This document shows, in pieces, positions 1-64,000 of a stretch of 64,000 nucleotides of DNA. The stretch spans positions 17,639,385 through 17,703,384 of the forward strand of contig NC_092705.1 in NCBI RefSeq assembly GCF_964275005.1, read 5' to 3'. The notes below the pieces were generated by a model. That model ran no database searches. It saw only the letters and a program-made list of their open reading frames with translations, and was not told where the DNA came from. Source of the DNA: Diadema setosum. Its lineage: Eukaryota; Echinodermata; Echinoidea; Diadematoida; Diadematidae. The stretch's first letter is position 1. Each line of letters opens with the position of its first letter. Both the position numbers and the translations under genes were made by a program.

Positions 1-98
1 CCCATTCCGTTGCTGTTCAACATTAGGACTCCAAATGCCGTTCCGTCTTCTTCAACACCCATGAAAAAAGGCTGGTATCCGTATAAATTCCACGGTTT
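1..98 (-). CDS. GH31 exon 5 (partial, cut by window edge)
   Basis: Acceptor CTTGTAG, phase 0. It encodes [18 protein letters not shown] and [14 protein letters not shown], the strongly conserved GH31 segment just before the catalytic barrel. Confidence 0.9.
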
Positions 99-146
99 CT
101 ACAAGATAATGACAATGACAAAGAAAAGAAATGTTGATTTATACCA

Positions 147-190
<44 letters not shown>

Positions 191-3100
191 AGACCCACAC
201 TCACACACACACATGAGAAAAAATTGTTCATCTTACTATACGAAAATAAAATAAAAGACTATTGAACGAAAGAGCACAAAACTTTCGAAATTAGATAAGA
301 TTGGGCTTTGCCCCTCTTGACTAATCAAGGTAAATAGAATAAAAGAGGGATTTAGAATTATAATCGCAAAGCCCTTTGGCAGTACACTTCTTGTGCACTA
401 AAGGCTAAACGGAGCTAATAAGATATCCTACAATTGATATCATTATAGTTACTATCATTATCATCACTACCGTCAATCGTGTAACTATCATAATTATTAT
501 CATTTCTTTGTGATTAGTCCATAGATCACAACAGTTCCTCTTCAATAAGAAAAAAAAAAAAAAAAAAAAAAAGCTATATCTGTACCCCATAGTAGAAAAC
601 CGGGTTACGGGCGAAAATCCCCCAAGTTTTCCAATTCATGTCGTGATGATATTGCTCGTGGACGTGCTCCCCGAATCCAAAGATGTGATTGGTTGACAGG
701 GCTGCTGAGATCTGGATGAACTGCTCCTCGAAAGTCATGCCACCAATGGTCGTATCAAATCTGCAGATACGAGTAGGGAACAACAGACTTAGGTTCAACG
801 TGACCTTAAAGGTAGGGGTTACCTTTTACAGACCTCCCAAAATGCAGAAAAACATTAAACATGAACCTCAGGGGACTTGTTTCAGCCACTGCTGAGAAAT
901 TTGGAAGTCAACAGTTATGTACAATTTGAATAATGCACAAAACTTAACTACTCAGTAGTTCTGTGTGTCAGCCACACTTAAGCCTTTTTGTTGCAGTCTT
1001 CTGTATTTTTTTTTTATCTATAAACACAAATCTAAAAGTATAAGACCTGATGTAATAACATATATAGAGTGTGTGGCAAGAATGTATATAGAAATGTTTG
1101 TAAGTTTTGATGAACTTACTTCACAAAATATACATGATGGACACACATGCAGTGCATGGGTCTGCAAAGGTAGCCTAGTAATGTACTGGAATTTACGGTG
1201 AGCCCCGAAATAATTCAATTCAAAACCTAACGGTCAACAAAAAACGGACTAAATGTTACCTTCCACTTTCAATACTTTATGGGAGTTTCTAAAATGATAC
1301 TCTCTTCAACATACTGTATTTATACAACTCTTCATTTAAGGCATGCAAATGGGATTCCCTACCTTTAATGAATAAAATTAAACTCAACAAATTGTGGGTG
1401 ATGTTGTCGCAACCACGCAGGAAAATTATAACAGTCGATGGCGTCATTTTCTCCCTACTTTATAGCCCTTACAAAATTACCAATATTTCTGTCAAAAATA
1501 AAGTAAAAGAAACCCTTCGCCTAAAAAAAAAAAGAGACACTTCTGAGACACAAAGATTGAATGAAACAATTAAATTTTGATTGATTTCGCATAATAATGA
1601 AGGTTTTTGTACGCGTCAATTGGGCCATTGTGTAGTGATGACGTCATCACACTCCCGAATGACGTACGTGTATGTATGCGACTGATAAAATTTAGTACGC
1701 GTGAATTGTACTCTATTGAATTTGAAGAAGCTGACATAATGAAGGTTTAATAAGGTCCTTTTAAAAAGCACAAGCATGGCAGAATTGACGATCAAGCTAC
1801 ACAAACTATTTGATTTTTACCAAAAAGTATCCTTACTTCGCATGTACAGTGCTATCATGCAGCACAAAGCCAAGGGATAGCGAGTAGCTAAAGGCTTCAT
1901 ATCACATTGGTACTTGTCAGTTAATTGCTAATAGCTGGTTTGCTAATCATACAGGTTTGAAAAAAGCAAAACTGAAATTCACATCCGGTTAGAAAGGAGG
2001 TCAACTATAATGCAAATAGGCAAAACCGTCACAAAGCATTTTGAACTAGCTTACGGAATTCGCACGAATGAATGTACGAATGAGCTAGCAATCTCATGCT
2101 GTGTTTTCCGCTCCCATTCTCGGAGTGCACATCAGTGTGGAATACGCACACGGACTCACATTGTGATTCCCGTGGAGCGTCTTGTGATCATGACTCCGAA
2201 AGGCATTTCGGTGTAAGTCACATCGTAGAGCGGATCCGTGGGAGGTGACTCCGGGGTAGGAATGTTAACGCTTTCTGGGGGCACTTCGTAACGTGTCGAA
2301 AAAGCATCATATATCTGTATTTACAGACAAAAGAGAATGAATTCAAGGTTACCGTTGGATTATTTTTAGACTTTGCAAAAGCTTTCGATACGATAAATCA
2401 TGACATTTTGCTATATAAATTACAACACTATGGTATACGTGGGTTACCGTTAGAGTGGATGCGCAGCTATTTATCAAATCGATTTCAGTTTGTATGTTAT
2501 GGAAATGAAAAGTCTGCACAACTACCGATTACATGTGGTGTACCACAAGGATCTGTATTGGGACCCACTCTGTTCTTAATTTATATCAACGATTTGCCAC
2601 AATCCACAGATTACTTCAGTTTTCGATTATTTGCGGATGATTCGAGTTTATTTCATTCTTTTTCATCTGGAACTAAGAATATTGACTTAAAGGAAGTTGA
2701 ACATAATTTCTTAGACGTTATGAAATGGTGTAATGCTAACAAATTAACAATCAACACGTCCAAAACAAAGTATATAGTTTTTAAAAGTAAACGTAGACAT
2801 GTGGAGATAAATGGAAATAAATGGTACGCACAGACATTATAGAGCAGGTACATTCGACTTTCTTTCTGGGAGTTAATATAGACGAAAACTTATCGTGGCG
2901 AAAACATATTGAGTGTGTCTCTTCCTCAATGAGGAAAACAATTGGAATCATATTTAGAATTAGACAACTTGTGCCTAGACAAATCTTACAATTATTATAC
3001 AACACTCTTATCCTTCCGCGTATGTCTTATGGACTAGAAGTTTGGGGATGTACATACCACTCATATCTTCAATCTATATTTTTGTTACAAAAGAAATTAG

Positions 3101-3703
3101 TGCGTGCAATCTGTTTCAAAGGACCTAGGGAGCATACTGGCCCTTTATTTCATCGTTTACAAATGCTAGATGTTTACAGACTATACCAATTTGTAATTGG
3201 AACTGTAATGTTTGACCTAATCCATCATACTTTACCGCATGATATCTCTGATTATTGTTTTGAAATTGACCATAAGCATGATACAAGGTTTAAAAATAAT
3301 ATGAATTATAAATCAATAAGAATCAGATCTGAAACAGGTAAACACGCCTTATCATATGCAGGCAGTAAAATTTGGAGAGGATTTCCTCATTATGTCAAAA
3401 AGATAAACACCCGTAATGCTTTTCGGATATCATTGCGAAAATATCTGTTATCAATATAACAATGATCCCCTATGAAAACATGTAAATAATTATGTACTAA
3501 ATTCTTCTGTAAATATTGTAAATACGTTATATTATAATCTATATCATTGAAAGGACTGGCCTCGACTAGCCTGCACGCTATTGCCAGTTCTTTTTTTGCC
3601 AAACTATAACTATTAATTGTTGTGACTTTGTTGACGATGTTTGTTTGTTTGTTTGGTAAATAAATCTCATTTCATTTCATTTCATTTCATTTCATTTCAT
3701 TTC

Positions 3704-3743
<40 letters not shown>

Positions 3744-6365
3744 GGTATTATTATCCGCGTGTTGGAATAAGAGCATGAAGACGATGAAGACAAACAAGTT
3801 GACATAATGCATTAGATTCCAACTTCATTTATTTGTAAACCAAATTTTCGACCCTTGCACGGATCTTCCTCAGGGTAACAGTGATATTTGTATCACTGTT
3901 ACCCTGAGGAAGATCCGTGCAAGGGTGCAAATTTGCACAAATTTGCACACAAAATTGGCCGCCCTTTCTCAAGTGTTGATACTATTTGAGAAAGGGCGGC
4001 GAGACGCTCGATAATTTGTGTCCAGAAATAAACCGTTGGTGAATACAGCATGAACTTTGTTCCAGTTTTGTTACTTATCTTTTTATCTTGCCAACTAGTG
4101 GACAACCTAATCACAACATATATATATATATATATATATACAGATATGATAATCTTTCATTTATATATGAGCAAGAAATCAACACGGTAAAACACTTTGA
4201 ACATTCGTACCGCTATTTGATTACACAATTTTGTTAACTTGTTTTCTAATCTTCTCATCTTTCAGAAGATTTATTGAGGCCTTCATCAGTAATATAGTTG
4301 ATGAAAGATATTTAATACTCGTATCAAGTCAGCTCTAATCTCGACGCCGCTATAATGAAAAAAAATAATGGATAAAACCTATGTTTGAAAAAAAAAAAAA
4401 GTCGTTCATGAATAACGTCACTGATAAATGAACATTGTGGGCACCTTACCTTAATATACAGGTAAAAATTTTAAATGAACTCTAATCTAATTCTTGGCAC
4501 TATTCTTGACTTTGTTTACCACCTTGTTATACAGAATATACCCCAATATCTATGTCAGAGAAATGCAAGAACAAGATGATGGTTCCAAAGTGCAGTGTGC
4601 ATGGTTTTAACTCAAACTAGCAAACTAAGTGAATGATAGTAATATCTTTAAGATATATAGCAAGGAATACAGCCAAACAAAACCCTCATAAACTGATGGG
4701 TAACTTAACTCAGGTTTATTATGAATGTCGATAATGACCAAAATACTAAAACCTTTTTTGCACAAGCTGTTTGTTCAATTGAACTGCCATAGACTGTCAT
4801 GATTGTGCTGGGGGCGTGTAGAAAATGGCTTAACTGCCGCTAATTGTATCAACAAATACAATTTGTGCTGACCTTTGCTCAAACGCACATGATAATGTTA
4901 CTGTAATCTATAATTGTACATGGTCGTCCATTGTTGTTCTTTCTATTTTGAACTTGTTTACAACGTAGGATAAGCTAAACCCGCCTGGTTTGTTTTGTTT
5001 TATTTCTTCACGATATAATATGCTATGAATAAAAAAAGGCTAGGACTATCTCAGCATTTATTCATTTTTTTTTTTGTTCTGTGTTGTATTGTCATATCTT
5101 TTCAGGTAAAGTTCAAAAGCAACGCACACACAATAAAATTTACAATGGACTTAGATAAAGCAACGAAAAAGAACATCAAAGAAACAACAAGAAAACAAAC
5201 TGCTGCAATGCATTATCCCACTCCCTCCATAGTGGGGTAATGTACTGGGACGGAAAATTACACAGACATTTCACAATAAAACAAACTTCAAGTAGAACAC
5301 AAGAGCCCTATTTGGAATGACCTCAGTCAATATTGTATTGCGATTATGTTTAGACGGGGAAAAAAGGCACAGATAAGCCATCGATTCCAACAACACCTGA
5401 TCCTCGTGAATTAAAGGTACTGTAACAGTACCACTCTGTTTTCAAGTTGACCTTATTTCACTAATCGTAATAACAAACAAACAAAAAAGTTACCTCAAAA
5501 CTCCCCCCAAAATTAAGAAAATTATGACAATAAAGATTGATATGTTTCCAGGGAACAACGATGTCGGTATAGCACACACGCTTTGCCGATCAAATTATTC
5601 AATGATTTTATCACCTCTCAATTTCCATTTTGTCATGTGCACAAAAAAAAAAAAGTTTTATCTAAAGCGTTAATTTTCGTCAAAAACGCTCAGGCATTGA
5701 AATAATAATTATCGTCTTTCAAAATCGTATTCCCCGTTCAAATTTTATATATTATGACAACTGATTTCGCATTTGCGCATTCAAATTCATTGAACGTGCA
5801 TACATTTTCGGCAACGGTTATTCAGTTTTGTCTCAACCTGTCTCCAGCTTAATCCGCATATTCAAATTCGCAAATAATCAAACGAGTTTATAAAAGGAGT
5901 ATTCAAATTAAGCCTGAATGTCCAATAACCCTTTCTTTGCCAATGAGTCTAATATGCACAAACTTCACACAAAAACCTACGGACAGGTACTAATATTGCA
6001 TGCAGAGTATTGAAAAGGGTATTACTTGTACTGTATATTGAACTGAATGTAAAACAGGTCTATGTGAGGATTAAACATGATGATGAAAACGAATAAGTAC
6101 CATAAAGATTTTTTTAGAGGTATAGTAATCATTAAGGAAATTAACCTGTTAGATGAAAACCGTAACTACGATATGATAATCATGATGAAAATACAGATGA
6201 AAAAAAAGAACAACCGGGTAATGATCATGATGAGAAGAAGAATTTATATTGACGTTTATAGTTAATTTCAAAATAAACATCGTGTTGATCATGATGATGA
6301 CATTGAAAATAAAAGTAAAAGTTACCCTCAATCATTACCTGGACAAAATCACTTTCGCTTACATG

Positions 6366-6411
<46 letters not shown>

Positions 6412-8407
6412 GCCTATACATGTATTACGCTCTGAAACGAAACTTAAAGGCCCGAATTCACGAAGGTGGTACAAATGAAACCATGGTTTAAACCATGGAC
6501 AAAAACCATGGAATGCCAAGTGTCGCATGGGATATTTCGCTACGAAATCAGTCATTTCGTCGATGAAATTATCATTTTGTAAAGAAATGACAACATTTTG
6601 TAACTAAATCAACATTTCGTCCACGAAATGATAATTTCGTTAACGAAACAGTCATTTTGTCGACGAAATGACCAATTTCGTAACAAAATATTCCGTTTGA
6701 CACATGGCGCTCCATGGTTTTTGTCCATGGTTTAGACCATGGTTTCATTTGTACCACCTTCGTGAATTCGGGCCGTTGTGTTTTGAAGTACTTTCCCAGC
6801 TCACATGGCACTAATTTGAATGAAAAAAATTTGGAAGCTCATGCCAAAACTTGGAAATTGAATGTTTCCATCCGAATTTGAATTAGTGACCACTGAGTTG
6901 TGTGTGTAAAGTTCGAATATTTGAAATCTGATATAACTAAACATTAAATCGTTTGACTAAAGTCACTCCACTAGATTAAAAGATACGAATTTGGATGCGC
7001 ATAAAATGAAAATGGATAACACCTTTTTTAAATTGGCATTGGAAGCCTATATTAGTGAATTCTTGCTTCTTCTTCTTCTTCTTCTTCTTCTTCTTCTTCT
7101 TTGTCCTTCTGAAACTGCAATCCCTTTCACCGGAACAAGTTATAATTATCGTTGCTGCGCTGCGAAGACAAAAGAATGATTTGATGTAGAAAATTATATA
7201 CATGTGTGTGTGTGTGGGTGTGTGTGTGTGTGTGCGGTGTGTGTTGTGTGTGTCTATGTGTATGTGCATGTGTAGTGAAGCGAGGTATCATTATAACATC
7301 GTTAATTTCCATCTTTATACTCAGCATGTTTTCGATACTAATTATCACTGATTCGTGGAAAAAACCAGATCCACGGTTGCTGATTCTTTTTTTAACCTTC
7401 TATTAAAGGGATCGTATAGTTGGTTGTTTGTTTTTTTTTGAGACCTAATTTCAGGTTTCTAATGTTTTTTTTTTTCTTTTTGGTGAGATAATGAGAAACC
7501 TCTTATGAAATATGTAAGAGCATGTAATTCTATGAGGAATTCAACGTTTATTTGATGAAAATTGGTTTTGAAATGGCTGAGATATCCAAAAAAAAAAAAG
7601 AGAGCAATTCTAATAAAGTGTGGGACCCACACTTTATTACGATCCCTTTGTTTTACTTTGTTTTTGGCTGTTTCATTCATTCCAAACCCGATTTTCACCA
7701 AATAAACTTTGAATTCCTCTTAAAATGGTATGGTCTCTACTATATCATAAATAATGTTCTATCCCTTTAAACATTTCTGTTTAGCCATGCTTTACTTTAT
7801 TCACTGGAGACGATAGAACAAACGTGGCCGGAATGATATGAAAATGGATTAAGGAGAAAACTTGTGTTGTAAGTCTGATGATAATGATAAAAGTGAATAC
7901 GTTACTTTCAGACGCAGTCGCTGATTGGTTTGTCTCTCCAGCGAGGCTTTCAGAGTGACAATTGGAAGCCCGTAGCCACGTTCGCCCACAATGTCGGCTT
8001 TACTGATTGTGGCTACCCAACCAAGCTCCGTGGTGACGTGTTCTATGGAATTGTAACCGAAGCTCGGAGGATAGAAACAGAGCGGGGCCTGTATTTGTTT
8101 TGAAAGAAATACAGTTTATGCTAATATAACATTCCTTGCCCCGTCGGAGGAAAACAAACATCGAGAAAACGTTCTATGTATTTAAAAACTCAATATAATT
8201 TAATCATATTGATATCAATGATTGATACTGACAGTATTATCTACTGATCCAGATGTTTACCATTATTATTGTCATCCCGTCAAAATGGTAGCGTCATTCA
8301 TTGGTTTTCTTCACATATCATCACGGAGAACCGTTAAGTGCATTCAAAATATATACGCTTGTTCAATTAGATTGCTGAGAACTGTCAATACATAACCTCA
8401 CATATGC

Positions 8408-8444
<37 letters not shown>

Positions 8445-8826
8445 CGATATCAGCGACAAAAAAAAAACAAACAAACAAACAAAAACAAAACAAAACATAG
8501 CAACATCAGACGTTGCTGACATCAGACATCAAGAACAATCCAGAAAGAAGCTACACTGCTATCCGTACCAATTCGTCCAGCTCTACGTTCTTCCAGAAGC
8601 AGCCGCGTTCTTCACAAACAGACTGGCTAGGGTCTATACTCTCAGGGTGACAGTCGATACGTTGGGCATCTATCACGTTTCTGTAGAAGAGTTCGTCGTT
8701 CGTCTCGACCGGATCTTCTTTCCCTCCGTCCCACACTGTATACCACAGGGACAGGAAGATGGTAAGGCCGACGACCACGGCACAGCTAGCGATGACCGAA
8801 ACGAGTATGACTAGTTTGCTCGGCAT
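1..8826 (-). CDS. GH31 alpha-glucosidase, sucrase-isomaltase/maltase-glucoamylase type (5' part, 5 exons, continues off left edge)
   Basis: Exons 8569-8826, 7906-8088, 2160-2314, 586-760 and 1-98 join in phase to give 289 residues. Order: short cytosolic N-terminus MPSKL; signal-anchor [20 protein letters not shown] (type II membrane protein); trefoil (P-type) domain with [12 protein letters not shown] and APLCFYP; then the GH31 N-terminal beta-sandwich ([69 protein letters not shown]). The catalytic barrel lies outside the window. Such enzymes cleave alpha-1,4/1,6-linked sugars at the gut brush border. Start: the ATG at 8824-8826 is the first after an in-frame TGA. The introns hold a LINE and several inverted-repeat elements. 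Confidence 0.92.
152..213. repeat. (CA)n microsatellite
   Basis: A CA run with a few interruptions in GH31 intron 4. Confidence 0.95.
586..760 (-). CDS. GH31 exon 4
   Basis: Acceptor CTGCAG and donor ATGGG|GTACAG; 175 nt, phase 2 in and phase 0 out. It encodes [34 protein letters not shown] and [10 protein letters not shown]. The exact 3' end is slightly uncertain: a GT after ARNP also keeps the frame. A run of about 22 A lies 14 bases past the donor. Confidence 0.88.
2160..2314 (-). CDS. GH31 exon 3
   Basis: Acceptor AAATACAG and donor AAT|GTGAGT; 155 nt, phase 0 in and phase 2 out. It encodes [18 protein letters not shown] and [19 protein letters not shown] plus-strand LINE begins at or just beyond the acceptor. 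Confidence 0.9.
2320..3710 (+). mobile_element. LINE fragment, CR1/L2-like reverse transcriptase, 5'-truncated
   Basis: Reading frames cover RT motifs [27 protein letters not shown] and LFADDSS, then the C-terminal region ([37 protein letters not shown]). One frameshift near 2800-2842 splits the frame. The endonuclease is absent. A short 3' UTR with AATAAA leads to a (TTTCA)n tail. It is antisense to the host gene, inside GH31 intron 2. Clade is by eye and could equally be another CR1-group lineage. Confidence 0.88.
3668..3741. repeat. (TTTCA)n LINE tail followed by (AT)n
   Basis: About eight TTTCA units form the LINE 3' end and run directly into an AT microsatellite. Confidence 0.9.
3851..3926. 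repeat. Perfect 36-bp hairpin with 4-base loop
   Basis: Positions 3851-3886 are the exact reverse complement of 3891-3926 with loop TTTG. It is probably the core of a small inverted-repeat element. Confidence 0.93.
3958..4000. repeat. Second hairpin, 15-bp arms
   Basis: Positions 3958-3972 pair exactly with 3986-4000 (GCCGCCCTTTCTCAA). It lies 31 bases from the 36-bp hairpin and is probably part of the same element. Confidence 0.85.
6448..6774. mobile_element. Inverted-repeat element (MITE) with 64-bp arms
   Basis: Arms 6449-6512 and 6711-6774 match at 63 of 64 positions and begin GGCCCGAATTCACG. Each arm holds CCATGG repeats. The centre is made of short alternating TTTCGT/ACGAAA blocks, so it too is partly palindromic. 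TTAA precedes the left end but no matching right flank is seen. It lies in GH31 intron 2. Confidence 0.88.
7407..7766. mobile_element. TTAA-target inverted-repeat element, family K, copy 1
   Basis: Flanked by TTAA at 7403-7406 and 7767-7770. It shares with the other copies the mirrored blocks AAATGGCTGAGATATCC and TTCACCAAATAAACTTTGAATTCCTCTTA-type arms. Ends of the AGGG...CCCT type with TTAA targets suggest a Kolobok- or piggyBac-related MITE. Confidence 0.8.
7906..8088 (-). CDS. GH31 exon 2 (end of trefoil, start of sandwich)
   Basis: Acceptor AATACAG and donor AAA|GTAACG; 61 codons, phase 0 at both ends. It begins [15 protein letters not shown], completing the trefoil, and ends TNQRLRLK, the usual NRLRFKI-like strand of GH31 enzymes. 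Confidence 0.9.
8569..8826 (-). CDS. GH31 exon 1 (signal-anchor and most of trefoil)
   Basis: ATG to donor TTG|GTACGG; 86 codons, phase 0. It contains the membrane segment and trefoil cysteines ([17 protein letters not shown]). The frame upstream of the ATG meets TGA within about 45 bases. Confidence 0.9.
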
Positions 8827-8838
8827 TGTTGTATTCAA

Positions 8839-11163
8839 GGTGGATCCACGAGGTGTTATCGCACGTCAGCCCTATGGGCGTAAAATGTTTTGCAGCAAAA
8901 CGTATTCCCAATGATCGTGAACTTTGCCCCCCAAACCGTGTTATTTGGTAACGTACTATGATAGAACAGCAAGTGCAAATTCAGATGTCCAGATTTACAC
9001 AGTTAACCTGGATATAAGCGCTGTGATACATGTTTACTCATTGCAAGATGGCTAAAGTACCCATATTGTATTGTATTGTAATGGACATAAAAATGTACCC
9101 CTCTCTCCCATCTTGGTACGCCCTCTCTCCCTCTCTCTCTCCCTTATTCTTTCTCTCTCAGCCTCTCTCTCTTCCTCTCTTGAAGAGTCTTATCCATCTA
9201 TCAAAAAAAAAAAAATTGATCCCAGAGTTTTCTCCTAATTACAAGTGATTATTGGTCATCTTGGTGTTTGTTTCTTTGTTCCTCTGTGTTTGTTTCTTAC
9301 TGCAAACATTTCGTCTTTTCTTTGCGATTTAACTATCATCGTATTATCGTTTGATGACGCTTGTTGCGTTTACGCTGACGGGCGCTTATTTCCCATTGAA
9401 AAACATTAAAATAAAAATCTAATAGTGTATCATTGTGGCAGATAACGTGTCTCAAATTGAAGGGTCTTATTTGACAAACATAAACAAAATACCAATTTGA
9501 AAGATAAAAAAAAGGTCTACCATGGAAGACGTGTAGCTACTCTAAGATTGAATTATGATAAAATTAAATGCTGCCCAAAGCTATGCAAATTGGAAAATAT
9601 CATTATTCCTGGGAGACTAGATTTCTTGTAGATCATTAGATGAGCACGGATAGAGTAGTCGGTGAATAAGAAAAGCTCCATTAGATTTTATTTTTCTCTA
9701 AAACAAATCATGCGCTGATTTATTTACACAAAATTAATGTTTGTCTTACGGGCACATGCAATGAATCAGGCGACACAGGGAAATAAGTGTAATAAAGTGA
9801 TGCGGTAATAAGTATCAGCAAAATTATATTCTTACAACGATTAGGCCCTAAAAAGGTGAATAACATCATTTAAGTCAAGACCAATTTGAAAGAAAGCGTC
9901 GTGAAATTACCATCATACACTCGTCATCCGGTGTAAAATCATATAAATTATATTCTGTATCAATTGTATCACCTAATGTTCTAAGTACACGTAGTACTAA
10001 CTATAAAGCATTCAGTATCATGACATTGCCGGTGACTGTGTTACTACAAACACATATACACACGTAAATATGTAAAAGATAAATGTAAAGATGATTTCGT
10101 GTTATAAACCAAGGTTGTTTACTTGTCCAATCTAGACAAACATTCATTTTTGCTTATTTACATCTTAACTCTATGAGTGAAGGACATGAGGAGTCAAACG
10201 AATATTATACTATTGTGTTTGTGATTTCCAACGTCATTACAATTAAAAGCCATTCGCCTTGAGAATAGAATTACTTCATTGCAACATAGTAAAATCGGAA
10301 ATTGTACGCCGTTGCATGAATATTCACTCACGCAAGATATGTTTAGATACCCTCATCTTTATAGTTAGGCGCAGGTTTGAGTTACCAGGTTACTTCAAGG
10401 AAATAATACAGAGGCAGACTAAATGAAGTGCACATCGACAACGCTAATGCTCCCTCTGGGGAAAGGAGATGTTATCATGATTACAGGCGCACGCACTAAT
10501 ACTCTTTTTTTCTTAAATTAATCACTTCATAAGCCGATTAATGATATGATCAGCTTCACAACATTTGTGCCGCTATGTTACCCTGGGTTTTCGGTTAAAA
10601 ACCCAGCAAGACATCACTTTCAAGTCAGAACTCATAGTTGAGGATTTTCGTTAAAAGCAGATTACTCGGTAAGAAAAGAGGAAAATGTAATGTTTTAAAC
10701 ATCCTTCGAGAAAACGCAGATGATGATGGTATAAAAAACAAGAAAGCATATGACACATGGGAATACGTGAAAGTATTCGAAACAAATCATTGGTTGGTAA
10801 GCAACCGTCGCTAAGCAACCGTCTTTTACGTGAACCGGTATTGATCACACTTACTTCATCCGTTTTATTTCACATTATTTTCCTTAGCTCTATTGGAAGA
10901 GAGAGAGAGAGAGAGATAGAGAAAGAAAGACAGACAGACAGATAGAAAGACAGAAAGACCATAACACAACCCTTTCTAAATGACTGCGTATAATCGCTAA
11001 GTCAAATAAGGCAAACAATACATCACATAATCAAATGCGCACGAAAAGCCGATTCTTCTAAAACAAAAATTAAATCAAATTCAGAGAGGTAATGAATGGG
11101 CATTCTCCCCAAACAATATACTTAGTATGATACTCTCTGTCTCTCTCTCTCTATATATATATA

Positions 11164-11250
<87 letters not shown>

Positions 11251-11319
11251 TTATATTTATATTTATATTTATATTTATATATATATACAAATATATATAT
11301 GTATATATATTTATATTTA

Positions 11320-11357
<38 letters not shown>

Positions 11358-11442
11358 GCGAAAACTTTTTTTATTATTTTTTATTATTATTATTATTTAT
11401 TATTATTACAATTGTTTCTGGTCAGTTTTTCCTTCCTTGTTT

Positions 11443-11489
<47 letters not shown>

Positions 11490-12830
11490 GCGAAAGAGAG
11501 AGAGAGGGGGGGGGGAGGGAGAGAGAGAGTGACAGACTTCAATATTCATGGTCATAATAACAGTAACAGTAATGCAACATCATTACTGCCCTCTTGTGAT
11601 TGCACACAAAAGTTATTCACTCGTTCATTATCTATGACAAATATTGTGCTTGTAGATGATTCAATTAATGTGTGTTCTAGAAATATGGAAATCAAACATA
11701 TACCCCCCACTACTCTCCACTCTTTTCCTGTATGATTATACTGTACATAATTATGATCATAAATATATAAGGAGCAAATAAAATCTAAATGTTTGTTACT
11801 CTACAAGAGATCCTGATATTTTTGAAACAATACAATCACTCACACAAAGAGATTTATCTCAAGCTTGGATTGAAATGTGCTCAAGGAACTTGATTTCATT
11901 GTCTCCTACAGGTCGACAATCTAAGAACTACACGTACAAATGATCGATCACCTGATTTTATGTTTGTTTTGTATGATGGGATTTTCAATAAAAGTGAGCT
12001 GCAAAGACTGTGTAGGCTTGTTTCTGAGATCTCAAAAGGAGTTTGGTGATGTAAGTTTGATCAAAACAAGGAATAGCTTTGTTGCCAAATTACAATGTTG
12101 CCTGAGTGACATCATATTCAAATTAAGAGCATGACCATGACTATGTGATAATAGGCGTTATATACTTTACAGTCGACAAACCACCTGAATCACGCGAACA
12201 CAGGGTTGTAAATTCTTGTGTGTAAACGTGCAATGTAGGCCCTCTCTTGTGCGAAAGATACACTGTCGTGCATTAAGAGTCAATCCAGTTTTTACAAGAT
12301 GCACTTCCGCCTAGGGGTAGCAATAGCACTGCATAATACGAACGAATGTTAGTAAAAGATTAGCTTGGAAGGGGAAATCACTGATAACATTTGCCTCCAT
12401 TACCTGAATGAAATTAATGATACAAAGTGCACTCCAGTTCCTACGAAGTCCTCGGGACTAGCGGTTTTCTTTCATTATATGGAAATTTGCTATAGCAGAA
12501 TACAGATATGAAGGGGATAACTTGCGGAGCTAAATTTTTACTTCGTCGTTGCGAGAATTCAGTTACAAGGGAGTGCAATGTATGAATCTGCTTGATTATC
12601 TACTCTGTTCTCCATGTTCACTCTGCTCGGGTTTGATCAAACACTGAAAACAAGTCACCCCCCCCCCCAAAAAAAAAAAAAAAATGTATGACAAATTACA
12701 CAGTATGGATAATAGTTTTCTTTCATTGTCTCTCGAAGATTATGATGCCTTTTTACATGTTGTTTCATCTCGTGAATCTTTCGTAAACAAGTAGGACGGT
12801 AGAAGCCATGAATCCCTGAGGGAAGCGGCC
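8839..12830. other. Spacer between FAM43-like and GH31 genes
   Basis: No convincing coding exon on either strand. It includes the unmapped 5' UTR/promoter of GH31. A weak TATA-like CTTATATCC (minus, about 9012-9020) is seen, a CT-rich tract at 9118-9182 and a large microsatellite block at 11135-11500. Confidence 0.6.
11135..11500. repeat. Compound microsatellite block (CT, TA, TTTATA)
   Basis: Alternating (CT)n, (TA)n, (TTTATA)n and TTA-rich tracts. The long open frames through it are low-complexity artefacts. Confidence 0.95.
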
Positions 12831-13301
12831 TCAGAGTTCTGCATCGGCGGGCTTGAAGTCTTCAAATCGTTCCTCCTCCCTTTTTAGGGTGGGGCTATCA
12901 AGGATACCAAGATCCTCGATGTTGTACCTCATCTTGCCGTTCTCCTTTCCTTCATCCTTGCTTTCTCGGATCACCAACATTTGTGTCTGCAGACTGAGAC
13001 GGTGGGCCAGGGGCGGCTTGAAAGACGAGCGAGAGTTAATGATCTTCCGCAGCGGTGTCGGCGGCACGGCTTCCGTGATCGAGATGTTGTCTCCGCTGTC
13101 ATCCCCGTCGTCGCTGTCATCGCTCCAGCTCTTGTCGCTAAGGCGGTCGATGCTGGTCAGCATCTCCAGTTTCTTATTGCTGGCCAGCTTCTCGCGTTTG
13201 AAGAGCTCGAAGGCGGTCTGGTACATGCACGCGATGGCGGTTGCTATTTCCTTGGTTTTGTCGTCCTTGGTGCAGGCCGCTGCATGGACACGTAGGGAAA
13301 C
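12831..13301 (-). CDS. FAM43-like terminal exon C
   Basis: Acceptor TACATCAG at phase 0; 156 codons and TGA. It begins VSLRVHAAACTKDDKTKE and the last PTB helix (YQTAFELFKREK). A long disordered tail follows with an acidic Ser/Asp stretch (SDDSDDGDDSGD) and the FAM43-like TPLRKI motif. GC content is clearly higher than in the surrounding intron. Confidence 0.9.
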   Translation of the reverse strand, partial: VSLRVHAAACTKDDKTKEIATAIACMYQTAFELFKREKLASNKKLEMLTSIDRLSDKSWSDDSDDGDDSGDNISITEAVPPTPLRKIINSRSSFKPPLAHRLSLQTQMLVIRESKDEGKENGKMRYNIEDLGILDSPTLKREEERFEDFKPADAEL

Positions 13302-16300
13302 CTGATGTACACGAAATATTGAAGGAGAAACGTATTATTTTTCTATATGTCATTGATTACTACCTATAACATACATACAACTCTACACGTCACAGTTCTC
13401 ACTAATCAATATCAGTAAATGTAGATAAAGTTTTTTACAAGTTTTATAGAACGGTCATAAAAATGCTGTAGTGTCCACAAAGGTAACATGTCAAACTGGT
13501 TAGAAGTCAGATTGTGTCAGCCATGTATTTGGATGGGTATTGGTGCGTGTTTGTAGGGATTGTGTGCGCGTGTGTGCGTTACCTTCATTTTTGCAATAAA
13601 TGAATGTGTCTGACTTGATGGCCATTGTCTACATGAAATATATGTATGTATATATAGCTACAGAAATAGTGATTCGTTGAGTTTAAACTATTAGAGTTTC
13701 ATGATCTAAATCAAATAAGTATGCGCTCCTATAAATCAAAACATTTTTGACGCAAAATACATCTTCATAAATTGATCAAAGAGTTTTGAGGAAATAGTGA
13801 CCTCATGATAAACTCGAACTCTGAAATAAAGACTTACTCCGTGATGACGCATTTCTGTTATGTAAACATTGATTAGACAGATTGTTGTTGTTTCAGAAAC
13901 CTTGATATTTTTCACAACGCACGCATTGTTAAACTGTCTCTGTTGTGCGTTATTGTTTGTTGTATTGTCTTTCTGTTTTAAAGTTTTGTTTCATTAAGTT
14001 TTGTCTCATTATTTTTTTTTTGTCTCATACCGTTTCCTTTTAGTAATTTTATTGTTGCCCAAGTCTCGTTTCATGTTTATTCGTGTCTGTGTACGTGTGT
14101 CTATTTGTTATTCTGTGTTGTTGTTTTTTTTTCAATGGGCTTCCAGACTTCTTTTTTTTTTTTCTGTCATTGAATGCATCTTTCTATTGCAGTTCTCTAC
14201 CAGAAGGGCCCACATTCTTTGTACAAACTTTGCTCTTTGGTGGGTCCCTTCATTTTCAAACTTAAAGGCAGCCGGTCGTCGCAGGCGATTCGCAGCTCAG
14301 TAGAAAAGCACGACAAGCTGCTCCTCCCGTTATTGTACCCCCGTGCGTACCGAATGCAGAACACGACGCTACGCAGCGCACCAGCGAAAACCTGATGGGG
14401 CACGAGCGCGCCGTGCGAGCTGTCCACTGTAATTTCAACATGGACGCCCGAATACCTACCGAATGGGGCCGAATGGGTGCATGCACAAAACCGCACAACA
14501 GCCATGCGCATGAAAATCTCTCCCGGTCCGCGACACAACAAGTAGTGAGAGCTGTCGGGTGTACGTACGTACGTATCTGGCTCCAGTCTCTGTTTATATG
14601 CACTATGGTGCCAATTTCAGCAATCTAGGCAATAATATTTAAAAATGTCTGAAAATATTATATAACAATATCATAAATTATTCATATATTACGTTGTTTA
14701 ATATTTGGTATTTATAAATATGCTTTGATGAAGAAATATTAAAACTCTAAGCTTCATGTATAGCAAGTTGCAATGCATATGGCCATATGGCAGGTTGTTA
14801 TGATCTCATCGTGCAATGTTTTCTGCTGCGTCAGCTGCATGTGTTATACGTACAGCTTACAGTACGTTGGGCCGGATCGTAACATAACAAAGTTGATAGA
14901 AAGTCGTCGGTACCGGTATGTCAGTATCAATATTGTGTGTGGTATGCGAGTACTGTTTGCAATAAAAAGTGCTGTACTGTTTCGGCTTAGCCTTGGCTTT
15001 GGTTTAGTAATGAAACCTCACAATGGAGATCAAACAGCCGTCCAACTCGAGGCAACGTATCTACTTGTTTAACGCTATCGACGAGTGGAGAACGCAGAGA
15101 GACATGTTCTTAGCTGGAGGACAAGTAAGAGACCAGAGGGGGAGGCTTCAGCGTTAGCGTGCCGATGAAAAATTTACTTTCCACTTGCTGGAGTTGCATG
15201 AACAGTTTTGCAGGAATTTTTATTTAGAATGTGCAAATTCGTGTTACGACATGCACGGTGGAATTGTGTTGCCACGGCTTACGCCAATCAAGCAACCCCA
15301 GCTGGCCAAGTCAACAACTTCAAGGAATCCAGATCCAGATGATGTGTAAGTAGAAGTCTACACATGAATCAGTGATTGAAGTGGAATGACTTTTTCTAAT
15401 CTAGTATCAGTAACTTTAGGGCATTTGCGTTTGATCGACAAGTAGGCCTATTTTTCTATGTATAATTCCGCGTTCTCATTTATGTCAAATTATGATAATG
15501 CCGTAATTGAAATGACATTTGCTGGGTCAGTTTAATGTCATTAGTCCCATTAAATGAGAAGTTTTTCATATCAATCATGTTATGCAAATTCCCCAAGAAT
15601 ATGATTGAGGATTTGCAAATAAATAAAAAAAAATGAATAGATCTATCGCAAGCTCCATCATACATGTAGTCTAACCCAATAGATCTGGTAGAACTCTAAC
15701 GTTTAAACAGGGGAACTAAAGGTTCAAAGATGACAGATCTAACAATAATAGATTCTAGTTTAGGCCCTACTTCGACTTGAAGGTATGTCGGTTGCTGCAC
15801 GGCCCCCTTCTATCACGGCCACAGTTACACTGTGCAGTGCAACTGTGGCCGTTGGCCCTGCACGGGCACAGTCGCTTCCCCGTCCTGAATTTACACACGC
15901 CAGGGCAAGTATGGTTGGACCTACTACTAATCGACCGCCTGATGTTTATCTGCTTGATAAGAATATTTAACACTGAAATTCACGTAAAAAAAAACTTGAC
16001 CTACGTGATTGAGAAAATCCAGCTCTATCAAATGCCGTTGTTCCGTTTTCGATTCGAAGTTTCAGTGCAAAAATATCGCCGACGAACTTGCGTGGCCTCG
16101 TTTCAGCTCCCCGCGGTAAATCGTGTTATTAGGATCGACCGCTGTTTTTGCATTGACAATGCACGCAAACCGAGTTGTATTGAACACCGTGTTGTACGAA
16201 GCTTTTTAGAAGCCTTTTAGAAACTTCCATAGACATTACATTGTGCTGTCATTACGATTCGGTGAAAATATTCATTCGAAATTTTGTCCTTGATTAAAAC

Positions 16301-19300
16301 CATTAATGAACAATGAATTATCGCGTTTTCCCACACCATCCTCATCTACATTCAAAGCCAATCCATTTTTATGTGCTTTGCGCGCAGAGAAGTGCGTACT
16401 AAGTGTTCAGTGCGCGAATTATACGCGGTCGGTTTCAATAAGGGTGGTCGATATGTAGTAGGGCTACACAAGACACGTCAGGGTCTCCGACCCAATCGTC
16501 CGCGTTCAGAATGGACAACTCGGCGGTAATATCCGCTACCCATGACGATGTGTCATCGTCCATGATGGCCACCCTACCTATATATAATCTGATCTGACGA
16601 TTACAGTGTAGTTAACGACTGACGACGATCGACGGTGCGATGAAGAGAAGGCGTACACTGTAGTCGCACGAAGTATAGGCAGCTAGCTACTTTAGCTCAT
16701 GCGAACATTGCATCACACAGTACATACAGTATACCATACATTCAATTCACATTACACAAAACGTACTCCCCGCGCTCAGATCAATCAAGCGAGCAAACGA
16801 GATACTATAGCGCGATACATTGCTTTAGGGATGTCTTGCGCACACACACATTTCGCTTCGTAGCAACTTCGGAAGCGAGTTTACGTGCTGCCGCCCGCGG
16901 CTGAAATATGTCCATGTATCCTCGCGACTGGGTGTCTTTAACTTATTGTTATACTTCAGTTCGACCACTTCATTTTTCATGACAATGCATAGTTGCTTTA
17001 TAAAAGTTCCACAATTATTGTGTAGTCTTTTCATTCTACAATGCCTTTTCTTTTTACTTTATTCTCTGTAACTAAAGAAAGTGAAATGTGTATTATTAAA
17101 GTCGAAATATGAAATTAAACTTAAAAAAAATAAAAATCATAGACCCATGATACACGTAATATGTCATGAATAATTTTGGTATTTTTTTTAATCTGAATTA
17201 TATCTCATTTTACTTATCAAGATGATGACATTACTAACGATAACTGACTCACTGTAATAAACAAATGCTAGTCAGGATACCAAGGGTGTATGTCTGTGTG
17301 TTTGAATATTTGTCATCGTTCTAAAATATTAGACTCTGTCAACATTACGAGAAAACGGCATGTCCTAAACGTCTACGTGGTTATCATAATCGATGTAAAC
17401 CTGCCTTCTACATGTACCTAAACAGTGGCAAAGGTGTGAGGTGGGAGTGTTGTGGTTTTTGTGACGTTGATCTGTAGGAGTACTTACTATTCTTATGCAT
17501 GCTAATCTGAGACGAGATACGTATTGTAATATTTTGGCTTTCCATGGGTAAACTCATTGTAAGAGTAGGTCTTTTAATATCGTGCATGCATCCAATACTT
17601 AGTATTTGTATAGGCCCGACTAGTGGCCTCAAACACCGGGCAAAGAAATAGTGCGTAAATAATAATAATATTATTATTTACATCATATTATGATGTTTGT
17701 TAGTTAGTGTTTCCCTATAACAACAGAGCAAGATATAATGCACGAATAAGTCTGTACTGTATGCTTTGCTTTATGTGTGCCTCCAACAACAGGCCAAGAT
17801 AAAGTGCATGAATACATAATGATCGTATGCAAGCGTGTGCCTAAAGGAACAGGGCAAAACATGGTGTATGCTTATGTGTATCTGTAATAACAGCCCAGAC
17901 ATTATTTGCAATGTAACTGATCTTTTCTCTCTCTTCTATTGGTGGGAGAAAGTGACCGATATTTTTTTGAGGTTCATAGCTCTCACCTGGAGGCGTGGCA
18001 GCTCGTGGCGATAAATCCACGCGAAGACGGTGGGATGCTGTTTGTCCGCCACGCAGCACGTGATCCTATGCAAGCTGAAGAACTGTTCCCTGTCCTCTTT
18101 CTTCTCGCCGCAACTCGACGCGTCCGCCCTGACTAGTCGCATCCCTTTACTGCCAACAAACAGCTTCACCTGCATTCATTTTAAATGAAAGAAATCACAA
18201 TGCACGATCAGTGGTCATAGGCAAATGTGTTTTAGTACGACTTTTGGATAACACCCATCAACCATTATAGAATTGGGACACAAAAACTACTTCTTATAAG
18301 TTACAGCTCTTCATAACAATGTTAAATTTTCTCCTTCTCTCTTTCTTTCTTTTTCCTCTCTCTTTGTTTCTATCCCTCTTTCTCTATTTCATTTTTGACC
18401 CTTCTTTCTCTTTCATTCTTTTTGTTCTATGTCCTACTCTCTCAGATCATTCTGCTACCCTGATAATTCTGATAATTCTGATAATTTTGTTTTGTAATGC
18501 CCTACTCCTTACTGATTTCTTTATAATTCTTTCAGATATGACATTATCCAATTATGACTTATTTTACTCGTAAAACTTCAGTTGATAACGCTAAACCTTC
18601 TTAATTTCTTTTATTAAGTCGTAGAGTTTTGCCTGAAAAGTTAACTATGTAGTCTTGATGCGGTTCTTGGAAATGCTGACTGGTCAATAGTATTTGAAAG
18701 TGACGATATCAATTTGTCTTTTGATTATCTCATGGAAACGTTTAGTCATCATTCGGATGATGTAATTCCAAAACAAAACAAAAATAACTCCTTGGTTACC
18801 GTGGATTTCAACATCAATTCTTCGTGCAATTAACTAGAAAAAATGGGAAAAAATGAGCAATCAAAAATAAGTAAATTCCATATTAAAAAAAAAGATTGTA
18901 ACAATGATTTTACGTTCTGAAAAGAAAAAAAAATTACTTTAAGCAACTGCACAGATGAAAAATACTTGAAACATTTTAAAAAGCAAGCTATGAATGTTTC
19001 GAGTGAAAATTCATATATTCATAACTTATATACTTAAAGTTGAAAGATGAAACAATCAGTGACCCTGTCCACATTGCATTTTTTTTTTCATTATTATTCT
19101 TCAAAGGTGGGTGAAAATGATGCTCAAAATATTCCTGCGTCAGAGAACCATTTTACTGAATTTCTGGGTCAACTCCAACTAATAGACATGAGATTTTTAA
19201 TATTGCATCTTCTTTGAAGAACAAGAAGAGTTCTTGTTGTGATAGATAATTTTATTCTGAAAGGTGCTACATCCTCAGTTGCTGATTCACTCTCTCATAT

Positions 19301-21317
19301 ATTTAATTTGTCAATTTCTAACGGTGTATTTCCTGATAAGATGAAATTGGCCATTATCTAAAAAGCGTGACAAATCTGAAATCAGTAGTCCAATGTCATT
19401 ATTACCAATGTTGTCCAAAGTTTGTCTCCATTAATGAGAGAATCATTATTTTTTTGAAGCTGCACACAAAAAAATACCAATTCACAGTTTCGTTTTCGAG
19501 AGAATCATAGTGCACCATCGATAGTGAAATTCTTTAATTTATGATATGTGAAAAATGTCCCTTCTATACATTCATTTATTAAAAGGAGATTAAAGTCCTT
19601 TCTGTAGCAATTTTACGATCCGCCAGATTTGAACTGGCCTGTTGGCTTATTTTGTTATCCCTTCGAAGAACCTTGTATTACAGATGACATACTGTGACGT
19701 ATTTTCTCGTCTCTATTGTCCTAAAACATATGCAGGCTAGGATTCGACTTTATCTATACCATTTCTGCCTCTATTTCTCTATTTCCTTTTCTATATGTCC
19801 TTTTCAAGCGTGTCATTATTTTTTCGATATACTTCTGTCGAGGATCGCTGGATCTGTTGTGTTGTCTTACTGTCATATTAGTCTCGTCGCATTCTTTTAT
19901 TAGAATTGTTATTCTTTCTATTCGCTTTATTAATGTCATTGTTGTTCCAGTCTCGTTTGATGTTCATTCGCCATTGTGTATGTGTGTTTGTTTGTTACTC
20001 TGTCTTCTTAGTGGGCTTACAGATCATTTTTAAGACCTTTTTTTTTTCAATTGACATTCTGCACGGGGGGGGGGGGCACATTCTACATGCTTTGTCTTTT
20101 TAGTGGGTTTCTCCATTTTTCAAAATTTGGGTATTGTGTATTTCATTTTTTTTTTTCAGTTCAGTTCTCATGACAACGTGTGATTACTACAAGGCCTTTA
20201 CAATTCTTTAGTCTTCTCACTTTACTTTTTCCTTATGTAACCTTATTCTCTGTTACCAAAGAAAGTGAAATGTGTATATTCTTTTCGAAAAATAAAATGA
20301 AATGTGAATTGAATTGAACTGAATTAAATAATATCAAATCAAATTGAATTGGTGGCCAATCAGGCCACTAAAAAACATATATTTCTTAAAAGTAGCCATC
20401 TGATCGCCGTTGATGTCGAGCCTTAATACAAACACACACACATCAATTGTGTTGGAATGACTCAAACTTCAAGGCTTTATCATTTCCTGACATTCTTGTT
20501 CACCTGAACATACAGCCAACATGTAAAGCCAAACATAGGAATAAAAGAAACGCACATCAGAACTGCGACAACACCAAGCTTCATCATGCCCGAGAGGTGT
20601 CCTCCCGATGATCAAGTAAGATTTACATAGAGCCAGATGTGTAACGCCAATTATACCATGACCTCCCGGTTACTGTGTCACAATGCAGTTGATGCCTCTA
20701 AAAGAAAATGACGCAGAGCAATACTTTGTCACCAGGGAAACGAATAGGAGGATGTGTCCTCCGGTAAGAACAGAGCAAATCCTACATAATTCCCTACCCT
20801 CTACGGAGATAAGAAAGTGTTCAGCTTACTACGCAGACGAGAAGTCCAAATCAGAAAACAACACTTTTGTGAGTGCCGCATCTGATCCACACAATTTTGT
20901 GTTAAGGATAACTATCGGCTTGTTCAAAAAGACTGTAATCAGTGTGATTTACATGGATATTATAGTATAGATATTATTGAGGTGAGGATTCAGCTTTTAA
21001 GTTTTTGCAAGATACTTAAAAACCACTTTACAAAATGTTAAAGAGCACACTATTCTAAGAGGAATTCAAAGTTTATTTGGTGCAAATCGGTTTTGAAATG
21101 GCTGAGATATCCAAAAACAAAGTAAGGCAAAGGGATTTACTATAAAAGGTGGACCCTATCTTTCATTAGGATTGCTATGTTTTTTTGTGTTTTTTTTTGG
21201 TTTTTTTTATATCTTAGTTACTTCAAAGCTAATCGTCATCAAATAAACTTTGAATTCCCTTTAGAATATTTTTATATGCTTTTACGTTTTTCCTTAGAGG
21301 TTTCTCATTATCTAATC

Positions 21318-21364
<47 letters not shown>

Positions 21365-23327
21365 AAATATGCTGGAAACCTGAGGCCCACACCGAAACTC
21401 TATAATTCCTTTAAATTTTGGACTTTAGCACCCCAAAAAACGGCAAAGGTGAAATAAATTATATCACGAGACAAAAATGAAGCTAGTCACAAACATAGCG
21501 ATCATGCCGGACAATCATTGAACGACGATAAGCAAGAAAAAAAAAAAACAACTTTTCAATTTCTTGGAAAAACACACAGATATTAGGAACAAGTACATAT
21601 TGGGATGATTCTCACCATCATACACATTGTAATCACGCATCACAAAACAATCAAAGCCAGATCAAATGATTTCAGGTAGACAGAATTCCTGAGCTGTCGA
21701 ATGAAATGCTAAGCTCTCATGATATCCAAGTCATCAAATTTGAAAATGAAAGATTTAAAGTTTTTGTGTTTTTTTGTTTGTTACGGTTCTTTTTTTTTTT
21801 CTTTGTTACGATCCAGTTACAGTTTGTCCATGCGTTTCTTCATCTTAAGTATGAATTGTCTCATTGTAAGCGAACGACGTGTATCTAAATCTCATTGAAT
21901 ATGCAAAAGTCACATTGTCCTTTTCTTTGTTTATATGTAAATGTCATATTGTATACTTTCGTCAGAAATGAACATAAAATGAAATGAAGTGAATGAAATG
22001 AACGTTGACCACGTTGGATTGCTGCTTTTATAAAAATGGGGTTTGAAGTAAAGGGTTTCTTTGACCTTGTACATTGTATGCCGAGCACTGAAAGGATGAT
22101 TGAACACTATTTATGATACCAACCTAAAACGCTCTAAATTGTCAATCGGATGCAATAAAAACAACACAACGCAATAATTTCATTAATTTTAACCTGGAAA
22201 TCATTCACAACATCTTGTCCTTGATTAGACATCACTGACTGTTCTTAAACATTTTTTTTCACACTTTTAAAAGCTTCATAGGTGGAAGATGGGAAAAAAA
22301 ACAACAACTGAAGGCAAAACAAAAGAAAAAGCATCTTGTGCGTTCAAATGTGAGTTCCGATTGAAGATTTTTTTTTTTCAAAAATGCCATACAACCCAAA
22401 ATGTGCCGACTTGATCCGAATGCATAATTTTATGCATCTTTTTATTGTATCTGGTAATAAAATGAAATAAAAGCATTATCAATATTGAAATGTCATCAAT
22501 TCTTATTCGTTATACATTCTTATTTTTCATTGCATATTTTGCATTCAATTTTTCATTGTAGTCACGCATAGGTGAGGCTGCACAGATGTTAACCATTTGT
22601 CTAGATTTGAAACCTTTAATAAAACTAGGTAAACATTCCTGTGTACAAAACAAACAATAACGGGTGGATCGTGCACCATCCGCTTTTATCCCAACGGTAT
22701 GATCATCTTCACTTCAGCTTTTTGAATAACTGAGCTCAAAATATCTCTCCCTTCATTCGAATTCCAAAATGGGTTTACTGCAATTTCAATAGCACAGTGG
22801 GACTATTGCATTGACTATCGAAACCGCAGTGAAATGACTCTGCAGTTACCGTAGCAACCCTTAACTACCATTGTTGGTTCTCTCATCTTTTTCCGCATAA
22901 GATAGAAACAATGCGGGAGGATGATGGAAATGTAAAAGAAGAGGGAGGGCGACAGAGGGCGACAGAGAGAGAGAGAGAGGGAGAGAGAGGAAGAAATGAA
23001 ATACAAAGAATTACCTTGGGGAGGAGATTCCGACCGGCACTAAACCGGAAGAGATAGATGGAAACGTAAAAAGAAAAGAGAAATGAAGGATATGAAAAGA
23101 CGAAAATATTAAGAAGTGGATATTTACAAGACGAAATAGAGAATGAGACAGAGGTACCTACAAGGTAAAAAAAAAATGACAGGGATATACAGGAAGATCA
23201 GACTGAGGAAGAGCGAGGGAAAAAGAAACAAAGGAGAGAGTAGTTTGGTAGGACAGATGGACAGAGAAAAAGATGATAGGATAGAAAGGAACAGAGATGC
23301 ATTGATCTGCTCTTTCTTGCAGTACAG

Positions 23328-23362
<35 letters not shown>

Positions 23363-26300
23363 CACACACAAGACATATATAATGATGTAAAGGTTGTGGT
23401 TCAGAGAAGGAGTGGCGAAATGCACCAAAGGTATCGAAGACACTCTGCGGGCAATCACCAGCCATGAAAGGATGCGTTGTCGATTTTTTACCACTACTTC
23501 ATGTACACAATTCACGGCGACATGGCGCCACGCTGGAGAAAAGGGGAACGGAAGGGATGCAAATGGTAAAGAGAGAACGGATGCTCTATGGATGGCAAAT
23601 GAGGGTTTTATGAGTATGGATGGAATTCACTTGAAGCGTTGCCGGTTTTATGCAATGAGAAAATCATTGAATAGTTTCATGATATGAGGAGTTACTGTGT
23701 TAACACTGTAAAGGGTAACGAGGATATGTTCACGAATCATCTTACCCATGCTGCACATGTAAGGTTACCAATGGTAACATAAAACACGGCTTGTAAGGTG
23801 TCATGCTTCTGTTCTTCAGATCTACTCAGAGGTTATGATTTTTTATATGAGTATTTTGTGACATTATTATGTTATGGACAGGTGGTCATGGCGTCATTCA
23901 TAAACAACAATTTACGTTAATTGATATGGACGTGTAGGTACTAATACTGGATGAGTAATGACCTACAGCCTGCCATAAAGTTTCATGGCCTCAAGGAGTA
24001 AAGCAAAATTGTTTCATATAATTCGACAACTGAAGAACTTGACACAAACAAACACACATGCACACATGTTTAGATTACTCCTGATATTTAAGCAAACCCT
24101 TCCACAATTTTCCTTTAATAATTTGGTCAACTGTAAAGCACAGGGACACCTATATTTACTGTTTTGTGTTCTTTTGTATTCCGCATACAAACTCAGGAAC
24201 TGACAAAAAAATGTCACTTTCGAAATATATGAGTATACTCGAAGAGATCATTTTGGAGTCTCACATAAATCCAGTATTCAGAGGAGATCATGGGATAAAG
24301 GAACCAAATAATCATGTAACTACATGTAGTAAGTGATATCCTAATCTTATATCCACTGTCGTAGAGATCTGGTGAGTAGAACGTCTGGGATTGATCTCCA
24401 AAAACGAGATTCTGCCTGGTGTCGAACTTTGAACTTTGATTTTGATATCTACACTTTGACACCAACAATTTCTTTTAAGTCATAATCCTCACTGGGCAAA
24501 TTGGAGCGAGAATTTTCAGTTTTGTCAGGTTAGAAAGACAAACATTGTTTAATGTCGGCGTATGTGAATATATTCACAAGGGATGAATAGATAAAGCATT
24601 CAAAATGTCTTGAAACAGAAGACCGTGTGTGTTCAATATACGATATGTATTAGAAGAGAGATTGTTGAATATTACAATCATCGCAGGGAATGATGCTGAC
24701 ACAACGGTAGAGAAATAATCAAGTCGCGTATCTCACGAAATATCGAACGGGTCACCTCTCACGCCTGACATACAATTCAGAGCTTTCCATCACAATTATC
24801 GGTGACCATAGCAACAGCTCCTATAGCGTTTTCTGATCATTGTGAGGCACCGACAAGAAAAAAATAATAATGAACATCACGAGGAAAAGGAAAAGATTTT
24901 ATTATAATCATTCGAAACGACACTGCCAAACGTAAGAAATCTGCTGGTTTGAAACCAGCCTTGCTGCATGTAGAAGGATGAAAAAGGCATCAAATGTATG
25001 CGCAGTTTACTGTTACAAAAATATGCATCTATGCAAATAAATCCACCTTCTTCCCCGTCCTCTTCCCTATCCCCCAACCCCAATCTCTCTCTGTCCCTCT
25101 CTCTTTCTCTCATTATACATCCCTTTTATTCTCTCCCTCCTTTTGCATTTCCCTCTCTCTTTTCCTCTCCCTTGCCACTGTGCTGCCTCTTTTGCAAAGT
25201 TCCTGTCCTGTCGTCTAAAAGTTCATGTCGTCTAAAAATATTTAGAGAGAGTGCGAAAAAAAGATAAAAGGGAGAGGGGGAATTGAACAGCATCGACTTG
25301 AAAGCAATTGTCAACTTTCAGCCTGCTATGTATTTCTCATCCAATTAACAAAAATAGATCGTCTGCATGTGGAGTTCCGATATTCTAGAGAAATGGCCCA
25401 ATTTGATTGCTTGAGATTGTTAATTTGCCAAAAACTTCAACCGAGAATCATTTCGTAATATTTGCTCATTTACGATGGTATTAATAATAATAATAGTAGA
25501 CATTTATAGAGCGCCTTTTCCACTGGATATAAAGCCCTGTGACATTTCGTCATAAAAAGAAAAAGAAAATGCAACCGTATTTGCAATTCTGTCTAAATTG
25601 CGTGTGTAAGTTGTGTGTATAAATGTAAGTAACATCCGTCCTTCATGTCTCTGGAAACAAGTTATTCTTCATTTACGTCGTTGCTACTGCTCAAATATCA
25701 TAAAATGGATGATTCATTTTGTTATACACGGGTAGGCGAAATTCATTACCGTCGCGTCTGAGACAAACAAAAGTTGAATCTTCCTTTTATCTATCAGGCT
25801 ACAACTGTTGGTGATGTATGTCATCAACTCTACATTCACCCAACCACAAAAGGACAGGGCACGAATGCAAATGACATAAATCTACTCCAGATGATAAGGA
25901 GACAGGACTTGGCCAATTGAGGAAATAGATATACACCTTGAGGTTCCTCGTGATTGCAACAAACTCAGATACCCAAGCACTATCACATCCAAGAGAGCAA
26001 GGAAACACTCACACACAGAGAAGCAACAGTCCAGTCCTCAAGATTAGAAAGATACCACCAGGATAACCTTTACAGTCTAGAGTAAGTAGGAAAAGACAGG
26101 GACAAAGAAAATGACGAAAAAGACAGAGACAATGAGAGAAGAAAGGCTTATTTATCTTAAGTAAGATTAAGATATAAATAATAAGATATCAAAAATATCA
26201 ATAGAAAGCTGTATGACTTTCTCAGTAATTTCCCTGCATTAATTGATTGTGATATATGACAATGCTGTCAAATATGGAGATAAATGTCGAAAAGTCTACT

Positions 26301-27148
26301 AAGATATGGCCATGTTTTATGAAGAAAGAAAGTTATTACGTTCCAGTGGCCACATCTTTTTCATTATCGGCTTGAAGTTATTGGAAAGTAATCGTAGTTA
26401 TGTATTTGATTACAGACCATAACTAAGAACGCATGAGCACAATAACATTGATTAAGTCCCCGTTTCAGAATATAGAAAAAAAAAACTCGCACTGCCCATT
26501 AGCCGCCTATATCTCAAAGCATAGACTGTCAAGAATACTAAAATATTAATGCTTTTGACATGACTGTAAAAATCATTTCCAATGGACATAAAACATGTAG
26601 AGACATTCCTCTAAGAGAAACGACAGGCCAAAAATCAATTGAAAGATAAAGCTTTTTTAGTCTTTTGTCATCAAAACATTGACGGTATCAATGTGTTCTG
26701 TTTCATTCGATATAACTGTCATGATTCATTTCTACGGAACTTTACGCCATTATTCCACAGCTAATCACTGTCATAAGATACAATTCTTGAAGAGCAGCAG
26801 CTGTGCGTGTGCTATGAATGTTTGTCTGTGCGTTTGAATGTACGTCTGTCATATCCTCTCAAATTATACTCTTTTGACAAATGCGAAAAACAATGAGGTG
26901 AATGGCATACAAATATCAATGACATAAATGATATTAAAGAAAGCTAAGTTTACGTCGCCACTCTCAGTGGTTACCTACTTTGACGTAGCGCTCTCCACAT
27001 GCCGTGTTCTTCCAAATCTTCCGCACGGGGTACTCACAACACGCGTCTCCCCTGGAGCGGGCAGTTCGCATGCTGCCAAGGTAGTGGATAGTGTACTCCT
27101 TATCCTTAGGCGTTACAGTGAAACGCTGGTGTCTCCACTTAAAAGCGT
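12831..27148 (-). CDS. FAM43-family PTB/PID-domain protein (3 coding exons found; N-terminus missing)
   Basis: Exons 26979-27148, 17987-18169 and 12831-13301 (minus) join in phase 0 to give 273 residues ending at TGA. They match the FAM43A/B pattern: KEYTIHYLGSMRTARSRGDA, VRKIWK, KLFVGSKGMRLVRAD, FFSLHRITCCVAD, TVFAWIYRHE, then CMYQTAFELFKREK and the tail motif VPPTPLRKI. FAM43 proteins carry one phosphotyrosine-binding-type fold; their cellular role is poorly known. The exon before 27148 must supply one base of a split codon and the start Met; I found no convincing candidate. Vertebrate FAM43A/B are, to my knowledge, intronless, so this spliced form is notable. Introns are long (4.7 and 8.8 kb) and repeat-filled. 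Confidence 0.88.
13990..14265 (+). repeat. LINE 3' UTR, left half (split by a transposon)
   Basis: Shares an ordered set of blocks with 19850-20140 (TGTTGTTCCAGTCTCGTTT-like, GTGTGTCTATTTGTTATTCT-like, AGTGGGTCCCTCCATTTTCAAA-like). It stops at a TTAA, and its continuation resumes at 16938. Confidence 0.7.
15023..15349 (+). pseudogene. Unrecognised coding remnant in the transposon
   Basis: An ATG frame (MEIKQPSNSRQRIYLFNAI...) runs 44 codons to a TAG, then stays open for 63 more codons (FHLLELHEQFCRNFYLECAN) to a TAA. The end overlaps a consensus donor (GTGTAAGT), so this may be an exon. Amino-acid composition looks protein-like but I do not recognise the family. Confidence 0.35.
15767..15973 (-). 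pseudogene. Cysteine-rich C-terminal fragment in the transposon
   Basis: A minus-strand frame ends with a dense cysteine pattern: HTCPGVCKFRTGKRLCPC, then SCTAQCNCG and GPCSN before the stop. Spacing resembles CXC/CRC-type zinc-binding tails. It may be the last exon of the transposon's protein (a possible acceptor AAGCAG lies upstream). The family was not recognised. Confidence 0.4.
16938..17130 (+). repeat. LINE 3' UTR, right half
   Basis: Continues the copy interrupted at 14265. It shares ACTAAAGAAAGTGAAATGTG and the AT-rich end with 20265-20300. Confidence 0.7.
17987..18169 (-). CDS. FAM43-like exon B (PTB core)
   Basis: Acceptor AATGCAG and donor CCAG|GTGAGA; exactly 61 codons in phase 0. 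It encodes VKLFVGSKGMRLVRAD, then the HRITCCVADKQHPTVFAWIY block that is the family's signature. Confidence 0.92.
18640..20340 (+). mobile_element. Decayed LINE (CR1/jockey-group) with long 3' UTR
   Basis: Broken frames retain ADWSIVFESDDINLSFDYLM, IADSLSHIFNLSISNGVFPD-like residues (about 19280-19350) and IHSFIKRRLKSFLLQFYDP (about 19565-19620). Most of the RT core is deleted. The 3' UTR matches the split copy at 13990-17130 and ends in AATAAAATGAAATGTG and an AATTG-rich tail. It lies in the FAM43-like intron between exons A and B. Confidence 0.7.
20953..21410. mobile_element. Family K inverted-repeat element, copy 2
   Basis: Shares the AAATGGCTGAGATATCC block and the ends of family K. TTAA follows at 21411-21414; the left end is decayed. 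An (AT)n tract (21320-21363) has expanded inside its right arm. Confidence 0.72.
21415..26978. other. FAM43-like intron, no gene seen
   Basis: Low-complexity tracts only: GA-rich 22930-22995, (CA)n 23325-23371, CT-rich 25080-25160. Long frames here coincide with these tracts or look random. Confidence 0.6.
26979..27148 (-). CDS. FAM43-like exon A (start of PTB domain)
   Basis: Acceptor GATTGCAG and donor AAA|GTAGGT; 170 nt, phase 1 in and phase 0 out. It encodes FKWRHQRFTVTPKDKEYTI and on to RKIWKNTACGERYVK: the first strand and helix of the PTB fold. A GGTAAC four bases downstream is an alternative donor, but it would shift the frame. Confidence 0.87.
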
Positions 27149-28962
27149 CTGCAATCGTCGTAATCTTTGCCATATTAGCGGGAAACCTCGATGACCAAGA
27201 CGATGATGATGACCAAAGAAACACAGTTATGACGGTGGCGATGATTCTAATAATGATTTTAGCGATGACGATTACGGTTTAATCATCGGACACAATTCAA
27301 AAATGGTTCCGATGTTTGGGAAATGGCGTGATGACGAACCTTAATGGGAGATCCAGGTACATTCTATTTAGTTTTGGTGTTGAATTTGTATTTGTAATGG
27401 GGCAAGTCAAAGATACAGGTTTTCGGCGATTCAGTTACCGATGACTATGTCGTCAGTCACGGAAACAAGCACTGGGTAACAAAAAAACAAACAAACAAAA
27501 GAAGATAAAAAATCACACATACTGGATTCCCGCGTGCTGGTGAATTGCTTGTTACGTCCTTCCCCCACGAAAAAAAAAAAAGAAGAAAACAAAAGCTATG
27601 ACTATACTTTTCTCTCTGCTCTTTCTGTTTAGTAATCAGCTCAACGTCAAAACATTCGTCAGTATAGGAAAGACGGAACAAATCTGAGTCTTGAGTACAA
27701 GGACTTATTTGAAGAATTGCTTTCCTCCCGTGAAGTCGTCTGGCGAATAACAAATCTTCGAAGAGATACGTAGCGCGTCGTCACGAAGCACTTGTACTGT
27801 GTTCCTGCTCAACTCTGTCATTTCCAACGATGGCACAAAAATCCCACCACCTACGCTGCAAGTCACGTGACGTTAGCTAAAGAATAAAAAGCAATAGATA
27901 AAAGAAGTAAACACTATGAATGAGCAGTCCAGAGGGGATGTGTGAGAGCATTTCACTGTTGTCATATAGTTCACAGGGTAAACGAACATTCCTTCATGCA
28001 GAATGGTATCAAAGTCACACAAGCAAACCATTATTCATTTACCGCAATGTTTAACTGCGATATGTACACATGAGTGCATACAGGCATTCTATTTTTTTCC
28101 ATTTATATTTGTAAGTATAAGTAAGGTTCATGCACTTATTATGTCATAGCTTGTAATGCTTATTAAGAAAAAAACACTGCTTCAAACATGCAAATCACGT
28201 CATTGAAAATGAGTTTCTGTTGTTGTTGTTGCTGCTGCTGCTGTCATCGTCGTCGGCAGACTAATGGTATTTAAAAGTCTCTGTCAGATTCACACTGTGC
28301 AAATCGCAGCGACAAACGAACCACACACAAATTCATTATTTAAATCATCCCACATCACTGTGCTTAGTAGACAAAAAAAAATATCATTCTAAAGGCAATT
28401 TTGTGAGATGATAGACCTTTAAAGAACAGAACAGAAAATAATAAGAATACACCTGTACATAACGGAGTAAAACGTACACACACGCGAGCGCGCGCAACGC
28501 CAAAAACAAAACCATGAAATCAGAAACAATCCAAACAGGGTGCGTGGGGGATTATGCGGATAATAGTGATTTCAAATACATTTTCACTGAAAAAAATATG
28601 AAGATATTTGTACAAATAAGTCGGAAAGCAAATGAATTAGACTCCAGACGTTCATAGCATAGTAGTTGTTTTGGCTCGACTGACACAATATGACATTTGA
28701 AATATATTTGTAGTAAAATTCCTCTCTTTTTCAATATGGAATACACGAATCAGCGCATAGTTTTGTTTGTTTGTTTGTTTGTTTGTTTTCGTGATTGTAA
28801 TGTCTCAGGTAACAGATATACAGATGGACTCCCGCCTTTATCCGAGTAGACATTTTGGCAGGACTCACTGGGAAAGCAGGATATGCAGTATATAGACGAC
28901 CCATGGTTTTGAATGTAACATGAAAATAGAAATGGTAGTAGCGATTATCAGTTGTGATGAAA

Positions 28963-29004
28963 ATAACAACAACAACAACAACAACAATAATAATAATAAT
29001 AATG

Positions 29005-29035
<31 letters not shown>
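28963..29035. repeat. (AAC)n(AAT)n microsatellite
   Basis: Trinucleotide tracts directly next to family K copy 3. Confidence 0.95.
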
Positions 29036-29036
<1 letters not shown>

Positions 29037-29056
29037 GAAAATTTAATTCATTTTAA

Positions 29057-29438
29057 AGGGTGTGTACAGTTCTGGGCGAGGCGAGAATTTAGCTTTTTAC
29101 GTTTTGCGAGATATTCAGAAACCACTCTATGAGATGTCAAAGAGCGTGCGATTCTAATGGGAATCAAAAGTTTATTTGATGAAAATCAGTTTTGAAATGG
29201 CTGAGTTATCCATAAACAAGGTGAAACAAAGAGGTCCTAATAAAGTTGGGGCATGTCGCCTTTTAATATTATCACTTTTGGGGATATCTCACCCATTTCA
29301 AAACCGATTTTCATCAAATAAACGTTGAATACTTCTTAAAATTACATGCTCTTTCATATTTCACATGAGGTTTCTCATTATCTCACTTAAGAATGTTCAA
29401 AACATGAACCCCACCTCAATCATTACTGTACAGTCCCT
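29057..29438. mobile_element. Family K inverted-repeat element, copy 3
   Basis: TTAA at 29053-29056 and 29439-29442. The left end is AGGGTGTGTACAGTTCTGG and the right end is its mirror, ACTGTACAGTCCCT. It carries the shared GAAATGGCTGAGTTATCC block and its inverse. Confidence 0.85.
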
Positions 29439-29861
29439 TTAAATCAAGGTTTTATTTCGAATAGCACATTTTTCTGCGTACAATTTCAAGGGGGAAAAAG
29501 TGCAATGTTTTACAACAATACATTATATGGAACTTATTGATAAAAGTGACATATCTGCGCTGTTCAAAGAAATCTTTTCTCAAAAGAGAGTCATTATGCA
29601 AGAGAGAGTCAATAAAGGCATAAGCATTCATTATCATTTTACCATTGTGATTATTGTTTTATTATTTTAGAATTACTATACCCAGATAATCTGATACGCT
29701 TTACTTTAGTGCCTGTGATATACCTCTGTAATTTTGCGCTTTCCACAAAATATGGTATTGACATCAACTATGGCTTTGCGTTATCTTACTTGTCAAGATT
29801 CAAACGGGTAATTACGTACTCTCGTCATAATTTTCGCCATTAATTCTTCTCCTTCTTTCGA

Positions 29862-29921
29862 TTTGATTTGATTTGATTTGATTTGATTTGATGTGATGTG
29901 ATTTGATTTGATTTCGAAAAG
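29862..29921. repeat. (TTTGA)n repeat
   Basis: About eleven units with two variants. Confidence 0.9.
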
Positions 29922-30013
29922 ACTGCTATAAAATTTTGAAAAATAGGTTAAAGTATATGTTCAATACCCCCCCCCCCCCCACACACACACAAGGACTAGG
30001 CAATGGTGATTAA

Positions 30014-30480
30014 AGGGGCATTCCAGACGATTTTCATAATTTCACATCATGAAGTACATAAACCGAAAGCTACATGAATAGATTTCTGGAATTTATTGTG
30101 GTCCTTGAGCAGAGAAACAATACTCTGAAAAATCTTAAACAAATTACACTGAACAGTGTTAATGATATAGGAGCCTCACATATTTCAGAAATGTAGCAGT
30201 GTAATTCAATTACGATACCACTTGCTTAACAAGTTCACCTGTGTAGAATGTATGCATGCCATTTTCTTTTGTTCTGCTTCTTTGAGCCCCAACTCATGCA
30301 TTCTTATGGTGAGGTTGCCATGTCATCATCCTTGTTCATTGCAATTTGTTGTAAGTTTTGAAAACATTCTTATTCCTCAACCCAATCACTATAAGTTTTG
30401 AAACTCTGTACTCAATAATAACTAGGCCTAATTTATAGTTGTTCAAATGTTAAAGTCTGAAAATCATCTGGATGTCTCCT
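30014..30480. mobile_element. TTAA-target element with short inverted ends
   Basis: TTAA at 30010-30013 and 30481-30484. The ends are AGGGGCATTCCAGACGATTT and its mirror (AAATCATCTGGATGTCTCCT). The interior is unrelated to family K. Probably a nonautonomous Kolobok/piggyBac-type element. Confidence 0.78.
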
Positions 30481-31871
30481 TTAAGATTGGTTTGGGTATG
30501 TTATGGACATTTAGATTAAAAATCTTTGACAGACGAAAACCGTCCACCTGATATAGGAGAATACAATTTTTATAATAACTATGCGGTAATAAGTAAATAA
30601 GTATGCGGAAACGATATAATTCATATTACATTTTGTGTCTCTACTACACAACAAAAAAAATAATTTTATTTTCTTCGCCCTCCCATTGTAAACTAGAACG
30701 TGGAGAGGCGGCTGTTTAACAACGCAGAGAACACACAGTCAACTGCATAATGACTCTCTCTGGAGAAATTATCTGCTGGTGTTGAACTACACAGATATAT
30801 GATCAAGGCTGCTGCAAGTTTGGATGAATACAGGGAGAGAGAAAGCAAGAGGGTGGAAAGAAAGAAGGAGTGAGTGGAACAAATGACATGGAAAGAGACA
30901 TGCAGACAGACAGGCAAACAGACAGAATATCATCAAAGAGTCTTGCATTGGAATATCATTCAATATTGGGACGCATTTTTTCCCAGTTCGTTTTATGCAA
31001 AATTGTGAAATATTAATCAGGAGTAGGATATGTATATGAAGCGTACAGCTTTCATCTCGGCACACAGGCACATGACATAATGTTCTGTGACGTTGAAAGA
31101 TTAGATTAACCCGTTCCCTACGAGAAACTGATATCCTTGTAGACAGTCTACAGGACATGTGAGGCAAAGGATTCGATGGGTTTCGCTGCGGAGTGTCTGG
31201 TTCACCCAAGCGAAAGCCACCAGGGAAGTTATTAATACATGGTGGATTATTCCATTAGCATACGAGAGGGTGGCTATTCCACGCCGAAAGCACTGAAAGA
31301 CTAGTGTCCCCGCTTTAATAGTGAATCGTGCTGGGGAAAAAAAAAAGATTAAAACTTCATATTGGGCATAACACGTCGGATTGGGGTACTGCAGTGACAT
31401 AAAATAGGCACTGAATTTTCAAATAAGATGTCTGAAATTCAAATCAAAGCAAGGTCTTACATCATATCTAGAATAATGATAATCTTTGCTCATTTACCTA
31501 GGGTTGCCTCTTTTATGCTAACGCTGCACTCCCAGCGGGCCCTGCCATTATTTCAATGCCAGTTTTCTTCATTTTCTACCATTTTTATAGGCATGGAAAT
31601 GAAAATCGATTTGAACTTTGAACCTTGAGCTTTTTAGTGGGACCCTCCATTTCCATTCCCATCCTTTTTTAATTTGTACTATGTATATGTATATATAAAG
31701 AAAATACCATTATGTTTTCCTCATTTTCATTGCTCGTTATCACTTGTATTTTGAAATCTTTGAAGGCTTCCGTGGCGGTATAGAACGTTGGGTGGTAGAA
31801 GGCTTAACGGTGCACCACGTATTCTTTCTAGGGTATGTATTTGGCCCTGAAAAGGGACTAGCCAGTCCCTT

Positions 31872-31930
31872 GATTGTTTATTGATTGTTTATTGATTGAT
31901 TGTTTATTGAACTTGATTGTTTATTGTTTT
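31872..31930. repeat. (TTGATTGTTTA)n-like repeat
   Basis: Four to five imperfect units directly after a small CCCTgaaaAGGGACT/AGTCCC palindrome. Confidence 0.75.
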
Positions 31931-32082
31931 TTGTCCTCTCTCCGTTGCCATAGTAATGATTTTTCAAATACATACATGTACATTTCCAATCAAAAAGTAC
32001 AAAAATGTAATAAAAAAATTACTTCAGAATTACTAATCCAGTTGCAATTTAATTTCTTAGTCATTCCCTGACGTCTTCTCTC

Positions 32083-32096
32083 GTTGCCACGGTAAC
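32083..32096. promoter_or_regulatory. X-box-like motif (RFX-type site)
   Basis: GTTGCCACGGTAAC is a perfect inverted repeat of the RFX consensus. Near matches occur at 31944, 32323, 33181 and 22845. Several lie in repeat DNA, so function is uncertain. Confidence 0.4.
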
Positions 32097-32290
32097 TAAT
32101 TACTTTGTGAAAGAATATTTATTTCAAGTTCAAACTTTGTTTGCTATCAACAGCTTTGGCATTTAAGATGACATCTATTGTAAAACAAGACATTGTTGGA
32201 GGAATAAGAGCAATTTACATCCAAAATATGACACTAATCACTTGAAGTACAGAAAGTTCTATATACGGCTATTAACATAACTATTGTACG

Positions 32291-33229
32291 TTTTCAAGGT
32301 AAAGATCATGTCTGATAGGATAGTTGCCATGGCAATGATGAAATGATGGAAGCGTTTCAGTCTTGGCTTACAAATCAATGAAAATTGCATGTGCTGATGT
32401 AGTTGCAAACGTAACCCCTCTCGCACATCATTCATCATGCCCTTTTACCTAGTTGACTTAACTATCTTTTTTCGTCTGTTTGCTGATAAACAGGTGATAG
32501 TAAAAGTTCCAGAGATGTTTTCATCGTAACTGATCAATCAACAATTATTGTCGTTGTTTTTTTTACGGAAATAATCATACTTATGCAAATACAAAAGCAT
32601 ACGGCGACATTCAATGCGTATTCACCGTAAGTGTCAAACTCTGTTTATTTCCAGGAACACGTTTCACTGCAATAAAAATATCAACTATTCATGATTGCAG
32701 TTACACTCGACAATAGCCGTTGATATATGGTAATATATACATGGATCTTTATTGTTGTGCTAACAATATCGATATAGATAATTTGAGAAAAGTAAAGATG
32801 CGATTTGGTAGTTGAAGGATTTTGATTTCGTTGAAAAAAAAATGACACCTCTCAATTGCCTCCAGTGTATCATCATTGCAAGTCAAAGTGTGCTTTTGTG
32901 TTGTTCTTTGAGCGCGTAAAGGCATAATTGCTTCCTTGAAATAATGAGAAAAAAATCGTCATCTCATTGATCTGTAACAATGACAACAGCTCCTGTAATA
33001 CCACAAGGTTATCAGCAAACAGAAGGATAAAAATAGTAAAGTCAACTAGGAAAAAGGGCATAATTATTGCATGATGTTGTGTCAGAGAGGGGTTTACATT
33101 ATGCATATACATAAGCACATGCAATTTTAATTGATTTGTAAGCCCAGCATGTATACCTATTTAATTCATTCCATCATTCTGTTGCCATAGTAACTGTCCT
33201 GTCAGGCATGACCTTCACCTTGAAAACAT
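32291..33229. repeat. Large inverted duplication with X-box-like motifs
   Basis: The left arm (about 32291-32493) and right arm (about 33007-33229) share blocks in reverse orientation: TTTTCAAGGT, GGCTTACAAATCAAT, AAATTGCATGTGCT-type, CCCTTTT-CCTAGTTGACTT and TTTGCTGATAA. Divergence looks moderate. No protein recognised in it. Confidence 0.75.
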
Positions 33230-34339
33230 AATCTATATTTTAAGAACCCATGGTTGACTATCTGACTTGTCTGAATGATCTGAATAATCGCTTTCATCGG
33301 CTGTCATAATTTGGGTCTCTTTTGGCATGACGTGGTGACGGATCAAGCACGGATAAAGCACATTAGTTTTTTCTGTTGGTTTTTTTTTAAATGATATAAT
33401 ATATTTGATATCTTCTCAGTGAAATATATATCATACTATAATGGAACAGATATGCATGAAAACAATTGCAGCGCATATTTCACGCTTGCAGCTCATCACA
33501 AACCTGCATGTATTCTGAAATAAAATAATTCCATTCCACACAGGTGAGTTTTCATATGTGTATATATCGTACAAAATTTAAGTAATAAAAGATACTTTGA
33601 ATAACATCCAACGATATGATTAAACTTTGCATTTGCATTTTTTCTTCTAGATCACGCCCTTATGACTTTCTTGATCTCTTACTCATTTTATTTTGTTGTT
33701 GTTGTTGTTGTTTGGAAATATCATTTGTTTCAGTGTGTTTGTGTGTTTGCTTGTGTGCATTGTAGTTTTTCCTACGTAAAGAAACCGATCTAGCTATCCA
33801 TATTCCTATCCCCATATCCTGCCTGTGAGCCTTCCACCTTAGCTATAAATTATGTCTGTGACATCCCCCTCCCCCCCCCCCCAAAAAAAAAGTCAACAAC
33901 AAATATACATATATATCATAATGTACTGATATACAAACCTACCAACACACATCACACCTGTATAAAGTAGGGCCTACTCGCTCTTTCTCATTCACAAAGA
34001 AATCAATAATACATTTAGGTCTACACGTTTTGTACACACTCATTCTTTCAAACAAAATTTTTCAGGTTCAGCATACCATGAACACCTCAAAGTGATTCAT
34101 TTCATTTGAGTTTATTACAAAAAGTGAACAAAAACATCAGACATAAGAAATCAATCAATCTATCTCTGTACAATTTGCAAATGTAAGTCGGACTCTCTTA
34201 TGATCAAATATGATTATTTCTGTATCTCGTATCCTGGAGATACATCACACTCGTTCAAACAAACACGCAGATATACATAAGTTACTGTCTACTTGAACAT
34301 CGCAAACATGTATGATGCCGAATATAAAACTCATCTTAC

Positions 34340-34610
34340 CTTTAGAGTGGTTGCGATGATGGAGGTTTGAGTTATTTTCAGCACCTATTTAGCTCCTGCG
34401 TCATGAAGCGATCTACGACTCTAGAATGACAATGCCCACTGCGGCGCCGCAAAAACCTCCGCAGGGCACAAGCTCGAAAAACGAGTAACCCCCTGCCTGT
34501 CACGTGAGCAACTGCACAGCCGCAGGGAGAAAAATACATAAATGCTACGACTATCACGTGACTTAGGTGCACGTTACGTATTGCCCATGAAAACATTAAA
34601 GATGCACAAG
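34340..34610 (-). promoter_or_regulatory. Candidate FAM43-like noncoding first exon and CpG-rich promoter
   Basis: A CpG-rich island in AT-rich DNA ends on the minus strand at a consensus donor (AAAG|GTAAGATG at 34340). It holds two CACGTGA E-boxes (about 34502 and 34553). The frames in it are not convincing as protein. Link to the downstream FAM43-like gene is inferred from position and strand; it could belong to an unrelated transcript. Confidence 0.4.
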
Positions 34611-36895
34611 ATTCAAAGGAAATTTGTCATAGAATGTCGAAAACAAGGAGGATTTGATAGGTCAAGATTCATTGTAACGAATTCAAAGTAATATTTTCCC
34701 AAATTTTAAAGCAATCTCGTCAGCAAGCGAGTTAGCATAAAGTATTGGTGTAGGCAAGATTTCTCTATAAATCTCCTGAGGCTAACATGATTAACTACAG
34801 TGAAAAGCACCGTTCAAGCAAGTCAGCGTGTCCTCAAGGAAAGTATATAATCTCCTTTTGCGTGTGAGAACACTCTTACAGTGGATGGGGCATATTATGT
34901 GAAAATGTATTTTCTTGTTGTTCATTGTGAAACAAAGGGAAAAATATCTAATCTCGTATACGTGTATACTCTACACACGCACACACACACACTAACTTAT
35001 CATGTAAGTTTCCCCGCTAAATAGTCATAACCATTATGCAAATTCGGTAAGGTTTGCCACGTCATAAATATGCAACTTTCTCAACGGTTTGTAACGAAAA
35101 TATAAAACAGCTAAATTATGTGTCCAATCGCTGATTTAGCATCAACAGCACTTGTTACACTAAAGGCCTTCACTGCTGGCAAATTATGACGGATACTTAT
35201 TGTTCTCTATCGTGTCTTCAAAAAGAATCAGTAAAAGAATGTGTGTATAGGTAATTGTGACACATATTATGTGAGTCCATGACAACGTCACGTATCTATT
35301 TGGAAAACATGTAACATTTTAGAATTCTGATCAATTCTCATAATTAGTCCGATTCTCATAAAGACTCTCCCATTTACTTTGTCACAAGAACATGAACAGT
35401 AAGCTGAAAATATTGTACTACTTTTTCATTGTAGATATCCAGATTTGAAAGATATACATCCATTTTGACATTACACTACATTATTACTGATTAGAATTGG
35501 ATAGATGTCGATACAGTTGCAGCAGAGATATAGCACAAATGTGGTGATAAAAGAAATGTTCTATTTGTTTAGCTAATATTTTTAATGTTTATTTGTCTGC
35601 CTGTTTTGGAACTTTTTCTGTCGTAATGCTGTACTTCTATTGCCATTATGACTGGTTGATAAAGACATACGTTTTGGAAGGCTTGACCCCGTGGCGATAG
35701 AACAGCAATTTTATGTGTAATTGAAGCAAATGTTGAGTTCGTGTATTTTCAAATGGGAAAGGAGGAGAACTGTCCACTAAGTGAAACATTCTCACAAACG
35801 CACGTTTCTATTAGTGCACGGATTGACGCCACAGGCGATATACGTTGTGACCTGATTCCTCTCTCGGTAGGTCACACAGATTGGGCGTGATAAGCGCTTT
35901 GCCTGCGTGTTTGTGACGTCCATTATATGAACAATCATCGGAGAGAGTGGGAGGGGGAAAGAGAGAGAAGTGAAATAATCATTTGCATTTATCAATTAGC
36001 TACGGTCACTTGTTACTTTCATGTCCTTTAATGCCATACTCAAAGCACTAGATTACTACTGTTGCTCAGCATGTATAGACTTGTATTCATTTCCTGCCTG
36101 CTTCTTGTCATTTTTTTTTCTTACAGTGGTTATATGAACTTTATTATGTTGTCTGGCTCTTTGGCGCTCTTTTGTGTGCCGAATAGTTTGAATGCAAATG
36201 ACTTTGACTGTTACTAATATCCAAATGGTATTAATCTTCATTCACTTCTAAAGAGAGAAAAACAGCCATACTACAATATACACATAATTAGATATAGTGA
36301 AGATGAGGCACAATCACGTGATATCAATGGTTAGTTAGAAGTTGTTCTTCGATTTTGATAAAGACCTGTTGTAGAGGCTGATTATCTTTCATTCTTTGTA
36401 TAAAAAGCTTCTGTTTGTTGCTACCATTTTCATAGTTTAAGGCTCACAAACTTCTACTCGTTCATCTTCCGTCCTGATTCACATGTACGATTAGATAGCT
36501 TAATATTTTTCTAAAGAGTGTAACCTCTCGATAGGTTAAAGGAATTGATGATCATTTTGCTGTAGCTCTTCATAGGTAATTTAATTTACTCGATAATGGT
36601 TAAAAGACGTGACAAAGGGAAACAGCCGAGGATTTGACGCAGTTCTCCGCCAAGGTCATAGTCTATTATGATACACAAGGAATAATTGATCCTACAGCAA
36701 TCGGTTAATAACAGCAACAACAGCCTCAACAACAACAACCCTAACAATAGTAACAATTATTCCTCAGTGATATCACAAAACAGAAAACATGCGTTGTTGC
36801 GTCAATTTATATCAGATAGATAATTAAAACGTATGATATGTTTTTCTGACTACCCCGATTGTTGTCCATGTAAGAGTGTGCATGTATTGCCTAAC

Positions 36896-36898
<3 letters not shown>

Positions 36899-36949
<51 letters not shown>

Positions 36950-36963
36950 CTATATATATATAT
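36899..36963. repeat. (CA)n(TA)n microsatellite
   Basis: A CA run passing into TA. Confidence 0.95.
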
Positions 36964-38214
36964 ACTTACATGTATAGAGTCACAGGAACTAGGCTGAAAA
37001 GAGAAACTGCTGGGGAAAAAAAGAGTTAAGACATGGTTTGTGAAGAAACGCGTGCACGCACTTCACGTGGCCTCGAGTATTATCGCTGATAACACCTCGT
37101 AATCTTGCTGGCATTATTTTTCCATTAGCCATAGGAAAAGGAGTGAACAATAGGGAAAGGAAGGGATAGAAAATGGGAGAGCAAAAGGGAAGAAAGGAGA
37201 GAGGGAAGGCGGGAAATTTAATTTAATCTGGCTGGGATATCTCCTAAAGCTCTGGCTAGTCCGCAAGCATTTACCGTATATCACAGCAATGCATAGGCAA
37301 CTTTTTTACTCTATTATCATTATTATTCTTACAAACACCTACGCAAAGATCAAGCAGAAAACACTGCATTTTCTCCTGCAATATAAATTGAGGTACTGTT
37401 TCAGTTTTCCTTTTTTTATATCAGCTGCCGTATTCATGCTGAGAAAATCTGATACCAACAGCAGACAGGAAGATTTTTTTTTTTTTTAACGATCCTATAA
37501 TTCCTGTTCGCTCTCTTTACGTGTACAATGTGCATTTTTTTTTTTCGTCCTCGCTTTACGTGTATATTCAACACAGCGATTTCAGGAAAAAGAAAATGTA
37601 TCTGCACATTTTTAACTTGTTTTATTCTTTGATATACTTTCGTCAGCTGCTATAAAGAAATTTATCGACAACTGATATTAAAAACAAAACCCATCTACGC
37701 AAAAGAGAAAATGATTTTTTTTTTTTACGTGGAATATACAAACTCAACAACTATTTGAAGTCATCAAAGTTATTGGTCCGTTGTTTACTCTGTGTAATGA
37801 TGCATGTACAAAGTTACATATCACCCTGGGGGCTCTGGGACACCCTGGGACATAGTGGAGAAATGTCTTGACTTTCAATCGGAAATATTTCAAACATACA
37901 CACAGACAAACCAATGAACATAATTAAACATACTGGAAACTTAAGTGTTAGTACTACAATGTATATTTGTCAATGTACATAAAATGCAACATGTAAAAAC
38001 ATATTGAAGATTATCCCCTAAACCATTGACCACAAACCTGTCATTCCATTCGTGAGATTGTATATTTATATGCACTGACTGTACATTGTCTTCATAGCAT
38101 CTAAATTATTTCTTTCTTTCGTTGTCAATGTTGGGTTCTTTTTTTTTTTTTTTTTTTTTTGCTAAATGATAATATTAGGAATGTCCCTTTTATGACATTC
38201 ATATGTTGCGGCAG

Positions 38215-38463
38215 CCCAGCTACTGAAAAGAACACAGTGTCCGACAATATGAAACACAATGTGAACACACGCAGTCACAACTTATTGTGAATCATCAATT
38301 CACAGTGTGAAACAAAACCTTATTAAAACTAAAAAACCTGTGAAAAGCGACACCACACAGTGTCAGATAATCTTCACACAGTTAAATTCGAGCGTTTTCA
38401 CATATTCGACTATGTGAACACAGTGTGAACACACAGTGAGACACTGTGTTCTTTCCAGCAGGG
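38215..38463. mobile_element. Inverted-repeat element (MITE), CACAGTGT-rich
   Basis: Ends CCAGCTACTGAAAAGAACAC and the mirror of GTGTTCTTTCCAGCAGG. The interior is filled with CACAGTGTGAA motifs in both directions. No clear target duplication. CAG-type ends would fit hAT but this is weak. Confidence 0.75.
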
Positions 38464-39224
38464 AATATACCATTTCTACGTGTTCATTCGGTTTTCTCCT
38501 TGGGTGTCTATTTGTCCAACAGGGCTGGTTGACATTCAATGGTCTAGCATAGGTTACATAATTTGCTTTCGTTTATCTATACAAATGATATCTTCCTAAT
38601 TCTTGCCCTAATTTCACTTATATTTCATAATGCTCATTTTAGTACCACCATTCTTACCTCAGACAGTAATATTGATATTTTATATGAGAATGTATCATAG
38701 TAATCAGTTACAGTGCAGTAAATTGTCATAAATGTAAACAAAACTATTTATATATTATTTCAAAAGAAAAAAGTAAAAATGACATGAAAATATATGGAAA
38801 GCCAATAACTAAGTGTAAATCAGATCAGTTTTCATGAATCACTTCATATTACAATACTGCTTGGCGTGAGCATTATTATAACTAAAAAAAAAAATGTATG
38901 TAGAACAGAACATTTTGTCAGTGTTTTAATAAATCGTTTCAAGTTTGACTCACAACCTTTTGTCCTATATACAATTTTTTTACAACGCTTTATTTTACCT
39001 CATTTTTTGCACTGTAATGTTATATGGGGAAGCGCTTTTAATTCCAGACTTGATAAATCACCAGGGTATTCATATGTGTTTTTTTTTTTGTGTGTGTGTG
39101 TGTGTGTGTGTTTTTTCGATTTTTTTTTTTCTGGCTTTTGGTTTGTTGAACACTCAACTAGCGATCTCATTTCGCGCATAATCACGAATAAGCAGTTTGT
39201 CATCTCGACAAATTTCTAAGTCTA

Positions 39225-40010
39225 GTTACATTTAGGGTCGCTTTTACATTTAGGGTTAGACGTTTGTCACATTGATGGTCGATATTATTCTCCTAGGGTT
39301 AAAAGTTACTGCATTTATTGTCGATATCCCATTTAGGGTGGATAACTTCATACTATGTGAAGCGTTGTTATAACTTTAAAGGGTAATACAACGGTGTCTT
39401 CCTATCCACATCCGCTCATTGCTTATCGTATTGTCGGTGATCTGCAGTTGAAAATGCACTTGTCCTGTCAATTGGGGGGGGGGGGGGTGCTTAAGGTAAA
39501 TGGGAACAGGAACACGTCTTGAGTAACAATTAGTATTAAAAGTACAATCTTCGGTCGATGTTAGATTTAAAGTTAAAAGTTAATACCTTGATGGTTAAAA
39601 TAACATTGAGGGTTGACTCCATTAGCACATAAAGGTTTATAAGTTATTGCATTTAGGTTTTAAGATACAGTATTACGTTTCGGGTTAAAAGTTATCATAT
39701 TCGGGGTTGAAATTGCAACTTTAGGTCGTTATGTAGGCCTATTAAATTAAGGGTTATCACATTCTGAGTCAATATTACTTTCTTATCAACTTAGGGTGAT
39801 AAGTCATTACATTTAATGTGAATAATTATCACCTTAACGGTTAACAGTGAACACTTTTCTCCAGTTATCATTGGTTCTTGCATTGCTTACAGTTAAAAAA
39901 TTTTTACATTAATGAAATGTATCTGATTATTTCAATTACGGTCAAACATAATTACACTTAGGGTCGATCTTTTAAGGTTGATAATACGTTTAGAGTTGTT
40001 TTTACACTTT
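39225..40010. repeat. Degenerate tandem array with TTAGGGT cores
   Basis: Loosely repeated units of about 20-40 bases with variants of TTTAGGGTTGATAAGTTATCACA, e.g. near 39230, 39297, 39338, 39660, 39749 and 39790. Highly diverged. Confidence 0.65.
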
Positions 40011-42007
40011 GTATTAGCAGTAGCAGTAGCATTTACATAATAATAGATAGTCTTGATGTGTATCATGGGGGTGGTAATCTTAATGTATATAATATTTGAC
40101 GACTGAACCACGTTATGTTATAAGTGGATATTACTTTATGTGGATATTACCAAACAGTTTATGGCACATAAACATTTGGATTGAATTTCTTCTTTCTCGT
40201 TTTCGTATCTGTAAATTTCTCTTCTTGTAGGTGTCTTCTTACACTGATGCCAAGACATTGCATTCGAATCAAGTCAAACTGATTTAATTACTCGATACAA
40301 AGTGCACTGACAAACGAATCTTTATGATTGCGTATAATGCATTTATTTGTCACAACGGCCACTGCCATTATCTCTTTTTTCCTGATTGCTCTTTTCAATC
40401 AAGATCACTCTTCTCTACTAACATAACACGACCACATGATTTTTCACTACACAATTCAGTACACAGTATGGCCATAATTATTTACAATGTGTATTGCACG
40501 CCAAAGGATTATAACATGAACTGAATTCACAAGCAAGTGTTAACTTTGTTTATAGAAAATATTTAGGCGTTTTTGTAATCATTTCAAACTCTACAGACAT
40601 AGGGGATGTATGAATCAGAAGTGTGAAATTAAGTGCGGAAAGCAGATTTGTAAACTGTTCATTAACATTTGCCTCCAGACTTTCATTATGATTGACCATA
40701 CACGTATAGGTTATTTGTGTCATACGTGATACAGGCACAAGTGAGCCGGAGTCGTTTTAATAATTATACAGAGATAAAAATGTGTAGCCCTGTATCATAT
40801 CATCACAAACATAATAAGCAGCCACTATCAGTGTCATAAATATATTTGAATACGACAAAAATGCGGCATATTAAGATACATACTGTATTGCAATAAATCT
40901 CTGCAGATATAGTGATTTTCGAAAAATATTCCAATCATGAAAGCCCACAAATTTGCTAAAGGCAACACGTGATAAACATGTTAACATAGTCCTGAGTTAT
41001 TCATAATTAACATATGAAACAACGCCAAAGTGCAGTGTGCTGAATTGGAGCGTTTTGCCAGACTTCAACTTGACACATCCAATTATATCTCTTAAGAAAT
41101 TTTGAGGTTACACTCTATCAATTTGCATCATTTGATACTTGAAAACAAGAACCAAGCAAACCCTTAGGGATGGTCACTTTTCTGGTGAGATCTTTTTGCG
41201 CATGTATAATAGAGTATTGTCACGTAGTTTTACGATGCAGTCTTTGATTTTGTTTTATTCTTTGCATCCTCGCAAAGACTATATCTGAGACAACGCATTG
41301 CAAATACTGTTAGACGTCATGAATCACAATCATTGGATACCCTGTAGTGCTCTTTGGCAGAATTTGAAACATTCCCTCCTAATTGATACTCCATAACCAA
41401 CATCAACCTCCCACTTCTAAGCTTTTCAACTGCACAGTTATACTTCATGACGCTTGATTTCCATCCTTTCATAATATCGTACAGTTATTAAGAAAAAGAA
41501 AGACTAGTTCTTAGCGTCTCTTGAAAAATGTTTTATTGCTCCCATGCCACGGTAATCATATCTGTTCGAATTTTCTCAAGGATTATCTTCGCTTAAGAGT
41601 GACCTTCCATAGTACATTTCTATGAAATCTGTGATATGTGTTAAAAAGTCCTATGAACCACTCGCACATCAATACCCATTAGCAGTAGAAAACAGTTTCG
41701 ATTCCCGCTGGTTTCTTTTTTCCGACGTGTTTGATAAACAAATAATGTAGATCAGGAGTTGCAACTTTACAAATCTTATTTGTACAGAGGGCAGACAAAA
41801 TTGAAGAAAGCTCATACCTCAATAATTTTCTTTTATCTAGATTTTCATCTTTACATTAAAAATGGCTATTGACATCAGAATTTTGAGACATAAATCCATT
41901 GAGTTGTATCATGAGTAAATGGATTTGAATGAATTTGTATGTCTATTCATTAATTTACTCGCTTTCTAATTTATAGACACTGTGCAGTGTAGAACTGCAT
42001 AATGGTG

Positions 42008-42703
42008 CATAGTCTATCGAGGCGTGTTTGTACATCCCCTTGGTGGAATTTACAAAGAACCATCAAACTAAAAGACTTCGCGTGGCAAGGAGATAGCCTA
42101 TCCAATCTCAATATCATCTCTACCTCACTTTGTTAATCTGATTCTGGCCTTGAGTGTGGAAATAAGGCAGGAGAAATAGAGGAAGCAAGTAATGATATGT
42201 CTCGATCTGCCTCAGATTACTGTCGTGGTATTCTAAATTTCACAATTTCACGTAATTCTTATCCAACATATAAATCTGCATTTGTGCCGTGGGAAATATT
42301 AGACATCGTTACACTCGCTTACTGACGCAGAAAATCGTCTCAATTTCATTCAAGCATCGTAGCACATCCCTCTGGTGGAAGTTACAAAGAGCACTTTGGG
42401 GGATTTTTCAAAAATCTCAAACTGAAAGAACTCCTATGTGTGTGACAGGGAAATAGCATGCTTTCCTATCTGATTTTTTTTTTTACACCACTTCTTTAAA
42501 TCTGCTACTGGCCTTGAGTTTAGTAATAACGCAGGAGATGATATATAGAAACCAAGAAATGATCTGTTTCCGGCTCATATTACTGTAGTGATATACTGAT
42601 TCCACATATAAATCTGCACTGGTACCGCGGGGAATATCCGTCATCATTACACGCTTGCATTGACGCAGCAACTCTTCTCAGTTTCTTCACGGCATCGTAT
42701 CTC
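42008..42703. repeat. Tandem duplication, two units of about 340-355 bp
   Basis: Unit 1 (about 42008-42362) and unit 2 (about 42363-42703) share the order ACATCCC..TGGTGGAA.TTACAAAG, GCCTTGAGT, GCAGGAGA, ACATATAAATCTGCA, GGGAATAT and GACGCAG. Visibly diverged. Downstream of the ARM-TIR-SAM stop. Confidence 0.8.
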
Positions 42704-43489
42704 CTCATCACGCATAGTCATCAATGCCTACAGAGGGGAGAGCCGTATATTATTCGACTCATTTCGCTGCAGTCAGCATCAATTGTCTGGAAGACCATGA
42801 AAAGAGCGAAAGAAGAAACTAGAAAAACGAAGAGCTCATATCTATAAACCATTCCGTACAATCGACCGAAAAATGGGTGATCGCAATTTGACTTGAGGCA
42901 AAATGGTTCTGTTATTCAGTAGACTGTCCTCACTGCCAGGATTGGGTTTCATTTAATTGCGTATATCAAAAGGAGGTAAATGAAGATGACTCTGTCATCA
43001 GCCGTCTACAAATTACATGGATATGCCAAACCTTTTGTTGCTTTATCAACAAGTTCACCTCAGTGGTGCAGTTATCGGTGACAGAGAGAGAAAAGACATG
43101 ACCGCGAAACATCCATCCATCTCTATAAGATCTACTTGAATGATATAGCTCGTACCCAAGTTTTTGTACGCTCATTCGGCACAGACGAACACTTTTATCA
43201 TCACCATGGTAACAATCTACGAAATGCATGGATCTCATGCACGAGATTAGGGAATTACTCATGGCAAAACTGCCACCAACTGCCCTCAGAAAGACATGCC
43301 TTGTAAAAGCGCCGGTCGTGTCATCCACGACTCCGTAGCACCAATCGCTACCTCTCTTGAGTTGGAGAGGGATTTCAAGCACAAACCTCGACCATCGCCA
43401 CAAACAAGCCACGTATTACAATGTGACATGATACACGTACGGTGAGAACGCCCTACATGTGGCTGCATGGCCTTAGATATGCGATCCCC

Positions 43490-43791
43490 TCACAAAATGT
43501 CGTCCAGAGCTTGCTTGAAGCGGATAATCTCCCTCAGAGACTTCAAGCCCAGCTCGTTTTTCACCTCCTTGTAAAAGAACTCCGGCGCGTCGGATGCGAT
43601 GGTCTTCAGTCCAAGAATCCCCTCGCCGTCATAACCCTCTAGGCGATTTTTCAACTCCGTTAGACTGTTCCTCGTCAACCATGCATTTACGTCATCGTTT
43701 GTCCAGTTTGCCGCATTCTTCGCACTGACTGCTTCCCGCTTGGACAACCGCTTCGAATCGTTGCGCCTGATTTTCACCGCGAGGTTACTTT
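43490..43791 (-). CDS. ARM-TIR-SAM exon 12 (SAM-like domain and stop)
   Basis: Acceptor CTTTCAG; phase 1 in, ends at TGA. After a basic stretch (KIRRNDSKRLSKRE) comes a five-helix SAM-like domain beginning NWTNDDVNAWL, with YDGEGILGL and LGLKSLREII at the positions usual for SAM helices. The protein ends ALDDIL. I did not locate a polyadenylation site. Confidence 0.9.
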
Positions 43792-46700
43792 CTGAAAGAG
43801 AATGAAGACGAAAACTCATGGAGGTTGGGATGCTTGATATCACAACTCTCTACAGTGTAGGCCTATTTGATCCATTCATATATTATTTGCATTGTAACTC
43901 TGACTTCATTATCTAAATATGTCTATATTGGTTTGCGAAATGCACCTGCCGTTATTAGAAGAGGGTGTTGACAAATTCAACATTGAGGGTTGCTACGTCA
44001 CTTAATAAGAATGTTGCATTCGAGTCAAAGCAGGACCTCTCCATATCTCTGGAATTACTGATCTATCAATTAAAAGACTTGGCGCTGATCAAAACTGATG
44101 CTTTCCCCAACTTAAGATAAGGATGAAAATGAAATCCATACTAAAAAGACTGAAACTTTGTAAATTTTAGTAGACATTACTCAATGAAGAGATCAGGTTT
44201 GTTCACATGCCCACAGAATTCATAAGCAATCAACGAAAATACAGAATAAAGATCATAAACAGAATTTGTTCAAAGTGATTTACGATTTTGAATGCTGAAT
44301 GTGCGCAAACTGAATGCCCCCCCCAAAAAAAAAAAAAAAGATAATAATAATAATAACAATGAATAAATGAAATAAAATATAAAAATAAGTATTTGAACTC
44401 TGGAATAGCGGTATTGCGCAAATCGAGTGACCAGGGCAAATTCGAATGACACAAATTCAGATTTGATTAGTATATATAGGAATATGAATGCGCAAAAATG
44501 TTGATTTGAACGATAAATCCATTGTAAACGACAAAGAGGGTGGGGAATACTGAAATCTTTTTAAGTGATATGGAGACACATCATAGCATGAACTTAAAGC
44601 TTATTAACAGGTGAAGCTAACCATTAAGGGTCTTTAAATTCTCACCTCCAGTGACGGATAGATGACGAGGGATGGAGGTGGAAGGAAGACGACCTCGATT
44701 AGCCAGTTCTCGCTTGAGCCTGTCGACGTTGTCGACAACCTCGTCCATGGTTGCCATGGCAATGTAGTATTTGGTACCTAGCATGATGCCCAGCCAGCCG
44801 TCTGCCTCGTAGTCCGTCTGCATTTTGAGCGGGACGATGGGTTTGTTCAGTTTGAACGTGTACTCGGCCTCTGCGTTTTGGGGAAGAAAAGTTCGCATGG
44901 CATTAAAGAGGAAAGACAATAAATTTTCATTTCACTCGGTTTTGAGACTTTTACGTCGTGGACAAAAACTGGAAAATAACATGATATTGCTTAAAAAAAG
45001 AAGAAGATTAAAGTTCATTCATATCATAGCCAGCTGCAATACATTATCAGAAATGAATCAATGTTCATGATGCATGAATGTAAGAATGGGTGTGTGTAGT
45101 TTTCTGCTAACACATTTAATGTTTGTTTTGTAGATCATAATTCTATTCATTGGACTGCTACAATTTAAAAGAGGTAAATTGCGTCTGTTTGAAGGGTATT
45201 TCAACCGGGAACTACTCGCGCGGTCTTTCAAATGCGCGTTTCTCACGAATAAAAAGAGATTCAAATATATTAAATTAGTTCCGCATCCACGTTTTTTGTC
45301 GCAACATCGAGCAACTAGGTCTCATTTGATCTATTAACCTGCCGAGATTCATTTTGTGTAACCAAGACGGGCATGCAGTTTGTTTTTTTTTTCAGTCGTT
45401 TTAATTGCCTTGACTTTTTTTCATTAAGGACTAGTAGCCTGCTGAGAAACATGCACACTGAGAAACGTTGTGTTGGCTGTGTGCGTGTGTGTGTGTATAT
45501 ATGTGTGTATGTGTCTGTGAGCTTTAAAAAGTTATTGTTGACACTGCCGCCGCTGACATCGACGCTGACGACGACGGAAAAAAGGTCACCTATGTCTCGC
45601 TTCCGCTGCACAGGCGAGACAAAAAAAGAAGAAGAAGAAAGTACGGCAACTCCCAGGAAAACAGCTCCCGGACAAATTAGCACAAGCACCCAGAGATTTT
45701 TATGCTTGAAAATAACTACCCCCAAACAACTACCCCTTTAGGACAGTTACCTTGGGGTGATTATCCTGGGGGAAATTTTCCTTCAAAGAGTAGTTGCTTT
45801 AGAGTAATTGTCCTGGGAGTAATTGATCTGGGAGCGGGCATAGGTGTTCTAGGACTTAGTTGTCTTGGTGGAAATTGTCTTAGTATTTATCCCAGGGTAG
45901 TTGTCTTGGAGATACTCGTCCTGCAGGTCATTGTCCTGCAACTTGCCCTAGGAAATAATCCAGGGGTTGTTATCCTAGAGGTTACTACCCTCGAGGTAGT
46001 TATCCAGAGGGTAGCTTCAAGTTTTTTTTCTTTTTTTTTAATAAGTTTCCTTAAAATCATAAAATTTACAGAGTGCAGATATTGCAATTTATATACTAAT
46101 CGTAATAACCTATTGTATTTGAAAGTCAGTAAAGGAGCCTATTGCTTTGTGTAGAAATTAGATCCTATGTAAGTTACACAGATTATGAAAAAACATGTAT
46201 TTTTGCTGTATTTGATGATTTGAATGAAATCAAACATGAATAAAAAAAAAGTTACATGTCAGGAATCTATGAGAATATAAGAATTAATTAATTATGTCAT
46301 ATTTATCATCCTATATTCCTGGTAATGTGTAGCACAAAGAGAATTAAGTGTTTGTGTATTGCGTATTGTCAATGATATAAATATCTATAACATTCACATT
46401 AACATAGGCAATTATACGATATAAGTGATAAATTCTTTGAAGCTCTTCTTAAGTGACGCATATCAATAACACATCTTCTGAACACTATGCTATACAAATC
46501 AAGAAAACACCATGGTCATCACTTCAACCTACCTGTTCTGCAGGCCGGGCTATTCTTGTACTTCTCTGAGAAACAGATGAGGACCACCGCAGCATTCTCC
46601 ACGGCAGACGCCATCGCCTCCAGGGTAGAGCCGCCTGCGGGAAGGCAAGGCAGAGCACGTTGAGAACACATGGAAGCTATAAACTTGTAAAGTGGTGTGT

Positions 46701-48579
46701 CATGAGGCTGTTGGTGCAAGCTTGAAATGAGGTTAGCTCTCTCATGGTTTATTGCGTGAATCTAATTGTTTCCGAAGGACAGATTAGAGATACCAGTGCT
46801 ATCTGAGAAATGAAGACTGAGAGATGATGGAAGACTGAGGGACGAACAGACGTGACAGCAACATTTCTGTTGACATGAAAAGAAGATGCATAGCACTCGT
46901 CTACCTAAAATACATGAACAGTGGCCATCATTCCACTGGTTCCCAAACTAGGGAAACTCCAAATACCACTATGACAGGTCTAGGGCAATTACCCCCTGGG
47001 CAATTACCCCGGACCCTTCCCCTGGCCCTTATCCTAGTCCTAATCCTCATCCTGAACCTAATCCTAACCCTAACCCAAACTCCTGCTAACCCTAAACCTA
47101 ACCTTTACTCTAACCTTACCACTAACCAGTATTTAGCCGGGGAAGGGGGGGGGGGGGGGTAATTGCCCTCGGGGGGTAATTGCCCGGATGACATGTACGA
47201 GCAACATTGCAAAACTTTGCTGTTTGTTGTTGTTGTCATATCTTGTGTCATTCTAACATAAAACAAACTTGTTAAAGCAAATACGCTGATATTGACAAAA
47301 TTCCACTAATGGCATATGGAACAACGCTGAAGAGAAAGGCTAATATTAGGGAGCTTTAGATTTTAGACGCGCGGACGTTCAAAGGAAAAAAAAAAACAAA
47401 AAAAAAACAAACATGTTCTGAGCGTGCGCAGAAGCGCGGGTCAAGTTGACGCACGCTTCTGCGCACGCTCAGAACATTTTTTTTTCCCTCTGAACGTCCG
47501 CGCGTCTAAAATCTAAAGCTCCCTATTGTTGACTCCGTGAGTATGTAGTAAAATTTCAAAGCTAATAGCGCCCTCTTGAGGGGAACGTACTCACCCATTT
47601 GATCGACATCCATCCAGACTTTGTATCCATCTGCTTGAAGCAGCTCTTTCACTTTCAGTATCTGTTTTTGAACGTCCCACTGGTAGCTAAGCATCACATG
47701 ATTAGTACTGACTTCCTCTTCATCGTCGTCGTCATTGTAGAAGACGTCCCCGACCTCGTTATCGTGTTCGACAGAGTGTTCGGGAGACTGCTTGCTGCTA
47801 GAATTACCCTCATCGCCCGCTGCCGAGTTACCCTCCTTTGCGTCCAGCTTAAACTTCCGAGAGGGGTCTTTTGACTGTAGCGGTAGAAAATCATGTAAAA
47901 ATGAGAGAACTAGGGTTAGAGTCAATAACTGCTTGTTTCCTGTTTTGTTTGACCTGTTGTGTTACCATTTCTTATTCTTCTAAAGCATCGGCGGTCCTAA
48001 CAATCAGAATGAGCAACTATATTTTGCTCAGGATAAGTTCGCAAACAGTGTTTTCTGCATTGCAGCATCATGTTCCGTTTTCACGTAATAATTCTGCTTT
48101 AGAATTTGATGTGGCATGTCCATGGCCTCTGAGTGATGTATTTGTGCTCATCATTTTTGTGTTAATGTGGTGAGTGTAATCATTCGTTTTCCGACTAAAT
48201 TATGTTCAAAAATTCAAAGTCGACCTACATAAAGATAATGATCCGCTCCTTTGTGTACTAGTTTGTATGTAACTCGGCCTACCTTTTTCGTAAGCGTTGC
48301 GTGCGTCTCTTCCCCAACGTTCCAGAGAATGGCTTCGCACGGACGTGACAGTGCCGCATGAGTCTTGCACTTCCTCACCACTGAAAATAATTCATAGTGA
48401 ACATTCTTGCTATGATTTGTAAGACACGTGTATACATTCGTCTATTTCTTTTTTCAGTTCATTCCAACAACGTTACAGTCAAATCATTCACTGAGGTATT
48501 CGAAGTTAAAATGTATACGTTCCATGTGATTATCTTTTTTTTTCTTCCTCACATCATTAATTTTCTTGAACATATATAA

Positions 48580-48626
<47 letters not shown>

Positions 48627-49482
48627 TCATTCAAAACATTCCTAGACTTTGAAATTTTGACGGGGGATAACTGAAATGCAAACATTACGTTATCAAAATT
48701 TCTTCTTTTTTTTCCTGTACTCTTGTTTTCTAAGTTTTACTGTCTGGCCTTACCAGGTTATGGCGAAGATTATTATACCGTGCTTCTCCTACACGATTGC
48801 AACAATAGGGAATAAATGGAAAGGGTCTCACTTTGAAGGCAACCTTCCTCCTTCAGAATTGCACTTTGGTTAGACGGGTGGAATGAAAGTATCCATAGCA
48901 CCTCTATCGCGCTTCGCTGTTCCTCGAGGGGGTTTTCGTCGGACATCATTGAAACGATGCGTGAAAGAGCGCCGGCAGTAATGAATTTTACCTGGATGGA
49001 AAAAGGATTGAGGAGCGAGCCTGGTTTGGTATGTAATGAGACACATTAACATTATGTAGTTGGTAGCATCTTCAGTGACCTTTCATCGCGTTAACGGGAT
49101 ATCATACATTACAAAGTGCTTAGTTCTACCCCTCTCTACATTTACCCGTATTTCCCTTCCATTTCGTAAAACATTCACTTCTCCTCTTTCGAAATCCACC
49201 TCCGAATACTAAACTACTCTCTGCCCCTTTGTGTTTATCTGAAGTTATTTGTTTGCATTCTTTATCTACGTTACTCTCATTGTTGTTCCTTTCATTCAAT
49301 TATTAACTTCACCTTCGGTCTCCATCTCAAACCTATCATGAACTTTGACACCAGAATAATTATGTTCGGGGAAAAAAGAGACCACTCACCTGTTTCTATA
49401 CCACAATCTTATCTAATGATATTTCATTTCGACTGAACGTCTTGAAATAGTAGTAGCAACAGTACTAGTAGTGGTTGTGATG

Positions 49483-49525
<43 letters not shown>

Positions 49526-52500
49526 CAGTAGTAGTCGTCGTCGTAGTAGTAGTAGTTGTGATAGTAACAGCAGTAGTAGTAGCAGCAGCAGCAGCAGCAG
49601 CAGTCTCACCATCGATGATTATAGAATCCACTGATCATATTGCAAGTATCATTTTTATTATAACCATCAGTGTTGTTGGTAATTAAATGATGATGATTAC
49701 GATGATAAGTGTCATCATCATTATCTTCATTATTGTTATTATTGTAATTATCATTATATCATTATAACTGTCATCGTCATCATCATCATTATCACCATCA
49801 CTGGGAGTGATAGTATCATCTGTATTGGTACGAGCATCATTGCTTTTGATTTACTATAGTAATTTACCTTGTTGTCGTCGTTGGCGGCAAGATACTTCAT
49901 AGCATCGGCAACCTGGATGGAGGAGAAATTGTAGTGTGCCGAGTAGTGATTTGGTTCGTTCAGGGCCTTGCTCAGGATCTTCACGATGAAGTCGATGTTA
50001 GTGTTGGTTGTGTTGAGGTGCGCGTTCTCATCCTCTGTCACAATGAAGGCTAAAATGAAAATAGCCTTGGAAAATGAAAATAGACAGAAAACAAATACGT
50101 TAACACCCCTCCTCATCTCCTCACTACTTAAAAGAGAGAAAAAGTAAACATTATGCTCCTTAGATGTAATGAACTAGTCGTAAATGAAAGCGTAATAAAT
50201 CGTTTAACTGGCTGAAATTGAATTAAAAAATGCAACTACACAAGCACTCGGAGAGCGCAGACCTCCTCCAAGACAGCGACTCATTTCCACCCTACACGCA
50301 TGCAATTCCCCCATTACAGACAATGATAGAAACCTTTGTTTACGTCGTCAGCTTCCAACTGCGCGGCGCCTCGCTCGCTCAAGCAGAGTACACGTTTTAT
50401 GGTACGAATGCAAACCTAAAGTACGCCCAGCTTGAATCCCCAAGTTCATTGAACCTATATGCCAAAAGGTTAAAAAAAAAATCCTTCAAAAATGCATGCA
50501 AATTTCCTGGATCACTACCGCAATTTAATCATCTGTTCATTGTGTCGTTATCGACTTTTCCTGCAAGTTTCATTCAAGTCCGATCACAATTTTTTGAGTT
50601 ATTTTTGCAAACATACAAACAAACCAACGCCGATGAAGACATAACTTCCTTCCTTTGGGGAGGTAATAATCATACTAAAAAATGGCGTAGACTGACATCA
50701 CTCTAAAGTTGATTTATATCTATAAAAATGGCCACAATTTCATTATTGGCCTCACCTCTTGCGTTTAGACGAGAATTGTCAAACTACAGATGTAAAATGT
50801 CATTTATGGATTTTGAAGTTGACAATAGTAAAATTGATATAGTGGAACACCTTCCTAGAATTATGACACACACACACACACACACATACACAGTAACAAG
50901 TGATCAAACAAATACGTGTGTTGACGAGAGTTCGCAAGCTTACCTTGACCCGCAGGATAAGAAAGCGGCACTTAAGGTATGGCTTGAGGACCATGGTGGC
51001 GTGGTTCTCTCGGAAAATCGACTTGTTGTCCATGTGATGCCTAACAGTGGTAGAAACAATAATTTCGTTCATATTTCTTTCCGCTGATATCAAAACAGAA
51101 TATTGCATGAACTAATGATCACCTCTTGTGCATGAGATCATCATTACTGATGAGATCAATACTGTGTATGAGTGTCTGCGTGCATCAATTAGAGAACTGA
51201 TTAATGATTACTCAAACATACACATTTACACAGATACGTTTGCAATATATATTATCGATACAAACGGACACACAGACTGAATAGGAAATTGATGGATGAT
51301 AAACGAAACTAACAGATGTGATACTCAACAGAAGAACAATTGCAACTGATTGACAAATTGTCCGACATCGACGTACATTTACGTGGATGTAGGGCAATTT
51401 GTCAATCAGTTGCAATGAAAACATTTCGATCGAAGAATTTCATGAATTTGAAGAAGAATAATTACTTGCAATGATAAACGGAAAAGAAATGAAAGAAAGA
51501 GTGACGAGTAAGGAATGAGAGATGAAGGGTGAGGGGAGAGGGGTGAAGAGTGAAGAGGTATGAGAGAGAGGGGTGAAGAGTGAGAGATGAGGGGTGAGGG
51601 GAGAGGGGTGAAGAGTGAAGAGGTATGAGAGAGAGGGGTGAAGAGTGAGAGATGAGGGGAGAGGGGTGAAGAGTGAGAGATGACGGGTGAGGGGAGAGGG
51701 GTGAAGAGTGAAGAGGTATGAGAGAGAGGGGTGAAGAGTGAGAGATGAGGGGAGAGGGGTGAAGAGTGAAGAGGTATGAGAGAGAGGGGTGAAGAGTGAG
51801 AGATGAGGGGTGACGAGAAAGGGGTGAAAAGTATGAAAGGATGGGTAAGGGTAAAGGACGCTGTCCGTAACGTACCTGATGCAGTGGTAGAGCACTGTGA
51901 GAACACGCTTGAGGAACTCTCTCCTCGACATCCATCGCAGCTTCTTGCTATCCATATTGAGAGCGTCCACGGAGTAGAAACGGTCGTGGAGAACGGCAAG
52001 GAGAGCAGGCACACACAGCTCGCCGATCTGCTGGCAGAGCTGGTCATCGGCTACTGTAAAGCCCTGTGTGGCATCCAGCAGCAGGTTGATGGCGAGGTAC
52101 GAAGCTGGGTTCTCGATCTGACAATTTGAGGAGAGACAGAGAGAGAAATTACTTTAAAAACATAGTGATTACTGGCCTACCCGATAATGCTGGCTATGGC
52201 GAACAATGACAAGAACTAACCTTTAACGCTGAAAACATTGCACCAGCGTCAATTACGAGATACAAAGAGAGAGAGAGAGAGAGGGCTTGAGAGAAAGAGA
52301 GGGAGTTGGGGCAGTGAAAAATATGCAGCCACAGACAGACAGAGGAAGACAATTTTTACTTTTAACTATTGTATGTCAGAAACGGCATCTGACAGGACGT
52401 TATCGTTGTAATGTCACATGTCATCTTGATCCCCCAACTTTGAGCGTTAAAAAGAGCTATTCTGTTTTTAATCATGAAAAGGAAACACTTGCTATGCTTT

Positions 52501-55500
52501 AAAATTTTGATGTCGATCATATATTATAGAGATTATAGAAGGATACGATTCTTTCTTTAAACTTGATTTCGACATTCTGCAGACATTATCATTCTTTTCA
52601 TCGTAATTAGATCCAGTACGTTAAGGATATGAGAAGCTTTTGTAAAAAAAAAATAAATAGATAAAAAAAAAATAATAATAATAATATTGATAATAACAAT
52701 AATTAATAATAATGAATAAGTAACAACAACATCATCCAAAAATTCTTTGTACAAGAGATCCCCAACTACACATTTGTGAAACAATGTCTCCGATTTCTAG
52801 GGTGTGAAGAAACGCAGCACACGCACATACACGCAAGAAATAATGTGTTGTTTTTTGTTTTCTTTTACACAGTCGGGCTTAAGGCGGAGAAAGGAAGAGT
52901 GTGCCTTCAACGAGTCACTCACCAGATCATTTACGTCATCTTCGTGCAGCTTCTCCCAGATCTGCAGGAAGAGCCTGGCGAAGCCGAGCTCAGTGACCAG
53001 CTCGACGTAGTCGGCTTGTCTAACGTCACTCAATTTGCAGAGGACGAGAAGACAGTGGAGTTCCTCGTTGCCTGTGTACGAGTCGGCCTCGTGGAGTTTC
53101 TTCATTGTCTCACGGAGTTCTCGCTTTTGCTGGTTCATGAATAGACATAAAAAGTGTACTTCCAACAACTGATCCTCTAAACTACAGCGATAGTTTTACT
53201 TATCTAATTATATCTTTTAAAAAGAATTCTGACTTTTCTTCCGCTGTAGCAATAAAAGTCCAAACCGTTAAACTGATAATCTTAACAGGCAGGATTTAGT
53301 GATACATTTGCAGTCATTGTGAATTTTCTCCCATGTTCCTCCAGTAATTGTTAAAGTAAGGGAGTATCTATTATGGTAGTACTATCTGGAGTGTAGTTCC
53401 TGCCACAACAAAAGTATAGACAACACACACTCTTCCGATAATTCTGTTTCACTTCTAATTATCCGTTAGGTTATTACATATTCCGGTGCGTCAGCATTTC
53501 ATTTCAGAGAAGACGATAATTTAACCCAAGAGCCTTGCAATTTAAACCTCACAACTAACAATTATTCGTGATACTATTATTGTTATTATCATCAGTATTG
53601 CTATCATAGTTATGCCCATTACAATTATCATAATGATAAATATCAATATTATCATTTATTTATCTATTTATTTATTCCGTTTTATTTTCACAGGGTAGCC
53701 CTTTCAGTTACAAAACTGATTTACAAAGGGGCCCTGCATAAAAACAATACAAAATACAGTACATACAAAGTTGAATACAGAAGTATACAGTAAGTCCCCC
53801 AAAAAGGAGAAAAACACCACACATAGCTTACAAACTCAATACAAAATTTTGGAAAAAAAAAATGTCTGCACATGTATAAAATGCTAAATTACAAGTAAAT
53901 ATCAATAAATCATTAATACAATCATTATCAATTTTGTCATTACATTATGGACACATTTGACTGAAAACAACGAGAATAATAAGGTGGACGATATCAATTA
54001 ATACGCGTGCCCATAAAATACACGCACGCGTAAATACCGCATATTTAAAGGTGATATAACAGATGTTCGCGTAGAAATAAACATTGTATTTGATGGCAAT
54101 AAAGAACTGTATTACGTGTGTACCATGGTGAAATGATGACGTCATACCTCAATCTTCATGGTTTCGTCAGGCATTACGACTCGCTCCCCACGGCTACCCG
54201 TCTCTGTGGCCCACGTGAGGTAGTCGTTGAAGACCTTAAACTTGGCCTCGCTGAACTTGGTCTCCGAGTAGGTCCCTTGTCGATGAATCTCCTCGAGTCT
54301 GGCAAATCGCTCCTCATCCGTCATTGTTGACGACGGCTCAACACACTGTAGGTACAGATTGAGACAAGGGAAGATTAATGGAAAGGGCTTTACAAAATAT
54401 GTGATGACTTTCCCATGAAATACAATGTTATATCAACTTCGCACGTATATAAAACACATACCAAATTACATAATTATACTATTGATATTGCAACCACCGT
54501 GCTGCAAATTATTGCCTTTAAATAATGAAGAACTCACTTGGTTCATAGTCACTTTCCCCTTACGGCAATTTCTCAAACACCTAGGTAGCGGGTTTACAAT
54601 CTTCCACGGCGTACAATTCATGTCCATGATGTGTCTCCTTTTCCATAAGCAAGTGCGCTTATTTACATCGGCACGACTTTTATATAATGAGGAATGACTA
54701 ACTATCAGAGGGGATCTCACACGATCACGTTTTCTTGTGGTCATCCTCGTAACAGGCCACGGGGCTTCGACTGCGTATTCGACGTAGTGTAACTATGGAC
54801 AAAGGAAGTCAATGAACTAAGGCGGAAGTAAGACCTCGCGTTAATTGACAGACCTCAACCTAATTTTGCGTTCAACTGCAGGCTCTCACATCTGGTGCCT
54901 GGTTTGTTTTGATGACTTTTCTCGGAATGAATATTGCATGGAGTGAAAGACCCGCTCTATCTGCGTGCGTTTGGCTCGGGTGTCGCTCCTTTTCTTATTT
55001 TGTTTTGTTGTTAACATTGGCAAGCTAACATGCAATGCGGACAACTAGAATTTTTTTTTTCTACCTTGACAAAGACTACATATGTTGTACTATACGTGCC
55101 TACCTGGTATAGGCAGAAAAACACGTCGAAACCAACTTGCTTCATGCTACCACATAATTTATAAACAATCCACACGGCAAACATTAACAAGTGTTTTTGT
55201 CGTGGGAGCAAAATAAAATTTACTTCCAGTGTGTTGTCTGTCAATATTACAATTATATGGTTTACAAACTCTTTCCTTTCAAACCTAATTACACCGGAGA
55301 GGATGACACTAATACTTTGCAAGTTGGTGTTAGCCATAAATAGAATGAATCTATTGAACATACATTTTTTTTTTAGCTTGATAGTAATAATCGCTTCATA
55401 GAGGTTAATTGTTACACAGTTTAATCATTTTTGTCCCATTCATTGCATAGGGCATAGCCTGAAGTACTCGAACGGATCCTGCACTTCAAAGTCTCTTTTT

Positions 55501-56294
55501 CTTAATGAACATATTTCTTAAGGCTGTACTTTCTTTCCTTTATTTTGATGTGTTATAGGGAAGTCAATTTGTATATGTGATTTTAGAGTCTGCTCTTACA
55601 GAGTTCGACCTTGTAGCTAAGAATTCACAAAATGGTGACCTTTCTAGTGGTTTTGTGATGCAGTCTCACATATTATTTGGTTACATGCATGAAAGGCTAG
55701 CAGAAGAAATGGAGGACTGGAAAAGAAGAGGAAAAAAGTTATTATACAGCTGACATTGCTAAGCAGGAAGAGCCTGCTGAACTTTCTGAGGCGGAGCTTG
55801 TTTTATGTCAAAATCTGATTCGTTTTGTTTATGATATGTCTGCCATATAGTCCATCCCAAGAACATTCCATATTTCCACCTTCAAACAATATCTATCACT
55901 TGCAAATATAAAGCACAGTACATTTGACGCTGACTGACCCACCAAAAAAAATACATACCTGCTCAGCGTTTTCCAGGCTCAGTTCAGCGTTCGATGCCAG
56001 CGAGTTCCTGTCCTTGTCTTCTCCGTCGTCATCCAGTTCAGCGTCCTCGGCGACCGTATCAAGTTTAGCCACAGGATGACGAGGTTCATCATACTCATTC
56101 TCGTCCACACTTTCGAAGTGTAGTGTATTGGGGACGTTAATTGTTTCTTGTGGGGGACCCTTGGCTACAATATCCTTCCTGCTAAAGGCCACTGTCTCGC
56201 GGATGGCGGTGCCTTCGGTGGATTTCTCCGGAGGTTCCTCCTCCTTCACTTTCGCTGTCACTACCTGTGAGGACTTACTCGAGCCACTACCCAT
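43490..56294 (-). CDS. ARM-TIR-SAM protein, N-myristoylated type (complete, 12 coding exons, 810 aa)
   Basis: Exons on the minus strand, in order: 55959-56294, 54148-54345, 52923-53129, 51876-52117, 50944-51040, 49868-50065, 48844-48991, 48283-48380, 47595-47874, 46533-46634, 44646-44870, 43490-43791. All introns are GT-AG, all phases agree, and the total is 2433 nt including TGA. The start MGSGSSKSSQ fits the myristoylation rule (Gly2, Ser6). Layout: acidic low-complexity region 1-112; helical ARM/HEAT-like region about 180-508 (e.g. EVLWILSFHPSNQSAI); acidic linker DDDDEEE; TIR about 566-690 (HVMLSYQW, KVWMDVDQM, VVLICFSEKYKNSPACRT, KPIVPL, GWLGIMLGTKYY); SAM-like about 740-800. In my hand alignment Glu636 (ACRTEAEY) falls where SARM1 has catalytic Glu642. 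SARM1 is ARM-SAM-SAM-TIR; this order is different. By family knowledge such TIRs cleave NAD or scaffold immune signalling; the activity here is inferred. Domain calls are by eye. Confidence 0.9.
44646..44870 (-). CDS. ARM-TIR-SAM exon 11 (end of TIR)
   Basis: Acceptor AACGCAG and donor GGAG|GTGAGA; 225 nt, phase 1 at both ends. It encodes EAEYTFKLNKPIVPLKMQ and then YEADGWLGIMLGTKYY, features seen in the C-terminal half of invertebrate TIR domains, followed by a helix (VVDNVDRLKREL). Confidence 0.92.
45700..46012. repeat. Degenerate short-period repeat (GTAATTGTCCTGGGA-like)
   Basis: Units of about 20 bases such as GTAATTGTCCTGGGA and GTAGTTGTCTTGGAG, in ARM-TIR-SAM intron 10. It gives a spurious open frame. 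Confidence 0.7.
46533..46634 (-). CDS. ARM-TIR-SAM exon 10 (TIR core)
   Basis: Acceptor CCCGCAG and donor AACAG|GTAGGT; 102 nt, phase 1 at both ends. It encodes GGSTLEAMASAVENAAVVL and ICFSEKYKNSPACRT. The last base is the first base of the Glu636 codon. It could be skipped without a frame shift. Confidence 0.92.
46980..47189. repeat. Element with GGGCAATTACCCC ends and CCTAA-type core
   Basis: Left CTAGGGCAATTACCCC and right GGGGTAATTGCCCG are mirror images. Between them lie variant CCTAAT/CCTAAC hexamers and a G run. In ARM-TIR-SAM intron 9. Confidence 0.75.
47349..47523. mobile_element. Fully palindromic MITE flanked by TA
   Basis: Outer arms 47349-47381 and 47491-47523 are a perfect 33-bp inverted repeat (GGGAGCTTTAGATTTTAGAC...). 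Inner arms 47413-47436 and 47454-47477 are a perfect 24-bp one. TA on each side fits a Tc1/mariner-type target. Between ARM-TIR-SAM exons 9 and 10. Perfect arms suggest recent activity. Confidence 0.92.
47595..47874 (-). CDS. ARM-TIR-SAM exon 9 (linker and start of TIR)
   Basis: Acceptor GCTACAG and donor ATGG|GTGAGT; 280 nt, phase 0 in and phase 1 out. It holds a Ser/Glu-rich linker with DDDDEEE and then the first TIR strand and helix (HVMLSYQWDVQKQILKVKEL) and the second strand (YKVWMDVDQM). A TA-flanked inverted-repeat element lies 69 bases downstream of its donor. Confidence 0.92.
48283..48380 (-). CDS. ARM-TIR-SAM exon 8
   Basis: Acceptor TTTTCAG and donor AAG|GTAGGC; 98 nt, phase 1 in and phase 0 out. 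It encodes RKCKTHAALSRPCEAILWNV, the last clear ARM-like helix (CEAILWNVGEE) before the linker. Confidence 0.85.
48584..48625. repeat. (AT)n microsatellite
   Basis: A TA run in ARM-TIR-SAM intron 7. Confidence 0.95.
48844..48991 (-). CDS. ARM-TIR-SAM exon 7
   Basis: Acceptor CCATCCAG and donor GAAG|GTTGCC; 148 nt, phase 0 in and phase 1 out. It encodes a textbook armadillo unit: FITAGALSRIVSMM, then EVLWILSFHPSNQSAI. The donor lacks a purine at +3, so it is weaker than its neighbours. Confidence 0.87.
49447..49602. repeat. (GTA)n/(GCA)n trinucleotide array
   Basis: An interrupted trinucleotide array in ARM-TIR-SAM intron 6. It is open in several frames but low complexity. Confidence 0.95.
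49868..50065 (-). CDS. ARM-TIR-SAM exon 6
   Basis: The acceptor is TTTTCCAAG with a strong pyrimidine tract; the donor is AAG|GTAAAT. 66 codons, phase 0 at both ends. It encodes AIFILAFIVTEDENAHL and IDFIVKILSKAL, solenoid helices. A second AG 16 bases downstream (50049) would break the frame, so the upstream AG was chosen. Confidence 0.85.
50944..51040 (-). CDS. ARM-TIR-SAM exon 5 (97 nt)
   Basis: A short exon found by phase matching: acceptor CTGTTAG and donor AAG|GTAAGC, phase 2 in and phase 0 out. It encodes 32 whole codons (HHMDNKSIFRENHATMVL and on), consistent with one ARM helix pair and joining in frame to exons 4 and 6. Confidence 0.82.
51339..51416. repeat. Perfect 22-bp hairpin
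   Basis: 51339-51360 is the exact reverse complement of 51395-51416 (ATTGCAACTGATTGACAAAT...). A weaker inner palindrome around CGTACATTTACG continues it. ARM-TIR-SAM intron 4. Confidence 0.9.
51519..51832. repeat. Purine-rich minisatellite, composite unit of about 55-65 bp
   Basis: Near-identical subunits GAGGGGTGAAGAGTGA, AGAGGTATGAGAGAGAG and GAGATGAGGGG. It is purine on the plus strand and pyrimidine in the transcript. It ends about 43 bases from the donor of exon 4. Confidence 0.95.
51876..52117 (-). CDS. ARM-TIR-SAM exon 4
   Basis: Acceptor TTGTCAG and donor CAG|GTACGT; 242 nt, phase 0 in and phase 2 out. It encodes ARM-like helices (IENPASYLAINLLLDATQ; ELCVPALLAVLHDRFYSV). The donor sits about 40 bases from a long purine/pyrimidine minisatellite in the following intron. 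Reading through the donor into that repeat gives a spurious long Ser/Pro/His frame. Confidence 0.88.
52923..53129 (-). CDS. ARM-TIR-SAM exon 3
   Basis: Acceptor AACCAG and donor CTG|GTGAGT; 69 codons, phase 0 at both ends. It encodes two helical hairpins typical of ARM/HEAT solenoids (GNEELHCLLVLCKL; VTELGFARLFLQIWEKL). Confidence 0.88.
53650..53960 (-). repeat. LINE 3' end, reverse orientation
   Basis: On the minus strand: GGGCCCCTTTGTAAATCAG, GTAACTGAAAGGGCTACCCT, then GTGAAAATAAAACGG and a (AATA)n-like tail. This is typical of a CR1/L2-group 3' terminus; no coding part seen. ARM-TIR-SAM intron 2. Confidence 0.55.
54148..54345 (-). CDS. ARM-TIR-SAM exon 2
   Basis: Acceptor CTACAG and donor GAG|GTATGA; 66 codons, phase 0 at both ends. 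The peptide is charged and helical (MTDEERFARLEEIHRQ). An internal Met at 54324 could be an alternative start that would lack the myristoylation signal, but the in-frame join to exon 1 favours the longer protein. Confidence 0.85.
55959..56294 (-). CDS. ARM-TIR-SAM exon 1 (residues 1-112)
   Basis: Begins with ATG GGT AGT GGC TCG AGT, giving MGSGSS, a good N-myristoyltransferase substrate pattern. The rest is charged and probably disordered, with acidic stretches (ELDDDGEDKDRN). It ends at CAG|GTATGT in phase 0. No recognisable domain. Membrane tethering is inferred from the N-terminal motif only. Confidence 0.9.
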
Positions 56295-56539
56295 GTTTGT
56301 TTCTATACAGTAACCTTTTATGACGTGCTTCTCGACGTTACGTCCCTATCACCCAGGACGACGCTCTGGTCCCGATAGATTCTCTAGCATTCCCGGTTAA
56401 TCAGTGACTGGTTCGGATTGCGATTCTCCCCAGCTGACTAGGTATTTCTCCAGTTCGTAATAAAGTTCGTAAAGTAAGCGAAAGAAGTTGATTCCTCAAG
56501 ATGGTTTGTCATCTGCTCGATCAGTGGGAACACTCAAAC
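56295..56539 (-). promoter_or_regulatory. Probable 5' UTR of the ARM-TIR-SAM gene with a short uORF
   Basis: Upstream of the start codon the minus strand runs to a strong acceptor at 56540 (pyrimidine-rich, ending GCATTTAG). The coding exon therefore probably continues as 5' UTR to 56539, with another noncoding exon further upstream that I could not place. The UTR holds a 24-codon uORF (56438-56512), which could reduce translation if it is present in the mRNA. Confidence 0.45.
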
Positions 56540-56891
56540 CTAAATGCAAAGAAATACAAGCACAAGAAAGAGTAATTCAGAGTTGTCCCTAATCATGGGA
56601 ATTCATCGGTACTGTGTGTCAGTAAATTATTATTACCATGGTAGCTGAATTATTACAGTGTGTAAACCGCCACTTGTCATAATTGCTCTGCATGTGCCAG
56701 CACATCGTTTCGTCGCGTCAAATTATTGAAGCATTGTAATAACTATACGACGACATTAAGGCAGAGGTTGTAGTTGTCATTATCTCAATCATATTTGTAT
56801 ATGCAAACGAATGGACTAGCGGTGAGGTGACGACATCAATACCTCTTCCATTTGCCGAGGAAACGCATGGAAATTGCATATGCATCTTATA

Positions 56892-57380
56892 AGGATGGTA
56901 CAGTCTCAGTTGCGAATGGGCTTCAGGTTTCCAACTTTTTTATGATGATTTCTTGAGATAATAAGAAACCTCTTATGAAATATGAAAGAGTGTATAATTC
57001 TAAGAGGAATAATTCTAAGAGGAATTTACGGTTTATTTCATGAAAAGGAAAAAAGGAAAATAAATGGTTGAGACATCCAAAACAAAGCAATGCTGGTAAA
57101 AGGTTGGACCCACCTTTTATTTCACGAAAATTGGTTATGAAATGAAATGGCTGAGATATCCAAGACAAAGCAATCCTGATAAAAGGTGGGATCTACCTTT
57201 TATTAGGATCATTTTGTTTTACTTTGTTTTTGAATATCTCAGCCATTTCAAAATCAATTTTCATCAAATAAACCATGAATTCCTCTTAGAATTGTATGCT
57301 CTTTCACGGAGTGGTTTGAGAGGTATCTAGCAAAAAGTTACAAGCTGAATCCTCACTTCAACCAATACTATACCATCCCT
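56892..57380. mobile_element. Family K inverted-repeat element, copy 4
   Basis: TTAA at 57381-57384 on the right; the left end is altered. It contains an extra internal duplication of the GAAATGGCTGAGATATCC block (about 57063 and 57143). Upstream of the ARM-TIR-SAM gene. Confidence 0.78.
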
Positions 57381-57588
57381 TTAATGCTCACTGGGCCATT
57401 TTCATACGAATATGATTACAATGTTAAAAAAAAAAATACTCGATCGGTTGCGAGGCTGTATTGTGTTGTCGTTGCTACCAAAATAAAAAAAAAAAACACC
57501 GTCACCGTCTGATTTTCCCTGATTTTCCTCTGATTTTTCCTCTAGTCATTATTAGTCATTATATTACAACCAATTCCTTGAAGGTATA

Positions 57589-57737
57589 GCCTGCCGCACA
57601 CTATACGATTCAACACTATACGACTGACAGACTTTGGATCCGAAATAAATCACAATTCCCTTAGAACAAACACGCTTATTCATTTCATATACAAAGTCTG
57701 TCATTCGTATAGTCGTGAGTCGTATAATACAGCGGGC
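57589..57737. mobile_element. Short MITE with imperfect arms of about 48 bp
   Basis: Left GCCTGCCGCACACTATACGA... mirrors right ...TCGTATAATACAGCGGGC, each continuing through CTATACGA and GACAGACTTTG blocks. Confidence 0.82.
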
Positions 57738-58039
57738 TTAACTTAGACTTGAACTTTGACAGATATGTGTTTGTTGACACAGAACGATCAGAAATAACCA
57801 AGGCTAGTATCATCCCAAAAGTCCAAATACACAACACGGAGTTGCGAGTCTTCTCTCACTTCTCATTAGTCTCCTCATATGAACGTCTTTTTCTTTGTCT
57901 ACTGTCTGTAGACTTGAGGAGGGCTGAGAAAGAGAGAAAGAGAGGGGGCTTGGTTGGGAAGCAGAGCTGGATAACTTTAAAGACAAAGACCAGTATAACT
58001 TCCTCCCGACATGCTCAGCAAACGTCGTTTCCCATGTAA

Positions 58040-58243
58040 CCACTTTTTCCGCCATCTGTAATTGGAAGGATTTGCCAGCGGGAAGCTTGAGCGTCAGTTT
58101 GCATGTGCTATGGTGCGTCCGAAGACGGACAAGACTTAGTTCGGTGGCATCCGGCTGGCTGAAAATGTACGCTCTCAGTTAGGAGTGAGTTCACGAGAAG
58201 TTCAGACCAAGGCAAGACTAAGGCGACATTTGACAACATTGAG
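58040..58243 (+). other. Possible first exon of a plus-strand gene
   Basis: A moderately GC-rich stretch ends in a consensus donor (CATTGAG|GTGAGTAA). No protein-coding signal. If real it would make 57.8-58.2 kb a start region for a rightward transcript. On the minus strand an ATGGCGGAAAAA start near 58055 is also seen, without further support. Confidence 0.2.
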
Positions 58244-58256
58244 GTGAGTAAATGAT

Positions 58257-58372
58257 GATGAAAAGTACCCTTGATGACGGTGATAATAATGATGATAATG
58301 GTGATGGTGATGGTGATGATGATGATGATGACGATGATGATGATAATGATGATGATAAAAATAATAATAATG
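58257..58372. repeat. (GAT)n-like array
   Basis: GATGATGATGGTGATAAT variants; open frames here are low-complexity. Confidence 0.9.
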
Positions 58373-58892
58373 GCAAGGATAACGAAAATAACAAAACAAT
58401 AAGAGTAACAACAATGATAACAACAGGAGAGATGACCATTATCTTTACCATGCTAATTATCATCATCATCAACAACATGTTATTGTACTACTTATATAAA
58501 TCAAACATACATAGGCTACATGCTACAATTTCATTTGGACTCGGACAAGAGCCTTGTACATGGCGTAATGATATTGGAAATAGAACAATGACAAAGCTTC
58601 TATTATGTTGATGTCAATATAATGGATAATCGGGATAGTCAGGACGATAGCGGTAATGACAGTATGAGACATCTGCTGGAAGACCTTCCTAATTTTAAAG
58701 AAATGAAAGAAATAAAGACAGACAGACCAGGGCACAACAACTCGAACTTAGTGATAAGATATTCATCTACCACCTGTCTAAAAGTACACGAATAACAGTA
58801 GTTGTTTGCTTGTTTGCCTTGCAGACAGGCGAAACGAATGTTTTACGAGTTACAATTGCAAGTGAAATAAGGAACATAACGCTATGTTTTAA

Positions 58893-59276
58893 AGGGACTG
58901 TATAGTACTGGTTGAGGTGGGGATTCATGTTTTGAACATTCTTAAAGTGAGACAATGAAAAGCCTCTTATGAAATATGAAAGAGCATGTAATTCGAAGAA
59001 GGATTCAACATTAGTTTGATGAAAATTGGTTTTCAAATGGCTGAGATATCCAAAAAAGTGCTAATAATAAAAGGCGACATGCCACAACTTTATTAGGATC
59101 TCTTTGTTTCACCTTGTTTTTGGATATCTCAGCCATTTCAAAACCGATTTTCATCGAATAAACTTTTGATACCCCTTAGAACTGCATGCTCTTTGACATC
59201 TCATAGAGTGGTTTCTGAATATCTCGCAAAACATTAAAAGCTAAATCCTCACCTCAACCAGAACTGTACACACCCT
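58893..59276. mobile_element. Family K inverted-repeat element, copy 5 (best preserved)
   Basis: TTAA at 58889-58892 and 59277-59280. The left end AGGGACTGTATAGTACTGG and right end CCAGAACTGTACACACCCT are mirrored. The arms run nearly to the centre (GGATATCTCAGCCATTT against AAATGGCTGAGATATCC). Confidence 0.88.
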
Positions 59277-59280
59277 TTAA

Positions 59281-59808
59281 GGGAACTCTACGTATCAAAC
59301 ACTGACTAACTGGCTCAGAATGTCATTTCATGACGCGTCAAAATTCAGCTGGACATTTTCTCATATGAATTATATATAGCGTTACGATTCCATCTTTTGT
59401 GTCACACGCAACCATGACAACGCGGAACGGATCGTTGTCGCTGGCCGAGAGCTTCAGTTGATGGCCAATGAACACATACGCACAAAAAAAAAAATAAATA
59501 AACGATTTTTTATTGCTTTTTCATATCAAGAGATTCAGTGGGAGTGGTTCTGAAACCTTTTCGGTGTTTTGTCTAGTTCACGCCAGAAAATGTTCAAAAC
59601 ATTTTCAAGTGAATAGTTTACACTGTTTAGCCCATGAAAGAAATGTTCCATTTACAAATTTACTGAGATATTCTATTAGCCTTTGTTTCGGGTTAATGAA
59701 ACACAAGTGTGCATCTCTCAAGACGGCATTTCCAATACCAATGACATAATTATCATACATAATCATACACAACATGTGAATACCAAAGGATGCCTACATC
59801 ACAAGTAT

Positions 59809-59861
<53 letters not shown>

Positions 59862-60458
59862 ACCTCTCACACACGTATATACACATGCACACACGAAGAT
59901 ATTATTATAATGTGCATCTTCATAACCATAACACTTCATATCGCATCAAACAAAACGAAAAGTGTAATACCATCTTCGCCGCATATGATTATTTTATAGT
60001 GTAAATTACAATAAGAGAGAAATCACATAAATCGAAAGCTTACTGACAAAGTAGTTCATCTTAGCAAGACATCGATTGGCAAAGGGCCATAGAGTATAGT
60101 GACACAAAATGATAGCTGCTATATTGCTGTGCCCAGTACATTGTGTACATGCCATTCCTCCATTTAGCGTGAATTGTGTTGTAGCTCTATGGTGTTACTT
60201 TTGGCGTACGACGTTGCCATGACGACACGGCAACACGGTGTGCATCAAATTAATACAAAAAGCCCACTTAATAACGAACCTCTGCTGTGTTCAAGCAATA
60301 TCATGAGTACGACATCAATTGGTAGCCAGCGTACGAGAAACGGAACTATAGAGTCGTGGCTGTGTTCTTTTCATGAATAGGCCTGCATTAGCCGCTTGGA
60401 TAAGCAGAATAATACAATAATCAAAATGATTTTCGTCGCTTCTCTATGTTTTTCTCTC

Positions 60459-60522
<64 letters not shown>

Positions 60523-63340
60523 TCTCTCTCCCTCTCCATCCTCCCCCTCTCTCTATAAGGCGCGAGAGGTTTCTCTTTTCAGCAGTATTCGAAAGTCACT
60601 TTCCATGAATAATGACCACTACGATCAGGCCAGGTTATTGATGATCGAGAGAACTACTACACCTCACACTCAGCCAAAAATGATTCTCCTATTTGAAGAA
60701 AAAAAAGAAAAAAATATCTCTTCAGGGAAGGGTGAAAATCGCATGGTAATACAACACACAATGACAGGAAACGCGATTGTAAGTCATAGTGACAGCGAGT
60801 GTAACATTGCTGCAAATGCATGCATGCATCATCACAAACACATTTAAGAGGCAGTTTTACCCAACATATTGATGAGTGTAATATATATGAGTATGAAAGT
60901 GTGAGAGAACTCGGACAATCAGTTCAAAAGTTATGCAGTTCTTCTATACGGTTAATTCCAAGGTCTTCCCTGAAGATGGAAAGTCTTTATCAACCAAAGG
61001 AGGTATTATACCTCCTTTATCAACCAAATTCCGAATCACTGTTTGCATGCGTGTGCCACAGAGGGCAATTTAAGCATAAACCATGCATGTGCGTAAATTC
61101 TTTAGTATTGACTGTCATTACGAGTACAAAATAAAACGAGGAAAATAATATGAGGAAAAGAAGAAGATGCACGTAATTCCCAAAATGTAATGGATTGAAT
61201 CAATACAGGAGTATTAGTAGTACAGTGAGGTTTTAGAAAATAGAATTCTTGAAGGTTTGGTTAAATCCATGTGTTGTCATCACTCTATAAGAAGACTACA
61301 ACAATTCACGATGTCACAGTTAGGAAAAGATGAGAAGAAATCCATATCCTTTGTGAATGAGTGATATTTCATACACGTAACGAAGATGTATACACTGTCG
61401 ATTGGACTCAAGAATAACTTTGGATTAGACTGCCGAAGCAATATACTAGTATAGCAAGGGAAATGAAAATATGTCCATTCGCCTTTTGCGACGTTTGTCA
61501 AAATTCTTTGAGTTTAGTTATTTGGAGAGTGGGTGATTTTTTTTTTTATGTTTTAGTGAAAACATTTCTTTTTCTTTATCAGCGTCTATAATTTTGTTTT
61601 AATGACGGTGATGACTGCAACTTTAACGTTCTCAAGTCATGTCTCTGGTATTTGTTTTAACTATCAAAACAATAACGACATATCGGCAAACTACTACACA
61701 CCCAAAAGAAAAAAAAAATAAAACAACAACACCACCACCACCAACAACAACAACAAAAATATAGGAAAGACACGCAATGGACGTTCAGATTGATGTGGCA
61801 TTGCTGCTACTAAAGCTTGAAGCCTTGAAAATAATATTTGTTACGTGCTTGTTTTTTCTCTGTCTATTTGTTTCTTTGTTTGTTTGTTGCTGTTGCTGTT
61901 GTTTTTTTTTTGTTTTTTTTTTGGTGGGGGCTACTGCTTTTTGCAGCACAATATCAAACTTGGGTGCATTATATTCATTGGCAGCCATCTATAAAAACAA
62001 CTGCGTAAGTGTGTTTGAAGGAGGCATTGCGGGGAATGGGGATATTTAAAATGCTAAAGGTCGCATACACATGATAAACAGCAGCGATTTGACAGTGTCG
62101 TTACATATGGATTTTCAAGAGAAAGAGAAAAAAAAAACAAGTAAAACAAAAATATGCAGAAAATCAAAACCACAGGAAACTCGACCAGGTATCTATAAAT
62201 ATGTTTGGCACGAAGTACGACCCTGTACAGGATTGCTCCATTCACTTAAGAAGTTGCTATAAATAATGCAAAGGAAGTGTAAGAAATTTGACTGCTTCTC
62301 CCCTTGGCCCACGACAAGTAATATGAACAAAATGGTGCACGAAGAGCCAAACCTATGCACGTCGATATTCCTGTTGGCTTGGTCTGTACACAAGTAGAGG
62401 AGAACTTGTTTAGGCATGGCTACGTTCCAAACAGGGGGTACAATCCATGCCGATCTTCATACCAAGCTACGGGGTTGAATTTTAGATTTTGCGGCCAAAT
62501 GTTCGCTGACTAATAATGCATCATTTCACTAGAGCCCTTGGTCTACATGCGATAAAAAGTTCACCCACCCTCCATCTTTAGATGATGACAAAGATTATAT
62601 TTTTGTTCTTTTGATATTTTCAAAGACCCACTAAACCTCAAATAAAACCCCCGAAACGTTAAAATCATCCCATTTATTTTTCTATAGACTGCAGGGTGCA
62701 TCTTCGACCAATATAGCTGAATATAGGATGAATATTATTGTTAAAAGATGGACAGCAAAGACGACAGTGAGTCAGAATGCCTGAAAATGCTAGGTTAATG
62801 TTTCTAATTTGCCACGTTAGCGGGCACTTTCCGGAACTTCAATTGGTCATGCCTGTAAAGCACAAGAGTCGTGCTAGCACAGTGATGTAGAGTGTTGAAT
62901 GTGAATGTTCTGTTTCTTCGTGTAACAGCCGATCAACATAACATGAATGAATGAATGAAATTCATGTAATGATAAAGTGAATGCAGCTCCAACTTGCTAT
63001 TATAATCATATGAATGAGCAGGCATTTCTCCATGGGGTGGAATTATAAAGACAGCAAACTGTCTTGCAAGCTTGATGATGATGATGATGATGATGATGAT
63101 GCTGATGATGACGATGAAGGACTGGGAAACAATACATTACACAAGTTACACCTCCGAAGTGCTTATGGTGTTTTTATACACTGACACAATGTTATGAAAT
63201 ATAGAGGTAATACCCGAAATTAAAATCATGGAGATAATCGTGATTCATGGTCTTGAAATTATTCAAAAACAGTTATACTGTCCGAAGACTTTGCACAATT
63301 TTCCTTTGTTCTATTGCAATTTCCTTCGAATGTATCACTA

Positions 63341-63432
<92 letters not shown>

Positions 63433-64000
63433 ATATATGTATATATATACATTTGTGTGGTATTAAGTAAAATTGCCCCAGCGGATAAAGTTATTGACGA
63501 GCGCGTGTCGCCCAATCTGCTGCTAAAAATCAGAACAAGAAGAGAAATTAGAAGTAGACGAAAGGCGACGACGAAGAAAAAGAATGCTATAATGCAAGAG
63601 GGTTCACACAACCTTGCCAACTCACGTGTGTGGGTGTATACGTGTCACTCTTCAACACCAACGCAATATAACATGTATAACACTTCAGGTGGCATTTAAA
63701 GGCAGCTACGATATTTTTTTTTTTTTTTGTAAATAGGTCATCATATCTGCCACTACCGCAAACAAGACGAAACTTCTCTATAACGCGCAAAACTTCTCTT
63801 CAATTTCCTTACGGGATCACCAACTTGACACATCGTTTTCTATCGAAGAAAGACAAGTGTTTTGTTGTACGGAGACCATTAAACCATTATGATGTGAAGG
63901 CAATAACAAAACAAAACAAAAAACCCTAAGAGTAACGCATCATACAGTATGTCCCCCAGAAAATTACACTCAAATTTGTGCATTGATTACACCCAAAAAT
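59281..64000. other. Right-hand region without recognised gene
   Basis: It holds (CA)n 59808-59860, (CT)n 60464-60552, (GAT)n 63071-63110 and (TA)n 63338-63450. No exon on either strand that I can support. Confidence 0.6.

What the first reader, a model, noticed from the sequence alone, without database searches (positions are those of the whole stretch)
43490..56294. SARM1-like parts in a different order: myristoylated ARM-TIR-SAM protein
The sequence shows a complete 12-exon gene whose protein has a MGSGSS start, ARM-like solenoid, TIR and C-terminal SAM-like domain. SARM1 is ARM-SAM-SAM-TIR. Here the TIR sits between ARM and SAM, and the protein begins with a lipid-anchor motif instead of the SARM1 mitochondrial-targeting N-terminus. 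If the ARM region restrains the TIR and the SAM multimerises it, this would be a membrane-bound NAD-cleaving switch built independently or by shuffling. Novelty cannot be judged without a search.
Basis: partly seen in the sequence, partly recalled or inferred. Interest (0 to 1): 0.8.

Follow-up and report, generated by a model that had tools for sequence, protein, structure and literature searches.

The report
Ancient rearranged cousin of SARM1
An almost certainly sea-urchin gene encodes a protein with the same kinds of parts as the axon-killing enzyme SARM1 in a different order; its relatives run from corals to lampreys and fishes, and it is predicted to be a membrane-anchored switch that likely cuts NAD, an activity for which our literature searches found no test.

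The parts
55959..56294 (-). Exon 1 (aa 1-112): start codon, MGSGSSK N-terminal myristoylation-type motif, disordered acidic region
   Evidence: motif conserved in P0001 and P0002; in the P0001 model pLDDT <50 for aa 1-116 apart from one residue
56274..56294 (-). Codons of the MGSGSSK motif (predicted N-myristoylation site, G2, S6, K7)
   Evidence: sequence; PROSITE-like pattern MG[^EDRKHPFYW]..[STAGCN] in 28 of 61 cluster representatives and 28 of 65 named proteins
54148..54345 (-). Exon 2 (aa 113-178): start of helical region
52923..53129 (-). Exon 3 (aa 179-247): ARM solenoid; acceptor chosen by homology (in-frame acceptors at 53168 and 53174, among others, also possible)
51876..52117 (-). 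Exon 4: ARM solenoid
50944..51040 (-). Exon 5: ARM solenoid
49868..50065 (-).
48832..48991 (-). Exon 7: ARM solenoid
48283..48380 (-). Exon 8: ARM solenoid
47595..47874 (-). Exon 9: acidic linker and first part of the TIR domain
46533..46634 (-). Exon 10: middle of the TIR domain (GSTLEAMA helix to CRT); ends after the first base of the catalytic-position glutamate codon
44646..44870 (-). Exon 11: C-terminal part of the TIR domain and linker
43490..43791 (-). Exon 12 (aa 715-814): linker, SAM domain, stop codon TGA
44692..47703 (-). TIR domain (aa 570-699) spread over exons 9-11; catalytic-position Glu640 codon is split by intron 10 (46533 | 44870-44869)
   Evidence: TIR_2 4.5e-19, 69.6 bits; E640 in 51 of 51; aligns with SARM1 E642
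43499..43741 (-). SAM domain (aa 732-812)

Best explanation
This is a gene of an ancient animal family of ARM-TIR-SAM proteins, predicted to be tethered to a membrane by an N-terminal fatty acid and likely to cleave NAD+ once its C-terminal SAM domains, as we infer, bring TIR domains together. The proposed cycle: the ARM solenoid senses a ligand or partner and holds the TIR apart at rest (inferred from SARM1); release lets the SAM, which resembles ring- and polymer-forming SAMs, cluster neighbouring chains at the membrane (inferred); the clustered TIRs, which keep both acidic positions whose mutation kills SARM1's NADase, hydrolyse or rearrange NAD+ (inferred), so that the cell is either depleted or given a nucleotide signal. 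Shown here: gene structure, domain order, family breadth, conserved acidic positions, predicted SAM fold. Not shown: lipidation, restraint, assembly, catalysis, biological role.
Against: The glutamate alone is not diagnostic: a TIR of the same genome that I read as a Toll-like receptor (leucine-rich repeats, membrane span and TIR, by eye) also has it, in SEWCMYE (L012), and such TIRs are usually scaffolds (recalled). No Trp stands four residues before the Glu as it does in SARM1 (W638), Cat1 and L012: that position is N, S, A, P or G in 51 of 51. One SAM, not the tandem pair that forms SARM1's octamer. The lipid motif is missing from 37 of 65 named relatives (some starts are probably mis-annotated), including all four vertebrate rows and the four closest urchin paralogues in the tree, which needs at least 12 changes of this trait. 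Foldseek E-values for the SAM model are weak (best 0.052, none <= 0.001). The AlphaFold output gave no inter-domain confidence that could test ARM-TIR docking.
Confidence: 0.5

Rival explanations
1. A membrane-bound scaffold: the TIR recruits other TIR proteins (Toll-like receptor or MyD88 type) and has no enzyme activity, much as the myristoylated adaptor TRAM does.
For: TRAM shows that a myristoylated TIR adaptor exists (passages of PMC3594740); the Glu is also found in a receptor-like TIR of the same genome (L012); no Trp four residues before the Glu.
Against: Both acidic positions needed by SARM1 are conserved in 51 of 51 aligned relatives, and the Glu motif is intact in 11 of 11 vertebrate entries, together with an invariant GWLG and CRxE signature; the TIR profile matches Cat1, two SEFIR entries and two TIR-1 entries, and no receptor TIR, at E <= 0.01.
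Confidence: 0.3
2. A rearranged SARM1: the gene arose by moving SARM1's own TIR and SAM exons around.
For: Same three kinds of parts; the SAM model is closest to SARM1 SAM1.
Against: In the TIR tree the 31 family TIRs plus L029 are one side of a starred branch (96/95) and the two SARM1 TIRs form another group (99/98) (91 columns and long branches, so not final). Single SAM. The architecture is already present in cnidarians.
Confidence: 0.06
3. A gene-model artefact: exons of neighbouring genes joined by the reader.
For: No RNA evidence here; two acceptors ambiguous from sequence alone.
Against: Collinear, gap-free match to an annotated protein of another assembly (15 of 814 differences), 72% identity over the whole searched region (aa 120-803) to Lytechinus pictus, and the same three domains in the same order in 65 of 65 named relatives. 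The public models are themselves gene predictions, so they are not RNA proof.
Confidence: 0.02

Closest known systems
SARM1 / C. elegans TIR-1 (NAD+ hydrolase)
   Different: Order ARM-TIR-SAM instead of ARM-SAM-SAM-TIR; one SAM; TIR on a different branch; myristoylation-type start instead of a mitochondrial signal; no Trp four residues before the Glu
Invertebrate 'ARM-TIR' proteins (oyster PMC4346834; Aplysia PMC9334734, 11 in its Table 5) and ecTIR-DC families (Gerdol 2017, not held; known here only through passages of PMC6836662, PMC6321704, PMC5549309)
   Same: ARM plus TIR outside the Toll receptors; probably (inferred) includes members of this family, since Aplysia and Crassostrea proteins are among the hits
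   Different: The passages seen give no C-terminal SAM, lipid motif or tested function for these; ecTIR-DC is described as apparently absent in vertebrates (PMC6321704 passage), whereas this family is present in lampreys and fishes
Amphioxus TIR-SAM hybrid gene (model Brafl1_131196, PMC2575513)
   Same: TIR and SAM in one transcript, listed with a cDNA in that paper (passage)
   Different: Listed only as a domain pair; whether it has ARM repeats is not stated in the passages seen
Coral 'SARM-like' proteins (PMC10236652) and actiniarian novel TIR architectures (PMC5094078, Fig. 2)
   [quoted passage not shown] the Fig. 2 legend mentions SAM among the domains
   Different: Only passages (and section 11 of PMC5094078) were seen, not the figures; no order, lipid motif or test is given there
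Group 18 TIRs (PMC7075850) and uncharacterised animal TIR clades 10-13 (PMC13142454)
   Same: Taxon range (cnidarians, molluscs, echinoderms, lancelet, green algae for group 18) fits this family
   Different: Assignment of this family to them was not tested; section 5 of PMC13142454 says that its clades 10-13 have not been characterised
TRAM/TICAM2
   Same: N-myristoylated, membrane-interacting TIR protein (PMC3594740 passages)
   Different: TIR at the C-terminus and an adaptor in TLR4 signalling; no ARM or SAM (recalled)
Cat1 (CRISPR-associated TIR)
   Same: Best solved match to the TIR profile (1.1e-5), shares the CxxE pattern
   Different: Bacterial (recalled), filament assembly by its PDB title, no SAM known (recalled)
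Vac8
   Same: ARM solenoid, matched here by sequence and fold; acylated N-terminus (recalled)
   Different: No TIR or SAM (recalled)

Membership tests
SARM1 | Domain order ARM-SAM-SAM-TIR | tested here: not met
   ARM 118-513, TIR 570-699, SAM 732-812; same order in 281 of 286 relatives
SARM1 | Tandem SAM domains | tested here: not met
   One SAM only in the model; 2 of 286 relatives gave more than one SAM stretch (P0012, P0140, not looked into)
SARM1 | TIR domain belongs with SARM1 TIRs | tested here: not met
   Separate starred branches 96/95 and 99/98; only two SARM1 TIRs, 91 columns, long branches
SARM1 | Catalytic glutamate (E642) and acidic E596 position | tested here: met
   51 of 51 and 51 of 51
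SARM1 | SAM of the SARM1 type in particular | tested here: inconclusive
SARM1 | N-terminal mitochondrial targeting signal | tested here: inconclusive
   Starts MGSGSSK followed by an acidic disordered region; no targeting predictor was available
SARM1 | NAD+ hydrolysis, octameric ring | not testable with these tools
   needs purified protein
TIR domain (Pfam TIR_2) | Score above the curated cut-off | tested here: met
   69.6 bits against cut-off 28; TIR_2 at E <= 0.01 in 51 of 51 relatives
SAM domain | Profile and fold | tested here: met
ARM repeat solenoid | Profile and fold | tested here: met
N-myristoylated proteins | N-terminal MGxxxS/T-type motif | tested here: met
   MGSGSSK; 28 of 65 named relatives; the pattern itself is recalled
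N-myristoylated proteins | Attached myristate | not testable with these tools
   needs labelling or mass spectrometry
TRAM-type TLR adaptor | Myristoylated start with the TIR at the C-terminus | tested here: not met
   ARM before and SAM after the TIR
ecTIR-DC families (Gerdol 2017) | Published family definitions | not testable with these tools
   paper not held

The most novel reading that the evidence does not exclude
Early animals carried two separate SARM1-like NAD-cutting machines: SARM1 itself, and a membrane-anchored ARM-TIR-SAM enzyme whose TIR has a different origin. The second, kept from corals to lampreys and several fishes but not seen under any tetrapod, insect or nematode name in our lists, is an overlooked branch of animal TIR immunity or cell-death control.
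Probability: 0.4. Interest if true: 0.78.

Novelty: new variant of a known kind. Interest (0 to 1): 0.52.

Why it matters
SARM1 is the animal TIR NADase that is studied most (recalled), and its logic (ARM restraint, SAM assembly, TIR catalysis) looks like a one-off. A widespread second protein with the same parts, a TIR on another branch and a lipid-anchor motif would show that this logic was reached in more than one way, and would offer a membrane-located comparison for how restraint and clustering control TIR enzymes. It may also be a concrete, testable member of the uncharacterised animal TIR clades that a 2026 preprint (PMC13142454, section 5 read) calls likely overlooked because routinely studied organisms lack them; that assignment was not tested here. 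Family members in vertebrates (lampreys, gar, eel, lungfish) bring the question within reach of vertebrate work.

Tried and rejected
Rejected: (1) Exon-6 acceptor 50032 and an 803-aa product, replaced by 50065 and 814 aa after comparison with P0001 and P0002. (2) A bacterial source for this TIR: one scan of genome contigs gave 25 pattern stretches, 1 confirmed (L029, a 3.3-kb contig of a Planctomycetota MAG). Its ARM-like and TIR reading frames are separated by what looks by eye like a GTGAGT-type intron, so I read it as eukaryotic contamination; the scan used two short peptide patterns only. (3) A gene-fusion artefact (see rivals).

Led nowhere: SARM1 in the same genome could not be checked, because the genome search answered once and then never again. 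A BLAST of the C. elegans TIR-1 segment against ORFs of the loci then held (L001-L029, which cover only part of the 42 places listed) found no match at E <= 1e-3. So 'SARM1 coexists with this gene here' is not shown. In the full-length Foldseek list SARM1 chains do appear (7anw_A, rank 4, E 1.8e-5) but with TM-scores under 0.3 and rmsd over 20, among ARM proteins of like E-value, so I did not count them as a whole-chain match; SARM1 is absent from the 50 VIA rows, which excludes nothing. Literature: ten searches (one search was a format error); passages of 15 papers were seen, and no whole paper was read. Gerdol 2017 and Zhang 2011 are not held, so priority of the architecture in print cannot be excluded. 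No arthropod, nematode, tetrapod or cartilaginous-fish name was seen in the three best-120 lists, which hold many unnamed sequences; this is not proof of loss.

Full report
Gene. The minus strand of the window encodes one gene of 12 coding exons from 56294 to 43490. All introns are GT-AG. Exon 3 and exon 6 each have more than one in-frame acceptor; the annotated proteins of Diadema antillarum (P0001) and Lytechinus pictus (P0002) select 53129 and 50065. The result is 814 aa, aligned without gaps to P0001 with 15 of 814 differences, so the window very probably comes from a Diadema-like urchin (the source is unnamed; the assembly is 912.7 Mb).

Relatives. Protein searches (best 120 of 248, 233 and 524 hits listed, 286 different proteins in all) find relatives in echinoderms, hemichordates, amphioxus, tunicates, lampreys, ray-finned fishes, lungfish, molluscs, annelids, nemerteans, a brachiopod and cnidarians. 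With profiles built from the family, ARM, TIR and SAM stand in this order in 281 of 286 proteins, in 65 of 65 named ones, and in 11 of 11 vertebrate entries (the profiles include some of the same proteins). Ten vertebrate species names appear: Petromyzon, Lampetra, Lepisosteus, Protopterus, Anguilla, Aldrovandia, Megalops, Huso, Polypterus and Arapaima. All 11 entries from them keep CRTEAEY, and 9 of 11 show the simple W....V..WL SAM-start pattern. A tree of 65 named proteins (45 species labels), chosen by me from the lists, splits them at a starred branch (SH-aLRT 99). One side (29 rows) holds cnidarians, some chordates and ambulacrarians, spiralians and all four vertebrate rows, with Diadema P0079. 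The other (36 rows) holds the window gene's group, with ambulacrarian, amphioxus, tunicate and spiralian rows. Support is SH-aLRT only and the root is by midpoint. Diadema antillarum has at least four members: P0001, P0003, P0005 and P0079.

Lipid motif. The window protein and P0001 start MGSGSSK, and P0002 starts MGSGTSK. By the pattern MG[^EDRKHPFYW]..[STAGCN] (PROSITE-like, recalled), 73 of the 120 listed hits, 28 of 61 representatives at 70% identity, and 28 of 65 named proteins with 20 of 45 species labels carry it, including all 7 cnidarian rows of the tree. Four further representatives have such a start within the first 25 residues. It is absent in 37 of 65, including the four vertebrate rows and the four closest urchin paralogues, and the tree needs at least 12 changes (shuffled mean 21.2, 0 of 500 as low). 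So the anchor motif is recurrent and clustered, not universal. No background rate of the pattern was measured.

Enzyme question. Glu640 is invariant in 51 of 51 and lines up with the Glu of C. elegans TIR-1 and human SARM1 E642. The SARM1 E596 position is D or E in 51 of 51. PMC7688312 (passages) states that substitutions at E642 or E596 abolish SARM1's NADase. Against this, no Trp stands four residues before the Glu, as in SARM1 W638 (the position is N, S, A, P or G in 51 of 51), and a receptor-like TIR of the same genome also has a Glu at the site (L012), so the Glu alone does not prove an enzyme. The TIR profile's five solved matches at E <= 0.01 are Cat1 (1.1e-5), two SEFIR entries (0.0012 and 0.0015) and two TIR-1 entries, one a chimera (0.0025 each). 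One oddity: the catalytic-position codon is split by intron 10.

Relation to SARM1. In a tree of 43 TIR segments (91 columns) the 31 family TIRs plus L029, which falls among them, form one side of a branch at 96/95, and the two SARM1 TIRs another group at 99/98. The tool warned of long branches, and four other urchin TIR rows are nearer to the family than SARM1 is, with weak support (86/74). This argues against a reshuffled SARM1 but does not settle deeper relationships. Whether this genome also has SARM1 was not shown, because the search tool stopped answering.

What is in print. Passages seen: oyster 'ARM-TIR' proteins (PMC4346834); Aplysia ARM-TIR genes, 11 in its Table 5 (PMC9334734); an amphioxus TIR-SAM combination listed with a cDNA (PMC2575513); ecTIR-DC families said to be widespread in invertebrates and apparently absent in vertebrates (PMC6321704; also PMC6836662, and PMC5549309); [quoted passage not shown] a mixed TIR group 18 from cnidarians, molluscs, echinoderms, lancelets and green algae (PMC7075850); and uncharacterised animal TIR clades with SARM1 in a separate clade 8 (PMC13142454, section 5 read). 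PMC5094078 (passages; section 11 read) describes other novel TIR architectures in sea anemones and names SAM in a figure legend; the figure was not seen. Passages of PMC11797021, PMC8260672 and PMC12373286 did not bear on this architecture. None of what I saw names ARM-TIR-SAM with a myristoylation motif or tests its activity, but Gerdol 2017, the likeliest place, is not held.

Mechanism and verdict. The best-supported reading is a membrane-tethered, ARM-controlled, SAM-clustered TIR protein that likely cleaves NAD+. Probability is about 0.5 for the enzyme reading and 0.3 for a scaffold. Shown: gene, parts, order, breadth, conserved acidic positions, predicted SAM fold. Inferred: anchor, restraint, clustering, catalysis and role. 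It is a new variant of a known kind: SARM1-like parts, another order, another TIR lineage, ancient and, as far as the searches went, untested.

Noticed in passing
window 2249-3456 (+): Reverse-transcriptase reading frame (RVT_1 4e-24 for 2249-2839) followed by an overlapping 212-aa frame (2821-3456) with no Pfam match: looks like a decayed non-LTR element.
   Followed up: partly
window 12834-13334 (-): Exon-like frame with a phosphotyrosine-interaction domain (PID_2, 3.2e-8): part of another gene.
   Followed up: no
window 47342-47530: Nested inverted repeats (54-nt arms 93% complementary, 40-nt arms 90%) in intron 9, resembling a small inverted-repeat transposon.
   Followed up: no
window 51516-51836: Minisatellite (periods 21 to 93) in intron 4 just after exon 4; a trinucleotide run also lies near 49465-49620 in intron 6.
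   Followed up: no
window 46533 and 44869-44870: The codon of the invariant catalytic-position glutamate is split by a phase-1 intron.
   Followed up: partly
L029 (1-3309): Contig filed under a Planctomycetota MAG encodes an ARM-like plus TIR protein of this type with a probable spliceosomal intron (GTGAGT donor near 1837, by eye): probably a contaminating eukaryotic microbe, which would put this ARM-TIR pairing outside animals.
   Followed up: partly
G000 C4 about 41.97 Mb and C7 about 24.09-24.15 Mb (L001-L005, L009-L011): Clusters of a second TIR type (FLSYQWDHQ...GGGDQL) in the same genome, on a separate branch from the family.
   Followed up: partly
L026 (G000 C14 19812238-19813578): TIR exon close to that of paralogue P0079 (two differences over about 46 residues, by eye), so this genome has at least one further family member.
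   Followed up: no
public records P0026, P0070, P0155, P0174: UniRef labels some family members 'ADP-ribosyl cyclase' or 'NAD(+) hydrolase SARM1', apparently automatic names.
   Followed up: no
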